Positions 1 through 64,000 of a stretch of 64,000 bases of DNA are shown here, piece by piece. Position 1 is the stretch's first letter. Each line of letters starts with the position of its first letter. Origin of the DNA: Virgibacillus natechei (GTDB taxonomy: Bacteria > Bacillota > Bacilli > Bacillales > Amphibacillaceae); the NCBI RefSeq assembly GCF_026013645.1, contig NZ_CP110224.1:2790001-2854000 (forward strand). Direction: 5' to 3'. The translations under genes and the position numbers were made by a program. The notes below the pieces were generated by a model. That model worked only from the letters and a program-made list of their open reading frames with translations. It was not told the origin of the DNA and did not search any database.

Positions 1-604
1 CACCTGTAGCTACTTCAAGCATTCGAGGACCTGCCACTGCCATTGTTGTTCCCTTCATTAGTGTGACAAAGTCAGAAGAGACCGCTGTCCAAGTCGGTCC
101 TCCAAAACTGTCTCCCAAAATTGCTGTAAGCATAGGAACCTCCCGATGATGTGTCAAGAGTTCATTTGGAAAAAGCATTTGACTTATCCCATCAGCCCCC
201 ATTCCATCTGGCATTCGCAAGCCGCCACCTTCCATTAGGTTAAGCAAAGGAAACCCACGCTTCACCGCAAAATTATGAGCGGCTTGTGTTTTACGAAAAT
301 ATACCATTCCCTCCGTTCCAGCAAAAACGGTTTTATCCGCTGCCTGTATCACAACTGGACGCCCGTTTACTTTAGCTAACCCTGTAATGACACCATCTCC
401 TGAACTTTTTTCTTCACTGCCTACTTGATCGGAGTGAGCAAGCATACCTAATTCTAAAAAAGTATCCGTATCAACAAGCTTGTCGATCCGCTCTCTGGCA
501 GTGTAATACCCCAACCTATGTTGCCTTTCTATTTTTTCCTTTCCACCACCAAATTTTGCTTTTTCTTTACGCGCTACTAATTCTTCTATTTCTTTATCCA
601 TCAT
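1..604 (-). CDS. acyl-CoA carboxylase, carboxyltransferase (beta) subunit, 3' end outside window
   Basis: The first ~200 residues of a biotin-dependent carboxyltransferase of the propionyl-/methylcrotonyl-CoA carboxylase beta type; the C-terminal part lies beyond base 1. Visible hallmarks are the family opening RERIDKLVD, the VFAGTEGMVYFRK region and the GGGLRMPDG and LGDSFGGPTW stretches of the crotonase-fold N domain. Two in-frame ATGs (604 and 601) follow an AAGGAGAT site, so the start is 604 or 601. It is the last visible gene of the minus-strand acyl-CoA cluster, 59 bp after the enoyl-CoA hydratase, and would carboxylate a short-chain or branched acyl-CoA. Which acyl-CoA cannot be read from the fragment. 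Confidence 0.85.
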   Translation of the reverse strand, partial: MMDKEIEELVARKEKAKFGGGKEKIERQHRLGYYTARERIDKLVDTDTFLELGMLAHSDQVGSEEKSSGDGVITGLAKVNGRPVVIQAADKTVFAGTEGMVYFRKTQAAHNFAVKRGFPLLNLMEGGGLRMPDGMGADGISQMLFPNELLTHHREVPMLTAILGDSFGGPTWTAVSSDFVTLMKGTTMAVAGPRMLEVATG

Positions 605-663
605 TTATCTCCTTGAAATATTTCTAATTTAACAAATCGGTCTACCATTTCCTAAATAATGAT

Positions 664-1443
664 TTACCGATGTCTAAAGTGAGGTTTTCTTTTTTCAATA
701 AATGCTTCTACTCCTTCTTTAACATCTTCTGTTTGAAATACTTCTTCAAATAAATCGGCTTCTTTTTCTATTCCCTCTATTAAACTCATTTCCAATCCTT
801 CATCGACTGCGTTTTTGATTCTAGATAAAGGTTGAAGTGACTTATTTGCTATTTGTAGGGCAAGGTTCATCGCTTTATCAAATGCTTTCCCATTTGGTAC
901 CACATGATTTACTAAGCCGATTCTCTCAGCTTCGTCTGAAGCAATTGGCTCCCCTGTAAACATCATTTCTTTTGCTTTTGCTTCACCAATTAGCCTGGGA
1001 AGTCTTTGTGTACCTGCTCCACCAGGGAAAAGGCCCAACTTAATTTCTGGAAAACCAAGCTGTGTCTGCTCTTCAGCAACCCGCATATCACAGGATAATG
1101 CAAGTTCACATCCACCACCAAATGTAAGGCCATCAAGTACAGCAATGGTTGGTTTCGGTAATTGATCCAAGTCATTTAACATGCCATGCATGAACATTAC
1201 TTCACTTCGCATATCTGGATTTCCCATCATCTCTGGAAATTCCTTTATGTCCGCACCAGCCATAAATGCTTTGTCTCCAGCACTGGTTAAAAGGACACAT
1301 ACAACTTCTTTATCATTTTTTATCTCCGCAGTAATCCCTTTTAATTCTTTTTGTATCTGTTGATTGAGCACATTTAATGGTGGATTATCGATTGTAATGA
1401 TGGCAATCCCATTTTCTTTTTTATAGGTTACAAGTTGTGACAT
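664..1443 (-). CDS. enoyl-CoA hydratase/isomerase (crotonase family)
   Basis: A 259-residue crotonase, normal size for the family. It probably hydrates 2-enoyl-CoA to 3-hydroxyacyl-CoA in beta-oxidation. Both catalytic glutamates of true hydratases are present, in GGGCELALSCD and in GFPEIKLGLFPGGAGTQRL, together with the oxyanion-hole motif AGADIKEF. The start is the ATG at 1443 (MSQLVTY), preceded by GGGGAT; an upstream in-frame extension lacks a ribosome site and runs into the preceding gene. The start lies one base after the stop of the 3-hydroxyacyl-CoA dehydrogenase, so the two consecutive beta-oxidation steps are translationally coupled. Confidence 0.92.
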   Translation of the reverse strand: MSQLVTYKKENGIAIITIDNPPLNVLNQQIQKELKGITAEIKNDKEVVCVLLTSAGDKAFMAGADIKEFPEMMGNPDMRSEVMFMHGMLNDLDQLPKPTIAVLDGLTFGGGCELALSCDMRVAEEQTQLGFPEIKLGLFPGGAGTQRLPRLIGEAKAKEMMFTGEPIASDEAERIGLVNHVVPNGKAFDKAMNLALQIANKSLQPLSRIKNAVDEGLEMSLIEGIEKEADLFEEVFQTEDVKEGVEAFIEKRKPHFRHR

Positions 1444-1444
1444 A

Positions 1445-2323
1445 TCATTTATCCCCTTTCGTATAGTCATACCAACCTTTACCGGTTTTTCGACCAAGAT
1501 TTCCAGATTTAACTTTTTCTTCTATTGATTTTGGAGGTTTATTCTTCGGGTCGCCTGTTTCCTCATAGAGCTGCATATTTCCATAATAGCCAACATCTAT
1601 TCCTGAAAGGTCCATTAATTCAAATGGCCCAAGTGGGTGGCTTAATGCTTTTTTCGCAATTAAATCAATCGATTCAAAGTCCGCATACCCATTTTCATAT
1701 AAATAAACTGCTTCATTGGACAGTGCAAATAATAAGCGATTGGCTACAAAACCATATATTTCTTTTTCCAAAAGCACGCCTTTACGTCCAATACGTTCAC
1801 AGAAATCGAGTGCTGTTTGGGCAGTTTCCGCGGAGGTTTGATCACTTTTCACTACTTCGACACAATCCATTACCAATGGCGGGAAGAAAAAGTGCATATT
1901 AATCACCTTATCTTTTCTTGTGGTGACATCTGCAATTTTGGAATTTACAATCGTTGAGCTATTTGTAGCTAAAACAGCACCCTTTGGTGCATAAGAATCC
2001 AGTTTGGCAAATATTTCACGTTTTACATCTAATTTTTCCACTACGGCTTCGATAACCAAGTCTGCATCTTTAACTGCCGTTTCTAGCTCTGTCGTTGTAG
2101 AAAGTTTTTCGAAAGCTACCTCTTTCTGTTCTTTTGTAACTTTGTCTTTTTTTATCCAATCCTGCATACGAGCTTCTAATACTTCTTTCGCCTTATCTAT
2201 AGCACCTACTTCAATATCCTGTAGGGAGGTCTCGTATCCGCCAAGTGCACAAAGCATCGCTATTTGATGCCCCATTGAACCGGCACCTAAGACTGCAACT
2301 TTTTGTACGTTCTCTATATTCAT
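1445..2323 (-). CDS. 3-hydroxyacyl-CoA dehydrogenase
   Basis: A 292-residue NAD-dependent L-3-hydroxyacyl-CoA dehydrogenase: N-terminal Rossmann domain with GAGSMGHQIA and C-terminal helical domain ending in GLGRKTGKGWYDY-like sequence. It oxidises 3-hydroxyacyl-CoA to 3-ketoacyl-CoA. The catalytic histidine motif, normally HFFNP, reads HFFFP here, so the asparagine is replaced while the histidine is kept. The ATG at 2323 is chosen because GGAGGAG lies just upstream; the in-frame GTG at 2338 would place the ribosome site inside the protein. A 142-bp repeat lies between this gene and the ligase upstream. Confidence 0.9.
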   Translation of the reverse strand: MNIENVQKVAVLGAGSMGHQIAMLCALGGYETSLQDIEVGAIDKAKEVLEARMQDWIKKDKVTKEQKEVAFEKLSTTTELETAVKDADLVIEAVVEKLDVKREIFAKLDSYAPKGAVLATNSSTIVNSKIADVTTRKDKVINMHFFFPPLVMDCVEVVKSDQTSAETAQTALDFCERIGRKGVLLEKEIYGFVANRLLFALSNEAVYLYENGYADFESIDLIAKKALSHPLGPFELMDLSGIDVGYYGNMQLYEETGDPKNKPPKSIEEKVKSGNLGRKTGKGWYDYTKGDK

Positions 2324-2373
2324 CGTTATCTCCTCCACTTTTAGACGTTTTCAAATTATACGTTATAGAGGTT

Positions 2374-2515
2374 GTTCAAAATGTCACCAAATGATAAGCG
2401 GCGATTCTCTTCGTTGGCTTGTTTTTCCGCTACTCACGTATTAAAAGCGATACGCTCCGTTGCTCAAAACTACGCCTCCTCAACCTTCTTGCTTCTAATT
2501 CGGCAACTTTTGAAC
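2374..2515. repeat. MITE-like intergenic repeat with 8-bp inverted ends
   Basis: The gap between the ligase and the 3-hydroxyacyl-CoA dehydrogenase holds a 142-bp unit bounded by GTTCAAAA (2374-2381) and its exact inverse TTTTGAAC (2508-2515). It encodes no protein and is locally richer in GC than nearby gaps, with internal partial complementarity. From memory, very similar sequence is dispersed in other Bacillaceae intergenic regions, but this cannot be verified here. It may be a miniature transposable element or a structured RNA. Confidence 0.5.
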
Positions 2516-2521
2516 ACGCAC

Positions 2522-4123
2522 TTATACTAATTCTTCTCTGATTTTTCTGCGTAGAATTTTTCCAACACTGGTTTTTGGTAATTCTTCTCTAAATTCAATG
2601 AGGCGGGGCACCTTATATGCCGCCAAGTTCTCCCGACAGTAAGCTATTAACTCTTTTTCATCGCATTGTTGATTTTCCTTTAAAACGACAACCGCTTTTA
2701 CTGTTTCTCCGCGATAAGGATCAGGAATCCCTACAACAACCGCTTCCTGGACAGAAGGATGTTCATAGATGACTTCTTCCACATCTCGGGGATATACATT
2801 GTATCCACTTGCAATAATAAGATCTTTTTTGCGATCCACTATAAATAAATACCCCTCTTCATCCACATAGGCGATATCACCTGTATATAACCAGCCATTT
2901 TGAAGTTGTTGCGCTGTTTCCTCTGGCATATTCCAGTAGCCCTTCATTACCTGTGGACCTTTAATTAGTACTTCTCCCGTTTCGCCAACAGGCATTTCAC
3001 TTTCACCAGCAGCTAAGTCAACGATTTTATAATCAGTACATGGAACACCAATCCCGACACTTCCAGGTTTTCGTTTACCGAAGTAAGGGTTACAGTGAGT
3101 TGTTGGTGCAGTTTCTGAGAGGCCATACCCCTCCAATATGTTTGCACCCGTTTTCCCTTCAAACGTCTTCAAAATTTCTCTAGGCATTGGTGCACTTCCA
3201 CTATTACAAATTTCAATACTGTCAAGTCCATATTCGCTGACCTTTGGATGGTTAATTAAACCGATATACATCGTTGGAACCCCAGGAAATGAGGTTGGCT
3301 GTACTTCCTTAATTGTCTGCAGAACTTCTTCCAGTTCAAACTTTGGTAACATGATACTCATCGCTCCTGTATAAATGGAAAGGTTCATACATGACGTCAT
3401 ACCATAGACATGAAACAAGGGAATAACAGTTAGAAAACGTTCTTTGCCTGGCTTGATGGCATCTTTAAAGTATTCATATGTCTGCATGACATTTGCCAGC
3501 AGGTTTTTATGTGTAAGCATCGCTCCTTTTGAACGACCTGTCGTACCGCCTGTATACTGCAGAACAGCTACATCTTCACGAGAATCGATAGTCACAGGTT
3601 CAGGAGGTTTCGATGCTTTTTTCAAAAACGCATCAAAGCCAATTGCCATACTGTCCTCTGTATCCCGGCCTTCTAGGTTTACTTTGATCACGCGTTTTGC
3701 AGAAGTTTTATCTTGAATCTTGTTTAAGACGGGAAGCAATGGTTCATAGATCACAATTGTCTCCGCACCCGAATCCGTCAATATATACTCCAATTCCTTA
3801 CCAACAAGCATTGGATTAATTTGGGTAACAATGGCCCCAGCTTGCAAAGCTCCATAATAACTAATTACATATTGCGGACAATTCGGTAGCATAAGCGCTA
3901 CCCGGTCCCCTTTCTTTATGCCTTCTTCTTGAAGAACAGAAGCAAAGGCACCAGCTAGTTTACCAAGCTTGTTATAATTTATCTCATGCCCATAAAAGTA
4001 AAGTGCAGATTGATCTCCGTAATTCGAAATGGTTTCTTGTAACATCTCTGGAATAGATTTATCTGGTATTTCCAATTCTTTGTTTATATGCTCTGGGTAT
4101 TGGTCAAGCCATACTTTATTCAT
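2522..4123 (-). CDS. long-chain acyl-CoA ligase (AMP-forming)
   Basis: A 533-residue adenylate-forming enzyme that activates a carboxylic acid to its CoA thioester through an acyl-AMP. Visible motifs: P-loop-like YTGGTTGRSKGAM, GYGLSETAP, the hinge region GDIAYVDEEGYLFIVDRKKDLII and the C-terminal catalytic lysine in SVGKILRRK. No signal or membrane segments. The start is the second ATG (4123), seven bases after GGAGG; the ATG at 4129 is too close to that site. It lies 40 bp downstream of the phosphotriesterase-like gene, in the same orientation. Fatty or branched acid substrates are typical of this subfamily; the exact substrate is unknown. Confidence 0.9.
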   Translation of the reverse strand: MNKVWLDQYPEHINKELEIPDKSIPEMLQETISNYGDQSALYFYGHEINYNKLGKLAGAFASVLQEEGIKKGDRVALMLPNCPQYVISYYGALQAGAIVTQINPMLVGKELEYILTDSGAETIVIYEPLLPVLNKIQDKTSAKRVIKVNLEGRDTEDSMAIGFDAFLKKASKPPEPVTIDSREDVAVLQYTGGTTGRSKGAMLTHKNLLANVMQTYEYFKDAIKPGKERFLTVIPLFHVYGMTSCMNLSIYTGAMSIMLPKFELEEVLQTIKEVQPTSFPGVPTMYIGLINHPKVSEYGLDSIEICNSGSAPMPREILKTFEGKTGANILEGYGLSETAPTTHCNPYFGKRKPGSVGIGVPCTDYKIVDLAAGESEMPVGETGEVLIKGPQVMKGYWNMPEETAQQLQNGWLYTGDIAYVDEEGYLFIVDRKKDLIIASGYNVYPRDVEEVIYEHPSVQEAVVVGIPDPYRGETVKAVVVLKENQQCDEKELIAYCRENLAAYKVPRLIEFREELPKTSVGKILRRKIREELV

Positions 4124-4163
4124 TAACATTCCTCCATAAAGATAGGTTTAAATAGGATAACGC

Positions 4164-5144
4164 TTACATTTTTGATTTATGTTTATTTTTTAAATAAAAC
4201 ATTTCATTCAGGACATTTTCAGGTACATTATTACGTTTTAACTCAGGTATAATATTTTCAAACAAGTGAGTTGGGTGCCAATTCTTAACCAACTCTGATA
4301 CATCATCACCCATTTCAGGCGGACGTCCCATCCAGTAAGTAATTGAATCATGGGAAAGCATAATTTGATTTTCATAACCTTTCTGAATCAACTTTGTTAG
4401 TGTCTCGATACGTTCACTGTCCATCGGAGCACCAACCAGTTTTTGAATCCCGAATCGGTCGAATCCAATCCTCACACCTGTTTTTAGCGTTTCTTCATGA
4501 TAGTCAAGGTTTGTATTTCCACACATATGCCCTATCACAATTTTGGACGGTTCAACCCCTGACTCGACTAGCAATTTGGCCTGTTCTGGACCCATTGTTC
4601 CTTCCTGAGTATGGGTAATTATTCGGATACCAGTCTCCTTATGAACCTTCGCCGCAATGTCAAAAAACATTTTCTCATAGGCTGTAATCTCATCTTTACT
4701 AGAAGCAAGTTTAATAACTCCCGGACGGATACCAGTTTTTGCAATCCCTTCATTTATTTCTGTCATGAACATGTCATAAATGTCTTTTTCCGCTGTTCCT
4801 AACCCATAACGAAACTTAAAATATGGTGTTGCCCCTTCACCTTCATAATAGTAACCGGTGGAACAAATAATTTGTAGTCCAGTCGATTCAGAAATTTTCT
4901 TTAATAACGCTGGATTCCTTCCACACTCATTTGGTGTTGGATCAACAACTGTTTTCACTCCATTTCTCTTTACCGCGTTAGCAGCTTCAATCCCAACCCT
5001 TAATGCCTCTTGCTCATTAAAAGCTCCCTTTGTCACATCGCCACTGAAACCCGGATATCCAAATACAAAATGCTCATGTATTAATGTCTTTCCCATATCT
5101 TCAACCAGGATTTTTCCTGTCACGGTTTCTATCCATTCTTCCAT
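4164..5144 (-). CDS. phosphotriesterase-family metal hydrolase, possible lactonase
   Basis: A 326-residue amidohydrolase-superfamily protein of the PTE type. The binuclear metal ligands are visible in order: HEH in KTLIHEHFVFG, the carboxylated-lysine candidate in GVIKLASS, histidines in ITHTQEG and IGHMCGN, and the aspartate in LSHDS. Proteins with this scaffold are often lactonases rather than organophosphate hydrolases. In a gene cluster with two CoA ligases and a hydroxyacyl-processing set, opening a lactone to a hydroxy acid is an attractive job, but this is inference from context. An AAGGAGC site precedes the ATG. Confidence 0.82.
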   Translation of the reverse strand: MEEWIETVTGKILVEDMGKTLIHEHFVFGYPGFSGDVTKGAFNEQEALRVGIEAANAVKRNGVKTVVDPTPNECGRNPALLKKISESTGLQIICSTGYYYEGEGATPYFKFRYGLGTAEKDIYDMFMTEINEGIAKTGIRPGVIKLASSKDEITAYEKMFFDIAAKVHKETGIRIITHTQEGTMGPEQAKLLVESGVEPSKIVIGHMCGNTNLDYHEETLKTGVRIGFDRFGIQKLVGAPMDSERIETLTKLIQKGYENQIMLSHDSITYWMGRPPEMGDDVSELVKNWHPTHLFENIIPELKRNNVPENVLNEMFYLKNKHKSKM

Positions 5145-5192
5145 GTTTTACAGCTCCTTCAATTTTTAATTCAAAGGTATTAATTGTTACAA

Positions 5193-6842
5193 TCAGCTGT
5201 TCTTCTGTAATTCTCTCCATAAGATCTTCCCACTGGTTGTCGTTGGGAAGCTTTCAATAAATTCAAGGATACGTGGATACTTATAGGCAGCCATTTGTTC
5301 CTTCGACCATTCTATGATGTCATTTTCAGTTACCTTCCCAATAAACTCATCTTTCAGAATGACAAATGCTTTGACAGTCTCGCCACGCTTGGCGTCAGGG
5401 GCGCTGACTACACATGCCTGTTGTACGGCATGATGTTTATATAAAACGGATTCAACTTCCGTTGGCCATACTTTAAACCCCGCTGCATTGATCATTCGTT
5501 TCAGGCGGTCAACGATGAAAAAGTAGCCTTCCTCATCTACTTTCACAATGTCACCCGTCCGGAAAAATTTTTTCTCACCTATTTTGATATGCGATTCTCT
5601 ATTATCTTGATCACGTTTGTAATAACCGCGGAAAACTTGTGGTCCATTTACAACAAGTTCTCCCTCTTGATTAGCACCAAGTTCGTTTCCTGTGACTAGG
5701 TCAATAATCCGTGCATCTACATCAAATGAAGGAATCCCTAGGCATTGTAACTTTGGTCGATTAGGTGGATTGAAATGTGTTTGTGATATGGTTTCGAACA
5801 AACCGTAACCCTCAATATATCTGAGACCTGTTCGATTATACAGTTGTTCCCCAACTGCCTCTGGAAGTGGAGCGCCTCCTCCGCCGATTGCTTTCAAAGA
5901 AGATAAATCATAGTTAACTAGATTCGGATTGGACAAAAAGTCGATCAACATGGTGCTGATATTAATCCAATTAGAACAGCCATGCTTTTCAATCGTTTTA
6001 GCTGCATAATCACGATCCCAGCGTGTCATCATTACCATGGTACTTCCTGAATATAAGGGAGCTAACGCGCTATGGATTAGTCCGGTCACATGGAATAGTG
6101 GTAAGGTGGTCAGAATCACTGCATCGGCGGTAACGTTCATCCAGTGACTCGTTCCAACTGTATTAGCCTGAACGGTTTTATTCGTGTGAACGCAGCCCTT
6201 AGGCAAACCTGTTGTCCCAGATGTATACGGAATCATTGCAACATCTTCATCTTCTCCGGTATATGCAGCAGCTTGACGGGTTGTATTTAATGCATCCTTC
6301 CATGAAGTATCTTCGGTTAATGCATTCGATGGTGCTGTTAATTCTGGCGGTAAATTCTCACGTGCTTTTTCCGTATCCATATAATCTGAATAGGATGCCA
6401 CAATAAGATTTTTCAAAGAGGTTTCTTCTTTTAGTGGTATTACTTTCTCATATAATTCCTGTCCAACCAATGCTTGCCTGATGTCACAATCCTGAACATA
6501 AAACGTTAGATCTTTCGTAGTACTCATTGGGTTGATTGGTACAACTACTGCCCTCAGGCGCAAAATCGCAAAAAAACTAATTAAGAATTGAGGTGAATTC
6601 TGCATGAACAATAATATTTTTTCTTCTTTTTTAACGTTTAACTCGCTCTCTAAATATCCGGCAAGCTGTTCCACTTCCTTTAGAAGCCGTTTATAAGAAT
6701 ATGCCTGCCCATAATACTGAATGGCTATTTTATCCGGGTATTTTTTTGCAGAAATAACCAAGTTATCATATAATGTCGTCTTCGGTACCGTTAATGTTTT
6801 CGATAAAAGAGGGGGCCAAAATTCAAAATGATTGGGATTCAT
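5193..6842 (-). CDS. second AMP-forming acyl-CoA ligase
   Basis: A 549-residue ANL-superfamily ligase, clearly diverged from the neighbour at 2522-4123. Motifs: PYTSGTTGLPKGC for ATP binding, YGLFETISQT (usual form YGxTE), GDIVKVDEEGYFFIVDRLKRMI and the catalytic lysine in SGKILWREL. It forms acyl-CoA thioesters from an acid. Two ligases in one cluster suggests that two acids, such as substrate and chain-shortened product, are activated. A GAGGAGTG site precedes the ATG. It lies 54 bp after the oxidoreductase gene in the same run of minus-strand genes. Confidence 0.88.
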   Translation of the reverse strand: MNPNHFEFWPPLLSKTLTVPKTTLYDNLVISAKKYPDKIAIQYYGQAYSYKRLLKEVEQLAGYLESELNVKKEEKILLFMQNSPQFLISFFAILRLRAVVVPINPMSTTKDLTFYVQDCDIRQALVGQELYEKVIPLKEETSLKNLIVASYSDYMDTEKARENLPPELTAPSNALTEDTSWKDALNTTRQAAAYTGEDEDVAMIPYTSGTTGLPKGCVHTNKTVQANTVGTSHWMNVTADAVILTTLPLFHVTGLIHSALAPLYSGSTMVMMTRWDRDYAAKTIEKHGCSNWINISTMLIDFLSNPNLVNYDLSSLKAIGGGGAPLPEAVGEQLYNRTGLRYIEGYGLFETISQTHFNPPNRPKLQCLGIPSFDVDARIIDLVTGNELGANQEGELVVNGPQVFRGYYKRDQDNRESHIKIGEKKFFRTGDIVKVDEEGYFFIVDRLKRMINAAGFKVWPTEVESVLYKHHAVQQACVVSAPDAKRGETVKAFVILKDEFIGKVTENDIIEWSKEQMAAYKYPRILEFIESFPTTTSGKILWRELQKNS

Positions 6843-6896
6843 TATATTTACTCACTCCTCATTGAAACTGGAAATCGAAAATACCTAACTTTTCTC

Positions 6897-7871
6897 TTAA
6901 GGAACCAGAACAAGCTTCCCTTTGGTTTCCCTCCCCTGTAATTTTCGGTGTACTTCAGCAGCATCAACTAATGGATAAATGCCACCAATAGTAAGCTCGA
7001 GCTTTCCTTTAGTCACATAAAGCAACAATTCCTCTAAGCTCTCTTGAAATAAGGTTGGTTTATTCATAATTTGCGGCAAGAAAAAACCGACCACGGACTG
7101 ATTCCTTCTCATTAGAGTAGAGGGATAAAACGCCGCCTGTTCTCCACTTGCAGCTCCATAAATAACAAGACGTCCAAAAGGAGCTAGGCATTTAACCGTT
7201 TTCTGAAAAATGTCACCGCCGACCATTTCAAGCGCTACGTCCACGCCTTTTCCACCGGTTAATTCACGAACCCTTTTCTCCCATCCCTCTTCCGTATAAT
7301 TGACAAGGTGATCTGCACCCATTTCCTCTGCAAATGTTAACTTTTCCGTTGTACTGGCTGTAGCGATCACCTTTCCTGCACCAAATAATTTCGCCAGTTG
7401 TACCGCCAATGAGCCAACACCACCGGCCGCTGCATGCACAAGAACGGTCTCCCCTTCTTCCAGTCTTCCCATTGTTTTCAATATATGATAGGCACTCAAC
7501 CCTTGTAATGGCAGAGAAACTGCCTTCTCAAAACTAACATCATCCGGTATTGGGATAAGATTATCTGGTTGCACTACTGCATATTCCGCATAACCGCCAG
7601 AACCAATCAGGGTTACTACTCGATCTCCTTTTATCACGCGTTGAACGTTCTCACCAACTTCAGCTACAACCCCAGCAATTTCTGCTCCTGGTATAAAAGG
7701 CAACTCCGTGGGCACTACGTAAGACCCTTGGCGCCTCGCCGTATCTGCGTAATTTATACCTATTGCCTTAATTTCAATTAATACCTCTTCCTTGCCAATA
7801 GCTGGTACTTCCTGTTCTATTACGTTTAACACATCTGGTCCACCAAACTCACTGAATTGAACTACTTTCAT
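6897..7871 (-). CDS. NADPH:quinone oxidoreductase-type MDR dehydrogenase
   Basis: A 324-residue medium-chain dehydrogenase/reductase of the zinc-free quinone-oxidoreductase/enoyl-reductase branch. The nucleotide-binding motif AAAGGVGSLAVQLAKLFG and the domain order (GroES-like then Rossmann) are clear; no structural-zinc cysteine cluster is visible. It reduces an activated double bond or quinone with NADPH. The ATG at 7871 has AGGAGG at good spacing and lies two bases after the stop of the phosphatase gene, so translation is probably coupled. Its electron acceptor in this pathway is unknown. Confidence 0.85.
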   Translation of the reverse strand: MKVVQFSEFGGPDVLNVIEQEVPAIGKEEVLIEIKAIGINYADTARRQGSYVVPTELPFIPGAEIAGVVAEVGENVQRVIKGDRVVTLIGSGGYAEYAVVQPDNLIPIPDDVSFEKAVSLPLQGLSAYHILKTMGRLEEGETVLVHAAAGGVGSLAVQLAKLFGAGKVIATASTTEKLTFAEEMGADHLVNYTEEGWEKRVRELTGGKGVDVALEMVGGDIFQKTVKCLAPFGRLVIYGAASGEQAAFYPSTLMRRNQSVVGFFLPQIMNKPTLFQESLEELLLYVTKGKLELTIGGIYPLVDAAEVHRKLQGRETKGKLVLVP

Positions 7872-7873
7872 TT

Positions 7874-8650
7874 TCACTTTCCTCCTAAATTCTGCTTTTC
7901 TAAACTCGCTTCAGCTTCCTTTTCAAGGACGATTGTTTTACCATCTATTAACCTTGGCACAATAGCTAACACTCCTTGCTGACTAACAAGTTCTATATCT
8001 TCTTGCAGATTATATTTTTTCAGCATCTTCCCTACTCTTGTATCACTTAGCACCTGAAAAGCATAATGAGATAAATTTTCATAGAATAGCTTTGCAGATA
8101 GTGCGCTGTCTGTTAAATCTGCATTTGTCATGCCGGATTCGTTAACGAGTTGCGATATGAAATACCCAGCACCATAAAAATCTTCCATGCAAAATTGATT
8201 GGATGATCCTGAACATACAACCACTATCGTTTCATCTTCGTACGTACTTGCAATTCGTTTACTCACTGCTTCTCCATTTAATAAAGAAGCGATATATACT
8301 TTTTTCGCTGGTGCCGACCTTCGAATAGCAACCGTTCCATTCGTCGTTGAGAGTATGACTGTTTTTTCCTTCAACTGTCCTTTGAGAGTAGAGGGAGCCG
8401 GATTCATAAATCCATCGATTGTAATTCCGTTATATTCCCCTACAAGTGCGATTTCTTCAGACAAGTAATTTTCAGCTTCTGATATAGCTTCTGCTTCATC
8501 CATCACAGGAATGACACGGTCTGCACCATAGTTCAGGCTTGCCGTAATAGTAGAAGTTGCAAGCAATACATCAAAAACAACTGCAATTTTATCGTCATTC
8601 ATTTGAGCCGAATCTATTTCTTCTTTTTTTAATAAGAGATGTATCTTCAC
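7874..8650 (-). CDS. ComB-family 2-phosphosulfolactate phosphatase-like protein
   Basis: A 258-residue ComB-family protein. Typical family segments are AVVFDVLLATSTITASL, ILSTTNGTVAIRRS and VVVCSGSSNQFCMEDFYGAGYF. Characterised members are Mg-dependent phosphatases releasing phosphate from 2-phospho-3-sulfolactate. Nothing in the surroundings handles sulfonates, so that substrate is doubtful here. The ATG overlaps the stop of the upstream kinase gene by four bases, and the next gene starts two bases after its stop. This tight coupling to an APH-fold kinase suggests action on a phosphorylated intermediate or phospho-hydroxy acid of the same pathway (inference). Confidence 0.82.
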   Translation of the reverse strand: MKIHLLLKKEEIDSAQMNDDKIAVVFDVLLATSTITASLNYGADRVIPVMDEAEAISEAENYLSEEIALVGEYNGITIDGFMNPAPSTLKGQLKEKTVILSTTNGTVAIRRSAPAKKVYIASLLNGEAVSKRIASTYEDETIVVVCSGSSNQFCMEDFYGAGYFISQLVNESGMTNADLTDSALSAKLFYENLSHYAFQVLSDTRVGKMLKKYNLQEDIELVSQQGVLAIVPRLIDGKTIVLEKEAEASLEKQNLGGK

Positions 8651-9720
8651 TGGATCACACCTTTGGCAGAATTTAAAGCGTGATGTATGAGACTCTCCAC
8701 GTATTCGTTAAACCTAGCAAACCGCTGGTCACTTGTTTGTCCCTTTTTGTAACGGTAGTAGATCTGCTGACAAATAACAGCAAGCTTGAAGTATGCAAAC
8801 GTAAGATAAAAGTGAATTTTTGATACATCACGACCACTTTTCGACGCATAGTCTTCCAGAAATTGGGCTCGACTGAAGAATCCATCCTTTATCGTTACAG
8901 AAGGTTTTCCTAGTCCCTTTTTTAGTTCATCTGGATCGCCTGCTTCAATCCAGTAGCTTAATGCTGCCCCGAGGTCTGCTAAAGGTTCACCCACGGTGGT
9001 CATTTCCCAATCAAACAAACCTGTCATTTTACTGAAATCATTCGAAAACATTGCGTTATTTAATTTATAATCATAATGTATAATTGCTGGTTCAGGAGAG
9101 ACTGGAACGTTATTCTTAAGCCAATTCGTTAATTGATCAAGCCCAGATATCTCATCGGTTTTAGAACGAAAATAACGGTTCGTCCATCCCGCTACTTGAC
9201 GTTCCATAAATCCATCTGGTTTGGTCATGTTTACCAATTCTGTTTTCGTGTAATCTACCTGATGTAATTCTACTAAGTTATCAACCATCACTTCCGATAT
9301 TTTTCGGCCTAATGATGGATCGTAAACCACATCTTCAGGAAACGCAGAATCTACCACTATCCCTTTTCTTCTTTCCATGATAAAAAACGGACTCCCTACT
9401 ATAGATTCATCCTCCGAAAAAACAAATGGTTTTGGTGCAGTAGGATATAATGGATGTAAACTTGATAAAATCTGACTTTCCCGTCCCATATCATGCGCTT
9501 TTGGCGCTACTGGCCCTAATGGTGGGCGGCGCAACACCGCTTCCCAGTCCCCTACTTTCAATAAATAAGTTAAATTAGAGTGACCTGCGCCAAACTGTTC
9601 AATCTCCAATGTCCCATTCGGAATATCCGTTATATTTTCTCGGATAAATTGAAATAATACCTCATTATTTAACTCTTCCCCTTTTCGAACACTTATCGTA
9701 TCACTATACGAAGATTTCAT
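8647..9720 (-). CDS. APH-fold kinase, ACAD10/LvaA-like hydroxyacyl kinase candidate
   Basis: A 357-residue aminoglycoside-phosphotransferase-fold protein. The catalytic loop reads IHYDYKLNNAMF and the metal-binding loop FDWEMTTVGEPLADLG. This subfamily is the one fused to acyl-CoA dehydrogenase in eukaryotic ACAD10/11 and separate as LvaA in the levulinate pathway of Pseudomonas putida, where it phosphorylates a 4-hydroxyacyl-CoA. An acyl-CoA dehydrogenase of the matching type is encoded at 11336-12544. The ATG at 9720 follows AGGAGGGG; upstream in-frame codons lie over that site. It is the first gene of its operon and overlaps the phosphatase gene by four bases. Confidence 0.85.
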   Translation of the reverse strand: MKSSYSDTISVRKGEELNNEVLFQFIRENITDIPNGTLEIEQFGAGHSNLTYLLKVGDWEAVLRRPPLGPVAPKAHDMGRESQILSSLHPLYPTAPKPFVFSEDESIVGSPFFIMERRKGIVVDSAFPEDVVYDPSLGRKISEVMVDNLVELHQVDYTKTELVNMTKPDGFMERQVAGWTNRYFRSKTDEISGLDQLTNWLKNNVPVSPEPAIIHYDYKLNNAMFSNDFSKMTGLFDWEMTTVGEPLADLGAALSYWIEAGDPDELKKGLGKPSVTIKDGFFSRAQFLEDYASKSGRDVSKIHFYLTFAYFKLAVICQQIYYRYKKGQTSDQRFARFNEYVESLIHHALNSAKGVIQ

Positions 9721-9836
9721 TTCTTTTTCCCCTCCTACTAACACAACAAGTAGCAATTAAATTAATAATATTAGATTAATTGAAGTTAGGTGTATAAATT
9801 GCCATTAAACAAAATAAGTTCTTGCATTCATAGCAC

Positions 9837-9855
9837 TAACTAGTTGGTATGTTAA
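9837..9855. promoter_or_regulatory. candidate TetR operator near the kinase operon
   Basis: ACTAACTAGTTGGTATGTT contains a near-perfect palindrome centred on AACTAGTT. Fourteen of 19 positions match a site at 12573-12591 upstream of the acyl-CoA dehydrogenase operon, which carries the TetR gene. It lies between tetR and the kinase gene, 117 bp upstream of the kinase start. Binding is inferred only. Confidence 0.35.
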
Positions 9856-9904
9856 AACTATTCCGTTAATTTGTTGCATATTACTATCCTAACAAATAGT
9901 AATA

Positions 9905-10468
9905 TTAATTTTGAATACCGTTTAAAATCATATCAGCATAAATTTTTACCAATTCCTCCGGTGAGGTACTTCCACCTGATTGATACCAATTGTAGCTCCA
10001 ATTCGTTATACCAACAATCCCAAACGCTACCATGTCTGGCTTCAAAGATTTTCTGAATTCTCCTTGTTCCATTCCTAGTTGCACAATTTTTTCAACATTC
10101 AGGCGGAACTTTTTTCGTTCTTGTCTTATTTTATCCCTATTTTCATCTGTTAAATGTCTTAACTCCCGGAAAAACACTCGGGCACTTGGTCCTTCCTCTA
10201 TAATATTTCTGATTAATAAACGTATATTCTCCGTAAGTTTATCTTTTTGAGACATCTGATCCTTATTTAGGATTTGTTCTTGACGTTTTAATAGCGTTGT
10301 AATGTAATCATAGTGGATATCCATTAGCAGCTGTTCTTTACTATGAAAATAGTAATAAAATGTTCCCTTTGTGACACCTAATACATCAACGATATCCTGT
10401 ATTGATGTTGTACTGAAACCCTTTTTTTCAAATAGTAAGATACTCTCTTTCGTTATTTTTTCCTTCAT
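9905..10468 (-). CDS. TetR/AcrR-family transcriptional regulator
   Basis: A 187-residue TetR repressor with an N-terminal helix-turn-helix (TSIQDIVDVLGVTKGTFYYYFHSKEQLL) and a ligand domain ending in a short C-terminal helix. The ATG at 10468 is preceded by GAGGAT at nine bases; an upstream start at 10540 is possible but weaker. Similar regulators in bacilli sense acyl-CoAs and repress fatty-acid catabolic genes. It follows the SDR and acyl-CoA dehydrogenase genes and faces the kinase operon, so it probably controls both blocks. Paired candidate operators are listed at 9837 and 12573. Confidence 0.85.
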   Translation of the reverse strand: MKEKITKESILLFEKKGFSTTSIQDIVDVLGVTKGTFYYYFHSKEQLLMDIHYDYITTLLKRQEQILNKDQMSQKDKLTENIRLLIRNIIEEGPSARVFFRELRHLTDENRDKIRQERKKFRLNVEKIVQLGMEQGEFRKSLKPDMVAFGIVGITNWSYNWYQSGGSTSPEELVKIYADMILNGIQN

Positions 10469-10543
10469 ATGCACACTATCCTCGCCAGCCGTATATTTTT
10501 TCATAGCCTTTAATGTATCACAATGTACCATACAATTCATCTA

Positions 10544-11317
10544 TTAAAGAGTATGTGATCCACCATCAACCGTCAAAATATCCCCTGTTATAAAGTCGGA
10601 TGCCTTCGTAGCTAGGAATAGTGCTGCACCTTTCATATCTTCATCACTACCAAATCGATTCAATGGCGTTCCTTCCAATATTTTATCGCCACCTTTTTCA
10701 AGTAATCCATTTGACATTTTCGTCGGGAAAAACCCTGGAGCAATTGCATTGACATTGATATTATATTTGCCCCATTTTGCCGCAAGATCTTTTGTAAACG
10801 TCATGACTGCACCTTTACTTGTATTGTAGCCGATTGTATCCATATACCTCGGATCTGATCCGCCAAACCCAGCAACCGAAGCAATATTAATGATTTTTCC
10901 ACTTTGTTGTTTAATCATTTCTTTGCCAACAGCCTGGCTCATCAGAAATGTTCCTGTTACATTGACATTCATCACCTTCTGCCACGCTTCAAAAGGCATA
11001 TCAACCACCGATGCCCCCCATGTAGCTCCACTATTATTTACTAGAATATCAATTGCACCAAAGTGTTCAACTGTTCCTTCGACTATTTTTTTTATATCAT
11101 CCTGATTTGCCACATCACAACTAAAAGCTAATGAGTCAACACCTAACGTTTTAAGTTCTTCGCTTTTTTCTTTACATGCATCATATTTCCTTGAACAAAC
11201 CACAACATTTGCCCCTGCTTCTGCAAAGATTTCCGCAATTTGTGCACCTAACCCTCGTGCTCCGCCTGTAACAATCGCAGTTTTACCTTCTAAATTGAAT
11301 AAGTTTTTTATACTCAT
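10544..11317 (-). CDS. SDR-family hydroxyacyl dehydrogenase (LvaD-like role possible)
   Basis: A 257-residue classical short-chain dehydrogenase: cofactor motif TGGARGLGAQ, NNSGATWG, catalytic Ser in NIASVAG and the YNTSK active-site tetrad, with the C-terminal GDILTVDGGSHTL. It oxidises or reduces a hydroxyl/keto group, probably with NAD. It lies 18 bp after the acyl-CoA dehydrogenase and upstream of the TetR gene. In the LvaABCDE pathway an SDR acts with the kinase and acyl-CoA dehydrogenase; that assignment is contextual, since SDR sequence alone does not give the substrate. Confidence 0.87.
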   Translation of the reverse strand: MSIKNLFNLEGKTAIVTGGARGLGAQIAEIFAEAGANVVVCSRKYDACKEKSEELKTLGVDSLAFSCDVANQDDIKKIVEGTVEHFGAIDILVNNSGATWGASVVDMPFEAWQKVMNVNVTGTFLMSQAVGKEMIKQQSGKIINIASVAGFGGSDPRYMDTIGYNTSKGAVMTFTKDLAAKWGKYNINVNAIAPGFFPTKMSNGLLEKGGDKILEGTPLNRFGSDEDMKGAALFLATKASDFITGDILTVDGGSHTL

Positions 11318-11335
11318 TTATTTCCCCCTATATAA

Positions 11336-12544
11336 TCAATATTTCCGTAGTTCTAAATTAGCAATCTGACGACGATGTACTTCATCTGGTCCATCTGCAA
11401 GTCTTAATGTTCTTGCATTCGCCCAATGATATGCCAGGGTAAAATCATTACTAACACCTGCAGCTCCATATGCTTGAATTGCTTTGTCAATTACGTCCAG
11501 CGCCATATTTGGTGCGACAACTTTAATCATCGCAATCTCTGCCTTCGCCTCTTTATTGCCAACCGTATCCATCATATAGGCAGCTTTTAATGTTAATAAA
11601 CGTGCTTGTTCAATATTGATTCGAGAATCAGCAATCCATTCTTGCACAACACCTTGTTCCGCTATCTTTTTACCAAAAGCCTCCCTTGTTTGTACGCGCT
11701 TACATAAATCTTCAAGCGCACGCTCTGCAGCACCAATTAACCGCATGCAATGATGGATTCGTCCAGGCCCAAGTCGCCCTTGTGCAATAGCAAATCCTTT
11801 CCCTTCATCCCAAAGCATATTTTCTGCAGGTACCCTCACATTATCATAAAGAATATCCGCATGACCATGTGGCGCATCATCATAACCAAACACTGGGAGC
11901 ATACGCTCAATTTTAACACCTGGTGTGTCTAACGGAACTAAAATCATCGATTGTTGTTCATGCTTTGAAGCTGCCTCATCCGTTTTCCCCATTACAATGG
12001 CAATTTTGCAGCGAGGATCCCCTGCACCAGAAGACCACCATTTCCGTCCATTAATGACATATTCATCACCATCTCTTTTAATACTGGTTTGAATATTTGT
12101 AGCATCACTTGAAGCAACATCAGGCTCTGTCATTGAAAAACAAGAACGAATTTCCCCGACAAGAAGTGGCTCCAACCACTGTTTCTTTTGTTCCTCTGAA
12201 CCATAACGAGCCAATACCTCCATATTCCCTGTATCTGGCGCACTACAATTAAACACCTCAGGTCCTATCATCGATTTTCCCATTATTTCACAAAGTGGTG
12301 CATATTCTTGATTGGTTAAGCCAGCACCATATTCGCTCTCAGGTAAGAATAAGTTCCATAACCCTTCTTCTTTTGCCTTTTTCTTTAACTCATCCATAAT
12401 GGCAGGAGTGTCAGACCAGCGACTTTCCTGTTTATTTAACTGTTCGTTATACACCTTTTCATTCGGGAAAATATGTGCTTCCATGAAATCATTTACCTTT
12501 TTCTGTAATCCTACAACTTTTTCTGAATACGAAAAATCCATCAT
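11336..12544 (-). CDS. acyl-CoA dehydrogenase, ACAD10/11 (LvaC)-like
   Basis: A 402-residue flavoprotein. It carries the family segments [18 protein letters not shown] and [18 protein letters not shown] around FAD, and the [13 protein letters not shown] and [10 protein letters not shown] stretches near the active site. These variants are characteristic of the ACAD10/11 and LvaC branch, which removes phosphate from 4-phosphoacyl-CoA and isomerises it rather than simply desaturating. The ATG at 12544 (or 12541) follows GGGGGAT; the in-frame TTG at 12556 would include the ribosome site. First gene of the acd-sdr-tetR unit. Confidence 0.88.
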
Positions 12545-12572
12545 TTCATCCCCCAATGTTTTATTTTAATTA

Positions 12573-12591
12573 ACCTACTGGATAGTATGTT
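12573..12591. promoter_or_regulatory. candidate TetR operator upstream of the acyl-CoA dehydrogenase
   Basis: The 19 bp starting ACCTACTGGATAGTATGTT share 14 positions with the palindromic site at 9837-9855. It lies 29 bp upstream of the acyl-CoA dehydrogenase start, a position suited to repression by the TetR protein of the same operon. Only the sequence similarity is observed. Confidence 0.33.
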
Positions 12592-12844
12592 CAGAATATT
12601 AATTTTAATTATAACAGAATAGAAGATGATTGCAAGACATTTTTGTATGTAATTTCAGCGTCTTATTCAAACGTCCAGTAATATCATACATAACCAGCGA
12701 AAGATTAATGTTATGCGTTTTTTATAAGAGCAATCTGAGCAAATGTACAAAGTTCTATCCTATCGATAACATTTTTTATCCTTCTTGATTTTCTTTCTAT
12801 TCCCTGCAAACTTTTTTCAATAAGCGCTACCGGATCACACATCA
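12592..12844. other. non-coding gap
   Basis: The 374-bp gap between the acyl-CoA dehydrogenase and the 3-hydroxybutyrate dehydrogenase has no coding signal. It is AT-rich and should hold the promoter of the acd-sdr-tetR unit, but no convincing -35/-10 pair could be chosen. The long hairpin at its far end is listed separately. Confidence 0.5.
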
Positions 12845-12901
12845 TTTCTCCATGTCTTGGATAGATGATAGCAAAATAAATCTATCCAAGACATGGAGAA
12901 A
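12845..12901. terminator. perfect 22-bp inverted repeat without a T-tract
   Basis: The arms 12845-12866 and 12880-12901 are exact reverse complements with a 13-base loop (left arm begins TTTCTCCATGTCTT). It starts 17 bp after the stop of the 3-hydroxybutyrate dehydrogenase gene, as a transcriptional hairpin would. Neither strand shows a following T run, so it is not a canonical intrinsic terminator. It may stabilise the 3' end of the mRNA, or be a remnant mobile palindrome. Confidence 0.55.
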
Positions 12902-12918
12902 CTTAACACCACCCTATA

Positions 12919-13695
12919 TTACTGCGCCGTATACCCACCATCGATAACAACAGCCTGACCAGTTACACCTTTGGCCTTGTCACTTGCCAAGAATAATGCA
13001 TAATCGGAAACTTCCTGAACGTTTAATAATCTTCTTTGAGGTACTAACGGATAAAGCACCTCTTCAAGTACTTTTTCCACTGATACATTTCGGTTTTTAG
13101 CTAAATCATTAAATTGATTCCTAACAAGTGGTGTGTCAGCATACCCGGGGCATAACGCGTTAACTGTGATACCATAATCTGCACCTTCTAATGCTGCTAC
13201 TTTTGATAACCCAATCACCCCATGTTTCGCACTATTGTATGCTGCTTTTCCAGCAAATCCAATTAATCCATTAACCGATGCCATATTTAGGATGCGACCA
13301 GATCCTTGCTTTTTCATAATTGGAAATACATGCTTTGTTGCCATGAATGGGGCAACAAGCATAACTTTGGTAATAAACTCAAATTTTTCAGTAGAGAAAT
13401 CTTCAATTGACGCTACATGTTGTAACCCTGCATTGTTAAAAAGAACATCAATCCTACTATATTTTTCTACCGTTAAATTAATTGCTTCCTGTAGTTCTTC
13501 TTCTTTTGTCACATCACACTTTATACCGATGCATTCGTATCCTTTTTGCCTTAAGTGTTCAGTTACTTCTTTTACTTTATTCTCATCAATGTCAGAAAAA
13601 ACTACTTTTGCACCATTTTTTATAAATTCGACGCCAATTTCATAACCAATTCCACTTGCTGCACCTGTAATAAACACAACTTTATCTTCTACCAT
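12919..13695 (-). CDS. bdhA: 3-hydroxybutyrate dehydrogenase (SDR)
   Basis: A 258-residue SDR matching D-3-hydroxybutyrate dehydrogenases: TGAASGIGYEI, NNAGLQHVASIEDF, the Tyr-Lys pair in YNSAKHGVIGLSK, and the diagnostic CPGYADTPLVRNQ. It interconverts D-3-hydroxybutyrate and acetoacetate with NAD. The ATG at 13695 has GGGAGGT six bases upstream; the earlier in-frame ATG at 13710 would absorb that site. It stands between the acyl-CoA cluster and a group of gene relics and probably belonged to an acetoacetate/hydroxybutyrate locus that has decayed. Confidence 0.88.
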   Translation of the reverse strand: MVEDKVVFITGAASGIGYEIGVEFIKNGAKVVFSDIDENKVKEVTEHLRQKGYECIGIKCDVTKEEELQEAINLTVEKYSRIDVLFNNAGLQHVASIEDFSTEKFEFITKVMLVAPFMATKHVFPIMKKQGSGRILNMASVNGLIGFAGKAAYNSAKHGVIGLSKVAALEGADYGITVNALCPGYADTPLVRNQFNDLAKNRNVSVEKVLEEVLYPLVPQRRLLNVQEVSDYALFLASDKAKGVTGQAVVIDGGYTAQ

Positions 13696-13753
13696 TTTTC
13701 TACCTCCCATTTAGTAAGACCGACTAAAGAAAGTACTAATTAAGAATAGAACA

Positions 13754-13786
13754 AAAGGAATCAGAAGTTAAAATTCTGATTCCTTT
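13754..13786 (-). terminator. intrinsic terminator after the aldehyde dehydrogenase relic
   Basis: AAAGGAATCAGAA (13754-13766) and its exact complement TTCTGATTCCTTT (13774-13786) form a 13-bp stem with a 7-base loop. On the minus strand it is followed by TTTTGTT. It lies 27 bp past the stop of the MmsA relic, so the relic retains the native 3' end of a former gene. Confidence 0.8.
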
Positions 13787-13812
13787 ACCCTTAAAAAGTT
13801 ACTTTTAACACC

Positions 13813-14136
13813 TTACACCCAGCGAGTAGTAATAACTTTTTTACGTGTATAGAAATTAAGTCCATCTTTACCGTTGGCATGAAGATCCCCATAGAAGGAA
13901 TCCTTCCAGCCAGAGAATGGGAAGAACGCCATTGGTGCTGGAACCCCGATATTTACACCAAGCATCCCCGCATCAATGGTTTCACGGAACTGACGTACAC
14001 TTCCACCATCTTTTGTAAAGATACATGCGCCATTTGCAAATGGGGATTTATTCGTTATTTCGACAGCAGCATCAAGATCCTTCACTCGGACAATGGATAA
14101 AACAGGTGCGAAAATTTCATCCTGCCAAATTTTCAG
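13813..14136 (-). pseudogene. relic: C-terminus of methylmalonate-semialdehyde dehydrogenase (MmsA/IolA type)
   Basis: The last ~107 codons of an MmsA-type aldehyde dehydrogenase, from [18 protein letters not shown] through FANGACIFT to [19 protein letters not shown] and the final [12 protein letters not shown]. The catalytic cysteine domain and the NAD-binding domain are absent. It is fused in frame, at about residue 171 of a continuous 277-codon reading frame, to a fragment of an unrelated alcohol dehydrogenase. It ends at the normal stop with an intact terminator. No function is expected. Confidence 0.85.
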
Positions 14137-14337
14137 GCTTCCACTTGCTAAAGCATCTGTAGACATTTTACCGGAAGCGGTCTCAAATTCTTGTTTATCA
14201 ATACCCCATCCACTAAGATTGGGAATATTTAAATTTAAACAGAGCTTTTTCACAGAAGAAACGGCTAGATCAGCAGCATCTTCATCCGTATAATTCCTAG
14301 CTTTTGGTGAAAAAATCCTCCCTAAATCTGCTAAACG
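14137..14337 (-). pseudogene. relic: C-terminal piece of an iron-containing alcohol dehydrogenase
   Basis: About 67 codons (RLADLGRIF ... [22 protein letters not shown] ... [17 protein letters not shown]) match the C-terminal helical region of group III (Fe) alcohol dehydrogenases. The metal-binding histidines and the nucleotide domain are missing. It is spliced in frame between a sigma-54 activator piece upstream and the MmsA piece downstream, so it marks deletions on both sides. Confidence 0.75.
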
Positions 14338-14622
14338 GCTAATTGATTTTACTGGTATTTGATACTCAGTACAGATAACATTTAAATAATTTGAAACCAG
14401 CGGTGGAATGTCTTCTGTCCGCTTACGAAGCGGTGATATCGGCAACTCGATAACATTTATTCGATAAAAAAGATCCTCACGAAAGTCCCCCGCTTCTACC
14501 ATCTCTTTTAAATTACGATTTGTAGCCGCAATAATTCTCGTATTAATTTCGTATTTCTCAATACCACCGACACGTTCAAATTCCTTTTCCTGCAAAATCC
14601 TCAATAATTTTGTCTGCAGTAG
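14338..14622 (-). pseudogene. relic: AAA+ domain of a sigma-54 activator
   Basis: About 95 codons of the sigma-54 interaction domain: [29 protein letters not shown] (Walker B/sensor I region), [20 protein letters not shown] and the RTEDIPPLV sensor II region. The GAFTGA loop, Walker A and the DNA-binding domain are missing. An inverted neighbouring segment (14640-14757, plus strand) carries what looks like the PAS part of a similar activator. Such activators usually control acetoin, propionate or hydroxybutyrate genes. Confidence 0.85.
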
Positions 14623-14639
14623 TACAGTATATTCAGGGG

Positions 14640-14757
14640 CAGGCAATGGTTGTACATCGTATTCCGATCTGGAAGAATGACAGGATTATTGGGGCAATTG
14701 GTATGCTTATTTTTGAAGGTGTTACAGAATTGTATCGAATCTATGAAAGATTCCAGA
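14640..14757 (+). pseudogene. relic: inverted PAS-domain fragment of a sigma-54 activator
   Basis: About 39 plus-strand codons reading [20 protein letters not shown] and then MLIFEGVTELYRIYERFQ, the pattern of the PAS domain that precedes the AAA+ domain in AcoR/PrpR-type activators. It lies head to head with the AAA+ relic on the other strand, so a local inversion separated the two halves of one gene. No start codon or ribosome site fits it. Confidence 0.65.
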
Positions 14758-14876
14758 AAAATACAATTATAAATAACCAAGAACAGCGATCTATTCCTAT
14801 AAAAAAAAGGAAAAGTAGAAAAATGACGTTTGGTTATTTAACTTACAATCATTTTTATAATCAAACTCTATTTCTA

Positions 14877-15971
14877 TCATCCCTTCCCCTTCCGCCAAAT
14901 CCACAATGCCACCTGCAATATCAAAGCATCTCGAAACTTCCTCGGATCATAACCTGTTTCTTCTATAATTTTATGAAGCCGATAAATAAACGTATTTCGA
15001 TGCACATACAAATCATCGGCTGCCTTTTGGATATTAAGATCATTCACAAAAAAGGCTTCCAATGTACTTGCCTTATTTTCGTCCAAATTTACCAGCACCC
15101 GATAAGAAAACCGCTCTGTAATGTCATCATCGACTTGATAAATTAAAGCTTTTGCTTCAATTTCAGCAAAGGAGATAACCTCTTTTTCATGTTTACTTAT
15201 TTTCAACGTTATATCACAGTCCAAATAAGCCTGGCTGAATTCTTCTAACTTATAGAAAGGTAAACTGTAAGCAATCCTAAAAACAACATTTTGTTTCTTC
15301 AATAAAGCATAAACGCTTTCAATCTTTCTCCTTATTTCCTTCTTTTCTAATCCGGAAGTCGCTATAATTAGTCGATTCACATTAATAAATGCGACTATTC
15401 CATTTTCGTCTCCAATCGTTTCCTCCAATTTTCGAATTAATTTCTGGTTTGTGATCGTTCGTTCTGTTATTTGTATAACCATCGTCGTAAAAGGTTGCTC
15501 GAAATTTATTCGGAGCAAACTGAGGCCTCTATCAATATCGTTAAACGAAGGTTCCCTTTTCATCAACTGCTCTATGATCATCTCTTTCGTCCGCTGCTTC
15601 CATTCCATTTGTGAGACGACAAATTCCTGCCTGATCATAAGTTCAGTAGTCATCTTAACTAGCTCACCGATATCTCCCATTTCAGCAGGATCTCCTGTAA
15701 CACCTATGACACCAATGATTTCTTCCTGAAAATTGATGGGGAGATTAACACCAGGTTGGGTTCCTCCCCATGATTCCTTATCAGCAGAAATAATTCGAGT
15801 TTCCCCGCTTTTAAGAACCTCTAGCGCCCCCTCATGAAAAGACCCTATTCTGAAAGTATCTCGTGTCGCAATAATTATTCCTTCCGTATTCATAATATTA
15901 ACGTTGCGATGAAGTCGAATCGACGTTTCTTCCACAATTGCATTTGCAATTTTTTTCGTTAACACCTTCAT
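14877..15971 (-). CDS. cdaR: CdaR-family sugar-diacid/hydroxy-acid regulator
   Basis: A 364-residue regulator with an N-terminal sugar-diacid recognition domain (residues ~1-130, with IGSFHEGALEVLKSGE and GVNLPINFQEEIIGVIGVTG) and a C-terminal PucR/CdaR helix-turn-helix (LNIQKAADDLYVHRNTFIYRLHKI). CdaR proteins activate glycerate, glucarate or galactarate catabolic genes. It is transcribed away from the glycerate kinase-permease genes, sharing a 141-bp control region with them, which fits direct regulation by glycerate or a sugar acid. Confidence 0.9.
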   Translation of the reverse strand: MKVLTKKIANAIVEETSIRLHRNVNIMNTEGIIIATRDTFRIGSFHEGALEVLKSGETRIISADKESWGGTQPGVNLPINFQEEIIGVIGVTGDPAEMGDIGELVKMTTELMIRQEFVVSQMEWKQRTKEMIIEQLMKREPSFNDIDRGLSLLRINFEQPFTTMVIQITERTITNQKLIRKLEETIGDENGIVAFINVNRLIIATSGLEKKEIRRKIESVYALLKKQNVVFRIAYSLPFYKLEEFSQAYLDCDITLKISKHEKEVISFAEIEAKALIYQVDDDITERFSYRVLVNLDENKASTLEAFFVNDLNIQKAADDLYVHRNTFIYRLHKIIEETGYDPRKFRDALILQVALWIWRKGKG

Positions 15972-16033
15972 TTTATCCCACCTTTTGGTTATACCCTATA
16001 AATAATAGCTAGAATTCAACCTTATTTTCATAT

Positions 16034-16060
16034 ATTATAACCATATACATATCTCGTCAA
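16034..16060 (-). promoter_or_regulatory. candidate sigma-A promoter for cdaR
   Basis: On the minus strand TTGACG is followed 15 bases later by TATAAT, about 60 bp upstream of cdaR. The spacing is short for sigma-A, so the call is tentative. Confidence 0.4.
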
Positions 16061-16085
16061 GATTCTTATAATTAAGGTTAGATAC

Positions 16086-16099
16086 TGAAAGCGTTTACC
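16086..16099 (+). promoter_or_regulatory. cre box upstream of glycerate kinase
   Basis: TGAAAGCGTTTACC matches the CcpA consensus TGWAANCGNTNWCA at 13 of 14 positions. It lies 13 bp before the glycerate kinase start and about 15 bp after a TATAAT (16067-16072), so CcpA would block transcription at initiation or shortly afterwards. Confidence 0.7.
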
Positions 16100-16112
16100 G
16101 AAGGAGGATTAC

Positions 16113-17273
16113 ATGAAAATCATTATCGCACCAGACTCATTTAAAGGAAGTTTAACCGCCATAGAGGCAGCTCAGGCGATGAACAAAGGAATTAAAAAAG
16201 CATTTTCTGATGCAGAAACGGTGTTATTGCCGGTGGCTGATGGTGGAGAAGGGAGCATGGAGACACTGGTTTCAGCTACCAATGGAAAAATAGAGCACGT
16301 CCAGGTTGTCGGGCCTTTAGGCAGTAAAGTAGAAGCAGCTTATGGCATATTGGGAGACAGTGAAACATGTGTGATTGAAATGGCAACAGCATCAGGGTTA
16401 AACCTTGTTCCAGACGAGCAACTTTCTCCATTAAGAGCAACTACTTACGGCACTGGTCAATTAATTAAACAAGCACTGGATGATGGGTTCTCTTCCTTTA
16501 TAATTGGTATTGGAGGATCGGCGACAAATGATGGAGGAGCTGGAATGCTGCAAGCACTGGGACTGCAAATTTTAGACAAAAACGGAAATGAAATCGGTTA
16601 CGGTGGCTGTGAATTAAGTAAAATTAATCAAATTGACATGAGGTCTTTCGATAAACGTATCAAAGACTGCAACTTTATTATCGCATCAGATGTACAGAAT
16701 CCACTTATCGGAGCAAATGGGGCTTCTGCTATTTTTGGTCCACAAAAAGGGGCAACAGCTGAGGATGTAGCATTGCTGGATGGAAATCTAACGCATTGGG
16801 CGGATGAGGTTGCAGAGATAACGGATATAAAACTACATGACCTACCGGGTGCTGGTGCGGCTGGTGGCATAGGGGGAGCATTTCAAGCGTTCTTTCCGTT
16901 CGTGATGAAACGTGGAATAGACGTGGTCCTGGACTATATAAAACTGGATGAAAAGGTAATGGGTGCCGACCTTATTATTACCGGAGAAGGTCAGGTTGAT
17001 AGTCAAACAGCTTCTGGAAAAACCCCGATGGGAGTCGCTCAGGCTGCAAAAAGGAGAGACGTCCCAACAATTATTATTGCGGGGGCAGTAGGAAAAGGGA
17101 TTGAGGTACTCTATGATTTTGGAGTGATAAGTGCCAACAGTATTATCAATAGTCCTATGCCTTTGGAGGAAGCGATTGAAAGGGCAGCAGAATTGGTTGA
17201 ATTGAGTGCTGAACAAGTTGTCCGGTCTTATTTTTATCAGAAGATAAACGGTAGTGGGAGGGTAAATACATGA
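16113..17273 (+). CDS. glycerate kinase
   Basis: A 386-residue GlxK/GarK-type kinase that phosphorylates D-glycerate for entry into lower glycolysis. Family motifs are the N-terminal IIAPDSFKGSLTAIEAA, PVADGGEGSMETL, the GIGGSATNDGGAGMLQALG nucleotide/substrate loop and ITGEGQVDSQTASGKTPMGVA. A GAAGGAGG site lies upstream. The stop overlaps the permease start by four bases, so the two are co-translated. A cre box and the divergent CdaR gene indicate catabolite repression plus substrate activation. Confidence 0.94.
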   Translation: MKIIIAPDSFKGSLTAIEAAQAMNKGIKKAFSDAETVLLPVADGGEGSMETLVSATNGKIEHVQVVGPLGSKVEAAYGILGDSETCVIEMATASGLNLVPDEQLSPLRATTYGTGQLIKQALDDGFSSFIIGIGGSATNDGGAGMLQALGLQILDKNGNEIGYGGCELSKINQIDMRSFDKRIKDCNFIIASDVQNPLIGANGASAIFGPQKGATAEDVALLDGNLTHWADEVAEITDIKLHDLPGAGAAGGIGGAFQAFFPFVMKRGIDVVLDYIKLDEKVMGADLIITGEGQVDSQTASGKTPMGVAQAAKRRDVPTIIIAGAVGKGIEVLYDFGVISANSIINSPMPLEEAIERAAELVELSAEQVVRSYFYQKINGSGRVNT

Positions 17274-18400
17274 GAATAAAAGAGTCGGTAGAAAAAGTGC
17301 CAGGGGGTTTAATGGTGATCCCACTTCTTTTAGGGACAACACTAAACACAATTGATCAAATGCATATTCCATTTGTAATGGATATTCTAAAAGCACTCGG
17401 CGCACCAGAAACAGAAGAAGGATATTATGAATTTTTACAAATTGGCGGGTTTTCTCAAGAACTTTTTAAAGACAGTGCACTCGTCCTTATCGCTTTATTC
17501 TTGTTTTGTGTTGGTAGTCAGATGAATTTAAAAATAGGCGGAAGGGCTTTAAAAAAAGGTACCTTAATCACCACATCAAAATATCTTAGCGGTCTAGGAG
17601 TTGGAATGGCATTCGGATTTTTCTTTGATCCATGGAGTGGAATATTAGGGTTATCAACTTTAGCAATTGTAGCCGGAATGACAAATAGTAACAGTGGAAT
17701 GTATGCTGCTTTAACCGGACAATATGGAAATAGATCCGATGTAGGAGGATTGTCCATTCTCGCGATTAATGATGGGCCCTTCTTAACACTAGTATCGTTG
17801 GGTATTATAGGAACTGCTTTCCCTATGATTTCCTTCATTGCTGTATTATTACCAATCGGGATTGGAATGATATTAGGAAATCTAGATCCAAAAATACGTG
17901 AATTTCTAGCACCGGGGGAAACGTTAACAATACCTTTCTTCGCATTCTCTTTAGGAGCAGGTATGAATTTGGCAGTCTTCTTTAACCCTTCTGTCCTTGC
18001 AGGTGGATTAGTTATCGCTGTTTTTACCTTTGTAATTTCTAGCGGAATGGGAATCCTTGCATTTAAACTTTTCAAGGAAAAAAGTTATATTGCCCCAATT
18101 GCTGAGGCATCTACAGCAGGAAATGCTACCGCAACACCTGCAGCAGTGGCTTCGGCTGCCTCTGTAGCAGTAGGTTCAGGGGCTATGACAGCAGCGGAAT
18201 ACGAAATGATACAGAATATTGTTCCGATTGCTACAGCACAAATTTCCATAGCAACCATCACAACCTCTCTACTCTGCCCACTTGGGGTAATTCTGATGGA
18301 TAGATATCAAAGGAGAAGAGGAATTGATGGAACCCGTGAAGATCTAGGAATAAAGAAAGAGAAAAATAAAGAGGAAACCAAACATGCAGCAAATAATTAA
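17270..18400 (+). CDS. kdgT: 2-keto-3-deoxygluconate permease family transporter
   Basis: A 376-residue membrane protein with about ten hydrophobic segments and the KdgT signature opening KVPGGLMVIPLLLGTTLNTI, then GMTNSNSGMYAALTGQYG and ILAINDGPFLTL. It imports an acidic sugar derivative by proton symport. The C-terminus is a charged cytoplasmic tail. Coupling to glycerate kinase and the neighbouring LarA-family gene suggest that the imported compound is a hydroxy acid or aldonate feeding glycerate; the classical KDG substrate is only a family default, since no KDG kinase or aldolase is present. Confidence 0.9.
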   Translation: MRIKESVEKVPGGLMVIPLLLGTTLNTIDQMHIPFVMDILKALGAPETEEGYYEFLQIGGFSQELFKDSALVLIALFLFCVGSQMNLKIGGRALKKGTLITTSKYLSGLGVGMAFGFFFDPWSGILGLSTLAIVAGMTNSNSGMYAALTGQYGNRSDVGGLSILAINDGPFLTLVSLGIIGTAFPMISFIAVLLPIGIGMILGNLDPKIREFLAPGETLTIPFFAFSLGAGMNLAVFFNPSVLAGGLVIAVFTFVISSGMGILAFKLFKEKSYIAPIAEASTAGNATATPAAVASAASVAVGSGAMTAAEYEMIQNIVPIATAQISIATITTSLLCPLGVILMDRYQRRRGIDGTREDLGIKKEKNKEETKHAANN

Positions 18401-18419
18401 TTCTTTTTCATATCAAAAG

Positions 18420-18433
18420 AGTAAGCGTTATCT
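18420..18433 (+). promoter_or_regulatory. candidate cre box/promoter before the LarA-family gene
   Basis: AGTAAGCGTTATCT matches the cre consensus at 12 of 14 positions and abuts TATAAT at 18434-18439, about 35 bp upstream of the start. CcpA bound here would cover the promoter. The -35 is weak. Confidence 0.5.
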
Positions 18434-18472
18434 TATAATAGAACTAAATACAATCAAGGGGTGGGATACAGT

Positions 18473-19735
18473 ATGAACACAGAACTACTCTACGGAAAAG
18501 AAGGTCTAACACTCGACCTACCGGAAAATGCCTATATCATCGAACCAAAAAACCTACCAAAACTGGGAAATGATAAGGAAGCAATCAAAGAACACTTACG
18601 AAATCCAATTGGATCACCGTCACTAAAAGAATCGGTGAAAACCACAGACATCGTATCCATCGTAATCAGCGATATCACCAGACCAACACCGAACCATATT
18701 TTAGTGCCCATATTAATAGAAGAACTCGATCATGTTCCCTTAGAAAACTTCGTAATTATCAATGGAACAGGGACACATCGCGATCAAACAAGGGAAGAAT
18801 TTGTACAGATGCTAGGTGAGTGGATTGTGGATAATATCCGTATCGTCAATAACCACTGCCATGACAAAGATACGCTGGTGAACGTTGGCAAAAGTAAATT
18901 CGGCTGTGATGTATATCTAAATAAGGATTATGTGGAGTCAGACTTTCGAATTGTAACAGGCTTTATCGAACCACATTTTTTCGCAGGGTTCTCCGGTGGG
19001 CCAAAAGGAATGATGCCTGGAATCGCGGGAATTGAAACGATTATGACCTTTCATAATGCCAAAATGATTGGAGATCCGCTAGCGACTTGGGGCAATATGG
19101 AAGATAATCCTGTTCAGGACATGACGCGTGAAGTAAATGGAATGTGCAAACCGGATTTCATGTTAAATGTTACGTTAAATCGTGAAAAAGAAATCACAGC
19201 AGTTTTTGCCGGTGAACTCTATGAAGCACATGACAGAGGGTGCGAATTTGCCAAAGAGCATACCATGTCCCGCTGCGACGAACGGTTTGATGTCGTCATC
19301 GCCTCAAATTCCGGCTATCCGCTTGATCAAAATTTGTACCAAGCTGTAAAAGGGATGAGCGCAGCACACAAAGTCGTAAAAGAAGGTGGATCTATTATTA
19401 TCGCATCTGAATGTTCGGATGGCTTGCCCGACCACGGAAACTATTCCAAGATCTTTGATATGGCAGACAGTCCTCAGGGGCTACTCGATATGATCAACGA
19501 CCCGGAATTTAAAATGTTTGATCAATGGCAGGTTCAAAAACAGGCAGTAATCCAAGTTTGGGCGGACGTATATGTGTATTCCAAGCTGACAGATGAGCAG
19601 GTGGAAGGAACGATGCTGAAACCGTCGCATGATATTGAGAAAACGATAGAAGATTTAAAGGGAAAATATGGTGAGGATATGAGTATTGCTGTATTACCGC
19701 TGGGGCCTTTGACGATTCCATATGTGGAGGAATGA
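18473..19735 (+). CDS. LarA-family nickel-pincer racemase/epimerase
   Basis: A 420-residue lactate-racemase-family protein (DUF2088 fold). Cofactor and catalytic residues align by motif: the histidine in NGTGTHRDQT, His in EPHFFAGFSGGPKGMM with its lysine (the covalent NPN cofactor lysine in LarA), and the downstream histidine in TFHNAKMI. The family includes lactate, malate and phenyllactate racemases and gluconate epimerases. The neighbours (permease, glycerate kinase, hydroxyacid dehydrogenase) make a sugar acid or hydroxy acid the likely substrate. No larB, larC or larE cofactor genes are in the window, so maturation must come from elsewhere. Confidence 0.88.
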   Translation: MNTELLYGKEGLTLDLPENAYIIEPKNLPKLGNDKEAIKEHLRNPIGSPSLKESVKTTDIVSIVISDITRPTPNHILVPILIEELDHVPLENFVIINGTGTHRDQTREEFVQMLGEWIVDNIRIVNNHCHDKDTLVNVGKSKFGCDVYLNKDYVESDFRIVTGFIEPHFFAGFSGGPKGMMPGIAGIETIMTFHNAKMIGDPLATWGNMEDNPVQDMTREVNGMCKPDFMLNVTLNREKEITAVFAGELYEAHDRGCEFAKEHTMSRCDERFDVVIASNSGYPLDQNLYQAVKGMSAAHKVVKEGGSIIIASECSDGLPDHGNYSKIFDMADSPQGLLDMINDPEFKMFDQWQVQKQAVIQVWADVYVYSKLTDEQVEGTMLKPSHDIEKTIEDLKGKYGEDMSIAVLPLGPLTIPYVEE

Positions 19736-19956
19736 TGGTACTTATATATACAGCAACGTGCGAATCGCAGGAAATTCTCTCGTTCTTTTTGCTATATGCC
19801 CTCGTAATAGGGTGACACCGTTTGTAGAAGCTAAAAAGTTAGATTTACGTTAATAATTATGTTTTCTATGAATTCAGCAATTTTGTCTGTGCTAATTTTT
19901 AAGAGTTCTAGTGCTGCCGGATTTTCGATTACGTATAAGAAAAGTTTTTTAAACAG

Positions 19957-19996
19957 TAAAAGCAGCCCATCCTTATTTTTGACAGGCTGCTTTTTC
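19957..19996. terminator. bidirectional terminator between convergent genes
   Basis: AAAAGCAGCC pairs with GGCTGCTTTT across an 18-base loop and runs into TTTTTCTT on the plus strand; the minus strand also ends T-rich. It lies between the LarA-family gene (plus) and the hydroxyacid dehydrogenase (minus) and can serve both. Confidence 0.85.
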
Positions 19997-20019
19997 TTAT
20001 TTGAAATTAGTACTCTATT

Positions 20020-20973
20020 TTAATTCACCCTGCAAAGTGACTGACTGCCATTCAACACGCTGTCTACTTCCTCTGCTATTAGCATAGCTGTCCGGGATTG
20101 TGCTTCAATCGTCAAGCCGGCAATATGTGGGGATAAACGGATGGATTTTACCTGAGCAAGCGGAGAATCCTTCTCTACCGGTTCCTTTTCAAGCACATCA
20201 AGATAGGCACCTGCTAGTTGTTTTGATTTTACAGCTTCAACAAGATCCGGCTCGTGTATAATTCCTCCCCTTGCTGAATTAATCACATAGGCATGCGGTT
20301 TCATCAATGGGAAGTTATCTCGATTGATCAAATGCTTCGTCGATTTCGTCAATGGTACATGCACAGAAATAAAATCGGATGCTTTTAAAAGATCTTCCAG
20401 TTTTTCAAATTGACGGATTCCTGTTTCCTGGACCACATGATCAAACGGAGCCACAAACGGATCAAAGCCAACCACGTTCATGCCAAATGCCTTTGCTCGC
20501 TTGGCAACACGGTGGGATATTTCACCCATCCCCACAAGGCCAAGTGTACGTTTATTCAGCTCATACCCTGTGAAAAATTTACGATCCCAATTTCCCTGAC
20601 GAACATCCTCATCCGCATCCGATAACGGCCGTGAAGCATCAAGCATCGCCGCCATTACATATTCGGCAACAGAGGTCGCATTTGCATTTCTTGCCGATAT
20701 AACCGGAATGTTTCGTTCTCTGGCTCCCTGTAGATCAATATTATCCAATCCAACTCCAAGACGGCCGATAACCTGCGTTTTTTTAGCCGCCTCAAGAAAT
20801 TCCGTATCAACTTTTGTTTCATTTCGTACGATAAGTGCATCATATTCTGGTAGCAAGCTAAGTAATTCTTCTCGTTTACGGCTCAGTTCCATATCATAAT
20901 CGACCGTATACCCTTTCCGCTTAAGTTCATCGATTCCGTCTTCCCACATTAACTCTGTTACAAGAATCTTCAT
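20020..20973 (-). CDS. D-2-hydroxyacid dehydrogenase (SerA/GhrB-like)
   Basis: A 317-residue NAD-dependent D-isomer 2-hydroxyacid dehydrogenase without an ACT domain. Motifs: GRLGVGLDNID, GLVGMGEISHRVAKRA (nucleotide binding), catalytic Arg in NSARGGIIHEPDL, Glu in LDVLEKEPVE and His in RLSPHIAGLT. It would interconvert a 2-hydroxy acid and 2-oxo acid. Convergent with the racemase gene, it may handle the epimerised product, e.g. hydroxypyruvate/glycerate or a longer aldonate (inference). Phosphoglycerate dehydrogenase proper is less likely given the short length and catabolic context. Confidence 0.87.
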   Translation of the reverse strand: MKILVTELMWEDGIDELKRKGYTVDYDMELSRKREELLSLLPEYDALIVRNETKVDTEFLEAAKKTQVIGRLGVGLDNIDLQGARERNIPVISARNANATSVAEYVMAAMLDASRPLSDADEDVRQGNWDRKFFTGYELNKRTLGLVGMGEISHRVAKRAKAFGMNVVGFDPFVAPFDHVVQETGIRQFEKLEDLLKASDFISVHVPLTKSTKHLINRDNFPLMKPHAYVINSARGGIIHEPDLVEAVKSKQLAGAYLDVLEKEPVEKDSPLAQVKSIRLSPHIAGLTIEAQSRTAMLIAEEVDSVLNGSQSLCRVN

Positions 20974-21769
20974 TCGATGCCCTCTCCTTTTGGTTAAGTA
21001 ATCTGATAATCCTGTATCATCTGTTAATTATACTGCTAGGTCATCAACTTAACAATATATTTCGGTTTTTAAGTTTCCCGATTTTCTTCCTACAAAATGA
21101 ACTAAATATGATTCTATGAGCAAAAATTCAATTTGGTCGGTTCTTCAAGGAATGTCTTATTTTCACCAACACATATAAACGTCAAACTAGCACTTTTTTG
21201 AAAAGTACATTTGGATATTTCTATGTATTTAAAATACTGAATACTATTCCTATCCTTTTCCAATATTGCTTTTATTCGTGGCAAAAATCAATATACATCT
21301 TGATCTGATCTTTGGCTTTCATATCTTTTTCCAGTTCAATGACAGCATGGAAAAATCCTTTTTTCTTTTGATTTTTAACGTCTTAAAGGTGATCATGATG
21401 GATAGAAGTAAAATATTCTTTTCAGGCTAGTTAAAGACGAACATGAATGCCTTCCATGAAATTGATGCTTTTACACACGAAACTGCAATCTAGTAATGTA
21501 ATTTTTTAAATTGGAATTGCTCCTATTATTCAATTCGGGCAAATCTTGCCCGGTTTTTCTTATCATACGTAAAGGCTATAAATGATAATCTAAGAGTGCA
21601 CAGAAATGATTGTGGTTTTTTTATCGTTTCATCAAAAAAGACTTATTTTTCACATGTTTTATTTGTTTTCAACTAGGGAGTCGGGATAAGTTTGTGAGAT
21701 TAGACGCATTACTAATTCATACGCCTAATCTATTTTCAAAATCTAACACTCTTAACATTTATTGATCTG
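20974..21769. other. 796-bp gap, mostly unrecognised
   Basis: No gene could be supported. A minus-strand stretch near 21285-21375 reads as ~30 open codons (centre FFHAVIELEKDMKAKDQ, ending CHE-stop) and looks coding-like but was not recognised; it is probably a relic. A terminator-like hairpin CGGGCAA/TTGCCCG followed by GTTTTTCTT lies at 21536-21560 (plus strand), with no intact plus-strand gene before it. A further imperfect hairpin at 21697-21731 lies just downstream of the TRAP permease. Confidence 0.45.
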
Positions 21770-23077
21770 TCATTCAGTCATTATGTCAGGTAGAAAAGTA
21801 ACTATTTCTGGGAAAATAATTAATATGACTGTTAGAATAACCATTGTTCCAATCATAGGAGCAACATTAGCAAAAATGCGTTCAAGTGGGATTGTACGGT
21901 CGATTCCATGAATGATATAACATACAACTCCAAGTGGAGGTGTTAATAAACCAATATTTATCATTAAAACCATGATTACCGCAAACCAAACTCCATCAAA
22001 ACCTAAATCGATTATAATTGGATACACAATTGGTAACGTTAATACTTGAATCGCAATACCTTCCATAAATAATCCCATTATCAAGTATACAAGTAAAATT
22101 AAAACAAGAACTACATATGGAGAAACAGATAAATCTGCAACAAATAAAGTTAATGTTGCGGGAATACGAGTAATGGCTAAGAAACTACCCAATAAATCAG
22201 CGCCAATGATGATAACAAATATCATTGCCGTTAATCGTGCTGTTTCATCAAATGCATCTTTTAATTTTTGCCAATTAAGTCTACCCGTTAAAGCTGTGTA
22301 TAAAAACGCCCCGAATGATCCGACACCCGCTGCTTCTGTTGGAGTGAAAAGACCAAAGTAAATTCCTCCAACACTAATTACAAAAATGAGAAGAAAAGGC
22401 CAAACAGGAGTAAACGCTTTTAACTGTTCCTTCAATGGTGCTCTTGTTTGACCAGTTGGTGCTAATTTTGGATTTTTCATAACTAATATATAAACTGTCG
22501 CCATTAAGAAAAGTGAACAGAGTATTCCTGGAACTATTCCAGCAATTAGTAAAGGACCAATTGGCTCCATGGTTAGTACCCCGTAAAGAATCAACGCTAC
22601 ACTTGGAGGGAGTAAAATTCCTAATGTCCCACCTGCTGCAACGCTAGCAGCGGAAAGACCAGGATTATATCCAAAACGCTTCATTTCAGGTAATGAAAAT
22701 CGGGCAACGGTTGCAGTTGTAGCGTTAGCAGAACCTGATATAGCTGAAAATATGGCACTTGCACCTATTGTTGCCATCGCCATTCCGCCCTTAACATGAC
22801 CAAACCATTTATCTACACCTTCAAATAACTCGCGGCCTAACCCGCTATAAGATAAGATCATCCCCATTAAGATAAAGAGTGGCATAACGCTTAAAACATA
22901 GGAAGTTGCAATATTTAATGTTGTCATTCCAAGTTGCGCCAAACCAACGTCTAGTGTTGTTAAATATGAATATCCACTAAATCCTATCAAGAATAAAGAT
23001 AATCCAACAGGGGCGCGAAATAAAATCAGAGCTATTAACAGAACAATCCCAATTACTCCAATCATTTCAGAACTCAT
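21770..23077 (-). CDS. dctM: TRAP transporter large permease, set 1 (DctM)
   Basis: A 435-residue multi-spanning DctM subunit (about 12 membrane segments). Signature stretches are SVMPLFILMGMILSYSGL, GASAIFSAISGSANATTATV and the LLPPSVALILYGVLTMEP hairpin region. It couples inward sodium flux to uptake of the substrate delivered by DctP. It overlaps the small permease gene by four bases. It is a paralogue of the DctM at 26360-27664, sharing most of these motifs. Confidence 0.93.
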   Translation of the reverse strand: MSSEMIGVIGIVLLIALILFRAPVGLSLFLIGFSGYSYLTTLDVGLAQLGMTTLNIATSYVLSVMPLFILMGMILSYSGLGRELFEGVDKWFGHVKGGMAMATIGASAIFSAISGSANATTATVARFSLPEMKRFGYNPGLSAASVAAGGTLGILLPPSVALILYGVLTMEPIGPLLIAGIVPGILCSLFLMATVYILVMKNPKLAPTGQTRAPLKEQLKAFTPVWPFLLIFVISVGGIYFGLFTPTEAAGVGSFGAFLYTALTGRLNWQKLKDAFDETARLTAMIFVIIIGADLLGSFLAITRIPATLTLFVADLSVSPYVVLVLILLVYLIMGLFMEGIAIQVLTLPIVYPIIIDLGFDGVWFAVIMVLMINIGLLTPPLGVVCYIIHGIDRTIPLERIFANVAPMIGTMVILTVILIIFPEIVTFLPDIMTE

Positions 23078-23586
23078 TCATTCTTCACCACCTTTTGTAC
23101 AGCTTTTAGTAATTCTAATAGCATTGTAAATGCAAAAAATAAAATTCCAATACTTGAAATAACCGCGATCACAAAAACAGGTATACCCAAATCAGCTGTT
23201 TTATCATTACCAACATGTAATCGAAATGCATAATCGGCAACTTGCCATGTAATTAATGCTACTAATAAAAAGAAAATAAGATAAGTAATTACATCAACAA
23301 TTGCTTGAGTTCTTTTTCCAAAGCGATCTACAAGAAATGTAACGTGAATATGACCTTTTTTAATTTGTGTATAGCCTAAACTAAAGAAAATTACTATTGC
23401 CAATGCGAATCCAGTTAATTCAAAAGCCCCGTAAAGGGGCTTTATAAAGATCCGTCCTGTTACATCAACAACTGTAATCATCATTAGGATAAAAAGAACA
23501 ACCATAGCTATACGTTGTGCAATTGCATTCAATGGATAAATGACTTTTTCAAGATCTTTAATTGTTTTATCAAGCAAAGCAAACAC
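23074..23586 (-). CDS. dctQ: TRAP transporter small permease, set 1 (DctQ)
   Basis: A 170-residue four-helix DctQ subunit, pairing with DctM to form the membrane carrier. The FFSLGYTQIKKGHIHVTFLVDRF segment around the second/third helices is the usual DctQ signature. It lies between the binding-protein gene (6 bp upstream) and the large permease (4-bp overlap). Confidence 0.9.
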   Translation of the reverse strand: MFALLDKTIKDLEKVIYPLNAIAQRIAMVVLFILMMITVVDVTGRIFIKPLYGAFELTGFALAIVIFFSLGYTQIKKGHIHVTFLVDRFGKRTQAIVDVITYLIFFLLVALITWQVADYAFRLHVGNDKTADLGIPVFVIAVISSIGILFFAFTMLLELLKAVQKVVKNE

Positions 23587-23592
23587 TCCCTG

Positions 23593-24708
23593 TTAGTATT
23601 CTTCACTTATGCGTAAGGCTTCTTCATGAACTTCTAAACCTGGCAACCCTTCACTTTCCATCTCTTCAACCCAATTATTATGAATAGGGTCAAGAGCTTC
23701 TTCAAATTCTTCTTTGTCTTCTTCAGAAAGCACATTAATTTCAATACCAGTCTCTTCTGCTAAATCTTTACCTCTTGCAGCGTCACTCGCATAGACGTCA
23801 GCAGAAAGTGCTTTATATTTATCTATTACACTGTTAATTGCACCTTGATCTTCCTGGGATAAACTTTCCCAAACATTTTTGTTCATCGAAATAACAAAAT
23901 TCGTAGTATAGAAGTCCCCCTCTGTAATATAATCGGTTACCTCATTTAATTGAAAGTTAGCTACCCCAGAATAAGGTCCCATTCTTCCATCAACTACTCC
24001 CCTTTGCATTGCTTCATATACTTCATCCATTGGCATGAATACAGGCGTTGCTCCCCATGCCTCAACTACCTCGTTAGATGCTGGTGAGGGTGTACTGATT
24101 TTTAAGCCTTGAAGATCCTCTACTGAATCAATTGGTTTCTCTGTAGTTAATATTTGGTCACTATCAATACCGAATAACCAAAGTACTTTATTATCTGCAT
24201 ATTCCTCTTGAATTTCAGGGAATTTATCATATAGATCTCCAATTAAATCAGTTGCCTTTTCAGGAGTTTCTGCAATAAAAGGTAAGTCAGCAACCGATGT
24301 GAGTGGGAATTTCCCTGGATTATAAGCCTGAATTGCATAAGATAGATCAGCAACTCCAGTAGTTGTCATTTCATATTGTGCTGTAGCATCACCAAGCGCA
24401 GCACCTGGATAAATTTCTGCAGTAACTCTTTCATCTGTTAGTTCTGCAATTTCCTCAGCAAATGGTTCTAAAACATCTGTATGATAACCATGTTGTGGTG
24501 ATACAAAATGAGAAACTTTGAGGGTAACTGAATTTCCAGCGTCAGCAGTGTCATCGGAATTTTCACTTTTATTTTCTGAAGTTTCTGCTTCTGCACCAGT
24601 AGATGTAGTATCATTGTCCGTAGAACAAGCAGAAATAATTAACACAACCATTAATAATAGTGCCACGTAGATGCTTTTAAGTAGATTGTTTTTCCTTTTC
24701 TGTAACAT
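23593..24708 (-). CDS. dctP: TRAP substrate-binding lipoprotein, set 1 (DctP)
   Basis: A 371-residue binding protein with a lipoprotein signal: basic N-terminus, hydrophobic core, ISAC lipobox with the acylated cysteine at 28, then an acidic Ser/Glu-rich linker. DctP-family segments follow (VSHFVSPQHGYH, MPMDEVYEAMQRGVVDG). The position that normally carries the carboxylate-binding arginine (RxP motif, as in RIRTPSP of set 2) reads KISTPSP here, so the ligand may not be an ordinary carboxylate. It is the first gene of the dctPQM operon. Confidence 0.92.
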   Translation of the reverse strand: MLQKRKNNLLKSIYVALLLMVVLIISACSTDNDTTSTGAEAETSENKSENSDDTADAGNSVTLKVSHFVSPQHGYHTDVLEPFAEEIAELTDERVTAEIYPGAALGDATAQYEMTTTGVADLSYAIQAYNPGKFPLTSVADLPFIAETPEKATDLIGDLYDKFPEIQEEYADNKVLWLFGIDSDQILTTEKPIDSVEDLQGLKISTPSPASNEVVEAWGATPVFMPMDEVYEAMQRGVVDGRMGPYSGVANFQLNEVTDYITEGDFYTTNFVISMNKNVWESLSQEDQGAINSVIDKYKALSADVYASDAARGKDLAEETGIEINVLSEEDKEEFEEALDPIHNNWVEEMESEGLPGLEVHEEALRISEEY

Positions 24709-25256
24709 TTAAATTCGCTCCTTTAAAATATTATTTTTTATTAAAAATAATTGAAATACTCAAATAGACTACAAAAAACCACCCCCCCCCTTTCAATGAA
24801 GAGATTCCGCTATAAGCCCAAATTTTAGTTCGCTTTTATACAATGGACTTTGGGTAATATTGTTCATGATTATACCCAACATTTTTATGAAGACAACCTA
24901 TTTATTGCTTTAGACACTTTAAAATAAATAATAAGTCAATTCAAACCAGCCCACCTAATTAACCATAAACACGAACATTAATTTTTCAGTTCATTTTTTT
25001 TGAAATTATAGGTTCATCAAGGGGAATTTATCTCGTTTTTTCTAAAAAAGGGTATAGGTCCCCCTTTCCCCCAATATCTGTTTACTAGATAGGTTACACT
25101 CGACAAATCAGAAAATCAGCAAATTAATTATAAGTCAATTGCAGCATTGGTATGACGCTTTTCCCAATTATATCAAGGCATACCTACCTAATTTGTGCTG
25201 CGAAAGTTGAGTAAAAAAGTTAAATTTAAAAAAACAATTTGTTAAATAACCTCTAT
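24709..25256. other. 548-bp control region with homopolymer tract
   Basis: No gene seen. Upstream of dctP (set 1) it contains an AT-rich inverted repeat (ATTATTTTT/AAAAATAAT, 24728-24749) and a run of nine C (24782-24790, G9 on the coding strand) 74 bp before the dctP start. The rest, including a C-rich stretch near 25060, is unrecognised. Confidence 0.45.
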
Positions 25257-26201
25257 TTAGTTGAATATAGATAAAGGCAAATACGCGGAAACAACATAGT
25301 TCGGTTCATTAACGATTTCACTAATTTTCAAGTCAACTGTTAAACTTGATAAGATATAAGCTTCTTTCCTTGATAAAGAATGATTTCTTTCTAAATGGTC
25401 GATCATGTTTTTAACAGCAGTCTCTGCACATTTTTTTAAGTCAGGACCAATTCCTGTCGTACCAAAGAAACCTTTTGAATTATCGGCAAAGCATGCTGAT
25501 TTTGTAGAAGTATAAAAATAAGGTGTTTTGCTTGTTGAACCTTTATGTAAAGTAAACTTTAATTCACCATAAAGGGGACTTTCTACGCCATTGATACAGA
25601 TTTCTCCATCACCTTGCGCTGCATGTCCATCACCTGCAGAAAAGAGTGCTCCATTCACTTGAATAGGTAAAAATAACCTTGCACCTTTCGTTAAATGACG
25701 AATATCTATATTCCCTCCAAATTTATTTGGTGGGATAATTGGATGATCTCCATCCACTTCAGGTGCTACTCCCATTGTGCCTAAAAAAGGAATAATTGGA
25801 ACAGTTATATTCTTATTAAACTTAAAATGAGTTTTCTTATTTAAATCAAATGTTCTTATATATCCTTCAGTAAATTCTTCGCTTAGCAATCCTTTTCCAG
25901 GAATAATCGCTGTCCAACCCCAGCCTGTCGTTTGAAGATCCATTATTTCTACTTCCAAAGTATCTCCAGCTTCTGCACCTTCGATATAAATTGGCCCACT
26001 AATCGGATGCATTTGTGATTTATTCATACGTTGAAAATCTTCAATCTTTGAATATATATTGAGTTGTAGATTACTAACATCCCTAAAATTAAAAATAACA
26101 GAGTCCCCGGATTCAATAAACAAGGTTGGATTATGCTGATTATTCCATGTGTGATGAACTGTTTCTGGGCACACATGCGTTGCCGAACGAACATGATTCA
26201 T
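25257..26201 (-). CDS. acetamidase/formamidase family hydrolase
   Basis: A 314-residue FmdA/AmdA-family protein. Recognisable segments are VESGDSVIF-like entry, SGPIYIEGAEAGDTLEVEI, GWGWTAIIPGKGLL, GTMGVAPE, FGGNIDIRHLTKGARLFLPIQV and FSAGDGHAAQGDGEI. Characterised members hydrolyse formamide or acetamide to the acid and ammonia, using metal. It stands between two TRAP operons on the same strand, 158 bp after the set 2 permease, so an imported amide or an amide released in the pathway is plausible. Confidence 0.88.
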   Translation of the reverse strand: MNHVRSATHVCPETVHHTWNNQHNPTLFIESGDSVIFNFRDVSNLQLNIYSKIEDFQRMNKSQMHPISGPIYIEGAEAGDTLEVEIMDLQTTGWGWTAIIPGKGLLSEEFTEGYIRTFDLNKKTHFKFNKNITVPIIPFLGTMGVAPEVDGDHPIIPPNKFGGNIDIRHLTKGARLFLPIQVNGALFSAGDGHAAQGDGEICINGVESPLYGELKFTLHKGSTSKTPYFYTSTKSACFADNSKGFFGTTGIGPDLKKCAETAVKNMIDHLERNHSLSRKEAYILSSLTVDLKISEIVNEPNYVVSAYLPLSIFN

Positions 26202-26359
26202 TTCAAAACCTACTTTCCAATTTAGTGTTTTATATTTATAGCATTTAGAATAACCTTAAGTGGGTAAGGGCAAGTTATCCACAGGTTCGAAATACAGGAT
26301 TATATTTTTTTAAAATTAAAAGATGCAATATCTTATTTCACATACATTTTAAAGTTTTT

Positions 26360-27664
26360 TTATTCCATTAAATTTGGCAAGGTCATCACAATCTCTGGGA
26401 AAATTATAAGAATGATTGTAAAGATTACCATCGTAATAACCATCGGGATAATCCCTTTGAATATTGTATGAATGGGGATCTCTGGGGCGACACCATTCAC
26501 AACAAAAATGCTGATACCTAAAGGAGGTGTTAACGAACCAATGTTAAAAACAATCACCATAATAACTCCAAACCAAATCCCATCAAACCCTAATTCAATG
26601 ATTAAAGGATAAACAATAGGCAACGTTAAAACTAGAATCGCAATTCCTTCAAGAAATAAACCTAGGAATAAATAGATTAATAAAATTAATGCCATTATTG
26701 TGTATGCTGATAAATCTGTCCCAACAACCAATGAAGTAAGTTTCGCAGGAATCCGGCTAACTGCTAAAAATTGTCCAAATAAGGTTGCACCAATTAAGAT
26801 AATAAAAATCATCGATGTCAAACGAATCGTATCATCAAGAGAAGCTAAAAAATCTTTCCAACTAAGACGGCGGGTGAAAACTGCAAATAATAGAGATCCT
26901 AAAGCCCCTACACCCCCGGCCTCTGTTGGAGTGAAAAAGCCAAAATATATACCACCAATACTTAACATGAAAATTAGTATAAAGGGCCATATTTTTTGAA
27001 TTGATTTTATTTTGTCTTTAAAAGGAACTGCCTCTTGTAAATTACCACCTAAGCTTGGCTTACGTCTAACTTGTATATAAACGGTCAACATCATTAAAAG
27101 AGCCAACAATATTCCGGGTATCAGTCCACCGATTAACAATGGCCCGACTGGTTCCATTGTTAAGACTCCATATAAAATCAAAATTACACTAGGAGGTATC
27201 AAAACTCCTAAGGTCCCTCCGGCTGCAACCCAAGATGCTGATACTCCCGGTTCATATTTATACTCTTTCATTTCTGGAAGTGCAACTCTTCCTAACGTAG
27301 CCGCTGTTGCATTATTTGATCCAGAAATTGATGAAAATATTGCACTGGCACCAATCGTCGCCATGCCCAAACCACCCCTGATATGTCCAACCCAACTGTC
27401 TACAGAGCGAAATAAATCCTTAGCCAGCCCACTGTATGACAAAAACATTCCCATCAAGATAAACATAGGCATAACACTCAGTGTATATTTACTCGCTGTA
27501 CCAAATGCACTTGTTCCTAATTGGGCAAGCGCAACATCAGGTCCAGACAAAAAGTAATAACCAGTGAATCCGACTAAGAGAAGAGCTATCCCTACTTGTA
27601 CACGTAAAAGAATCAGTACAACTAAAATAATAATCCCTATGGTACCAAGTGATTCAGGACTCAT
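26360..27664 (-). CDS. dctM: TRAP transporter large permease, set 2 (DctM)
   Basis: A 434-residue DctM protein, paralogous to that at 21770-23077 over its whole length (shared SVMPMFILMGMFLSYSGLA, GASAIFSSISGS and FFTPTEAGGVGALG). About 12 membrane segments. It overlaps the end of the DctQ gene by 11 bases. The duplicated TRAP sets flank the amidase gene, so one probably arose from the other and then diverged in ligand specificity. Confidence 0.93.
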   Translation of the reverse strand: MSPESLGTIGIIILVVLILLRVQVGIALLLVGFTGYYFLSGPDVALAQLGTSAFGTASKYTLSVMPMFILMGMFLSYSGLAKDLFRSVDSWVGHIRGGLGMATIGASAIFSSISGSNNATAATLGRVALPEMKEYKYEPGVSASWVAAGGTLGVLIPPSVILILYGVLTMEPVGPLLIGGLIPGILLALLMMLTVYIQVRRKPSLGGNLQEAVPFKDKIKSIQKIWPFILIFMLSIGGIYFGFFTPTEAGGVGALGSLLFAVFTRRLSWKDFLASLDDTIRLTSMIFIILIGATLFGQFLAVSRIPAKLTSLVVGTDLSAYTIMALILLIYLFLGLFLEGIAILVLTLPIVYPLIIELGFDGIWFGVIMVIVFNIGSLTPPLGISIFVVNGVAPEIPIHTIFKGIIPMVITMVIFTIILIIFPEIVMTLPNLME

Positions 27665-28157
27665 CTTGTTTCACCACCTTCTGTAAAGACTTTAAAAGGT
27701 CTAATAAAACCGTTAATAAAAAAATAAGAATACCAACTACACATATTAGTACAAATATGTATACTGGAAGTTCCAAATCGCCAGTAACAGTATTCATTCC
27801 TCGAATGGCATATTCATACGTTTGCCATAACATCAATGTGAGAATAATTAACATCAGAAGATAAGATAAAACATTAATAATCGCTTGACCTCGAGCTGGC
27901 AAATTATCAATTATCACACCTACCGAAATATGTCCTTTTTTCTGCTGTGTATATCCTAAACTTAAAAAGACCATAACAGCCAACCCTAAATATGTTAATT
28001 CGTGAGTTCCTTGAATGGGCCGCACTAAAAAGCGGCCCGCCACATCACTAAAGGTTAAAATCATCATGCCAAATAACAATAATGAAGCAAATTTTCCAGA
28101 AACAAAATTTAAGGGGGTAACTACTCTTTCAGTAACATTTATCATTTTTTGCAACAT
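27654..28157 (-). CDS. dctQ: TRAP transporter small permease, set 2 (DctQ)
   Basis: A 167-residue DctQ subunit with four hydrophobic helices and the family segment FLSLGYTQQKKGHISVGVIID. It begins 5 bp after the binding-protein gene and ends 11 bases inside the large permease gene, a typical dctPQM layout. Confidence 0.9.
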   Translation of the reverse strand: MLQKMINVTERVVTPLNFVSGKFASLLLFGMMILTFSDVAGRFLVRPIQGTHELTYLGLAVMVFLSLGYTQQKKGHISVGVIIDNLPARGQAIINVLSYLLMLIILTLMLWQTYEYAIRGMNTVTGDLELPVYIFVLICVVGILIFLLTVLLDLLKSLQKVVKQDES

Positions 28158-28162
28158 GTTAA

Positions 28163-29254
28163 CTACTCTCCCTGATCACGTGATTCAACAGCTGCCTCAT
28201 AAATGGCTTGACCTGGAAGGTCGTTCCCTTCCATTTCTTCTACCCACTCTTCACTAATAGATTCTAAAGGTTTTGCCCATTCTTCAATTTCCTCATCTGA
28301 TAGTTCATTAATTTCAATTCCAGCTTCTTCAGCAGCAGTCCAACCTCCATCACCATCTTTGTCATACGTTTCTCCGGCTAGTAAGGCCATTTCTCTGTCC
28401 ATTAGCTCCTCAATAACTTCTTGATCTTCAGGAGAAATTCTATTCCATGTACTTTCATTAATGACAACCATTAAACTACTTGTGTAGAAGTCCCCTTTTG
28501 TAATATAATTCATTACATCCCCTAATTGGAAGTTAGTAATAGTTGAAGCAGGTCCTAAAGCACCATCAACAACTCCTCTTTGCATTGCTTCATATACATC
28601 CCCCATAGGCATAGATACAGGAATTGCACCATAAGCCTCTAAAAGTTCAGTCCCTGCTGGGGAAGGGGTTCGAATTCTCATCCCCTCTAAATCCTCCCAA
28701 TTATTAATAGGGTTATCTACTGAAAAAAGTTGCGCAGCATCATTTTTAAAGATCCATGCAATTTTTGTCCCTTCATGTTCCTCTGCAATTTCTGGAAACT
28801 GTTCATGTAAATCCCAGAAGATACGTGTACCGTCAACAGCATTTTCACCCATAAAAGGAAGTTCTGTGACGCTAGATAATGGAAATTCCCCTGGAGTATA
28901 CCCATGTAAAGTCATTGACATATCTGCAACTCCAGTAACAGCTAAATCATATTGTGCATCTGATTCACCAAGTGCATTTGCTGGATACATCGTTCCAGTA
29001 ACTCGACCATCTGTAGCCTCCTCTACACGCTCAAGAAAGGGTTCAATTACGTCTTTATGTTGTGGATGAGGCCCTGGCATAAAACTGGATACTGTTAAAT
29101 CAATAACCTCTCCACTAGTACTACTTTCTTCAGATGAAGCTTCTTCAGTAGAACCTTCTGTTTCTTCTGTACCTCCACCACAAGCTACTAACACAAGGAT
29201 GAAAATAGTTGCAATTGCTATAATCGGGATTTTTTTCCATGAATATTTTGTCAT
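28163..29254 (-). CDS. dctP: TRAP substrate-binding lipoprotein, set 2 (DctP)
   Basis: A 363-residue DctP lipoprotein with signal and LVAC lipobox (Cys 25) followed by a Gly/Glu/Ser-rich acidic linker. The ligand-binding arginine is retained in GMRIRTPSPAGTELL, followed by MPMGDVYEAMQRGVVDGALGP, so an organic acid ligand is expected. The ATG at 29254 has AAGGAG upstream. It follows the decarboxylase/aldehyde dehydrogenase genes; an aromatic 2-oxo acid or similar acid is a reasonable ligand guess. Confidence 0.92.
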   Translation of the reverse strand: MTKYSWKKIPIIAIATIFILVLVACGGGTEETEGSTEEASSEESSTSGEVIDLTVSSFMPGPHPQHKDVIEPFLERVEEATDGRVTGTMYPANALGESDAQYDLAVTGVADMSMTLHGYTPGEFPLSSVTELPFMGENAVDGTRIFWDLHEQFPEIAEEHEGTKIAWIFKNDAAQLFSVDNPINNWEDLEGMRIRTPSPAGTELLEAYGAIPVSMPMGDVYEAMQRGVVDGALGPASTITNFQLGDVMNYITKGDFYTSSLMVVINESTWNRISPEDQEVIEELMDREMALLAGETYDKDGDGGWTAAEEAGIEINELSDEEIEEWAKPLESISEEWVEEMEGNDLPGQAIYEAAVESRDQGE

Positions 29255-29297
29255 GTTAATTCTCCTTTTCAAATTTTTGGCTTATTCTTGATTCAAA

Positions 29298-29323
29298 TAA
29301 AATAATAAAGCTTTATTATTTTA
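29298..29323. promoter_or_regulatory. 26-bp perfect AT-rich palindrome upstream of dctP set 2
   Basis: The half-site TAAAATAATAAAG is followed directly by its exact reverse complement, with no spacer. It lies 44 bp upstream of the dctP start and 70 bp after the aldehyde dehydrogenase stop. It could be an operator or a weak hairpin in the mRNA between the genes; the sequence alone does not decide. Confidence 0.4.
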
Positions 29324-29392
29324 AACTATTTCACTAAGAAAGCATCTGAATAATATAAATACTAGAGATATTATTTAGATTATTTAGTTATC

Positions 29393-30853
29393 TCAAAAAG
29401 GAAAGACTCTTTCTTTCGTTTGAACAGATAGCCATTTCATTTGTGTAAATTCATCAATAACCCAAGGATTCCCAAAACAACCTACTCCACTTGCCTTTGT
29501 ACCTCCAAATGGAACGTTTGGTGCATCATTTACAGTTTGGTCATTTATATGGGTCATTCCTGCATTCAACTGGACTCCATATTTTTCACCTTTTTCTAAG
29601 TCTGTTGTAAAGATAGATGAACTTAACCCAAAGTCTGTATCTTCAGCCATTTTTACAGCTTCATCATCTGAATCTGCTTTAATCACCATTGCAATTGGAG
29701 CAAATAACTCTGCCTGAGCTAATTCACTTTTATTATTTACATCTGCAAATATTGATGGAGTCATGACGTTTCCGTTAACTCTTCCTTCAAGAACAATTTT
29801 TGCACCTTCTTTTTTTGCTAGTTCAATGTAACTCTTTGCTTTATCAAGTTGCCCCTTATTAATAAGAGGCCCAATTACAGTATTTGGGTTTTGCGGATCT
29901 CCACAAGGAAGTTCTTTTGTTCGAGCAGTGAACTTTTCTAGAAATTCATCGTACTTATCTTTATGGATAATAAATCTATTAATAATCATACATATTTGAC
30001 CTTGGTGCATAAATTTACCAAAAACAGCTGCATTAACTGCTTGATCGACATCCGCGTCCGATAATACAACGAACGGGCTATTCCCTCCAAGTTCAAGAGC
30101 CACTCTCTTTAAATGTTTACCAGCAACAGATCCAATATGTTGTCCTACAGGAGTTGAACCTGTAAAACCAATTAATTGAGTAATTGGATTCTCTAACATT
30201 TCATCACCGATTTCTTTACTATCAGTTAGAAGCATATTGAAAACACCCGCAGGAAGTCCGGCATATTCAAATGCCTTTGCTAACACAACACCCGCTACGA
30301 TCCCTACTTCAATTCCTGGCTTATGCACAACAGCATTTCCAAGCGCGATACCAGGTATAATTGTCCGTAGTGACAAATTAACTGGGAAATTAAACGGCGA
30401 TATGGATGAAATTACACCAAGTGGTTTACGATAAATCTTGTTAACTTTACCTTCTGGCCCCCCTGTTACCTCTCTTACCTCATCAAGCTGATCAGTGTAA
30501 TTTAGTGCCTCTTGGATTACATCTAGCGCAAGAGAAAACTCAACGTTTCCTTTTATTATTGTTCCACCGGTTTCACGACTAATAAGTTGGATAATTTCGT
30601 CCTTGTTATCGTTGAAATATTCAATTACTTTTCTGATCACAGTTTTACGTTCCTCAGTTGTAGACATGCCCCATTGTTTTTGCGCTTCTTTTGCTACCTC
30701 AAAAGCTTCTTTTGTTTGTGCCTTTGAAGCTATTTTAATTTCTGCAATTAACGATTCATCATAGGGATTTACATTTCGAAAACTTCGACCGCTATCTCCT
30801 TCAACCCATTTACCATTAATGTAACTTTTAGAAACCTTTTCAAACTGTTGCAT
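29393..30853 (-). CDS. aldehyde dehydrogenase, benzaldehyde/vanillin dehydrogenase type
   Basis: A 486-residue NAD(P)-dependent aldehyde dehydrogenase. Key motifs: SPFNFPVNLSLRTIIPGIALGNAVVHKP, the GFTGSTPVGQHIG turn, general base Glu in ALELGGNSPFVV and catalytic Cys in HQGQICMINR-type context. It most resembles XylC/vanillin dehydrogenases, oxidising an aromatic aldehyde to the acid. The ATG at 30853 is preceded by AAGGAG and overlaps the end of the ThDP decarboxylase gene by 14 bases, indicating that aldehyde made by the decarboxylase is oxidised at once. Paralogue of the gene at 58146-59615. Confidence 0.88.
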   Translation of the reverse strand: MQQFEKVSKSYINGKWVEGDSGRSFRNVNPYDESLIAEIKIASKAQTKEAFEVAKEAQKQWGMSTTEERKTVIRKVIEYFNDNKDEIIQLISRETGGTIIKGNVEFSLALDVIQEALNYTDQLDEVREVTGGPEGKVNKIYRKPLGVISSISPFNFPVNLSLRTIIPGIALGNAVVHKPGIEVGIVAGVVLAKAFEYAGLPAGVFNMLLTDSKEIGDEMLENPITQLIGFTGSTPVGQHIGSVAGKHLKRVALELGGNSPFVVLSDADVDQAVNAAVFGKFMHQGQICMIINRFIIHKDKYDEFLEKFTARTKELPCGDPQNPNTVIGPLINKGQLDKAKSYIELAKKEGAKIVLEGRVNGNVMTPSIFADVNNKSELAQAELFAPIAMVIKADSDDEAVKMAEDTDFGLSSSIFTTDLEKGEKYGVQLNAGMTHINDQTVNDAPNVPFGGTKASGVGCFGNPWVIDEFTQMKWLSVQTKERVFPF

Positions 30854-32600
30854 GTTCCTCATTCTCCTTTTCAAATTTATTTTTTTTAATTGCTGGTAAA
30901 TATACATCTAAAACCGCAGATTGCCCCGACCTTACAACATCTAGAGCCTCTTTAAGCGCGCCTTTCATTTCTTCAGGTTTTTCAATTTTTCGTGCATAAG
31001 CTCCACCTGCTGCCTCAGCAATTTTTGATAAATCCGCATGAGGTGTGAAATCGACAAAAAATTGATCCGTTTCATTTGCAACCCCGTCTGGATGTACGCC
31101 AAGAGTTGATAATTTAGGAGAATTCCATCCACGGTTATTAAATATAATTGTTAAAATTGGTGCATCATATTTTCTCGCAACCCAATATACAGCTGAAGGG
31201 ACGCTAAACATGTAGCAGCCATCCCCAGCTAAGTTAATTATTGTTTTTGTTGGATCCGCTAATTTTGCTCCTACCGCTGCTCCGCCATTCCATCCCAGGC
31301 CACCTGCACCACTACCTAAAATTGAACCAGGTTTCGTCATGTTTAAATGAGTATATGATGCCTGATAGCTCGAGATAAGTTCATTTGTAACAATTGTATC
31401 TTCGTCTACTATTTCTCTAACACTAGCAAGTACATATTCTGGTGTAAGTGCTTCTTCAGGATATTTTTCTGCTTCTTCTTGTTCTTGTCTTTGTTGTAAA
31501 TGGTAATCTTTTATTTCTTTCCTACGCTGTTCAATCTTTCTTTCATTAATTTCAGTCAGCGAAAGTGAATCATTTATTTGTTGTAAAGCGGTTTCAGCAT
31601 CTGCTGCAAAGAAACGTCTTGATGGTATATACCAAAGTGGCATCCCTTCCTTAAGAGGGTCCTCATCAATATAATAAATAACAGCATTTTTTGATGGTTT
31701 GTTCTTAAATGGAATCCAGGGTACATCACTGTCAATAGCTAGAATAAAGTCAGCTTTTGAAAGCAAATCATTTTGTCCCGGTGTGTTCCACTGATATCCA
31801 CAATGAAGCGGATTGTCAGAAGGAAAGTTCATGTAATTGGGCACCGATTCTAGTACTGGAATTGCCATTTTATCGCAAAATTTCACAAGTTCTTCTACTG
31901 CTTGCTTATTTTTACCTAAATATGAGGTCACAACTAGAGGATGTTCGGCCTTTCGTAAATCCTCGATAAATGGTCCAATGTCTTTTGGTGCAATTGCGCT
32001 AGGTGCGATAGGCTCCCATAATTCAGTGTTTAGATTTACTTTCGTTGTTTCTTCTTCCATAACTTCCCGAGCCCCTACTAAATATACTGGCCCTTTAGGT
32101 CCAGACTTTGCAATTTGTAGTGCACGGTGTACCATTTGTTTAACGTTTGTCCCTGTACGAATTTCATTATCATATTTCATATATCCTCTAACTATTCCTC
32201 GTTGATCAGGAACATCTTGAATCCAGTGAATAAACTCGTTTCGACTTCCAAGTAATTCTCCCTCCTGGGTGTATGGTGAAGTCCCAGCAAAGACTAGTAC
32301 AGGTACACGTCCTTTCCATGCATTATGAATCGCTGCACCTAGATTTTGAGTGCCGCACTCAACATGGACGATTACTGCTTGTGGTTCTCCACTTACTTGT
32401 GCATATCCGTGAGCCGCACTTAAAGCAACCATTTCATGAGGACATGTAATAACTTTCGGAAGTTTTTTTCCTTCCTTTTCTGCTTGTGCGAGAGCTTCAA
32501 TCATAGCTGGATGATCACTTCCGAAGTTTGAAAAAAGATAGGAAACCCCTGCCTCCTGTAATGCCTCTAAAAATGCGGTACTAGTAGTATAATTCTCCAA
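30840..32600 (-). CDS. ThDP-dependent decarboxylase (benzoylformate decarboxylase-like)
   Basis: A ~586-residue thiamine-diphosphate enzyme of the acetolactate synthase/benzoylformate decarboxylase superfamily. The catalytic glutamate region is CPHEMVALSAAHGYA; the ThDP motif is AGDGCYMFSVPSAVYWVARK through to NNRGW; GSGAGGLGWNGGAAVGAKLA precedes it. The start is uncertain: TTG at 32600 follows AAAGGCGTGA at good spacing; GTG at 32609 is the alternative. Overlap with a benzaldehyde-type dehydrogenase supports decarboxylation of an aromatic 2-oxo acid, but other superfamily activities (e.g. sulfoacetaldehyde acetyltransferase-like) cannot be excluded. Confidence 0.8.
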   Translation of the reverse strand: MENYTTSTAFLEALQEAGVSYLFSNFGSDHPAMIEALAQAEKEGKKLPKVITCPHEMVALSAAHGYAQVSGEPQAVIVHVECGTQNLGAAIHNAWKGRVPVLVFAGTSPYTQEGELLGSRNEFIHWIQDVPDQRGIVRGYMKYDNEIRTGTNVKQMVHRALQIAKSGPKGPVYLVGAREVMEEETTKVNLNTELWEPIAPSAIAPKDIGPFIEDLRKAEHPLVVTSYLGKNKQAVEELVKFCDKMAIPVLESVPNYMNFPSDNPLHCGYQWNTPGQNDLLSKADFILAIDSDVPWIPFKNKPSKNAVIYYIDEDPLKEGMPLWYIPSRRFFAADAETALQQINDSLSLTEINERKIEQRRKEIKDYHLQQRQEQEEAEKYPEEALTPEYVLASVREIVDEDTIVTNELISSYQASYTHLNMTKPGSILGSGAGGLGWNGGAAVGAKLADPTKTIINLAGDGCYMFSVPSAVYWVARKYDAPILTIIFNNRGWNSPKLSTLGVHPDGVANETDQFFVDFTPHADLSKIAEAAGGAYARKIEKPEEMKGALKEALDVVRSGQSAVLDVYLPAIKKNKFEKENEEHATV

Positions 32601-33189
32601 TTTATTCACGCCTTTCAATTAAGTTATTGAGTGATAGAATCATAACCAGTGTGAAAATTTGAATTAATATGATGTATAATACAATTTATTCTTTTTCCAT
32701 AAATATCTCGCCCCCCTCTAAAAATTTATTAATTTATAATTTTCATTATATTACATATCTTATCTAATAAAAAGGCGATTGTTGAGCTATAGGGAACAAT
32801 ATGAAGTATTTTCTTAAAATATAATTTATTTCGACAGATACTCATCCCACCATCTATTATCAATGTACTTCCTATTTAAAACTACTTTGAGCTAAAACAA
32901 GAAAGTGAACAGATAGATCAATTTCACTTGGAGTAGCATGCCGCTTTAATGGAATCTTATCGTTAAACATCACCCACCATGTAAAGCGACGGCAATTGAT
33001 GTCCTTAAACAGTCTGTGAGATATTCTGCGGTATTACATCGGTATCCAAGGACTCGGCACGATGATTTCCTTTTTTCTGCTGCTCATGTTAAAAAATCAT
33101 CGCTTCATATGTCTTAATAATTGAAGTCGTTGTTAATTTACTTCAATGTAATATACAAATCCGTTTCAAAAATCTTTTTAAGGAATATA
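32601..33189. other. upstream gap of the ThDP gene
   Basis: No intact gene. The first ~150 bp should hold the promoter of the decarboxylase operon. The stretch from about 32880 is probably an unrecognisably decayed continuation of the ThDP-enzyme relic that becomes readable at 33190. Confidence 0.4.
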
Positions 33190-33530
33190 CCATAACGTGC
33201 TCTTTCCTTTAGTGGATCTTATCAACAAAAGAAACCTTTGTACCATTGCTTTTTTATTTATGGTCGGAATCCATGAAATATCACTGTCGAACATTAAATT
33301 AAAATCCGCTTCAGCGAGTTGTTTATTTTATTTAGACTTATCCCATTGGAGATCACGATGTAGCAGATTTTAAAATAGCAAGTGCACCAATTCCTTAACA
33401 TAGTCAGGATTTCTACATCCAAACATCACTTCACACACGCCGATTAAGTATACCGATCCTTTTGGGTCATTCTTCGCAAGCTGCATCCGAACGGCGGACA
33501 ATCTACCGCCCATTATATCTTCCTTTTGAT
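33190..33530 (-). pseudogene. relic of a second ThDP-dependent enzyme
   Basis: Minus-strand translation in broken frames gives LAEADFNLMFDSDISWIP (intact gene: LSKADFILAIDSDVPWIP) and, further upstream, QLAKNDPKGSVYLIGVCEVM (intact gene: QIAKSGPKGPVYLVGAREVM). The order is the same as in the gene at 30840-32600, with frameshifts and stops between. It is a decayed tandem paralogue. A perfect cre box lies upstream at 33700. Confidence 0.8.
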
Positions 33531-33699
33531 ACGGCTAGATTTGTGTGGTCACTTAAATTAGCAAAAATGTAGGAACCCCCAATTATTAAAGTGTTTCCAA
33601 AAAGCTGCGTTTATTATATTCATCGTTATTTTAATTGAAATTACATCCTTGTTCCATTTCTCATTCCCCTTTCATATCATTTATTTACCTCTCCATCTA

Positions 33700-33713
33700 T
33701 GTTAACGCTTTCA
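33700..33713. promoter_or_regulatory. cre box upstream of the ThDP relic
   Basis: TGTTAACGCTTTCA fits the palindromic CcpA consensus (TGNNANCGNTTWCA form) at every constrained position. The downstream gene is dead, so the site is probably a leftover, but its conservation shows that the lost gene was under carbon catabolite control. Confidence 0.6.
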
Positions 33714-33868
33714 ATACTGTGGAGAGAGAAAAAATGCTCCGTAAAATTAATTGTATAATCTTTTTTATGAAAAACAAGGGGATAATTCCGCTATGTGCAA
33801 CATTTGTGTTTTGTTTATAAGGAAAATGATCTAGTTCAATAATATCAGTGGATTTTAACTTTATATTT

Positions 33869-33894
33869 CAAAGGGGCACGTAAAGACGCCCCCT
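33869..33894. terminator. terminator hairpin at the cassette boundary, copy 1
   Basis: AAAGGGGC...GCCCCCT hairpin with a small loop (AAAGGGGCACGTAAAGACGC...). An intact counterpart lies at 60062-60085 at the equivalent place in copy 2. Sequence similarity between the two cassettes begins around here. Confidence 0.65.
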
Positions 33895-33959
33895 ATCCTT
33901 TAGACTACCTTTTCTGTTTCTATTGATCAGGTAATTTAATAAAATATACTAAAAACCAG

Positions 33960-34050
33960 GATTATCTTCCCAATTTACACTCTTCCCACCAATGACTCAC
34001 TAACCGTATCGATGACATTTTTATTAATTCATCAACTTTCTCCAGCATCA
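33960..34050 (-). pseudogene. short relic of a 4-oxalocrotonate tautomerase
   Basis: Minus-strand codons EKVDELIK and then a frameshifted trace of DTVSES and GGKS match the better preserved tautomerase relic at 60160-60350 in cassette copy 2. About half of the relic is deleted here. It lies just downstream of the dioxygenase gene. Confidence 0.6.
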
Positions 34051-34072
34051 GCCCTAATCTGTCAACAAGGTT

Positions 34073-35062
34073 TTATTCAATGGTTTGTTTTACAGGTTGC
34101 ACACTTGGAGTCCCGTAATTATAAAAACTTTCCGGAAGTCTTGGTCCGAACCATATTGAGCTTTTTTCAAGGTCTGATTTATTGGAAACATCCCATACGA
34201 CTGTTTCCCAATCCGGATCAAAGATGAGATATCCCGAATCTCCAAAAAGCTCTATACGATTACCACCAGGTTCGTAAATATATAAAAAGTACGCTTGGGT
34301 CGTCCCATGTTTACCAGGTCCCATCTCTATTTCTATCCCGTAATCAGCACAAAGATCTGCAATATCAAATAAATGCTGCGGATAACCGTACCAAAAAGCC
34401 ACGTGATGAAGTCGACCCTTTTGTCCGGTGGCATCGCGAACCATGGCAATTTCATGAACGAGATTGGACACACTTAACCATGCTCCTATTTGGGTTTTTC
34501 CTTCACCCAATTTTAATTCCCTCAGATTGAACCCGAGTTCATTCTGTAAAAAATTTTGATTGGGCTCAACATCAGAAGCCATGATGTTAACATGATCAAG
34601 ACGTCTTGTCGGTACTCCTCTTAAAGGGCGTCTTTGAGGGCGGTTTTTTAATAAGCTTTTTTCTTCCGATGGGGCTTTGTAATAATCAACATCCCACAAT
34701 AGTTCAAATTGATGCCCATCTGGCGAAAGGAACTGATAAGCAGGTCCATGCCCTCTATCGCCTTCAATCCACCCCTGTCCAACACCAGCTTCCTCCAGGG
34801 AAATTGCAGATTCTTCCAATGCCTCGGGTGAAGATGTTCTCCAAGCAATGTGACCTAATCCGGCATGTGACGCCTCAGTAACTTTTAGTGAATGATGGTA
34901 GAAATCTTCGTATGCTCGCAGATAAACAGATTGCCCTTTACGTTCCGTCTCCGTTAAACCCAAAATTTCCTTAAAAAACCACAATGTTTCCTCCAATTTT
35001 GGTGTTAACAGTTCCACGTGTGCTAATTGAGCTACAGGTGGTTTTTCTAATCTTGATCTCAT
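34073..35062 (-). CDS. extradiol ring-cleavage dioxygenase (catechol 2,3-dioxygenase family), copy 1
   Basis: A 329-residue type I extradiol dioxygenase made of two VOC domains. The Fe(II) ligands are visible at His157 (RLDHVNIM), His220 (RLHHVAFW) and Glu271 (GNRIELFG); acid-base and second-sphere residues of XylE-type enzymes are at His203 (LVHEIA), His252 (PGKHGTT) and Tyr261. It cleaves a catechol next to the diol, giving a yellow 2-hydroxymuconate semialdehyde. In view of the ACMSD-like genes nearby the true substrate may be a carboxylated catechol such as protocatechuate. Near-identical to the gene at 60535-61530. Confidence 0.9.
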
Positions 35063-35179
35063 TTTCAGTCTCCCTTTTTTAGAATAGTAGTTCCCTTCAC
35101 TATCTTTTTGCCCAGAAGCCCTAACCTCTTCGCCAAAAGCTTGCGTGCTCCCACTTATTAGTTAGATAAACACAAAAAA

Positions 35180-35193
35180 TGCAATCGCTTCCA
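35180..35193. promoter_or_regulatory. candidate cre box upstream of extradiol dioxygenase, copy 1
   Basis: TGCAATCGCTTCCA matches the CcpA consensus at 12 of 14 positions, 118 bp upstream of the dioxygenase start; the same 14 bases are kept in copy 2 (61648-61661). Confidence 0.5.
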
Positions 35194-35322
35194 ATTAAAC
35201 TTAAAAAATTAAATAAAAGTTCTATAGAAAGATTAATAATAGTATATAGGTTAAGTTAAGTTATTAAAAGATTACAATTCCTTTATACGGAATCATCAGA
35301 AAATTTATTGAATTTTTTAGAA

Positions 35323-35354
35323 CGAGGAAAACCTTCATGAAAGAATCTTCCTCG
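35323..35354. terminator. terminator between tautomerase and dioxygenase, copy 1
   Basis: CGAGGAA (35323-35329) pairs with TTCCTCG (35348-35354); the minus strand continues TTCTAAAAAATT and the plus strand has ATCTTTTTG nearby. It lies 30 bp after the tautomerase stop, so the dioxygenase gene is probably read from its own promoter in the following gap (35063-35322), which otherwise holds no gene. Confidence 0.6.
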
Positions 35355-35383
35355 ATTCATCTTTTTGTGACCACCCAACCATA

Positions 35384-35575
35384 TTACTTCCCTAATTTCT
35401 TTGCTGATGTTCCCCCAATGGCCCAGTGTGTTTTTGGCACCTCATCCACAATAACGCGTACATTTTCTTTTGGTGCATCGAGTGATTCACTAACTGCATT
35501 GGTCACATTTTCCATCATCGCTTCAATTTTTTCAGGAGATCTTCCTTCCATAATTTGCACATTGATAAGTGGCAC
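35384..35575 (-). CDS. 4-oxalocrotonate tautomerase, copy 1
   Basis: A 63-codon 4-OT. The start is GTG at 35575, which places the catalytic proline directly after the initiator Met (PLINVQIMEGRSPEK), as required because processed Pro1 is the general base. GAGGGAG lies upstream. The arginine in the ENVRVIVDEV strand is also kept. It converts 2-hydroxymuconate to 2-oxo-3-hexenedioate. It lies 17 bp after the broken decarboxylase. Confidence 0.92.
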   Translation of the reverse strand: MPLINVQIMEGRSPEKIEAMMENVTNAVSESLDAPKENVRVIVDEVPKTHWAIGGTSAKKLGK

Positions 35576-35592
35576 GTCTTTCACTCCCTCTT

Positions 35593-35768
35593 TTATTCTT
35601 TAACGAAAAAGGATACTTCGCCTAGCCCACCATATTTTGCTTGGACAAAATCACCAGGAGACAGTCGAACGGCTGCTGTGATTCCACCGGATAAAATGGG
35701 CTGTCCTGCTTTTCTTTTTCTGCATTATGCACATAATCAGCAAGCTCTTTGATTTTATTTTTATCCAA
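35593..35768 (-). pseudogene. 4-oxalocrotonate decarboxylase remnant, internal deletion
   Basis: Only the first ~20 codons (LDKNKIKELADYVHNAEKEK) and the last ~37 remain. Compared with the intact gene at 62150-62935, about 613 bp (equivalent of 62268-62880) are missing, with a TTTT microhomology at the junction (35710-35713). The loss is not a multiple of three, so the C-terminal part is out of frame. The original last codons read FFVKE-stop, without the hairpin element found in copy 2. Cassette copy 1 therefore cannot make this enzyme. Confidence 0.93.
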
Positions 35769-35781
35769 GTCGTTCCCCTCC

Positions 35782-36576
35782 TTATTCTGCGAATGAAATA
35801 TGTACTTCCCCTAGGTCGGCAAACTTTGCGTAAAAATGATCCCCAGGCTCTGCTTCCATGGCACCCGATAGTGCTCCAGATAGAATGACCTCACCAGCTT
35901 TTAATGTAATCCCGTAGTTTGCTAGTTTATTAGCCAACCAGGCAACGCATTTTGCTGGGTCTCCTAATGCCGCTGCGCCAACACCAGTGTTTTGCAGGAC
36001 ATCATTTTTGTAGAGCACCATTCCCATTTGCTTTAAGTCTACGTCTGCAATTTTTTTGGGGTTTCCACCAAGTACATATAATCCGGATGAAGCATTATCT
36101 GCAACCGTATCCGCTAATGTGATCTTCCAATCTTTAATGCGACTGTCTATAATTTCAAGCGCTGGAACAACTGCATCCGTTGCTTTTAATACATCTAATG
36201 ACGTTACATTTGGTCCAACTAAATCGTCTTTCAAAATAAAGGCAATTTCACCTTCTACTTTTGGCTGCAGGACACGATCTGTTGAAACTGTTCCTCCATT
36301 TTCAACGCTCATCTGATCTAATAAATGTCCATAATCTGGTTCACCTACACCTAACGCTTCTTGCATTACTTTAGATGTTAAGCCAATCTTTTTCCCTGTA
36401 ACCCGTTGCCCGCTATTCACCTTTTGTTCGATCGTGTGTAACTGTACGTGATAAGCGTCATCAACGGAGAGTTCAGGATCCAGCCCTGTAATTGGCTGAA
36501 CCCCTTCCTTTTTACTCCAAGCATCGGCTAAATGCTTCGCATGACTTACCGTTTTCGGTGTGTGTTCGGTTTTCAT
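35782..36576 (-). CDS. dmpE: 2-oxopent-4-enoate (2-keto-4-pentenoate) hydratase, copy 1
   Basis: A 264-residue fumarylacetoacetate-hydrolase-fold hydratase adding water to 2-oxopent-4-enoate to give 4-hydroxy-2-oxovalerate. Family motifs: KIGLTSKVMQEALGV, DQMSVENGG, metal-binding region QPKVEGEIAFIL, VPALEIIDSRIKDWKI, DNASSGLYVLGG and GEVILSGALSGAMEAEPGD. AGGAGG precedes the ATG. It follows the semialdehyde dehydrogenase gene by 11 bp. It differs from copy 2 by only a few residues (e.g. NYG versus TYG near residue 222). Confidence 0.92.
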   Translation of the reverse strand: MKTEHTPKTVSHAKHLADAWSKKEGVQPITGLDPELSVDDAYHVQLHTIEQKVNSGQRVTGKKIGLTSKVMQEALGVGEPDYGHLLDQMSVENGGTVSTDRVLQPKVEGEIAFILKDDLVGPNVTSLDVLKATDAVVPALEIIDSRIKDWKITLADTVADNASSGLYVLGGNPKKIADVDLKQMGMVLYKNDVLQNTGVGAAALGDPAKCVAWLANKLANYGITLKAGEVILSGALSGAMEAEPGDHFYAKFADLGEVHISFAE

Positions 36577-36587
36577 TTAAGATCCTC

Positions 36588-38045
36588 CTACATTTTGAGC
36601 GTAATATTTGTTAATTCCGAGTAGAAATCAAAACTATGAGCTCCACCTTCGCGACCAATACCACTATGTTTCATCCCGCCGAATGGTGTGCGTAAATCAC
36701 GTAGGAACCATGTGTTAACCCAAACGATACCAGCTTCGATTTGTCTGCTGAAACCAGTGGCGCGTTTAACATTACTCGTCCATAAACTTGCACTTAAACC
36801 GTAATGTGTATCATTTACTTGTTCCAGTACTTCTTCTTCTGTATCAAAAGGAACAACGGTTACAACTGGTCCAAAGATTTCTTCGCGTACACATCTTGAA
36901 TCTTTTCCTAAACCTGTAATAATTGTTGGTTCCACGAAAAAGCCTTTGTCAAATCCTTCAGCAGCTTTACCACCTGTCAAGAATGTTCCACCTTCTTCTT
37001 TCGCAATATCCAAGTAGCCAAGCACTTTATTATAGTGTTCTTCACTAACTAATGCGCCAACCTTTGTATCTGCATCGAACGGATCACCGACAACTAATTC
37101 TTTTGCTTTTGCTGAAAATCGCTCCAGAAATTCATCGTAAATCGGACGCTCCACATAAATTCTTGAACCACATAGACAAACTTCGCCTTGATTAATGAAA
37201 CTAGAACGAACGGTTGTCTCAATCATGTCTTCCATGTCAGCATCTGCGAAAATAACGTTTGGATTTTTGCCACCAAGTTCAAAGGACAGTTTTTTCAATG
37301 TTGGTGCTGCAGCCTTCATAATTTCAGTTCCTGTTACCGTTTCACCAGTAAAGGCAATCGCATCGACATCTTCATGGGAAGAAAGAGCTGCTCCTGTATC
37401 ACCAAATCCATGAACCATGTTTACCACACCATCTGGTACACCGGCATCCTTACAAATTTGTCCCAGTATGGTCGCTGTTATTGGTGTCACTTCAGATGGC
37501 TTCATCACAGCCGTATTACCCGCCGCAAGCGCTGGAGCCAACTTCCACGTCATAAGAAATAATGGTAAGTTCCATGGATTAATGAGCCCCACAACACCCA
37601 CTGGACGACGAATAGCATAATGGATAGCTAAATCATCTTGCTCATAAGCTTCTGTTCCTACTGATGTCATATAGTCAGCAAAGAAATAGAAATTATTCGC
37701 TGCACGATCGATATCAACATTCGTGGAAAGCCATAATGGTTTGCCTGTATCCAAGGATTCAAGTCTCGCCAATTCATCTTTTCTTTCCAAGATCAAATCA
37801 CCAATTTTACGAATGATGTTGGAGCGCTTTCGTAAAGGCATATTTGCCCATTCACCTTTGAGTGCTTTTCTGGCAACACTTACTGCTTGATCAACCTCTT
37901 CTTTTCCGCCCTCTGCAATATTTCCTAATACCTCTTCTGTTGCTGGATTCACGTTTTCAAACGTTTTTCCATTGGTTGATTGTACATATTCTCCATTAAT
38001 GAAATGCGAACAATTCATTACATCCTGTTTCGTTTCGGTTTGCAT
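36588..38045 (-). CDS. dmpC: 2-hydroxymuconic semialdehyde dehydrogenase, copy 1
   Basis: A 485-residue NAD-dependent aldehyde dehydrogenase of the DmpC/XylG/PraB group: NPWNLPLFLMTWKLAPALAAGN, AFTGETVTGTEIM, Glu in FELGGKNPNVIF, catalytic Cys in QGEVCLCGSRIYVE and the C-terminal GGMKHSGIGREGGAHSFDFY. It oxidises 2-hydroxymuconate semialdehyde to 2-hydroxymuconate. The ATG at 38045 follows AGGAGG; an in-frame extension upstream is rejected because it spans that site. First gene of cassette copy 1. Confidence 0.92.
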   Translation of the reverse strand: MQTETKQDVMNCSHFINGEYVQSTNGKTFENVNPATEEVLGNIAEGGKEEVDQAVSVARKALKGEWANMPLRKRSNIIRKIGDLILERKDELARLESLDTGKPLWLSTNVDIDRAANNFYFFADYMTSVGTEAYEQDDLAIHYAIRRPVGVVGLINPWNLPLFLMTWKLAPALAAGNTAVMKPSEVTPITATILGQICKDAGVPDGVVNMVHGFGDTGAALSSHEDVDAIAFTGETVTGTEIMKAAAPTLKKLSFELGGKNPNVIFADADMEDMIETTVRSSFINQGEVCLCGSRIYVERPIYDEFLERFSAKAKELVVGDPFDADTKVGALVSEEHYNKVLGYLDIAKEEGGTFLTGGKAAEGFDKGFFVEPTIITGLGKDSRCVREEIFGPVVTVVPFDTEEEVLEQVNDTHYGLSASLWTSNVKRATGFSRQIEAGIVWVNTWFLRDLRTPFGGMKHSGIGREGGAHSFDFYSELTNITLKM

Positions 38046-38067
38046 AGAGAAAACCTCCTTGTATTTT

Positions 38068-38081
38068 TGGAAACGCATACA
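38068..38081. promoter_or_regulatory. candidate cre box before cassette copy 1
   Basis: TGGAAACGCATACA matches the cre consensus at 12 of 14 positions and lies 22 bp upstream of the semialdehyde dehydrogenase start. The corresponding region of copy 2 is outside the window. Confidence 0.45.
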
Positions 38082-38275
38082 TTATTTCCGATGTATATAA
38101 AGTGTATTTCTACTTCATCAACATATTATAAATACGATTTGGAGACTTTAAAAGGCATTTATTCCTATATGCGCAACAAAATAAAAAATTAAAGTTAATA
38201 CGGTCGGAATATTCAGTGATAATTTTAATTCTATTTTTTGCCAAAAAGACAAACCCTAAATTGCGGAAGGCTTTA

Positions 38276-38745
38276 TTATGAATCACATCGTCGCTATTGA
38301 CGCAACCCATTTAAAAGCACGTGATCAGGCTCCACCAAAAGAAGAAAAATCAAAACCTGAGCCGAGAAAATGCAGGCGAAAATCCAAAGAAGAGCGTGAA
38401 CAATAGCTTATCGAACAAAGCAGAAAAAGAAGCGAACCTTCCACTTTACGAAAAGAAAATAGAAGCTCAGTTAGATGTGCCTTTAAACGAGTTATGTGCT
38501 GGAGAACCTCAAGACCTAAAGTAGGGTGTGAAAAAGAACAGTGAAGGAAAGAACCTCGTATGGTTTGGATATAAAGGACACTTAGCAATTGGCAAATCAA
38601 GTCAATATATTTTGCAGTCTCTCTTTTCGTTTTGCAGTCTGAATGACGGAAAGGCAGCTTCCCATTGTTAAAAGGTATCGTGAACGTCTATCCTTATCTT
38701 CATTGAACTACCAAACAACATGTATCGGTTATAACTACTTTATGC
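38276..38745 (+). pseudogene. IS1182-like transposase fragment
   Basis: Plus-strand codons include HIVAIDATHLKARDQ (catalytic Asp region of DDE transposases), AEKEANLPLYEKKIEAQLDVPL and a frameshifted trace of the YKGHLAI / LNDGKAA section. The 5' and 3' parts of the gene are absent. The retained middle covers exactly what is deleted from the related relic at 56701-57894. Confidence 0.75.
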
Positions 38746-38789
38746 TAAATCAAATTCCGAAATCAAACGTAAGGCATTTCAGGGAAGTA

Positions 38790-38975
38790 TCCACCAAATC
38801 AGGAGTCGGCAAAGGTTGAAAAAGGGAAGAAGTAATTAACACCGCATTTCCACTTGATCAACCTTCACCTAGCTCTCCTTTAGCAATAAGAACTGCCTCT
38901 ACATTTTGCTTACATAAATAGTAGGCACACGAAAAGATCAATAACTCCTCCACCAATTATGGCGACTTTCTTCAC
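38790..38975 (-). pseudogene. relic: N-terminus of a DadA-like FAD amino-acid dehydrogenase
   Basis: The minus strand begins KKVAIIGGGVI (FAD Rossmann motif) and, with stops and a frameshift, continues through GELGEG and SGNAGV-like pieces to a FFPF..FADS trace. This is the start of a D-amino-acid dehydrogenase/glycine-oxidase-type gene. Its partner may have been the adjacent RidA-family gene. Confidence 0.65.
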
Positions 38976-39076
38976 GAAGGAAAAACCATCTTCCTTGTCA
39001 TTATTCATGAATTAATGTATACAAAGAGATTAAACAATATTAAACTATAATTCAGCTAGAGAAAATTTACCTTTCA

Positions 39077-39544
39077 TTACTCTGGTTTTAATTCTACAAT
39101 CATTTCAATTTCTACTGGCATACTAAATGGTAGCTCATTAGTTCCAACACCTGTACGTGCATGCTTACCATTCTCACCAAAAATCTGTTCTAATAATTGA
39201 GAAGCCCCATTAACTACATAAGGCTGTTCATTAAACCCAGGTGCGCTATTAACAAATGCTAATACTTTTACGACCTTATTTATACGATCTAGATTACCAA
39301 GGTGATCCTTTAAAACAGCTAGTAAATTAATCATCGTTTGCCTAGCAGCTTTAGATCCTTCCTCTATTGTCAATTCCTTTCCTAATTTTCCTGTGTACAT
39401 AAATTCACCATTTACTTTACAATCATTACCTGATGTGTAAACCAAATTACCTGTAGTGACTGCATGAATAAATGAAGCGGGAGGTGCGGAAACCTCTGGA
39501 AGCTCAATTCCTAATTCTTTTAATCGTTTATCAATGACTGACAT
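39077..39544 (-). CDS. RidA-family deaminase
   Basis: A 155-residue RidA/YjgF protein: NLVYTSGNDCKVNGEFMYTGKLG, TMINLLAVLKDHLGNLDRI, and the substrate-carboxylate arginine in HARTGVGTNELPFSMPVEIEM. RidA proteins hydrolyse enamine/imine intermediates; 2-aminomuconate deaminases belong to the same superfamily. It lies between a dehydrogenase relic and a TRAP permease relic. It could process an imine from amino-aromatic breakdown or be a remnant of an amino-acid locus. The ribosome site is weak (GAAAGAGTGA). Confidence 0.85.
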   Translation of the reverse strand: MSVIDKRLKELGIELPEVSAPPASFIHAVTTGNLVYTSGNDCKVNGEFMYTGKLGKELTIEEGSKAARQTMINLLAVLKDHLGNLDRINKVVKVLAFVNSAPGFNEQPYVVNGASQLLEQIFGENGKHARTGVGTNELPFSMPVEIEMIVELKPE

Positions 39545-39687
39545 TAAATCACTCTTTCTCTTATCTTTATTAAAAATTTTCTTGATTAACTAGATTTTGT
39601 TGCTTAAGTGTTCTCACTCAAACCTGCTGTTTTTTCAAGATACTTTTAATGTGCCCGATTAGTTTAGTACAGTATTAATAAATTCTC

Positions 39688-39840
39688 TTAATTATTGAAA
39701 ATAAGATTTGGTAAGAATGTTACAACTTGCGGAAATGCAACAAAAATGATTAGCCAGAATATAATGGCATATAGGAATGGCCAGATCCCCTTAAAGGTAG
39801 ATTCCAGCGGAAGATCTTTAGCTACACCTTTAAAATAAAC
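39688..39840 (-). pseudogene. relic: C-terminus of a TRAP DctM permease
   Basis: About 50 minus-strand codons, VYFKGVAKDLPLESTFKGIW then IFVAFPQVVTFLPN, ending in a stop. The pattern matches DctM C-termini in this window (IFPEIVTFLPDIM at set 1). The remaining ~380 codons and the P and Q genes are gone, so a fourth TRAP system once stood here. Confidence 0.8.
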
Positions 39841-40320
39841 ACACTAGCGTTACATTAATAAGTTCTAGTTGTCAAATGGTAAAATATGGGTTATATTTAT
39901 ACTTGCTGATTACAATCAACATTCAGTTTTTTACCCATTTTTACTTTGAAGAAAAAAAGACAACAGAACTCTTTAAGTAGTCCTTCATCCATTTTTATTT
40001 ATATAACTGTTTAATTAATCGGGTCGTAGGTTAGATCATCTAAATGCGAAACATCTACTGATCCACTATTAAGTTGCCATATACAGATAGTCTGTATTAA
40101 AAAACAGATTTCCAAAGTTATTTTGATTCTCGTAAGTGCAAGAGTGCAACGAATGAGGTGGTTCGTTTTGAAACCCCAACAGGTGAGCCAACACAATTAA
40201 ATTGGAAAGAAAACATTAGGTATATAACGCTAGATGGTGAAATATTTATGAGAATGTCGGTGTGCTTTCACTTTCCTGTTTGAGTTTTCGAACATTTCAT
40301 TTATCTATCTCCAAATCTAT
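39841..40320. other. unrecognised debris
   Basis: No gene supported. A plus-strand open stretch (about 40150-40282, including VVRFETPTGEP and NWKENIRYITLDGEIFM) has coding-like composition but was not recognised. Confidence 0.3.
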
Positions 40321-40350
40321 TTATGCAGTAGGAAGATATATCCTAACTGC
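40321..40350. repeat. partial copy of the two-hairpin element (second stem only)
   Basis: TTATGCAGTAGGA ... TCCTAACTGC repeats the terminal hairpin of the element at 40725-40812 with a shorter stem and no first hairpin. On the minus strand it is flanked by CTTG, like the full copies, which follow TTTTTG/TTTTCG. Confidence 0.6.
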
Positions 40351-40537
40351 CAAGCTGCAAATGTGCTCCTCACCCCATCTAACCTCACAGTGTAAGAGCC
40401 GGTCTCTTTTCAATTAACACCGAATAGCTTTGAAATAAATTCCATACTAGCACCACCTTTAATGTATTATACCACAGGTTAGAAAAGATATAATAGTGCT
40501 ACTTCAAATGATCCCTCAAATTCTACAATTAAAAAAC

Positions 40538-40724
40538 AACAAACAAAAAACACCCATCACCATCACTATGATAAAGTAATAACAAAATCATAGCCGGGTG
40601 ATCAGATGTTTAATCAATGTAGTATCGTTCAACAGATTCTATCCATTCCCTTAAATCCTGGAATCCAAATCCTTGTCCACCATTACTTCAGGAAATCGCA
40701 AATCTACCAAGCGAGCTCCCTACT
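40538..40724 (+). pseudogene. possible insertion-sequence end with short transposase-like ORF
   Basis: A hairpin (CACCC and CTATGAT pairing with ATCATAG and GGGTG, ~40547-40597) is followed by a 40-codon ORF at 40605 beginning MFNQCSIVQQILSIPLNPG and stopping at 40727. The arrangement looks like the left end of an insertion sequence whose transposase is cut short where the two-hairpin element begins. The family was not recognised. Confidence 0.35.
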
Positions 40725-40812
40725 TTAGAAAACTTGGTTGTCACCAAGGTTTTCGGTGACAGCCTTAGTTGCACTTATGCAGTAAGAAATATGGATATAT
40801 TTTCTTAACTGC
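40725..40812. repeat. two-hairpin mini-element at the ferredoxin 3' end
   Basis: 88 bp running from TTAGAAAACTTGG to AACTGC. Stem 1 is TGTCACC/GGTGACA; stem 2 is GCAGTAAGAAATAT against ATATTTTCTTAACTGC with bulges. The linker GCCTTAGTTGCACTTATGCA is identical to that in the copy at 62071-62157, while both stems differ with compensating changes. On the minus strand the element begins inside the ferredoxin gene and provides its last codons, GGC AGT TAA. Confidence 0.85.
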
Positions 40813-41041
40813 CAAAAAAGCTCTCAGCCTTTTCCAGATATACTTCTTGTGCAGGATTTAAATCATGCTCATCCACGATTGCATCGACTGGACAAGCAGC
40901 TACGCAAGCACCGCAATCAATACATGTGTCTGGATCAATAAAAAATTGGTCGGGTCCCTCTACGATACAGTCGACCGGACAAATACTAACACATTCTCCT
41001 GATTTTTCACTAAGACACGGTTCCGTTATAACAAATGCCAA
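40805..41041 (-). CDS. 7Fe-type bacterial ferredoxin
   Basis: A 78-residue ferredoxin with the 7Fe cysteine pattern C9-x7-C17-x3-C21-P plus C25, and C40-x2-C43-x2-C46-x3-C50-P, hence probably one [3Fe-4S] and one [4Fe-4S] cluster. The start is TTG at 41041 after AAAAGGAGAGG. The last codons and stop are contributed by the two-hairpin element. It ends an operon encoding a Rieske oxygenase and a NADPH-ferredoxin reductase, so it is the likely electron carrier between them; a Rieske or plant-type 2Fe-2S ferredoxin would be usual. Confidence 0.92.
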   Translation of the reverse strand: MAFVITEPCLSEKSGECVSICPVDCIVEGPDQFFIDPDTCIDCGACVAACPVDAIVDEHDLNPAQEVYLEKAESFFGS

Positions 41042-41111
41042 GGTTATCCTCTCCTTTTATTCTTGTTGTATGCGTATCTTTCACTAGTATTCTACCTATC
41101 TATTTACGTTT

Positions 41112-42128
41112 CTACATATATTCTTCTTTATCCAAATTTAAAAATTGTAACGCATTAAGACCATGGATTTGGTTCTTTTCATCGTCATTTAGTGTTGTTA
41201 ATCGATCAACAACTTTTCCAGATGGAGCTTCACGTAATAAAAAAGGATAGTCAGAACCAGCTATTATTTGGTCCACTCCAAACCGGTCAATCATAAATTG
41301 CAAGTTGTTTTCATCGTAAACAAGTGAATCATAATAAAGTAATTTCGCATAGTGACTAGGTGGATTCTCGGTCTTTCTTATATGGGGCCACACATTCCAG
41401 CCCTTGTCCATTCGTGGTAATAAATACGGCAGAGCCCCACCACCATGCGCAAAACATATTTTTAAATTCGTATATTTGTCTAACATTCCACTCATAATAA
41501 TACTTCCTGCTGCTAATGCAGTTTCGGAAGGCATTCCGACCATATACATGAAGTTATGGCGCGGCATTCGTTCGCCTCCTAATGTTTCCCAAGGATGAAC
41601 AAACAATGGAACTCCCTGTTCATTTGCAGCCTGAAAAAAAGGTTCGAGTTCTGGATCGTCTAAATTCTTACCGTTCACATTACTACCTATTTGAATCCCT
41701 TTTAAGCCTAATTCATTAACTAATCGTTCCATTTCCTTTATTGCAATATCAACATCTTGCAGGGGAACGGTACCTAAACCAATAAACCTTTTTGGATGTT
41801 CTTTTGTGATCGATGCAATAAAATCATTTTGGAATCTTGCTAGCTCTAACCCTTGTTCAGGCTCTGACCAGTAGCTGAATGTAACGGGAATAGGTGATAA
41901 TACTTGGATATCAATTCCTTCATTATCCATATCTTCCAAGCGCTTTTCTGTATCCCATGCTTGATCCGTTATTTCTCTAAATTTCTTTCCCTTTATCATG
42001 ATATTGGCGCCACAGTCACATGTTTTCTCTAAACTAGGCCAACGATCATCACCATATTTTTCGGCTAAGTTTAAAAATTCCTCTGAAATAATATGCGTAT
42101 GAAAATCAATTTTTAAGTTACGTTGCAC
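41112..42128 (-). CDS. ACMSD-like amidohydrolase decarboxylase
   Basis: A 338-residue member of the aminocarboxymuconate-semialdehyde decarboxylase family. Metal ligands: HxH in DFHTHI, His in LFVHPWETLGG, His in CFAHGGGALPY and Asp in AGSDYPFLL. Family members remove CO2 non-oxidatively from carboxylated ring-cleavage products (ACMS, 5-carboxy-2-hydroxymuconate semialdehyde) or from hydroxybenzoates. Its place directly after an extradiol dioxygenase gene implies that the dioxygenase product carries an extra carboxylate. Confidence 0.88.
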   Translation of the reverse strand: MQRNLKIDFHTHIISEEFLNLAEKYGDDRWPSLEKTCDCGANIMIKGKKFREITDQAWDTEKRLEDMDNEGIDIQVLSPIPVTFSYWSEPEQGLELARFQNDFIASITKEHPKRFIGLGTVPLQDVDIAIKEMERLVNELGLKGIQIGSNVNGKNLDDPELEPFFQAANEQGVPLFVHPWETLGGERMPRHNFMYMVGMPSETALAAGSIIMSGMLDKYTNLKICFAHGGGALPYLLPRMDKGWNVWPHIRKTENPPSHYAKLLYYDSLVYDENNLQFMIDRFGVDQIIAGSDYPFLLREAPSGKVVDRLTTLNDDEKNQIHGLNALQFLNLDKEEYM

Positions 42129-42198
42129 GAATGAACTCTCCTAGCATTCCTATTTTTTAATGAGAGATAGACGACTTATATCGTCTACCTCTTCCGCG

Positions 42199-43206
42199 TT
42201 ATTCACCAATTTTCGCGCCATAGGTGAAATAAGATTCCGGTGGTGTACTTCCCCACATTTCTAGTCCTAATTGACCGATTTCTGGTCCCCATTCAATTGG
42301 TTCCCAATCTGGTGAGAAAATCAGGAATCCACCAGTCCAAATTTCTACTCGATGGCCAGAAGGCTCAAAGACATAGATGAATTGTGCACCACTTGTTCCA
42401 TGCTTACCAGGACCCCACTCAATTTCAATATCATTTTCTGCCATGATATTTGCTGCACGAATAAGTTCATCTGGAGAATCCAGGTAATAGGCTAAATGAT
42501 GGAAAGATGCACCATCTTGATTGGCGTTTCTCATGAGTGCCATTTCGTGTGCAATATTCGTTCTACTCAACCATGAACCTAGGCGTACATCTTCTTTATT
42601 CTGAATATAATAACGATGATGAATACCTAGCAGATCGGTCCACCATTGTTGTTCTTTTTTCACATCATTAACCATCATATTAACATGATCAAAACGACGA
42701 GGTGAAACGCCTTTAAAGCTATATTTACTTGGATGGCTCGGTAATTTTGACTGCAATTTCGGATCATTCGTTTCAAATAATTCTTTTTCCCAATATAGTT
42801 CAACCGGGAATCCAGAAGGGGATTTAAAATGAATCGCATCGCCTAAAGCTCGCTTCTGTCCACCTGCTACCCATATAAAGTCAATATTCATTTCTTTTAA
42901 TTGCTTTTCGAATAGCTTTAGTGACTCCTCCGTGCTTACACGCCAACCCATACGATTTACTTCAGATACATTCGATTCTCTTAATACCAGCGTATAATCA
43001 TCAAAATCCTGCCATGCTCGTAAGTAAGCGCGGTCCCCATCTCTTTCTGTTAATACGAGTCCCATTACTTCTGTAAAAAACCATAACGATTTTTCGAAAT
43101 GTGTGACACTAATTTCTACATGACCGATATGCGCTACGGTTCGTAAATGTTTTTCTAACCTCTCCTGTGCGGTTTCTTGATTTAAGATTTCTTTTTCTGT
43201 TTTCAT
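42199..43206 (-). CDS. extradiol dioxygenase of the Rieske operon
   Basis: A 335-residue two-domain VOC extradiol dioxygenase, only distantly related to the cassette enzymes. Iron ligands are the His in RFDHVNMM, the second His of FHHLAYY and the Glu in HRVEIWTGG; the His of AHEMALM and of PGKHGTSG and the Tyr of FIYVFEPSG are kept. It should cleave a catechol produced by the upstream Rieske oxygenase. The downstream ACMSD-like gene suggests a carboxy-catechol (e.g. 2,3-dihydroxybenzoate or protocatechuate) as substrate. Confidence 0.9.
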   Translation of the reverse strand: MKTEKEILNQETAQERLEKHLRTVAHIGHVEISVTHFEKSLWFFTEVMGLVLTERDGDRAYLRAWQDFDDYTLVLRESNVSEVNRMGWRVSTEESLKLFEKQLKEMNIDFIWVAGGQKRALGDAIHFKSPSGFPVELYWEKELFETNDPKLQSKLPSHPSKYSFKGVSPRRFDHVNMMVNDVKKEQQWWTDLLGIHHRYYIQNKEDVRLGSWLSRTNIAHEMALMRNANQDGASFHHLAYYLDSPDELIRAANIMAENDIEIEWGPGKHGTSGAQFIYVFEPSGHRVEIWTGGFLIFSPDWEPIEWGPEIGQLGLEMWGSTPPESYFTYGAKIGE

Positions 43207-43231
43207 GATTGATAGCCTCCATATTTAATTT

Positions 43232-44299
43232 TTAGTAGACAACTTCTTTTTCCTTACTTTCTTTCTTAACTGCCTTTTCTTTCTTCTCTTTCTTTTCCTT
43301 CTTATTCTCTTCCCTACTCATAATAGACGTACTATGAGCAGTGTGTAAGGAGGCTTTTGGATCCATGTAGACGATCGCATTACTTACTGCAATCGGAGCT
43401 TCGCCAAAGCCAGTTGCCATTAATTTAACCTTGCCTTCATAGGTAGATATATCCCCAACGGCATAGATACCAGGTACAGTCGTTTCAGCTTTCGAGTTTG
43501 TTAGAATGCAATTGTTCTTTATTTCCAATCCCCAGTTATTAATGGGTCCTAAATTGGATATAAAACCATAATTCACGATATAGTCATCCGCTTTAAGTTC
43601 CATATTCTCATCGCCTTTTGCTTTTTTAAGCGTTACGTTTTCAATTTTATCCTCCCCCATTATTTCAGTTGGAATATATGGGGTTAAGACATCAACCGAA
43701 GATTCCTCCATTAATTTCACACTATAATCATGGGCCCTGAATCGATCCCTTCGATGGACAATGGAGACGTTTGACGCTATATTCTCTAACATTAAAGCCC
43801 AGTCTACGGCTGAATCGCCGCCACCAAAAACAACGACATCCCTATTTTTAAAATCAGTTAAATTTTCGATACGATAATGCAGGTTCTTTCCTTCGAATTG
43901 ATCTTCATTATCCAAATTCATGGTTCTTGGTTTGAAGGCTCCGTTCCCTGCAGTAATAATAATGGTTTTCGAATAATGGGTTTGCGTACTTGTTTTTATC
44001 GTAAAAATATCGTCTTCCTTTGTTACATCCATTACTTCTTCATTTAAGCAAACATCATTCTCGAATTGATCCATTTGTTTAATCAGTCCATCTACCAAAT
44101 CACTTGCTTTTATCTTTGGAAACCCAGCTACATCATAAACAAATTTATCCGGATATAATGCTGCAAGCTGACCGCCTAATTCTGGTAAACTCTCAATAAT
44201 TTTCACACTTTTTTGACGCATACCTGCATAAAAAGCAGTAAATAAACCAGCAGGGCCTCCACCTATAATGGTCATATCGTATACTTCGCTTTCATTCAT
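43232..44299 (-). CDS. thioredoxin-reductase-like ferredoxin-NADP reductase
   Basis: A 355-residue YumC-type ferredoxin reductase: FAD motif [23 protein letters not shown] motif [14 protein letters not shown] and the second FAD motif [14 protein letters not shown]. The CxxC of thioredoxin reductase is absent, as expected. It passes electrons from NADPH to ferredoxin for the Rieske oxygenase. The last ~30 residues are an unusual Lys/Glu run ([20 protein letters not shown]) not seen in the usual protein. The ATG at 44299 is chosen; an in-frame GTG at 44314 is the alternative. Confidence 0.9.
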
Positions 44300-44336
44300 A
44301 CTTCCAGCCACCACCTTTCAATCTTGATAGATTACG

Positions 44337-44825
44337 CTATAGAATCAAACTAATTTTTCCATGCGGTCTCAGGCTATCTAGATGTAAGACAACCTTTTTA
44401 CTTTTTATCTTAAGTTCACCATTCTGTAGGACGAGTTCATACGTATGTTTTCCAATGAACGTGTCCATGACTTCTCTTTTCGTTCGGTGTATTGTAAAAT
44501 TACACTCCACTGTGATGACATCTGAATCCAAATTACTGACCAATATATTATTATAATTATGGACCGTGGTAGAGTGTGGATACTCGACATGGGCCTCTTT
44601 CTTTAATAATCTTTCTGCACGTTCCTGGAGTCGCGCTCGATTATCATGCGAAATGAATAAAGATTTTGTTGGATCAGCTTCCGGATCACCTAAAGGTGGT
44701 ACGGTGTAGGTACCATCATCCGTAAATAGTGCAGGCCATTCCATTAATCTCCACTCATCTAATATTTTTGCTTCCGTATAAAGAAAATCAACCACATCTT
44801 GACGTGTTAACGTAGTTACAGTCAT
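44337..44825 (-). CDS. aromatic-ring-hydroxylating oxygenase, beta subunit
   Basis: A 162-residue NTF2/SnoaL-fold small subunit. The VVDFLYTEAKILDEWRLMEW opening and the TFIGKHTYELV strand are typical of benzoate/anthranilate-type beta subunits, which are structural in the alpha3-beta3 oxygenase. Its ATG overlaps the alpha-subunit stop by four bases. Confidence 0.9.
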   Translation of the reverse strand: MTVTTLTRQDVVDFLYTEAKILDEWRLMEWPALFTDDGTYTVPPLGDPEADPTKSLFISHDNRARLQERAERLLKKEAHVEYPHSTTVHNYNNILVSNLDSDVITVECNFTIHRTKREVMDTFIGKHTYELVLQNGELKIKSKKVVLHLDSLRPHGKISLIL

Positions 44826-46105
44826 CGTTGAGCGACCTCCTTCTCCTTGTTCAATGATTCTTGGATTCTAGCATTATACTGTCTCCAGAAATTCCTCATT
44901 TGGACCTCATCTGTTGCCATTGCATTCCCTGCTCCTCTTACCATGCCTTTGGAAATATCGTTCCACTCAACTTCTTCGTTATTGTTATAAGCTTCTTGAC
45001 ATAATTCTAATGCTTCATTATCATCTGGAGTCGCAAAGCCACCTGGGCCTAAAAACTCTAGGAAGTTATCATTTCTTGCCATCCGATGCGTCTCTTCTTC
45101 TCCCTTAGGTGCTAGTGAATAGCCGGATACTTCCATGTAACCAGGAGATGTCGGATAAAATGTTCTTGCCGTCACAGCCATAATATCGTTAATTACCAGG
45201 TTAGGAAATATTACAATGTTACGGTTATAGTTGGCTATTCGGTCCGCACGTTCCTCGCCATACCGATCAGCAAGTTTAACCTTCATTCGCTCCATATCTT
45301 GCTTCAATTCGTCATCCCAAATAGGCGTCCATTGTGCAACCGGCCTTCCCCAAGGAGCTATATATTCTATAACAGCATGACCGTTATCGAGTTCCACGCC
45401 TTCTCCTTCTAATTTCACATTCTTTAATTCGGGATCTTGGGCTTGCTTAATATCAAAATACGTTTTATGCGTAGGCATTCCATGATATAAGTCAACACTG
45501 TTTTCAGCTAACAACTTCCAATTCGCTCTTACGCTATATTCCTGCACGCCACCTTGTGCTTCTAACCCATATTCTGATTGATCTACTACAAGGTCAATAT
45601 ATTCTTTCGCATTTCCTAAATATTCATCTAATGAAATAGCATCTTCGTCAAAATTCACAAATACAAACCCACGATAGTTCTCTACTCGTTTAACCGCTTT
45701 CATATTCTTCGTACCTTCAGCGTTAAAATCTTCAGGAAAACCATCCTTCCCAGGCATGCCTACCAACTCACCATCATTTTTAAAACTCCAAGCATGGTAA
45801 AAACAACGGAAAACTCTTGAATTTCCTTCATTTTCTCTGGCAATTAGTGCACCGCGATGTGGGCATGTATTGAATAGTGCCCGAATTTCGCCATCCTGAC
45901 TACGTACAAATAATAAATTACGCCCGCCTACTTTTTTGCGTTTATAATCGCCTAATTCCGCTATCTCTGTGTCATGACCAATAAATAACCAACACTTATT
46001 AAAAATTTCTGCTCGTTCTCTTGCTAACATTTCTCTATCTGTAAATACACTTCTATTAACAAGAAATTCACTTTTTTCTACGTTGTCACGTATAAATTGA
46101 TCCAT
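44822..46105 (-). CDS. Rieske aromatic oxygenase, alpha subunit
   Basis: A 427-residue catalytic subunit. The Rieske 2Fe-2S ligands are C-x-H in NTCPHRGALI and C-x2-H in FRCFYHAWSF; the mononuclear iron ligands are the histidines in ENSVDLYHGMPTHKTYFD. It inserts oxygen into an aromatic acid. No cis-diol dehydrogenase is encoded in the operon, so the product must rearomatise spontaneously (as with anthranilate- or salicylate-type substrates) or the enzyme is a monooxygenase. GGAGGG precedes the ATG; an upstream inverted repeat and a divergent LysR gene suggest inducible control. Confidence 0.93.
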   Translation of the reverse strand: MDQFIRDNVEKSEFLVNRSVFTDREMLARERAEIFNKCWLFIGHDTEIAELGDYKRKKVGGRNLLFVRSQDGEIRALFNTCPHRGALIARENEGNSRVFRCFYHAWSFKNDGELVGMPGKDGFPEDFNAEGTKNMKAVKRVENYRGFVFVNFDEDAISLDEYLGNAKEYIDLVVDQSEYGLEAQGGVQEYSVRANWKLLAENSVDLYHGMPTHKTYFDIKQAQDPELKNVKLEGEGVELDNGHAVIEYIAPWGRPVAQWTPIWDDELKQDMERMKVKLADRYGEERADRIANYNRNIVIFPNLVINDIMAVTARTFYPTSPGYMEVSGYSLAPKGEEETHRMARNDNFLEFLGPGGFATPDDNEALELCQEAYNNNEEVEWNDISKGMVRGAGNAMATDEVQMRNFWRQYNARIQESLNKEKEVAQR

Positions 46106-46210
46106 TTGATACCCTCCATTTTATAATTAAATCGTTCATAGTAATGTTTCCTATCAGTTTTCACTTATCGGCTTATTTTCCAATTGGAGTTCCTTCAATT
46201 ACTTCAACAC

Positions 46211-46228
46211 AATGTAACCACTTACATT
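46211..46228. promoter_or_regulatory. candidate LysR operator
   Basis: AATGTAACCACTTACATT is a 7-bp perfect inverted repeat with a 4-base spacer, 106 bp upstream of the Rieske alpha start and in the region shared with the divergent lysR gene. LysR proteins commonly bind such sites; binding is not shown. Confidence 0.45.
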
Positions 46229-46421
46229 ATGTAGTAGAATCCCCCCTTACTGATAGTCGAATAATTAATAGTTGGTTTAACTCTTTTCTTACCATTCATT
46301 ATAAGTGCCCTATTCGTTAAATACCAATTGAAAAAAATTTTGATATTTGAAGAATTCCAAAAAAATATTTATACACACTTTTTCGAATATAATTTATAAT
46401 TCAGCCCTTCTGTTACTTTAG

Positions 46422-46451
46422 TTGACATTACGCTGTTTTTTGACCTATTAT
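46422..46451 (+). promoter_or_regulatory. sigma-A promoter of lysR
   Basis: TTGACA (46422-46427) and TATTAT (46446-46451) with an 18-base spacer, about 70 bp upstream of the lysR start. Confidence 0.65.
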
Positions 46452-46522
46452 TGAATGGCATTTATTAAGGGGATCACCTTAAGTAATCGATTTTAATAAA
46501 AGCACATTCAGGAGGTAATAAC

Positions 46523-47407
46523 ATGAATGAAAGTCAGTTACAAACCTTTCTTACTGTAGCCAAATATAAGAGTTATTCAAAAGCTGCAGTTATTCTTAAT
46601 GTTACGCAACCAACCATCACATCACGAATAAAAGCATTAGAAGACATCCTACAATGTGAACTTTTTAAAAGAATTGGACATGAAATCTTCTTAACAAAAG
46701 AAGGGAATATGTTTATCGATTATGCGAATAATATTTTAATATATATTACACATTCAAAAGAAATTACAAACATGGTTAAAGACCCCGTCATAAAAGTCGG
46801 TTTCTCCCCTGGATACGCTTATTCCTTTATTATAGAACTTCTGAAAACGATTAAATCAACTGGCGATATCGATATTCAAGTAATAGAAGGCCATGATTCC
46901 GTAAGTTTAAATGAAAGGGTTTTATCAGGTGAAATTGACTTAATTTTTAGTAGAGATGTTCTATCAAACAACCAAAACCTTATTTCAGAATATCTATTTG
47001 ATAATAATCTGGTGCTTGTACTGCCAGCAAATCATCATTTATGTGAAAAACAAACGCTTCAAATAGATGACTTAAATGGGGAGTCGATTATAAGTTATAG
47101 CAGAAATTCCTCCTTATGGAAGTTAATTGATGAACAACTCATTCGTGCACAAAATATAACCCGAATAGATGTCGATAATAATGAAATGCTTTTAAAGGCT
47201 GTTGCCAATGAGATAGGAATTGGGATTATACCTGAACTAGGTATTGACACAAGGTATGAAACGGAAGTAGAAATCCGGGAAATAAGTAACATTTATAACA
47301 TCCCGAATAAGGTTTACGTCCAATACCGCAAAAATCCCCAAATAGAAAGCCTTGCAAAAAAGATCATTTACTCCATTATCCAACATAAGTATTCAGGGTT
47401 CTATTGA
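46523..47407 (+). CDS. LysR-family transcriptional regulator
   Basis: A 294-residue LysR protein: winged helix-turn-helix at residues 1-60 (QLQTFLTVAKYKSYSKAAV, LNVTQPTITSRIKALE) and a periplasmic-binding-like effector domain. AGGAGGT lies before the ATG. Divergent from the Rieske oxygenase operon, with a shared 417-bp control region, it most likely activates that operon in response to the aromatic substrate or an intermediate. Confidence 0.92.
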   Translation: MNESQLQTFLTVAKYKSYSKAAVILNVTQPTITSRIKALEDILQCELFKRIGHEIFLTKEGNMFIDYANNILIYITHSKEITNMVKDPVIKVGFSPGYAYSFIIELLKTIKSTGDIDIQVIEGHDSVSLNERVLSGEIDLIFSRDVLSNNQNLISEYLFDNNLVLVLPANHHLCEKQTLQIDDLNGESIISYSRNSSLWKLIDEQLIRAQNITRIDVDNNEMLLKAVANEIGIGIIPELGIDTRYETEVEIREISNIYNIPNKVYVQYRKNPQIESLAKKIIYSIIQHKYSGFY

Positions 47408-47486
47408 GGAGTGTGGGACGGGACCGTTCCTTGTCCTTTATAATGAATCTAAAGTGAAAAGAAGAATTTATTTCTGAAATAAAAGA

Positions 47487-47513
47487 AGGTGCTCAGCTTA
47501 TTTCTGAACACCT
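47487..47513 (+). terminator. terminator-like hairpin after lysR
   Basis: AGGTGCTCAG pairs with CTGAACACCT (one mismatch) across a short loop and is followed by CGGCTATTTTA. It stands 80 bp after the lysR stop, between convergent genes. Confidence 0.55.
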
Positions 47514-47594
47514 CGGCTATTTTACGTTTAATTGAACTTCAAAACACCACATGATCTGATCCGGTTTAAAAAGTTTATATTTCGACATTTACAC

Positions 47595-48863
47595 CTACAA
47601 CCAAAGAGGGAACATTACGATATAAGGGAAAAGTACCATTAAAACTAAAGCAATAAGTAATGCTAAAATAAGGTACATTGATTGGTAAGAAACCTTTAAC
47701 AATGGTACTTTTACTATATCCGTTGTTACTAGCAAAGTTTGTCCAAATGGTGGTGTACACATACCAATTGCAGTATTAACAATAACCAACACCCCAAAAT
47801 AAACAGGATCTATCCCCATTGTTTCAATTACTGGTAAAAACATTGGCACAACAATCACGATAATCGCAATTGTATCTACAAACATACCAAATACCAAGAG
47901 AATGAGATTAATGATAAGAAGTGTAATTAGCGCGCTGTCACTAATATTCATAAAACCGGATACGATCATACTAGGAATGTTTTCATATGCCAGAACATAT
48001 GCCAATAAATAGGCATTTGCAATAATGAACATAATTGTCGCTGTTGTTTTTGCTGAATTAAAAATCACTGTTCCTAATTCCTTGAATTTTAGTTCGCGAT
48101 AAACGAACATTCCTATAATAACAGCATAAACAACTGCAACCACCCCAGATTCCGTTGGTGTAAATATACCTAAAAAAACCCCACCAATTAAGATGATCGG
48201 TGTTCCAAGTGCCCAAAAAGCATTTACGAGCGCTTTACCAAAATCTTTTATTTCAAAAGGTTTTCCGCTTCCTTTATAGCCTCTTTTTCTAGAAATTAAG
48301 TAGACTCCACCAAGCATGACGCCTCCTACGATGATACCTGCTGGAATTCCAGCAGTGTATAAGTCTGAAATGGAAGATCCGGAGAGGCTCCCATATACAA
48401 TTAATGTTATACTTGGAGGTATAATTGCTCCTAATGGACTTGCGGTTGAAACGACGGACGCTGCGAAATCCTTGTCATATCCCTTATTCACCATTGCAGG
48501 TATCATAAGTGATGACAAAGCTGCTGCAGTTGCAACCGCACTCCCAGAGATAGCTGCAAAGAATACACAGCCCAGAATGGTTACCATTGCCAAACCACCT
48601 GTAGTACGTCCTATAAGTGAATTTGCTAAATTAATGATTCGTTGGGCAAGTCCCCCGGTCAACATCAGATTGCCAGCAAGAATAAAGAAAGGGATCGCCA
48701 TTAAAGCAGAGTTATTTACCCCTGTGAAAAGCTGCTGAATGATAATCATAGGATTGATATCCGCGAGTATAATATAAACCATTGAGGAGAGGCCTATTGT
48801 AAACCCTAAGGGAACTCCTAATAGAAATAATAGTACAATTAGAACAAAAAATAATATTATCAT
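47595..48863 (-). CDS. dctM: TRAP transporter large permease, set 3 (DctM)
   Basis: A 422-residue DctM protein with about 12 membrane segments: MAIPFFILAGNLMLTGGLAQ, GCVFFAAISGSAVATAAAL and GAIIPPSITLIVYGSLSGSS. It is clearly different from sets 1 and 2 and closer to the SiaM/YiaN type. It begins directly after the DctQ stop. Placed between the Rieske and pobA genes, it probably imports an aromatic acid or related carboxylate. Confidence 0.93.
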   Translation of the reverse strand: MIILFFVLIVLLFLLGVPLGFTIGLSSMVYIILADINPMIIIQQLFTGVNNSALMAIPFFILAGNLMLTGGLAQRIINLANSLIGRTTGGLAMVTILGCVFFAAISGSAVATAAALSSLMIPAMVNKGYDKDFAASVVSTASPLGAIIPPSITLIVYGSLSGSSISDLYTAGIPAGIIVGGVMLGGVYLISRKRGYKGSGKPFEIKDFGKALVNAFWALGTPIILIGGVFLGIFTPTESGVVAVVYAVIIGMFVYRELKFKELGTVIFNSAKTTATIMFIIANAYLLAYVLAYENIPSMIVSGFMNISDSALITLLIINLILLVFGMFVDTIAIIVIVVPMFLPVIETMGIDPVYFGVLVIVNTAIGMCTPPFGQTLLVTTDIVKVPLLKVSYQSMYLILALLIALVLMVLFPYIVMFPLWL

Positions 48864-49349
48864 TTACTCGTTGCCTCCTTTTTCTGCATGACGATCTTTG
48901 CCAATTCTGGCGATCAAGTGGATAATCATGATAGCTGCAGAAATAGGTAATACTGCATATACAATTCCCATAGATATTACCATATTCGATGAGGTCTGCG
49001 GTCCGACTACTTCGAGTGTGTCTAAACCAAATTTCACAAGAATCCCAGCATATAAAAGCATAGCAATCCACTGAAAAGGTGCAAACCATTTTCTTAAAGA
49101 GGGTTTCCATTCTTCAAATATAGAGACAGTGATATGGCTTTTGTCCCTAACTGCCAAAGCTGCCCCCAAAAATATCATTGCAATCATTAAAAACCTTGCT
49201 AGTTCATCTGTCCAGACTGCTCCACCCTCAAATACCGAACGTGCAATAATCTGTACGGTTAATATAACCGTCATAACTGATAAGAAAATTGTAATGAGGT
49301 TGCGTACAATTAGATCAATCCAATAACTGATTTTTTCTACAATACCCAT
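48864..49349 (-). CDS. dctQ: TRAP transporter small permease, set 3 (DctQ)
   Basis: A 161-residue DctQ subunit with four hydrophobic helices and the family segment VWTDELARFLMIAMIFLGAA, followed by AVRDKSHITVSIF. It lies 117 bp after the binding-protein gene and adjoins the large permease gene. Confidence 0.9.
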   Translation of the reverse strand: MGIVEKISYWIDLIVRNLITIFLSVMTVILTVQIIARSVFEGGAVWTDELARFLMIAMIFLGAALAVRDKSHITVSIFEEWKPSLRKWFAPFQWIAMLLYAGILVKFGLDTLEVVGPQTSSNMVISMGIVYAVLPISAAIMIIHLIARIGKDRHAEKGGNE

Positions 49350-49466
49350 ACTCTGTCACCTCTTTTTCTATTGAGGGTATTTTTTATATAGCAGGATTTT
49401 TTATTTAAAGCAGCCGCTACTTCGTAATAGAATGAAATGTTTTCCTATATTCATCAAAATTATTTG

Positions 49467-50534
49467 TTATTCTGTCATACCTAAAATTTCGCTTAACAGG
49501 TCAGTCCCATGTTGGTCAGTCCAATTTTGATAAATGCCTTCCACTTTTTCTTTAAATAGATCTAAATCCAATTCATTAATTTCCATCCCTTTTTCTTCCA
49601 AAACATTCTCATATTCCGCTTCATTTTCTTCGTTTTCTTTATTTATTTCTGTCAGCACTTCTTCACTGGCTTCAAGTATTGCAACTTGAGCATCTTCTGG
49701 CAAAGATTCAAAACGATCTTTACTGCCCATTAGGAAAGCGAATGCAAAATTGATGCCTGTCTTAGATACATGGCTGTTGACGTCATTAATATTCTCATCG
49801 TCATTAATATCCATCGTATTTTCCTGGCCATCAATTGCACCTTGTTCGAGTGCGGTATATGCGTCACCAAAATTCATACTCTGCGGGCTTGCTCCTAGAG
49901 CTTCATACGCCTCTATGTAGATAGGGCTTTCACTTACACGGACGGTAAGGCCATTGAAGTCATCAAGGCTCTCAATAGGTCCAGTTGACGTGGAAACATG
50001 TCTGAAACCCCTGGCCATTAGACCAAATGTTTTTAGATTCACTTCTTCTGTTATGGCACGATACTTATCTTCCGTCTCAGTACCTATAAATTCATTTACA
50101 TGATCCCATCCATCAAAGAGATAGGGTAAATCCAATACAGATGTTTCAGGAGCAAAACCTGATACGGCCGGACCAGTAATCATGCCTAAATCAAGTGTTC
50201 CAAACTGCATTGCTTCTAGTAATTCTCTATCTGTTCCCAATTGACGAAATGGGTAAATTTCTATTTGTACCTTTCCATCTGTTTTTTCTGCTACAAGCTC
50301 TTTAAACCGAAGTGATGCAGTATGGTAATTGGTTGATTCCGGTGTTTGATGCCCTAATCGAAGTGTTATAACATCCCCATCTTCTCTTATCTGAGGATCT
50401 TGACTAACATTAGCTGCTACAGGATTACCTGCTGCTTCGCTTGTTGTTTCTATATTAGGGTTTGAATATCCCCCGCAAGCCGACAGAAATAGGAAAAGAG
50501 AGAAAATAGCTGCTAAAAGAATTCTTTGTGGCAT
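49467..50534 (-). CDS. dctP: TRAP substrate-binding lipoprotein, set 3 (DctP)
   Basis: A 355-residue DctP protein with an LSAC lipobox (Cys 20). The mature part has the DctP segments TLRLGHQTPESTNYH, FNGLTVRVSESPIYIEAYEALGA-like region with the ligand arginine retained, and FGDAYTALEQGAIDGQENT. A carboxylate ligand is expected. The C-terminal third is unusually rich in Glu. Confidence 0.92.
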   Translation of the reverse strand: MPQRILLAAIFSLFLFLSACGGYSNPNIETTSEAAGNPVAANVSQDPQIREDGDVITLRLGHQTPESTNYHTASLRFKELVAEKTDGKVQIEIYPFRQLGTDRELLEAMQFGTLDLGMITGPAVSGFAPETSVLDLPYLFDGWDHVNEFIGTETEDKYRAITEEVNLKTFGLMARGFRHVSTSTGPIESLDDFNGLTVRVSESPIYIEAYEALGASPQSMNFGDAYTALEQGAIDGQENTMDINDDENINDVNSHVSKTGINFAFAFLMGSKDRFESLPEDAQVAILEASEEVLTEINKENEENEAEYENVLEEKGMEINELDLDLFKEKVEGIYQNWTDQHGTDLLSEILGMTE

Positions 50535-51077
50535 AATCTCATTCCTTCCTACATTTTATTACCTTTACTTTAAATTGTAATAATTCATCTATATCTAAAT
50601 ATCCGAATGAATAGTCAAATATCTGATTTAAACGATTAAACGTTGTTCATTAATCAACCACTCTATTTGCGCCTATCGAAAATTTCTGGATTAGCGATTA
50701 CAAAAGTACCATATCAATCCTTAGACCAATGCGTTGACACACCGTACTGTGGATCCGTTCCTTATCCTGTAAATTTTTGTTTAATGATAGACAGGTTTGA
50801 GAGTATTCTCTGGAAGAGATGTTTTTTGTAAAGTTCATTCATTTTAGAGTGAAACGGTAAAACATCATTTCAGATAATTAATGGTTAATCTTATATAGTT
50901 TTATAGACAGGATAAAGGTTTTCATTAAGCAAAAGTGTCTCCTTATACTTATCTCCAGGTAATATAGTGAATTATTATTCAGTGAAGGTACCACTTCCTC
51001 CCTCACTGAATATGCTGCTTTCAAAATCTCGCGCTGGGGGGATTACTTTCCATGCGATAGTTATGATAAGACCTCTT
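50535..51077. other. 543-bp gap with a hairpin
   Basis: No gene seen. The minus-strand promoter of the set 3 TRAP genes must lie within the first ~150 bp. ATTCAGTGA (from 50977) pairs with CTCACTGAAT (to 51011), forming a hairpin about 70 bp past the pobA stop that may end the pobA transcript, though no T run follows. Confidence 0.45.
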
Positions 51078-52295
<1,218 letters not shown>

Positions 52296-52405
52296 TTATA
52301 ATTTGTTTTAATTTGATCAATAGCATTAGATGTATTCTAATTTCCTCGGTAGACTGACCATTAATAAAGTGTAAGTTACCGACTATTTCCCCCCTTAACC
52401 TAATT

Positions 52406-52419
52406 TGCAAACGCTTTCT
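52406..52419. promoter_or_regulatory. candidate cre box upstream of pobA
   Basis: TGCAAACGCTTTCT matches the CcpA consensus at 12 of 14 positions, between the divergent pobA and amidohydrolase genes, so it could affect both. Confidence 0.5.
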
Positions 52420-52625
52420 ATTCTTGCTAAAAAAATATAAGATGAAGAATGTTTATATTATTAATTTATCAGCACATATTTAATATCTCAATCCTTAAAT
52501 TCCTCTATATGAAACTATGGGCTTTTTATTTCTAAAAATTCATATAAGATTGAAATATAGAGTTAATGATTTGACATATGTCTGGAACTGTCTGGCATTT
52601 GTTAAGGAAGGGGAGAGGACAATTT

Positions 52626-53561
52626 ATGTTCGACTTGCATACACATTTTATACCCAATGATGTTTTATCTTGGCTTAGAGAAAACAAAAAAAAGGTTAAT
52701 GCGAAATGGGTGACAAAATTTGATGACAAGCATGAATTCTTGGTAGTCAATGAAAAATGGGGGTTTGAATTAAAGCCTGCCTTTTATGATTTTTCAGTAT
52801 TCAAACAGGAATCAGCATTAGCAGGAATTACACATTCCGTTATTTCACCGATTCCTCAATTATTCATGTATGATTTTGATGACGGCATTACATCAGAGGT
52901 TTCGCAAGTCTACAATTCTTCATTGGTTAAGTTAGTAAATGATTCACCTGATACAATTTCTGCTTTAGGAACTTTACCACTGACAAATCCAGAACAAGCT
53001 GCAAGCACACTGAATAAAGCGATGCATCAAGGATTAAAGGGTGCTATCATTGGGCCTGGGCTAGATGACAAGCCACTTTCAGACGAATTTTTTACACCTT
53101 TATTTGAAGAAGCCAACAGACTGAAGGCTATTTTATTCATTCACCCACTTTTAAGTACGGACCCACGAATAAAGTCAAAAAAAATGCCGAATCTTATTGG
53201 GGTCCCTTGGGAAACCACGGTTTGTGCAACCGATATTCTGTTAAGTGGTTTAATTGACAAGTATCCTGATGTAAGAATTCTATTCGCTCATGGTGGGGGG
53301 TTCCTTCCCTATCAAATTGGCAGGCTTGATAAAGGATATGAGCAGTGGGATCAGGTCTCATCCAACTTACAGGCGCCACCATCAGAATACTTAAAAAGGT
53401 TCTGGTATGATTCCGCTTTATGGAATCAGGAAAGTTTAGAGTTTTTAACTAAAACTGTTGGCGAAAATCGCGTAGTACCTGGGTCCGACTTTCCCTTTGA
53501 TTTAAGTGTTTGGCCACCGGAATCTAAGACTGATAGAGGTGTTCATTCTCTGTTGGGATAG
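52626..53561 (+). CDS. ACMSD-like amidohydrolase, possibly cut by an in-frame amber stop
   Basis: A 311-residue ACMSD-family protein: HxH in DLHTHFI, His in LFIHPLL, His in FAHGGGFLPY and Asp in PGSDFPFD. It should decarboxylate a carboxy-muconate semialdehyde or act on a related acid; divergence from pobA suggests the protocatechuate 2,3-cleavage product. The ATG at 52626 follows AGGGGAGAGG. It is ~25 residues shorter than the paralogue at 41112. The frame beyond its TAG (53559-53561) stays open for 21 further codons to TAA at 53625 and contains GLVGNML, like the usual C-terminal helix. Confidence 0.85.
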   Translation: MFDLHTHFIPNDVLSWLRENKKKVNAKWVTKFDDKHEFLVVNEKWGFELKPAFYDFSVFKQESALAGITHSVISPIPQLFMYDFDDGITSEVSQVYNSSLVKLVNDSPDTISALGTLPLTNPEQAASTLNKAMHQGLKGAIIGPGLDDKPLSDEFFTPLFEEANRLKAILFIHPLLSTDPRIKSKKMPNLIGVPWETTVCATDILLSGLIDKYPDVRILFAHGGGFLPYQIGRLDKGYEQWDQVSSNLQAPPSEYLKRFWYDSALWNQESLEFLTKTVGENRVVPGSDFPFDLSVWPPESKTDRGVHSLLG

Positions 53562-53693
53562 TTTAAAGGATTAGTGGGAAATATGCTTAGTCCATACTTT
53601 AAAACCTCTAGGTTGATAGCCATATAAAAGAATTTATGCGTTAATAGAGATTAAAGACTTTGTTAGAAATTATTTCAACACAATGGACAATGG

Positions 53694-53736
53694 AAAAGGC
53701 TTTCTTTCTAAGTTTATTTAGAAAGAAAGCCTTTTA
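53694..53736. terminator. strong bidirectional terminator
   Basis: AAAAGGCTTTCTTTCTAA pairs with its complement TTAGAAAGAAAGCCTTTT (18 bp) over a short loop. It follows the plus-strand amidohydrolase gene. Confidence 0.85.
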
Positions 53737-53914
53737 TTAGCCCTTGTTCAATTCTTCCAAATAAAAGAGCACACTACACATCATCTATCATTGTTTATAT
53801 ACTTTCTAACATGTTCTTGTATTTGTCTGTCATATCTAAACTATTCTGTTGTTGGAATGGAGCAATCTGCTTACTAGCTTTTACCTTTTCATCCTTTTTA
53901 CTTAACACGTTTAT

Positions 53915-53962
53915 AACGCCTAGCAGTTAGCAGGATGTTCTAGTACAGCTACACCAGCTCTT
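53915..53962 (-). pseudogene. scrap of 4-oxalocrotonate decarboxylase
   Basis: About 45 bp (TTAGCAGGATGTTCTAGTAC...) match the decarboxylase gene of copy 2 around 62313-62355, the segment encoding EHPAKSVARL. It abuts the truncated dioxygenase relic, so a third cassette has been reduced to fused pieces here. Confidence 0.55.
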
Positions 53963-53979
53963 AATGTGTCAAAAAGGTT

Positions 53980-54618
53980 TTATTTAATGGTTTGTTTTAC
54001 AGGTTGCACACTTGGAGTCCCGTAATTATAAAAACTTTCCGGAAGTCTTGGTTCGAACCATATCGAGCTTTTTTCAAGGTCTGATTTATTGGAAACATCC
54101 CATACAACTGTTTCCCAATCCGGATCAAAGATGAGATACCCCGAATCTCCAAAAAGCTCTATACGATTACCACCAGGTTCGTAAATATATAAAAAATATG
54201 CTTGGGTCGTCCCATGTTTACCAGGCCCCATCTCGATTTCAATCCCGTAATCGGCACAAAGATCTGCAATGTCAAACAAATGCTGCGGATATCCGTACCA
54301 AAAAGCCACGTGATGAAGTCGACCCTTTTGTCCGGAGGCATCACGTACCATGGCAATTTCATGAACGAGATTGGACACACTTAACCATGCCCCTATTTGA
54401 GTTTTTTCTTCACCCAGTTTTAATTCTCTCAGATTGAAGCCGAGTTCATTTTGCAAGAAATTTTGATTGGGCTCAACATCGGAAGCCATGATGTTGACAT
54501 GATCAAGACGTCGTGTCGGTACTCCTCTTAAAGGGCGTTTTTGAGGGCGATTTTTTAGTAAGCTCTTTTCCCTCGAGGGAACGTTACAGTACTCAACATC
54601 CCATAAGATTTCAAATAG
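53980..54618 (-). pseudogene. 5'-truncated extradiol dioxygenase (third cassette copy)
   Basis: The last ~212 codons of the cassette dioxygenase, from FEILWDVEYCNVPSREKSLL onward, keep all three iron ligands and the normal stop, but the N-terminal domain is missing; the break at ~54618 is 11 bp from the end of the next gene. An internal ATG (54489) could start a one-domain protein without a sensible ribosome site. It is more diverged from copies 1 and 2 than they are from each other. Confidence 0.85.
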
Positions 54619-54628
54619 GTTCTTTAGT

Positions 54629-55573
54629 TTATTCAGTATCTGTATTTAGTTTTTGCATATTATACGTATTTTCAATTGTACAGATTAAGTCATACAATGC
54701 CTCAGTATATGGAACCTCCATATTTACTTCTTGAGCCTTTTTAACAATTCCACCGTTAATAAATTCATTTTCTGTTTTTCTTTTATTAATAATATCTGCA
54801 GACATGGATGTAAAATGGTCTTTATGAAATTCAATTGATTCTGTTAAACTATTTATTACTGTTTCCTCTGAAGCAGCTACGCCGTGAGCATTTGCAACTG
54901 CAACAGCTTCTTTTGCAATTGTATAAGCAAGATATTTCCCTTGTTCTGTAACAGCCATTCCCCCACATGGTATTCTGCACACAGCTGTGGTTGCATTAAT
55001 TGCAGCATTAAAAGCAACTTTTTCCCAAATAGATACCATTACATCTGGAGCAATTTGACTATTTAGACCTGCATCTTGAAGTGCGTCATTAATGATATAC
55101 AGCATTTTATTTTCTTCGCCATTTGCGGACATAATTTTTGTATATCCTGAACCATGTGAACTGATATGTCCTATTCCCTTGACATCACTTGGATAATTTG
55201 TAACCCCGGCAATAATATGATCGTGTGGAACATATTCACTGATTAATTCGATATTCCCTAATCCATTTTGAAGAGTTAGCACATGAGTGTCTTTACCCAA
55301 GAATTTTTTTGCCGACTCTAAAGCAGATCTTGAATAGATTGCTTTTGTAAGTAAAATGGCCAAATCTACTTCTTCATTTATATCTTCTGCAAATGCAGCC
55401 TTGATAGGAATCAAATGATCTCCATCATCACCTTCTAGATATAAACCTTGGTTATTTAGTTTTTCTATAACAGCTGGAACAACATCAACCATCGTAATAT
55501 CATAACCGTGCAGTGCTAATCTGCTTCCAAAAAGCATTCCCATTGCACCGGAACCAATAACTACTATTTTCAC
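54629..55573 (-). CDS. 2-dehydropantoate 2-reductase family (ApbA/PanE)
   Basis: A 314-residue ketopantoate-reductase-family protein: GSGAMGMLFGSRLA (NADPH), TLQNGLGNIELI, and the catalytic lysine/asparagine region IWEKVAFNAAINATTAVCR. The family reduces 2-oxo acids at C2. Surrounded by aromatic degradation genes and relics, it may reduce an aromatic or short-chain 2-oxo acid, but genuine pantothenate biosynthesis cannot be ruled out. An AGGAGGG site is upstream, and an inverted repeat TGTTTAAA/TTTAAACA lies at 55695-55718. Confidence 0.87.
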   Translation of the reverse strand: MKIVVIGSGAMGMLFGSRLALHGYDITMVDVVPAVIEKLNNQGLYLEGDDGDHLIPIKAAFAEDINEEVDLAILLTKAIYSRSALESAKKFLGKDTHVLTLQNGLGNIELISEYVPHDHIIAGVTNYPSDVKGIGHISSHGSGYTKIMSANGEENKMLYIINDALQDAGLNSQIAPDVMVSIWEKVAFNAAINATTAVCRIPCGGMAVTEQGKYLAYTIAKEAVAVANAHGVAASEETVINSLTESIEFHKDHFTSMSADIINKRKTENEFINGGIVKKAQEVNMEVPYTEALYDLICTIENTYNMQKLNTDTE

Positions 55574-55978
55574 AAAGAACCCTCCTATGTAATAACAATA
55601 AAGTTATTTACTCTTGAAGTATCAAACCCGCATAAAACCGTTCTAAATTTAAATCAAACACAAAGATGAATTTTAAGAATAATGGTAGTGAAGTTGTTTA
55701 AAAGGTAATATTTAAACAGCTTTATTGTCATTCAACAATATTTTTCTATTTTCATTTTAATAAAGAATGTTTTTGATAAATCATGATAAGTTGATCTAAA
55801 TTCTGGCTACAGCAACCTGTATCATTTCTTTTCTCATTTGAAGGATCCTGCGTTCTAATTCATCTATCTCTGTAAATATCATACAAATTCCCACAATTAC
55901 CCATTATCTTCAACTATTCATCTTTTAAACGTCTTTATTTGTTTTGAAACACCTTTATTAAACAACGTTACGCCTATA
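55574..55978. other. 405-bp gap
   Basis: AT-rich and without a gene. Holds the inverted repeat TGTTTAAA-N8-TTTAAACA (55695-55718), 122 bp before the reductase start and possibly an operator. Nothing else was recognised. Confidence 0.4.
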
Positions 55979-56505
55979 CTAATCCATTTCAAAAAAGATA
56001 TTTTCTTTCTTCTTTTGAACGGAAATCCATTTTACAGTTGTAAATTCTTCTAAAGCCCATTCGTCATTATAGTGCTCAAGACCTGAAGCCTTTTCGCCGC
56101 CAAATGGCATTGTTTCCTCATCCTTTACCGTTTGCTCATTAACATGTGTCATACCACTTTCTACCTTTCTAGCAAATGATATTCCTTTTTCTAAATCAGT
56201 TGTAAATACGGCAGAACTTAGTCCAAACTCAGTATCATTTGCTAATTCAAGAGCTTCTTCTTCAGTATCAAAAGAGATAGCGGAAAGGGCCTGTCCGAAT
56301 ATTTCTTCCTTTGCAATCGTAGAATTATTGGTCACATTTGTAAGGACGTAAGGAGTTATTACATTTCCTACCCGTTCTCCTTCTAACGCAACAGTCGCTC
56401 CTTCTTTCTTTGCTGTTTCAATTAAATTCTGAATTCTTTTTATCTGTTTTTCATTAATAACAGGTCCATTGATAACATCTTCAAAATGCTCCTTGTATAT
56501 TTTAT
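55979..56505 (-). pseudogene. C-terminal fragment of a benzaldehyde-type aldehyde dehydrogenase
   Basis: About 175 codons in one frame, from YKEHFEDVINGPVINEKQI through EEIFGQALSAISFDTEEEA to the C-terminus, closely similar to the intact gene at 58146-59615. A stop precedes it at ~56506, and the half with the catalytic cysteine (QGQICM) is missing. The break lies ~150 bp from the insertion-sequence relic. Confidence 0.88.
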
Positions 56506-56639
56506 CTTACTCTAAATACAACTTTAATCATTTTGTAGAAAGGTCAGTCAAATCATTAATGAACTATTCATTGGAATGAATTTCATAATCCCTATCCCTT
56601 GTGCCCCAATGGGTTTGAGACATAAAAAAGGAAGTACCT

Positions 56640-57900
56640 CCCCAAATCTTGTATAATGGTAGTTAACACACAACCAAAAAAGATTGGAAGAATACTTCCT
56701 ATGACCATTATACGACAACCAAGCTTATTTGGCATCCAAGAACTTTATGAGATGGAACCTACCCAACGTTATGATCGATTATTTCTGCGATAGACTTGGA
56801 TGCTATCTACCATGAAATAACAAAAAATCACGACTTGGTGCACCATAGAACTAAATTATTCAGCAATGATTATTTCTATCTTTGTACGAATTGTGGAGCG
56901 TATCCCAACCATTAAAGACCACATTAAGCGTCTGAATGATGATTTGGTATTTAAACTAAATTGTGGGTTTCTTGTGTCTGACCATACTCCCTCTGAAGCT
57001 GCCTATTCTCGTCTATTAACCAAGCTTAGTGACTCTAACGTTTTAGAGAAAGTACAAGGAAGAGCGTGATCAATGGTTAGTTGAACAGGCGGAAAAAGAA
57101 GCCAATCTTCCCCTTTACAAAAAGAAAATAGAAGCGCAATTAGATGTCCCGTTAGCCAAATTACGTGCTGAAGTTCCTCAACACCCCAAGTGGGGTGTTA
57201 AAAGGAACAGTGAAGGGAAAAATGTTTTTTGGTATGGCTACAAAGGTCACTTAGCTGTTAGTACATCAAGTCAATACATTTTACAGTCCCTTTTTTCTTC
57301 AGGCAGTCTGAATGACGGAAAGGCAGCAATTCCATTATTAAAGGGTGTTGACGAATGCTTATCTCTTCCATCTTTGCGCTATCAGACCATGGATGCTGGC
57401 TATGACTACGATCCGATATACGAGCAAGTACATCGAATGGGAAATCAATCTGTCATCGCTTATAATAAGAAAAATGAAGGGGAGCCCATTGGATTTGATA
57501 AACATTTCGCCCCGACCTGTTTTCGAGAGCGAGAGCATTCCTATCGTTATGACAGTTTTGATGCCAAATATGAACATTGAAATATACAAGCCCAAAAGAA
57601 TGTAGTGAATGTCCCTTAGCTACCGAAGATATCTGCCAAAAAGTTTATAAAGTGAAAATCACAAACGACCTTCGTAGATATACAGCACCAGCTCGTGGAT
57701 CAAAAGCATCGAAAAACATTTTTAAACGTCGCAGTTCTGTTGAACGCGTAAATGGGTATCTCAAGGAATATTTTCAACTGAATAACGTTTGTTATCGAAC
57801 TGAAAAACGTGCAAAAGTTCATTTCGACATTGTAACATTAGTTTATAATGCATCAAGATTAGCAAGTGATCGAATTGATTTACTGTTAAACTAGCAACAA
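56640..57900 (+). mobile_element. degenerate IS1182-like insertion sequence
   Basis: The transposase begins at 56701 (MTIIRQPSLFGIQELYEM), then hits a stop and frameshifts. A deletion near 57069 joins SNVLEKVQG to the ERDQWLVEQAEKEANLPL segment. The 3' part (57577-57894: ECPLATEDICQKVYK, SSVERVNGYLKEYFQLNN, NASRLASDRIDLLL) is intact. The catalytic Asp segment is lost, so it is inactive. Terminal repeats could not be delimited with certainty. Confidence 0.82.
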
Positions 57901-58145
57901 GTCGCTTAAGTAATTTTCTTAAAAATAATAATTTAAAATTCTGCAGGTCTGTGTACTTTTAAAAAGAGAAATTATGAAATAGATTCATTGATATAATTTT
58001 TTAATTAGATGTTATAGTTGTTTTTACATATGATCCATATTTAAAGTACAAATCCTGGAGTCCATCGTTTTTTGAGTTTATATTTCGTCCAGGTAACCCA
58101 TTTCCATGTTGAATTATATTAATTTGACTTATAGATAATAAGGCT

Positions 58146-59615
58146 TTAAAAAGGAAACACACGATCTTCTTTTTGAACAGAAATCCATTTCATCGTTGTA
58201 AACTCATCCAGGACCCACTCTCCACCAAATCGACCAATACCCGAATCTTTTACCCCACCGAAAGGAACTGTCGGTTCGTCATTAACGGTTTGATCATTAA
58301 CGTGAGTCATTCCACTTTCGACTTGTTTGGCGAATTCTTCTCCCCTTGCAAGATCACTAGTGAAAATCGCTGAACTTAATCCGTATTCCGTATCATTTGC
58401 TAACTGAATTCCCTCTTCATCAGAATCAAACGGAATTAGAGTAGCAAGAGGACCAAAAATCTCACTTTGGGCAATCGTCATGTCATTGGTCACGTTTGTA
58501 AAGACAAATGGGGTAATCACATTACCTGCTCGTTTCCCTTCCAGTGAAACAAGAGCCCCTTCTTTCTTAGCGGTTTCTATCAAACCCATAATAGTTTCAA
58601 TTTGTTTTTCATTCGCAATTGGACCAATTATATTTTTAGAATCTTTCGGATCCCCATAAGGGAGTTCAGAAGCCCTTTTTGTGAATTTTTCTGCGAATTC
58701 ATCGTAAATGTCTCGATGAACTAAAATTCGGTTCACAATCATACAAATTTGTCCTTGATGAACGAACTTCCCGAATATTGCTGCATTCACAGCCTGGTCT
58801 ACATCGGCATCCTTCAACACAACAAACGGGCTATTACCTCCTAATTCCAAAGCCACTCGTTTTAAATGTTTTCCAGCTAATGAGCCAATATGACGGCCAA
58901 CCTCTGTCGATCCAGTAAAAGATATAAACTTTGGAATCGGATGTTCCACAAAATAATCACCAGTCTCCGAAGAACTAGTTATAATCAAATTAAAAACACC
59001 CGCCGGTAACCCTGCCAATTCAAAGACTTTAGCAATCACGCCACCGCCGGTGATCGCAGTTTGCAAAGCAGGTTTGTGAACTACTGCATTCCCTGCCGCA
59101 ATCGCAGTAACAACAGATCGCATCGATAGATTGAGAGGAAAATTAAACGGACTGATGACGCTCATCACACCAATAGGGAAACGATAAATTCTATTTTCTT
59201 TCCCTGGAATAGCAGATGGTTCTGTTTTCGGTTCCATTCTGTGGGGAAACGTTTTCGCTTCATTCATAATATCCAAAGTAAGCTGAACCTCTAGATTTCC
59301 TTTCAACACGGTTCCTCCAGCTTCACGTGCAATGATATCAACAATTTCCTTTTTGTTTTCCTCCATAATACGTATAGCTCTTTCCAGGACATCCACTTTT
59401 TCTTCTTTGGATGTTATTGCCCATTTTTTCTGGGCTCTTTTTGCCGAGTTATAAGCCTCATCTACATCTTCTTTACTTGCTAGTACAACTTTTGCAAATT
59501 CACTATTGTCAAATGGGTCTTCAATCGTCGCAACTTTCCCTGAAGTACCTTCTTTCCATTTCCCACCGATAAATTGTTTGTTTACACCTTCAAAAACTTT
59601 TGCCTTTGTTGTCAT
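58146..59615 (-). CDS. aldehyde dehydrogenase, 4-hydroxybenzaldehyde/vanillin type
   Basis: A 489-residue aldehyde dehydrogenase, paralogous to 29393-30853: SPFNFPLNLSMRSVVTAIAAGNAV, SFTGSTEVGRHIGSLAG, Glu in ALELGGNSPFVVL and Cys in HQGQICMIVNRIL. It oxidises aromatic aldehydes to acids. It follows a pobA relic, so 4-hydroxybenzaldehyde to 4-hydroxybenzoate is a good guess for its original role. The ATG at 59615 has AAAGGA nine bases upstream; the ATG at 59624 is too close to that site. Confidence 0.88.
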   Translation of the reverse strand: MTTKAKVFEGVNKQFIGGKWKEGTSGKVATIEDPFDNSEFAKVVLASKEDVDEAYNSAKRAQKKWAITSKEEKVDVLERAIRIMEENKKEIVDIIAREAGGTVLKGNLEVQLTLDIMNEAKTFPHRMEPKTEPSAIPGKENRIYRFPIGVMSVISPFNFPLNLSMRSVVTAIAAGNAVVHKPALQTAITGGGVIAKVFELAGLPAGVFNLIITSSSETGDYFVEHPIPKFISFTGSTEVGRHIGSLAGKHLKRVALELGGNSPFVVLKDADVDQAVNAAIFGKFVHQGQICMIVNRILVHRDIYDEFAEKFTKRASELPYGDPKDSKNIIGPIANEKQIETIMGLIETAKKEGALVSLEGKRAGNVITPFVFTNVTNDMTIAQSEIFGPLATLIPFDSDEEGIQLANDTEYGLSSAIFTSDLARGEEFAKQVESGMTHVNDQTVNDEPTVPFGGVKDSGIGRFGGEWVLDEFTTMKWISVQKEDRVFPF

Positions 59616-59644
59616 CCTCGACATTCCTTTCTTTTATTTTATTC

Positions 59645-59880
<236 letters not shown>

Positions 59881-59908
59881 TCATCTTTCTTCTTGTAACA
59901 CACTCTAT

Positions 59909-59922
59909 TGTTAACGTTTTCA
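59909..59922. promoter_or_regulatory. cre box upstream of the pobA relic
   Basis: TGTTAACGTTTTCA fits the palindromic CcpA consensus at every constrained position. It is a better match than the site before the intact pobA. It could still influence nothing but the aldehyde dehydrogenase gene downstream. Confidence 0.6.
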
Positions 59923-60061
59923 AAGTCATGAAAAAGGATTTATAATTAATTATGCTACATATTTTGTGAAAGAAAAGTCACCAATTCCCCTATGAGCAAA
60001 AATTTTTAATTCTTTTAATAATATAGCCTAAAAGCACAATTGATTTGTTCATTTTAATTTC

Positions 60062-60085
60062 AAAGGGGCGTAAAGACGCCCCTTT
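60062..60085. terminator. terminator hairpin at the cassette boundary, copy 2
   Basis: AAAGGGGCGT and ACGCCCCTTT form a perfect 10-bp stem around AAAG, with T/A-rich flanks. It is the intact counterpart of 33869-33894. Confidence 0.75.
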
Positions 60086-60159
60086 CCTCCGGTCTGAGTA
60101 TTGCAGGTTCTATTTACCAAGAGTTGGGCTAACTTAACAAATTTTACTTTAAATCAAGA

Positions 60160-60350
60160 TTATCTACCTAATTCCTTTGCACTCTTCCCACCAATGCCCC
60201 AGTGTGTTTTTAGAATTTCCGTAATGATCACACGTGCATTTTCTTTAGTGCATTCAATGACTCACTAACCGTATCGGCGACATTTTTTATTAATGCATTA
60301 ATTTTCTCTTGTGTTCAACCTTTCATCATTTGTATATTAACTAGCAGCAA
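60160..60350 (-). pseudogene. relic of a second 4-oxalocrotonate tautomerase
   Basis: Minus-strand codons EKINALIKNVADTVSESLNA, then after a frameshift a trace of ILKTHWGIGGKSAKELGR, match the tautomerase at 61851-62042. The N-terminal catalytic proline segment is lost. It lies just downstream of the dioxygenase gene. Confidence 0.75.
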
Positions 60351-60534
60351 GAACCCCGTCCCTTCAATTTATTCCTAATTCTTAAAGCGATACATCATCT
60401 AAACCATTTATATATAGCGCTTACAAACGTAATACTCTAATAACCTAGGCTGACCAGAATCCTCCCTATTCACAAGTCTCGAATTGACATAATATTCTTA
60501 TGAATAAACATCAGCCTAATCTGTCAACAAGGTT

Positions 60535-61530
60535 TTATTCAATGGTTTGTTTTACAGGTTGCACACTTGGAGTCCCGTAATTATAAAAACTTTCTGGAAG
60601 TCTTGGTCCGAACCATATCGAGCTTTTTTCAAGGTCTGATTTATTGGAAACATCCCATACGACTGTTTCCCAATCCGGATCAAAGATGAGATACCCCGAA
60701 TCTCCAAAAAGCTCTATACGATTACCACCAGGTTCGTAAATATATAAAAAGTACGCTTGGGTCGTCCCATGTTTACCAGGTCCCATCTCTATTTCTATCC
60801 CGTAATCAGCACAAAGATCTGCAATATCAAATAAATGCTGCGGATAACCGTACCAAAAAGCCACGTGATGAAGTCGACCCTTTTGTCCGGTGGCATCGCG
60901 AACCATGGCAATTTCATGAACGAGATTGGACACACTTAACCATGCTCCTATTTGGGTTTTTCCTTCACCCAATTTTAATTCCCTCAGATTGAACCCGAGT
61001 TCATTCTGTAAAAAATTTTGATTGGGCTCAACATCAGAAGCCATGATGTTAACATGATCAAGACGTCTTGTCGGTACTCCTCTTAAAGGGCGTCTTTGAG
61101 GGCGGTTTTTTAATAAGCTTTTTTCTTCCGATGGGGCCTTGTAATAATCAACATCCCACAATAGTTCAAATTGATGCCCATCTGGCGAAAGGAACTGATA
61201 AGCAGGTCCATGCCCTCTATCGCCTTCAATCCACCCCTGTCCAACACCAGCTTCCTCCAGGGACATTGCAGATTCTTCCAATGCCTCAGGTGAAGATGTC
61301 CTCCAAGCAATGTGACCTAATCCGGCATGTGACGCCTCAGTAACTTTGAGTGAATGATGGTAAAAATCTTCGTATGCTCGCAGATAAACAGATTGCCCTT
61401 TACGCTCCGTTTCCGTTAAACCCAAAATTTCCTTAAAAAACCACAATGTTTCCTCCAATTTTGGCGTTAACAGTTCCACGTGTGCTAATTGAGCTACAGG
61501 TGGTTTTTCTAATCTAGATCTTGTTCTCAT
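60535..61530 (-). CDS. extradiol ring-cleavage dioxygenase, copy 2
   Basis: A 331-residue two-domain VOC extradiol dioxygenase, identical to copy 1 (34073-35062) apart from a two-residue longer N-terminus (MRTRSRL versus MRSRL) and a Met/Ile change near residue 88. Iron ligands: His in RLDHVNIM, His in RLHHVAFW, Glu in GNRIELFG. The ATG at 61530 follows AAAAGGGGAG; a longer in-frame extension upstream has no ribosome site. It has its own upstream region with a cre box and is separated from the tautomerase by a terminator. Confidence 0.9.
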
Positions 61531-61647
61531 TTTTCGGTCTCCCCTTTTCAGAATAGTAGTTCCCTTCACTATCTTTTTCCCCAGAAGCACTAACCTCTTC
61601 GCCAAAGGCTTGGTGCCCCCACTTTATTAGTTGGATAAATTCAAAAA

Positions 61648-61661
61648 TGCAATCGCTTCCA
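61648..61661. promoter_or_regulatory. candidate cre box upstream of extradiol dioxygenase, copy 2
   Basis: TGCAATCGCTTCCA, identical to 35180-35193, 118 bp upstream of the dioxygenase start. The rest of the 320-bp gap holds the terminator at 61792 and no gene. Confidence 0.5.
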
Positions 61662-61791
61662 ATTAAACTTAAAAAATTAAACAAAAGTTCTATAGAAAGA
61701 TTAATAATAGTATATAGGTTCAGTTAAGTTATTAAAAGATAACAATTCCTCTATACGGAATCATCAGAAAATTTATTGAATTTTTTAGAAC

Positions 61792-61821
61792 GAGGAAGAC
61801 CTTCATGAAAGAATCTTCCTC
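61792..61821. terminator. terminator between tautomerase and dioxygenase, copy 2
   Basis: GAGGAAG pairs with CTTCCTC; minus strand continues into TCTAAAAAATT. Counterpart of 35323-35354 with one base pair changed on the flank. Confidence 0.55.
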
Positions 61822-61850
61822 ATCTATCTTTCTGTGACCACCCAACCATA

Positions 61851-62042
61851 TTACTTCCCTAATTTCTTTGCTGATGTTCCCCCAATGGCCCAGTGTGTTT
61901 TTGGCACCTCATCCACAATGACGCGTACATTTTCTTTTGGTGCATCGAGTGATTCACTAACTGCATTGGTCACATTTTCCATCATTGCCTCAATTTTTTC
62001 AGGAGATCTTCCTTCCATAATTTGCACATTGATAAGTGGCAC
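61851..62042 (-). CDS. 4-oxalocrotonate tautomerase, copy 2
   Basis: A 63-codon 4-OT with the same mature protein sequence as copy 1. GTG at 62042 starts translation so that Pro1 (PLINVQIM) becomes the catalytic base. GAGGGAG lies upstream. The preceding gap to the decarboxylase holds the 87-bp two-hairpin element; copy 1 lacks it. Confidence 0.92.
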   Translation of the reverse strand: MPLINVQIMEGRSPEKIEAMMENVTNAVSESLDAPKENVRVIVDEVPKTHWAIGGTSAKKLGK

Positions 62043-62070
62043 GTATTTCACTCCCTCTATTATTCTTTAA

Positions 62071-62157
62071 TTAGAAAACTTGGCATTCACCAAGCCTTTC
62101 GGAGAATGCCTTAGTTGCACTTATGCAAATAGGAAAGTTTTATGGTTTCCTATTTGC
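62071..62157. repeat. two-hairpin mini-element, filled site
   Basis: 87 bp from TTAGAAAACTTGG to TATTTGC. Stem 1 GCATTCACC/GGAGAATGC, linker GCCTTAGTTGCACTTATGCA, stem 2 GCAAATAGGAAA/TTTCCTATTTGC. At the matching place in cassette copy 1 (35603/35604) the element is absent and the flanks TTCTTTAA and CGAAAAAGG join directly without a target duplication. On the minus strand it starts after CTTTTTCG and supplies the decarboxylase codons GGC AAA TAG. Confidence 0.9.
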
Positions 62158-62935
62158 CGAAAAAGGATACTTCGCCAAGACCACCATATTTGGCTTGGAC
62201 AAAATCACCAGGAGACAGTCGAACTGCTGCTGTGATTCCACCGGATAAAATGGGCTGTCCTGCTTTTACTTTTTCTCCCTTTTTGTGGAGCATATTAGCA
62301 AGTCTTGCAACTGACTTGGCTGGATGCTCGAGTACAGCGGCACCAGCTCCGAGTGATTGAATTTCTCCGTTAATGGATAACGTTACACCAACGACATCCA
62401 ATTCTAATTCCTCTGGCTTTCTCAAATACGTTCCAAACACTGCCCCTGCTGCAGAAGTGTTATCCGCAATAACATCTGGCAACGTAAAATTGAAATTTTC
62501 ATAACGGCTATCAATGATCTCAATAGCTGGAAAAACATATTCCGTAGCTCGTAATACATCAAGCGTCGTAATGCCTGGCCCTTCCAAATCTCTTCCTAAA
62601 ATAAACCCAATTTCTGGTTCTACTTTTGGATGGATATAATCAGAGATGGCAATGGAATCTCCCTCTTCAACAACCATATTGTCGAATACATAGCCGTATA
62701 TGGGATCATCCACATCCATTTGTTTCATTTTGGCCTCACTGGTAATCCCCATCTTTGGCCCGATGATTTTATGACCTGCTTCCAATTTTTGACGAATCAG
62801 CTCTTCTTGAACGAGATACGACTCCTCAATGGAAAGCTCCGGATATAACTCTGAAGTAATTTTTATTATTTCCCGTTTTTCTTTTTCTGCATTGTGCACA
62901 TAATTTGCAAGTTCTTTGATTTTATTTTTATCCAA
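62150..62935 (-). CDS. dmpH: 4-oxalocrotonate decarboxylase (intact)
   Basis: A 261-residue FAH-fold decarboxylase that converts 2-oxo-3-hexenedioate to 2-oxopent-4-enoate and CO2, acting as a complex with the hydratase. Motifs: PKMGITSEAKMKQMDVDDPI, HPKVEPEIGFIL (metal Glu pair), FPAIEIIDSRYENFNFTLPD, ADNTSAAGAVFG and KAGQPILSGGITAAVRLSPGD. The start is TTG at 62935, six bases after AAGGAGGGG and 13 bp after the hydratase stop; an ATG at 62977 would overlap that gene without a ribosome site. The last two codons and the stop come from the two-hairpin element. Confidence 0.92.
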   Translation of the reverse strand: MDKNKIKELANYVHNAEKEKREIIKITSELYPELSIEESYLVQEELIRQKLEAGHKIIGPKMGITSEAKMKQMDVDDPIYGYVFDNMVVEEGDSIAISDYIHPKVEPEIGFILGRDLEGPGITTLDVLRATEYVFPAIEIIDSRYENFNFTLPDVIADNTSAAGAVFGTYLRKPEELELDVVGVTLSINGEIQSLGAGAAVLEHPAKSVARLANMLHKKGEKVKAGQPILSGGITAAVRLSPGDFVQAKYGGLGEVSFFGK

Positions 62936-62948
62936 GTCGTTCCCCTCC

Positions 62949-63743
62949 TTATTCTGCGAATGAAATATGTACGTCACCTATGTCGGCAAACTTTGCATAA
63001 AAATGATCCCCAGGCTCTGCTTCCATGGCACCCGATAGTGCTCCAGATAGAATGACCTCACCAGCTTTTAATGTAATCCCGTAGGTTGCTAGTTTATTAG
63101 CCAACCAGGCAACGCATTTTGCTGGGTCTCCTAAAGCCGCTGCACCAACACCAGTGTTTTGCAGGACATCATTTTTGTAAAGCACCATTCCCATTTGCTT
63201 TAAGTCTACGTCTGCAATTTTTTTGGGGTTTCCACCAAGTACATATAACCCGGATGAAGCATTATCTGCAACCGTATCCGCTAATGTGATTTTCCAATCT
63301 TTAATGCGACTGTCTATAATTTCAAGCGCTGGAACCACTGCATCCGTTGCTTTTAATACATCTAATGACGTTACATTTGGTCCAACTAAATCGTCTTTCA
63401 AAATAAAGGCAATTTCACCTTCTACTTTTGGCTGCAGGACACGATCTGTTGAAACTGTTCCTCCATTTTCAACGCTCATCTGATCTAATAAATGTCCATA
63501 ATCTGGTTCACCTACACCTAACGCTTCTTGCATTACTTTAGATGTTAAGCCAATCTTTTTCCCTGTAACCCGTTGCCCGCTATTCACCTTTTGTTCGATC
63601 GTGTGTAACTGTACGTAATAAGCGTCATCAACGGAGAGTTCAGGATCCAGCCCTGTAATTGGCTGAACCCCTTCCTTTTTACTCCAAGCATCGGCTAAAT
63701 GCTTCGCATGACTTACCGTTTTCGTTGTGTATTCGGTTTTCAT
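62949..63743 (-). CDS. dmpE: 2-oxopent-4-enoate hydratase, copy 2
   Basis: A 264-residue FAH-fold hydratase, same as the gene at 35782-36576 except for a handful of residues near both ends (e.g. TEYTTKT at the start and ADIGDVHIS at the end). AGGAGG lies before the ATG. Here it has its natural partner, the decarboxylase, directly downstream, whereas copy 1 is followed by a deleted one. Confidence 0.92.
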   Translation of the reverse strand: MKTEYTTKTVSHAKHLADAWSKKEGVQPITGLDPELSVDDAYYVQLHTIEQKVNSGQRVTGKKIGLTSKVMQEALGVGEPDYGHLLDQMSVENGGTVSTDRVLQPKVEGEIAFILKDDLVGPNVTSLDVLKATDAVVPALEIIDSRIKDWKITLADTVADNASSGLYVLGGNPKKIADVDLKQMGMVLYKNDVLQNTGVGAAALGDPAKCVAWLANKLATYGITLKAGEVILSGALSGAMEAEPGDHFYAKFADIGDVHISFAE

Positions 63744-63754
63744 TTAAGATCCTC

Positions 63755-64000
63755 CTACATTTTAAGCGTAATATTTGTTAATTCCGAGTAGAAATCAAAA
63801 CTATGAGCTCCACCTTCGCGGCCAATACCACTATGTTTCATGCCGCCGAATGGTGTGCGTAAATCACGTAGGAACCATGTGTTAACCCAAACGATACCAG
63901 CTTCGATTTGTCTACTGAAACCAGTAGCACGCTTGACATTACTCGTCCATAGACTTGCACTTAAACCATAGTGTGTATCATTGACTTGTTCCAGTACTTC
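63755..64000 (-). CDS. dmpC: 2-hydroxymuconic semialdehyde dehydrogenase, copy 2, 5' end outside window
   Basis: The last ~81 codons of the semialdehyde dehydrogenase (EVLEQVNDTHYGLSASLW, SRQIEAGIVWVNTWFLRDLR, GGMKHSGIGREGG and the TLKM terminus in the corresponding frame), nearly identical to copy 1. The catalytic part lies beyond base 64000. Confidence 0.9.
   Translation of the reverse strand, partial: EVLEQVNDTHYGLSASLWTSNVKRATGFSRQIEAGIVWVNTWFLRDLRTPFGGMKHSGIGREGGAHSFDFYSELTNITLKM

Follow-up and report, generated by a model that had tools for sequence, protein, structure and literature searches.

The two copies of a duplicated cassette in the genome of Virgibacillus natechei differ by an 87-bp segment, which raises the question of what this segment is and how it came to stand in only one of them. 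The locus lies in the window, the 64,000-nt stretch of contig NZ_CP110224.1 analysed here, whose numbering is used for the features listed below. A first-pass annotation had modelled the segment as a non-autonomous element of the IS200/IS605 type that lands at gene 3' ends. The evidence assembled here suggests that it belongs to a group of 85-95-nt non-autonomous mobile elements that are probably moved in trans by an enzyme acting on single-stranded DNA. This single-strand reading derives from strand bias, seamless insertion and structure, and not from an enzyme. The features on which the argument draws are the following:

62071 to 62157, minus strand: full element copy of 87 nt in cassette copy 2 (hairpin 1, linker ATAAGTGC, hairpin 2, tail TTCTAA)
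62125 to 62157, minus strand: hairpin 1, from element base 1 (fold and covariation)
62117 to 62124, minus strand: conserved linker ATAAGTGC, unpaired (fold)
62077 to 62116, minus strand: hairpin 2, with outer pairs AACT...AGTT, then GGCATTC/GAATGCC (fold and covariation)
62071 to 62076, minus strand: right end, the single-stranded 3' tail TTCTAA (fold)
62158 to 62166, minus strand: left target CCTTTTTCG, the end of a gene of the FAA-hydrolase fold (62150 to 62977, minus strand)
35603 to 35604, no strand: empty site in cassette copy 1, plus-strand junction of TTCTTTAA with CGAAAAAGG
40725 to 40812, minus strand: second full element copy (88 nt), placed where a ferredoxin gene ends; the congener G002 has the empty site (L401)
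40813 to 40821, minus strand: left target GCTTTTTTG of the 40725-40812 copy
40805 to 41041, minus strand: ferredoxin-like ORF of 78 aa ending ...AESFFGS, its stop inside the element
40321 to 40350, minus strand: possible decayed left-hairpin fragment, putative, seen by eye and not matched by the family profile

Mobility is visible in the empty sites. As the first-pass annotation had stated, the 87 bp are missing from cassette copy 1 without duplication or scar: the flanks join exactly at 35603/35604, and the junction holds no bases that would permit a shifted boundary. The second full copy that it had placed at 40725-40812 was recovered as well, and the orthologous ferredoxin gene of G002 lacks precisely this copy: there GAGAGTTTTTTTG runs directly into AGTAGG, versus GAGAGCTTTTTTG, 88 bp and AGTAGG in the window. 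Thirty ferredoxin loci were fetched, and the flanks of G002 were similar enough to place the site; among the 18 loci compared (own plus 17 relatives, best locus each), only that of the window has the element. A third exact empty site is found on comparing own copy 2940354 with L214 of G002 (TTTTTTG joined to CTATAAAC). Because the empty sites of both window copies keep the G that precedes the insertion, the element proper starts GCA and this G belongs to the target, which corrects the GGC start proposed earlier. Other insertions are old, since they are shared with a congener at the orthologous place, namely own 3023033 and 1433856 with G002 and one G002 insertion with a second congener, G001. 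Flank pairings numbered 29, and the ten displayed comprise one exact empty site, three shared insertions and six pairs too diverged for the junction to be read.

The two window copies supply the stop codons of two genes, as had been claimed. The minus-strand ORF of the FAA-hydrolase fold ends ...SFFGK within the 62071-62157 element and the ferredoxin-like ORF ends ...SFFGS within the other; the former frame, read by eye from cassette copy 1, would end ...SFFVKE without the element. This supply of stops is real but incidental, and follows from insertion into TTT-TTT-G close to where a gene ends. The duplicated cassettes themselves (34046-36700 and 60509-63867, extent as compared) are about 97% identical over most of their length; both genes of the FAA-hydrolase fold are complete in copy 2, and copy 1 lacks about 600 bp of one gene near 35720. 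A 300-bp stretch occurs three times in the window at 95-99% identity (34053-34354, 53960-54261 and 60515-60816), once outside the duplicated cassettes.

The element strand folds far better than shuffled sequences, with z scores of -5.75 for 62071-62157 and -4.88 for 40725-40812. When the window copies are folded as single-stranded DNA, hairpin 1 spans bases 1 to 33 or 34 and is followed by the open linker ATAAGTGC, hairpin 2 and a TTCTAA tail; a copy from Natribacillus has the same layout, its hairpin 1 and tail being longer. The observation that the stems of the two copies differ yet stay paired extends to the other copies as covariation. Arms from one copy pair better with each other than with those of another copy (p 1e-8 for hairpin 1 and 1e-15 for hairpin 2; mixed-arm control, p 0.34), in a test that parsed 118 of 133 distinct copies and entered 90-100 into each arm comparison. 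Structure counts agree in part: 92.8% of cells are paired vs 87.1% in shuffles, and 43 cells show two-sided changes vs 16.8, while stem pair types are no more numerous than in shuffles, of which 273 of 500 reach the same number. These counts are drawn from alignment A1, where hairpin 1 is out of register for a few AAATAGG-type copies; alignment A2, with two mis-registered rows, was left out of them.

The central linker that had been described is partly upheld, in that ATAAGTGC is open, whereas the minimum-energy folds of both window copies pair AACT with AGTT next to the right end. This pairing is absent from the centroid fold of the 40725 copy, and its four pairs are invariant in 30 copies, an invariance that argues neither for nor against it. 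RNAalifold chooses an alternative, CTTGG/CCAAG, a shorter hairpin that looks like a terminator and overlaps hairpin 2; as modelled, the two are mutually exclusive. In Rfam the element has no match, either in the window at the gathering threshold or in six loci at E up to 0.5.

The annotation had recorded two full copies only. Instead, they belong to a family with 89 distinct profile matches at E<1e-5 in 0.91 Mb of the 3.87-Mb genome, window included; own copies were collected around core-motif matches, and 89 is not a whole-genome count. The partial copy proposed at 40321-40350 shows a visible left-hairpin-like sequence but is not matched by this profile. Whole-genome BLAST gave 43 matches from 40 scored of 158 candidates, three of them reverse-strand self-matches of a hairpin, and 104 places in the genome match the core motif when up to 3 mismatches are allowed, those of a related family B included (reversed pattern, 3). 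At E<=0.001, 21 of 41 genomes including its own (20 of 40 relatives) have element matches, of which some are short and weak and no more than about 21 were counted per genome, and the exact right-end pattern is present in 38 of 146 family genomes and 16 of 46 genera, the reversed control giving zero. Among the matches listed, the hosts are Oceanobacillus, Virgibacillus, Lentibacillus, Natribacillus, Ornithinibacillus, Geomicrobium, Brevibacillus, Ureibacillus and Lysinibacillus. Plasmid and phage records held no match to the element, and viral contigs gave 2 and 0 stretches. The literature searched, which mostly did not extend to subscription papers, contained no recognisable description of this repeat family.

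Recent movement is evident in Natribacillus halophilus, in which 14 of 40 scored copies (of 184 candidates) are 100% identical over 93 bp and the flanks differ among the 30 copies fetched. Identical copies with differing flanks imply that the family moved recently and exclude a purely vertical, positionally conserved structure. They bear on the suggestion that the element is kept as a conserved mRNA 3'-end structure or terminator under selection, the empty sites then being losses. The terminator-like right half (CTTGG/CCAAG plus TTTTCT), the covarying stems and the insertions shared with congeners would fit such a structure, but scarless, exact empty sites occur in a paralogue and at two orthologous positions of G002, many identical copies have unrelated flanks, and orientation tracks replication rather than genes, as described below. 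As the sole explanation it is contradicted, by the empty sites together with the Natribacillus burst, and we regard it as highly improbable; a later regulatory role is possible. Outcomes that would speak against a mobile element were sought and did not appear, a common flank, stem covariation and empty sites all being present.

The common flank lies to the left. In the 56 full-length own copies, to which the flank statistics are confined, T makes up 79, 86, 70, 61, 96 and 77% at positions -7 to -2, and position -1 is G in 55% and A in 25% (G/A 80%). The right flank of own copies has no motif except an excess of A at +2/+3 (59% each). Natribacillus sites have T at -3 in 30/30 and A (57%) or G (37%) at -1, and the A found at +1 in 30/30 is taken as part of the element. 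Insertion occurs without target duplication and 3' of a short left-hand motif, as in IS200/IS605 transposition.

In Natribacillus the T-run is often that of an intrinsic terminator. A simple stem score taken just upstream of the T-run reaches 14 or more at 15/30 insertion sites vs 3/65 other T-runs in the same loci and 7/900 random positions (Mann-Whitney against T-run sites, p 6e-9). The enrichment is weaker in the window's genome, where a score of at least 12 was found for 12/56 copies vs 73/1122 controls (p 0.002). The control T-runs were not confined to intergenic DNA, so that some of this enrichment may stem from a tendency to avoid genes. Both window copies sit in coding T-runs and not behind clear terminators. 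The idea that the element lands at gene 3' ends as such was not supported, the upstream gene having the same orientation as the element in 45 own copies and the opposite in 40; the target is better described as a T-run, which in Natribacillus frequently belongs to an intrinsic terminator.

Orientation relative to replication was assessed with the origin placed at the contig start and the terminus near 1.93 Mb, as judged from gene orientation and GC skew. Among the 89 own copies, 68 are in the leading orientation, with the T-run strand as the lagging-strand template. Divided by flanking genes, the leading:lagging counts are 34:12 where both genes are leading, 21:7 where they are mixed and 8:2 where both are lagging, vs 64:80, 53:66 and 18:14 for intergenic T-run motif sites in the same strata (Fisher p 0.0006, 0.006 and 0.27). 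The both-lagging stratum alone is therefore not significant against motif sites (8:2 vs 18:14); pooled with the mixed stratum it gives 29:9 (p 0.002). Genes were called by a simple longest-ORF rule, and the table holds 84 of the 89 copies, three inside ORFs and two lacking a gene on both sides having been dropped. In the congeners, 18/21 chromosomal copies of G002 and 15/20 of G001 agree in strand among the matches listed, counts that are not fully independent because some insertions are shared and that leave out a G001 copy on a second contig; GC skew in the congeners' fetched regions switches sign near the middle. Local GC skew in Natribacillus is positive in the element direction at 21/30 loci, which is confounded by gene direction. 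Orientation follows replication, at about 3:1 or more and whatever the flanking genes, and available T-run sites do not.

According to the available text of PMC6006769, IS608 and ISDra2 target the lagging-strand template. The element resembles these IS200/IS605 systems and PATEs in having no target duplication, a motif in the left flank only, terminal hairpins, lagging-template orientation and seamless empty sites. PATEs derive from IS200/IS605 elements, and in IS608 the guide sequence lies 5' of the left hairpin, inside the element. The likeness could accordingly reflect true descent, the element being a PATE or MITE that carries the ends of a known TnpA/TnpB element and is moved by the Y1 transposase of that IS. 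Clean insertion, a left-side target only, hairpins and the lagging-template orientation would all follow, and Y1 matches are present in the window's genome (8), in five of six relatives and in the recently active Natribacillus (one intact IS200-type gene and one fragment). However, the ends tell against it. None of 32 Y1 loci (8 own, 19 from relatives, 5 from named genomes) and none of 30 TnpB loci, fetched from 39 matches, has the element ends as its own by nhmmer with the family profile. The copy-rich G016, one of the six relatives searched, and Ureibacillus manganicus (G044) gave no Y1 match, and TnpB matches occur in 5/6 genomes, with none in G016. The two hairpins of the element are unlike each other, and since hairpin 1 occupies the very tip, from nucleotide 1 onward, it leaves no room for a guide 5' of it inside the element. 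A guide-like stretch within hairpin 1, TAAGAAAG, is complementary to the target and suggestive by eye, and it forms 6.43 of 8 pairs with its own target vs 6.40 with swapped ones (p 0.15; 97 of 118 copies, after dropping 20 copies, mainly those of Oceanobacillus halotolerans nested in a larger repeat, and unparsed guides). The IS200/IS605 assignment thus stands for a non-autonomous element with no target duplication, a T-rich left motif, hairpins and strand bias, but not for descent, which is unlikely for want of a TnpA/TnpB locus with these ends among those fetched.

Searches for a parent returned solitary or broken copies only. In Natribacillus, blastn with a Natribacillus copy over 305 kb of contig starts found no autonomous parent. 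L031, L171 and L192 have one complete solitary copy each elsewhere in their flanks, by chance, and the TnpB locus L175 was rejected as a parent because its right-half piece lies, as placed by eye, about 65 bp beyond the IS end. At L031, a 163-bp tandem repeat of several copies extends from about 2000 to 2950, soon after the IS200-type transposase gene. Among the 14 clusters of neighbouring proteins listed, those most frequent next to copies are widespread families such as ABC transporters. The mover may have been lost from several of the genomes examined.

REP-associated tyrosine transposases (RAYTs) offer another source of mobility in trans. A REP-like element moved by a RAYT would likewise be small, high-copy hairpin DNA, mostly intergenic, and three RAYT-like subfamilies with ten genes were found in these genomes (L034, L035, L037, L072, L073, L076-L078, L082 and L084). 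Most of these genes, as judged by eye, are flanked by other palindromes, such as GGGAAGTGACAGGCAC or GGGACAGG...CCTGTCCC (none evident at L037), which disfavours RAYT as the mover. None of the ten is flanked by the element, no subfamily is present in every copy-rich genome looked at, and the recently active Natribacillus has only its IS200-type gene and fragment. At about 90 nt the element is also longer than REP sequences, and its window copies have no GTAG foot. We consider a RAYT origin improbable.

A similarly small probability attaches to RNA-based mobility, in which a small RNA would be copied into DNA at forks by a reverse transcriptase, comparable to group IIC introns, whose insertion needs no endonuclease. 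For these introns, intrinsic terminators serve as insertion points and replication forks are exploited (available text of PMC4424553), and they share a target class (strong in Natribacillus, weak in the window's genome) and a link to replication with the element. Group II maturase matches occur in 6/7 genomes, but G016 has none and the Natribacillus match is interrupted by a stop. The element, about 90 nt long, has neither ribozyme, intron ends nor reverse transcriptase, and Rfam gives no group II intron match for either the window or L030. A Natribacillus halophilus intron (L396 1-1951) lies inside an element copy, just before the right-hand hairpin half, which makes it a guest of the element; group II introns were rejected as its source on this ground.

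Movement of single-stranded DNA by an enzyme supplied in trans is the preferred reading, and it would work like IS200/IS605 transposition, although membership in IS200/IS605, PATE or REP/RAYT was not borne out by the comparisons above. We infer that the enzyme would recognise a hairpin with a single-stranded, T-rich tail whose last base is a purine, and would cut after that purine. Both the right end of the element (hairpin 2 plus TTCTAA or TTCTTTA) and an intrinsic terminator (hairpin plus T-run) could offer this signal. The freed strand, hairpin 1 first, would be joined to the cut target, and replication would close the seam. Landing behind a terminator should do little harm, the element's own right end being terminator-like, whereas landing in TTT-TTT-G near a gene end would swap the last codons and the stop. 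More tentatively, and with less confidence than in single-strand movement as such, the element may represent a distinct class of single-strand transposon whose right end mimics an intrinsic terminator, with host terminators as landing sites and an enzyme that is no recognisable Y1 transposase. If so, the same enzyme would cut 'hairpin + T-tail + purine' both at the right end of the element and in the target.

Preference for terminators, seen in the recently active species, and the missing enzyme, including the two copy-bearing genomes with no Y1 match, set the element apart from known IS200/IS605 systems. Other small non-autonomous repeats invite comparison. SPRITE of pneumococcus is terminator-like (PMC10969869, available part), bcr1 of Bacillus cereus is mentioned in the accessible portions of PMC3733652 and PMC2267715, and the latter, in the same portion, gives 'Bhal-1' as a 74-bp family of B. 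halodurans. SPRITE, BOX and RUP, all of pneumococcus, and bcr1 have other hosts, and they are set apart from the element by description, not by sequence. With a fresh burst and exact filled and empty pairs, the family is a natural system for studying how gene-free DNA of 90 nt spreads via the replication fork, and it bears on why transcription terminators serve as landing sites. It also explains an abundant repeat found in Oceanobacillus, Virgibacillus, Lentibacillus and their relatives. Should its mover prove not to be a Y1 enzyme, a new single-strand DNA recombinase would await discovery.

Several larger repeats touch on the family. Family B, another dispersed repeat, is about 500 bp long and has about two dozen listed core matches (L161-L167, L035, L111, L120 and L133). 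It holds the Rfam Bacillaceae-1 RNA (RF01690; L161 1701-1766) and a related module, TATAAGTGCGACTAAG, in 60/71-bp tandem copies. The repeat around this RNA thus resembles the element in carrying TATAAGTGCGACTAAG, a hairpin and AAGTCTTCTTT, but the Rfam match falls in another part of the repeat and on the opposite strand, and the 87-bp element has no such match. In Oceanobacillus halotolerans, many element copies lie inside a larger dispersed repeat with the constant flanks GGCTTGGCTTATGCTTG ... TCGGGGGTGATCAAGG (L244, L251, L268, L285, L289, L292, L297 and L306), a nesting which indicates that the element can become a module of another repeat. Two element copies stand directly head to tail at L160 5469-5647, and the matching region of G002 has one copy in the opposite orientation (L204 9922-10006).
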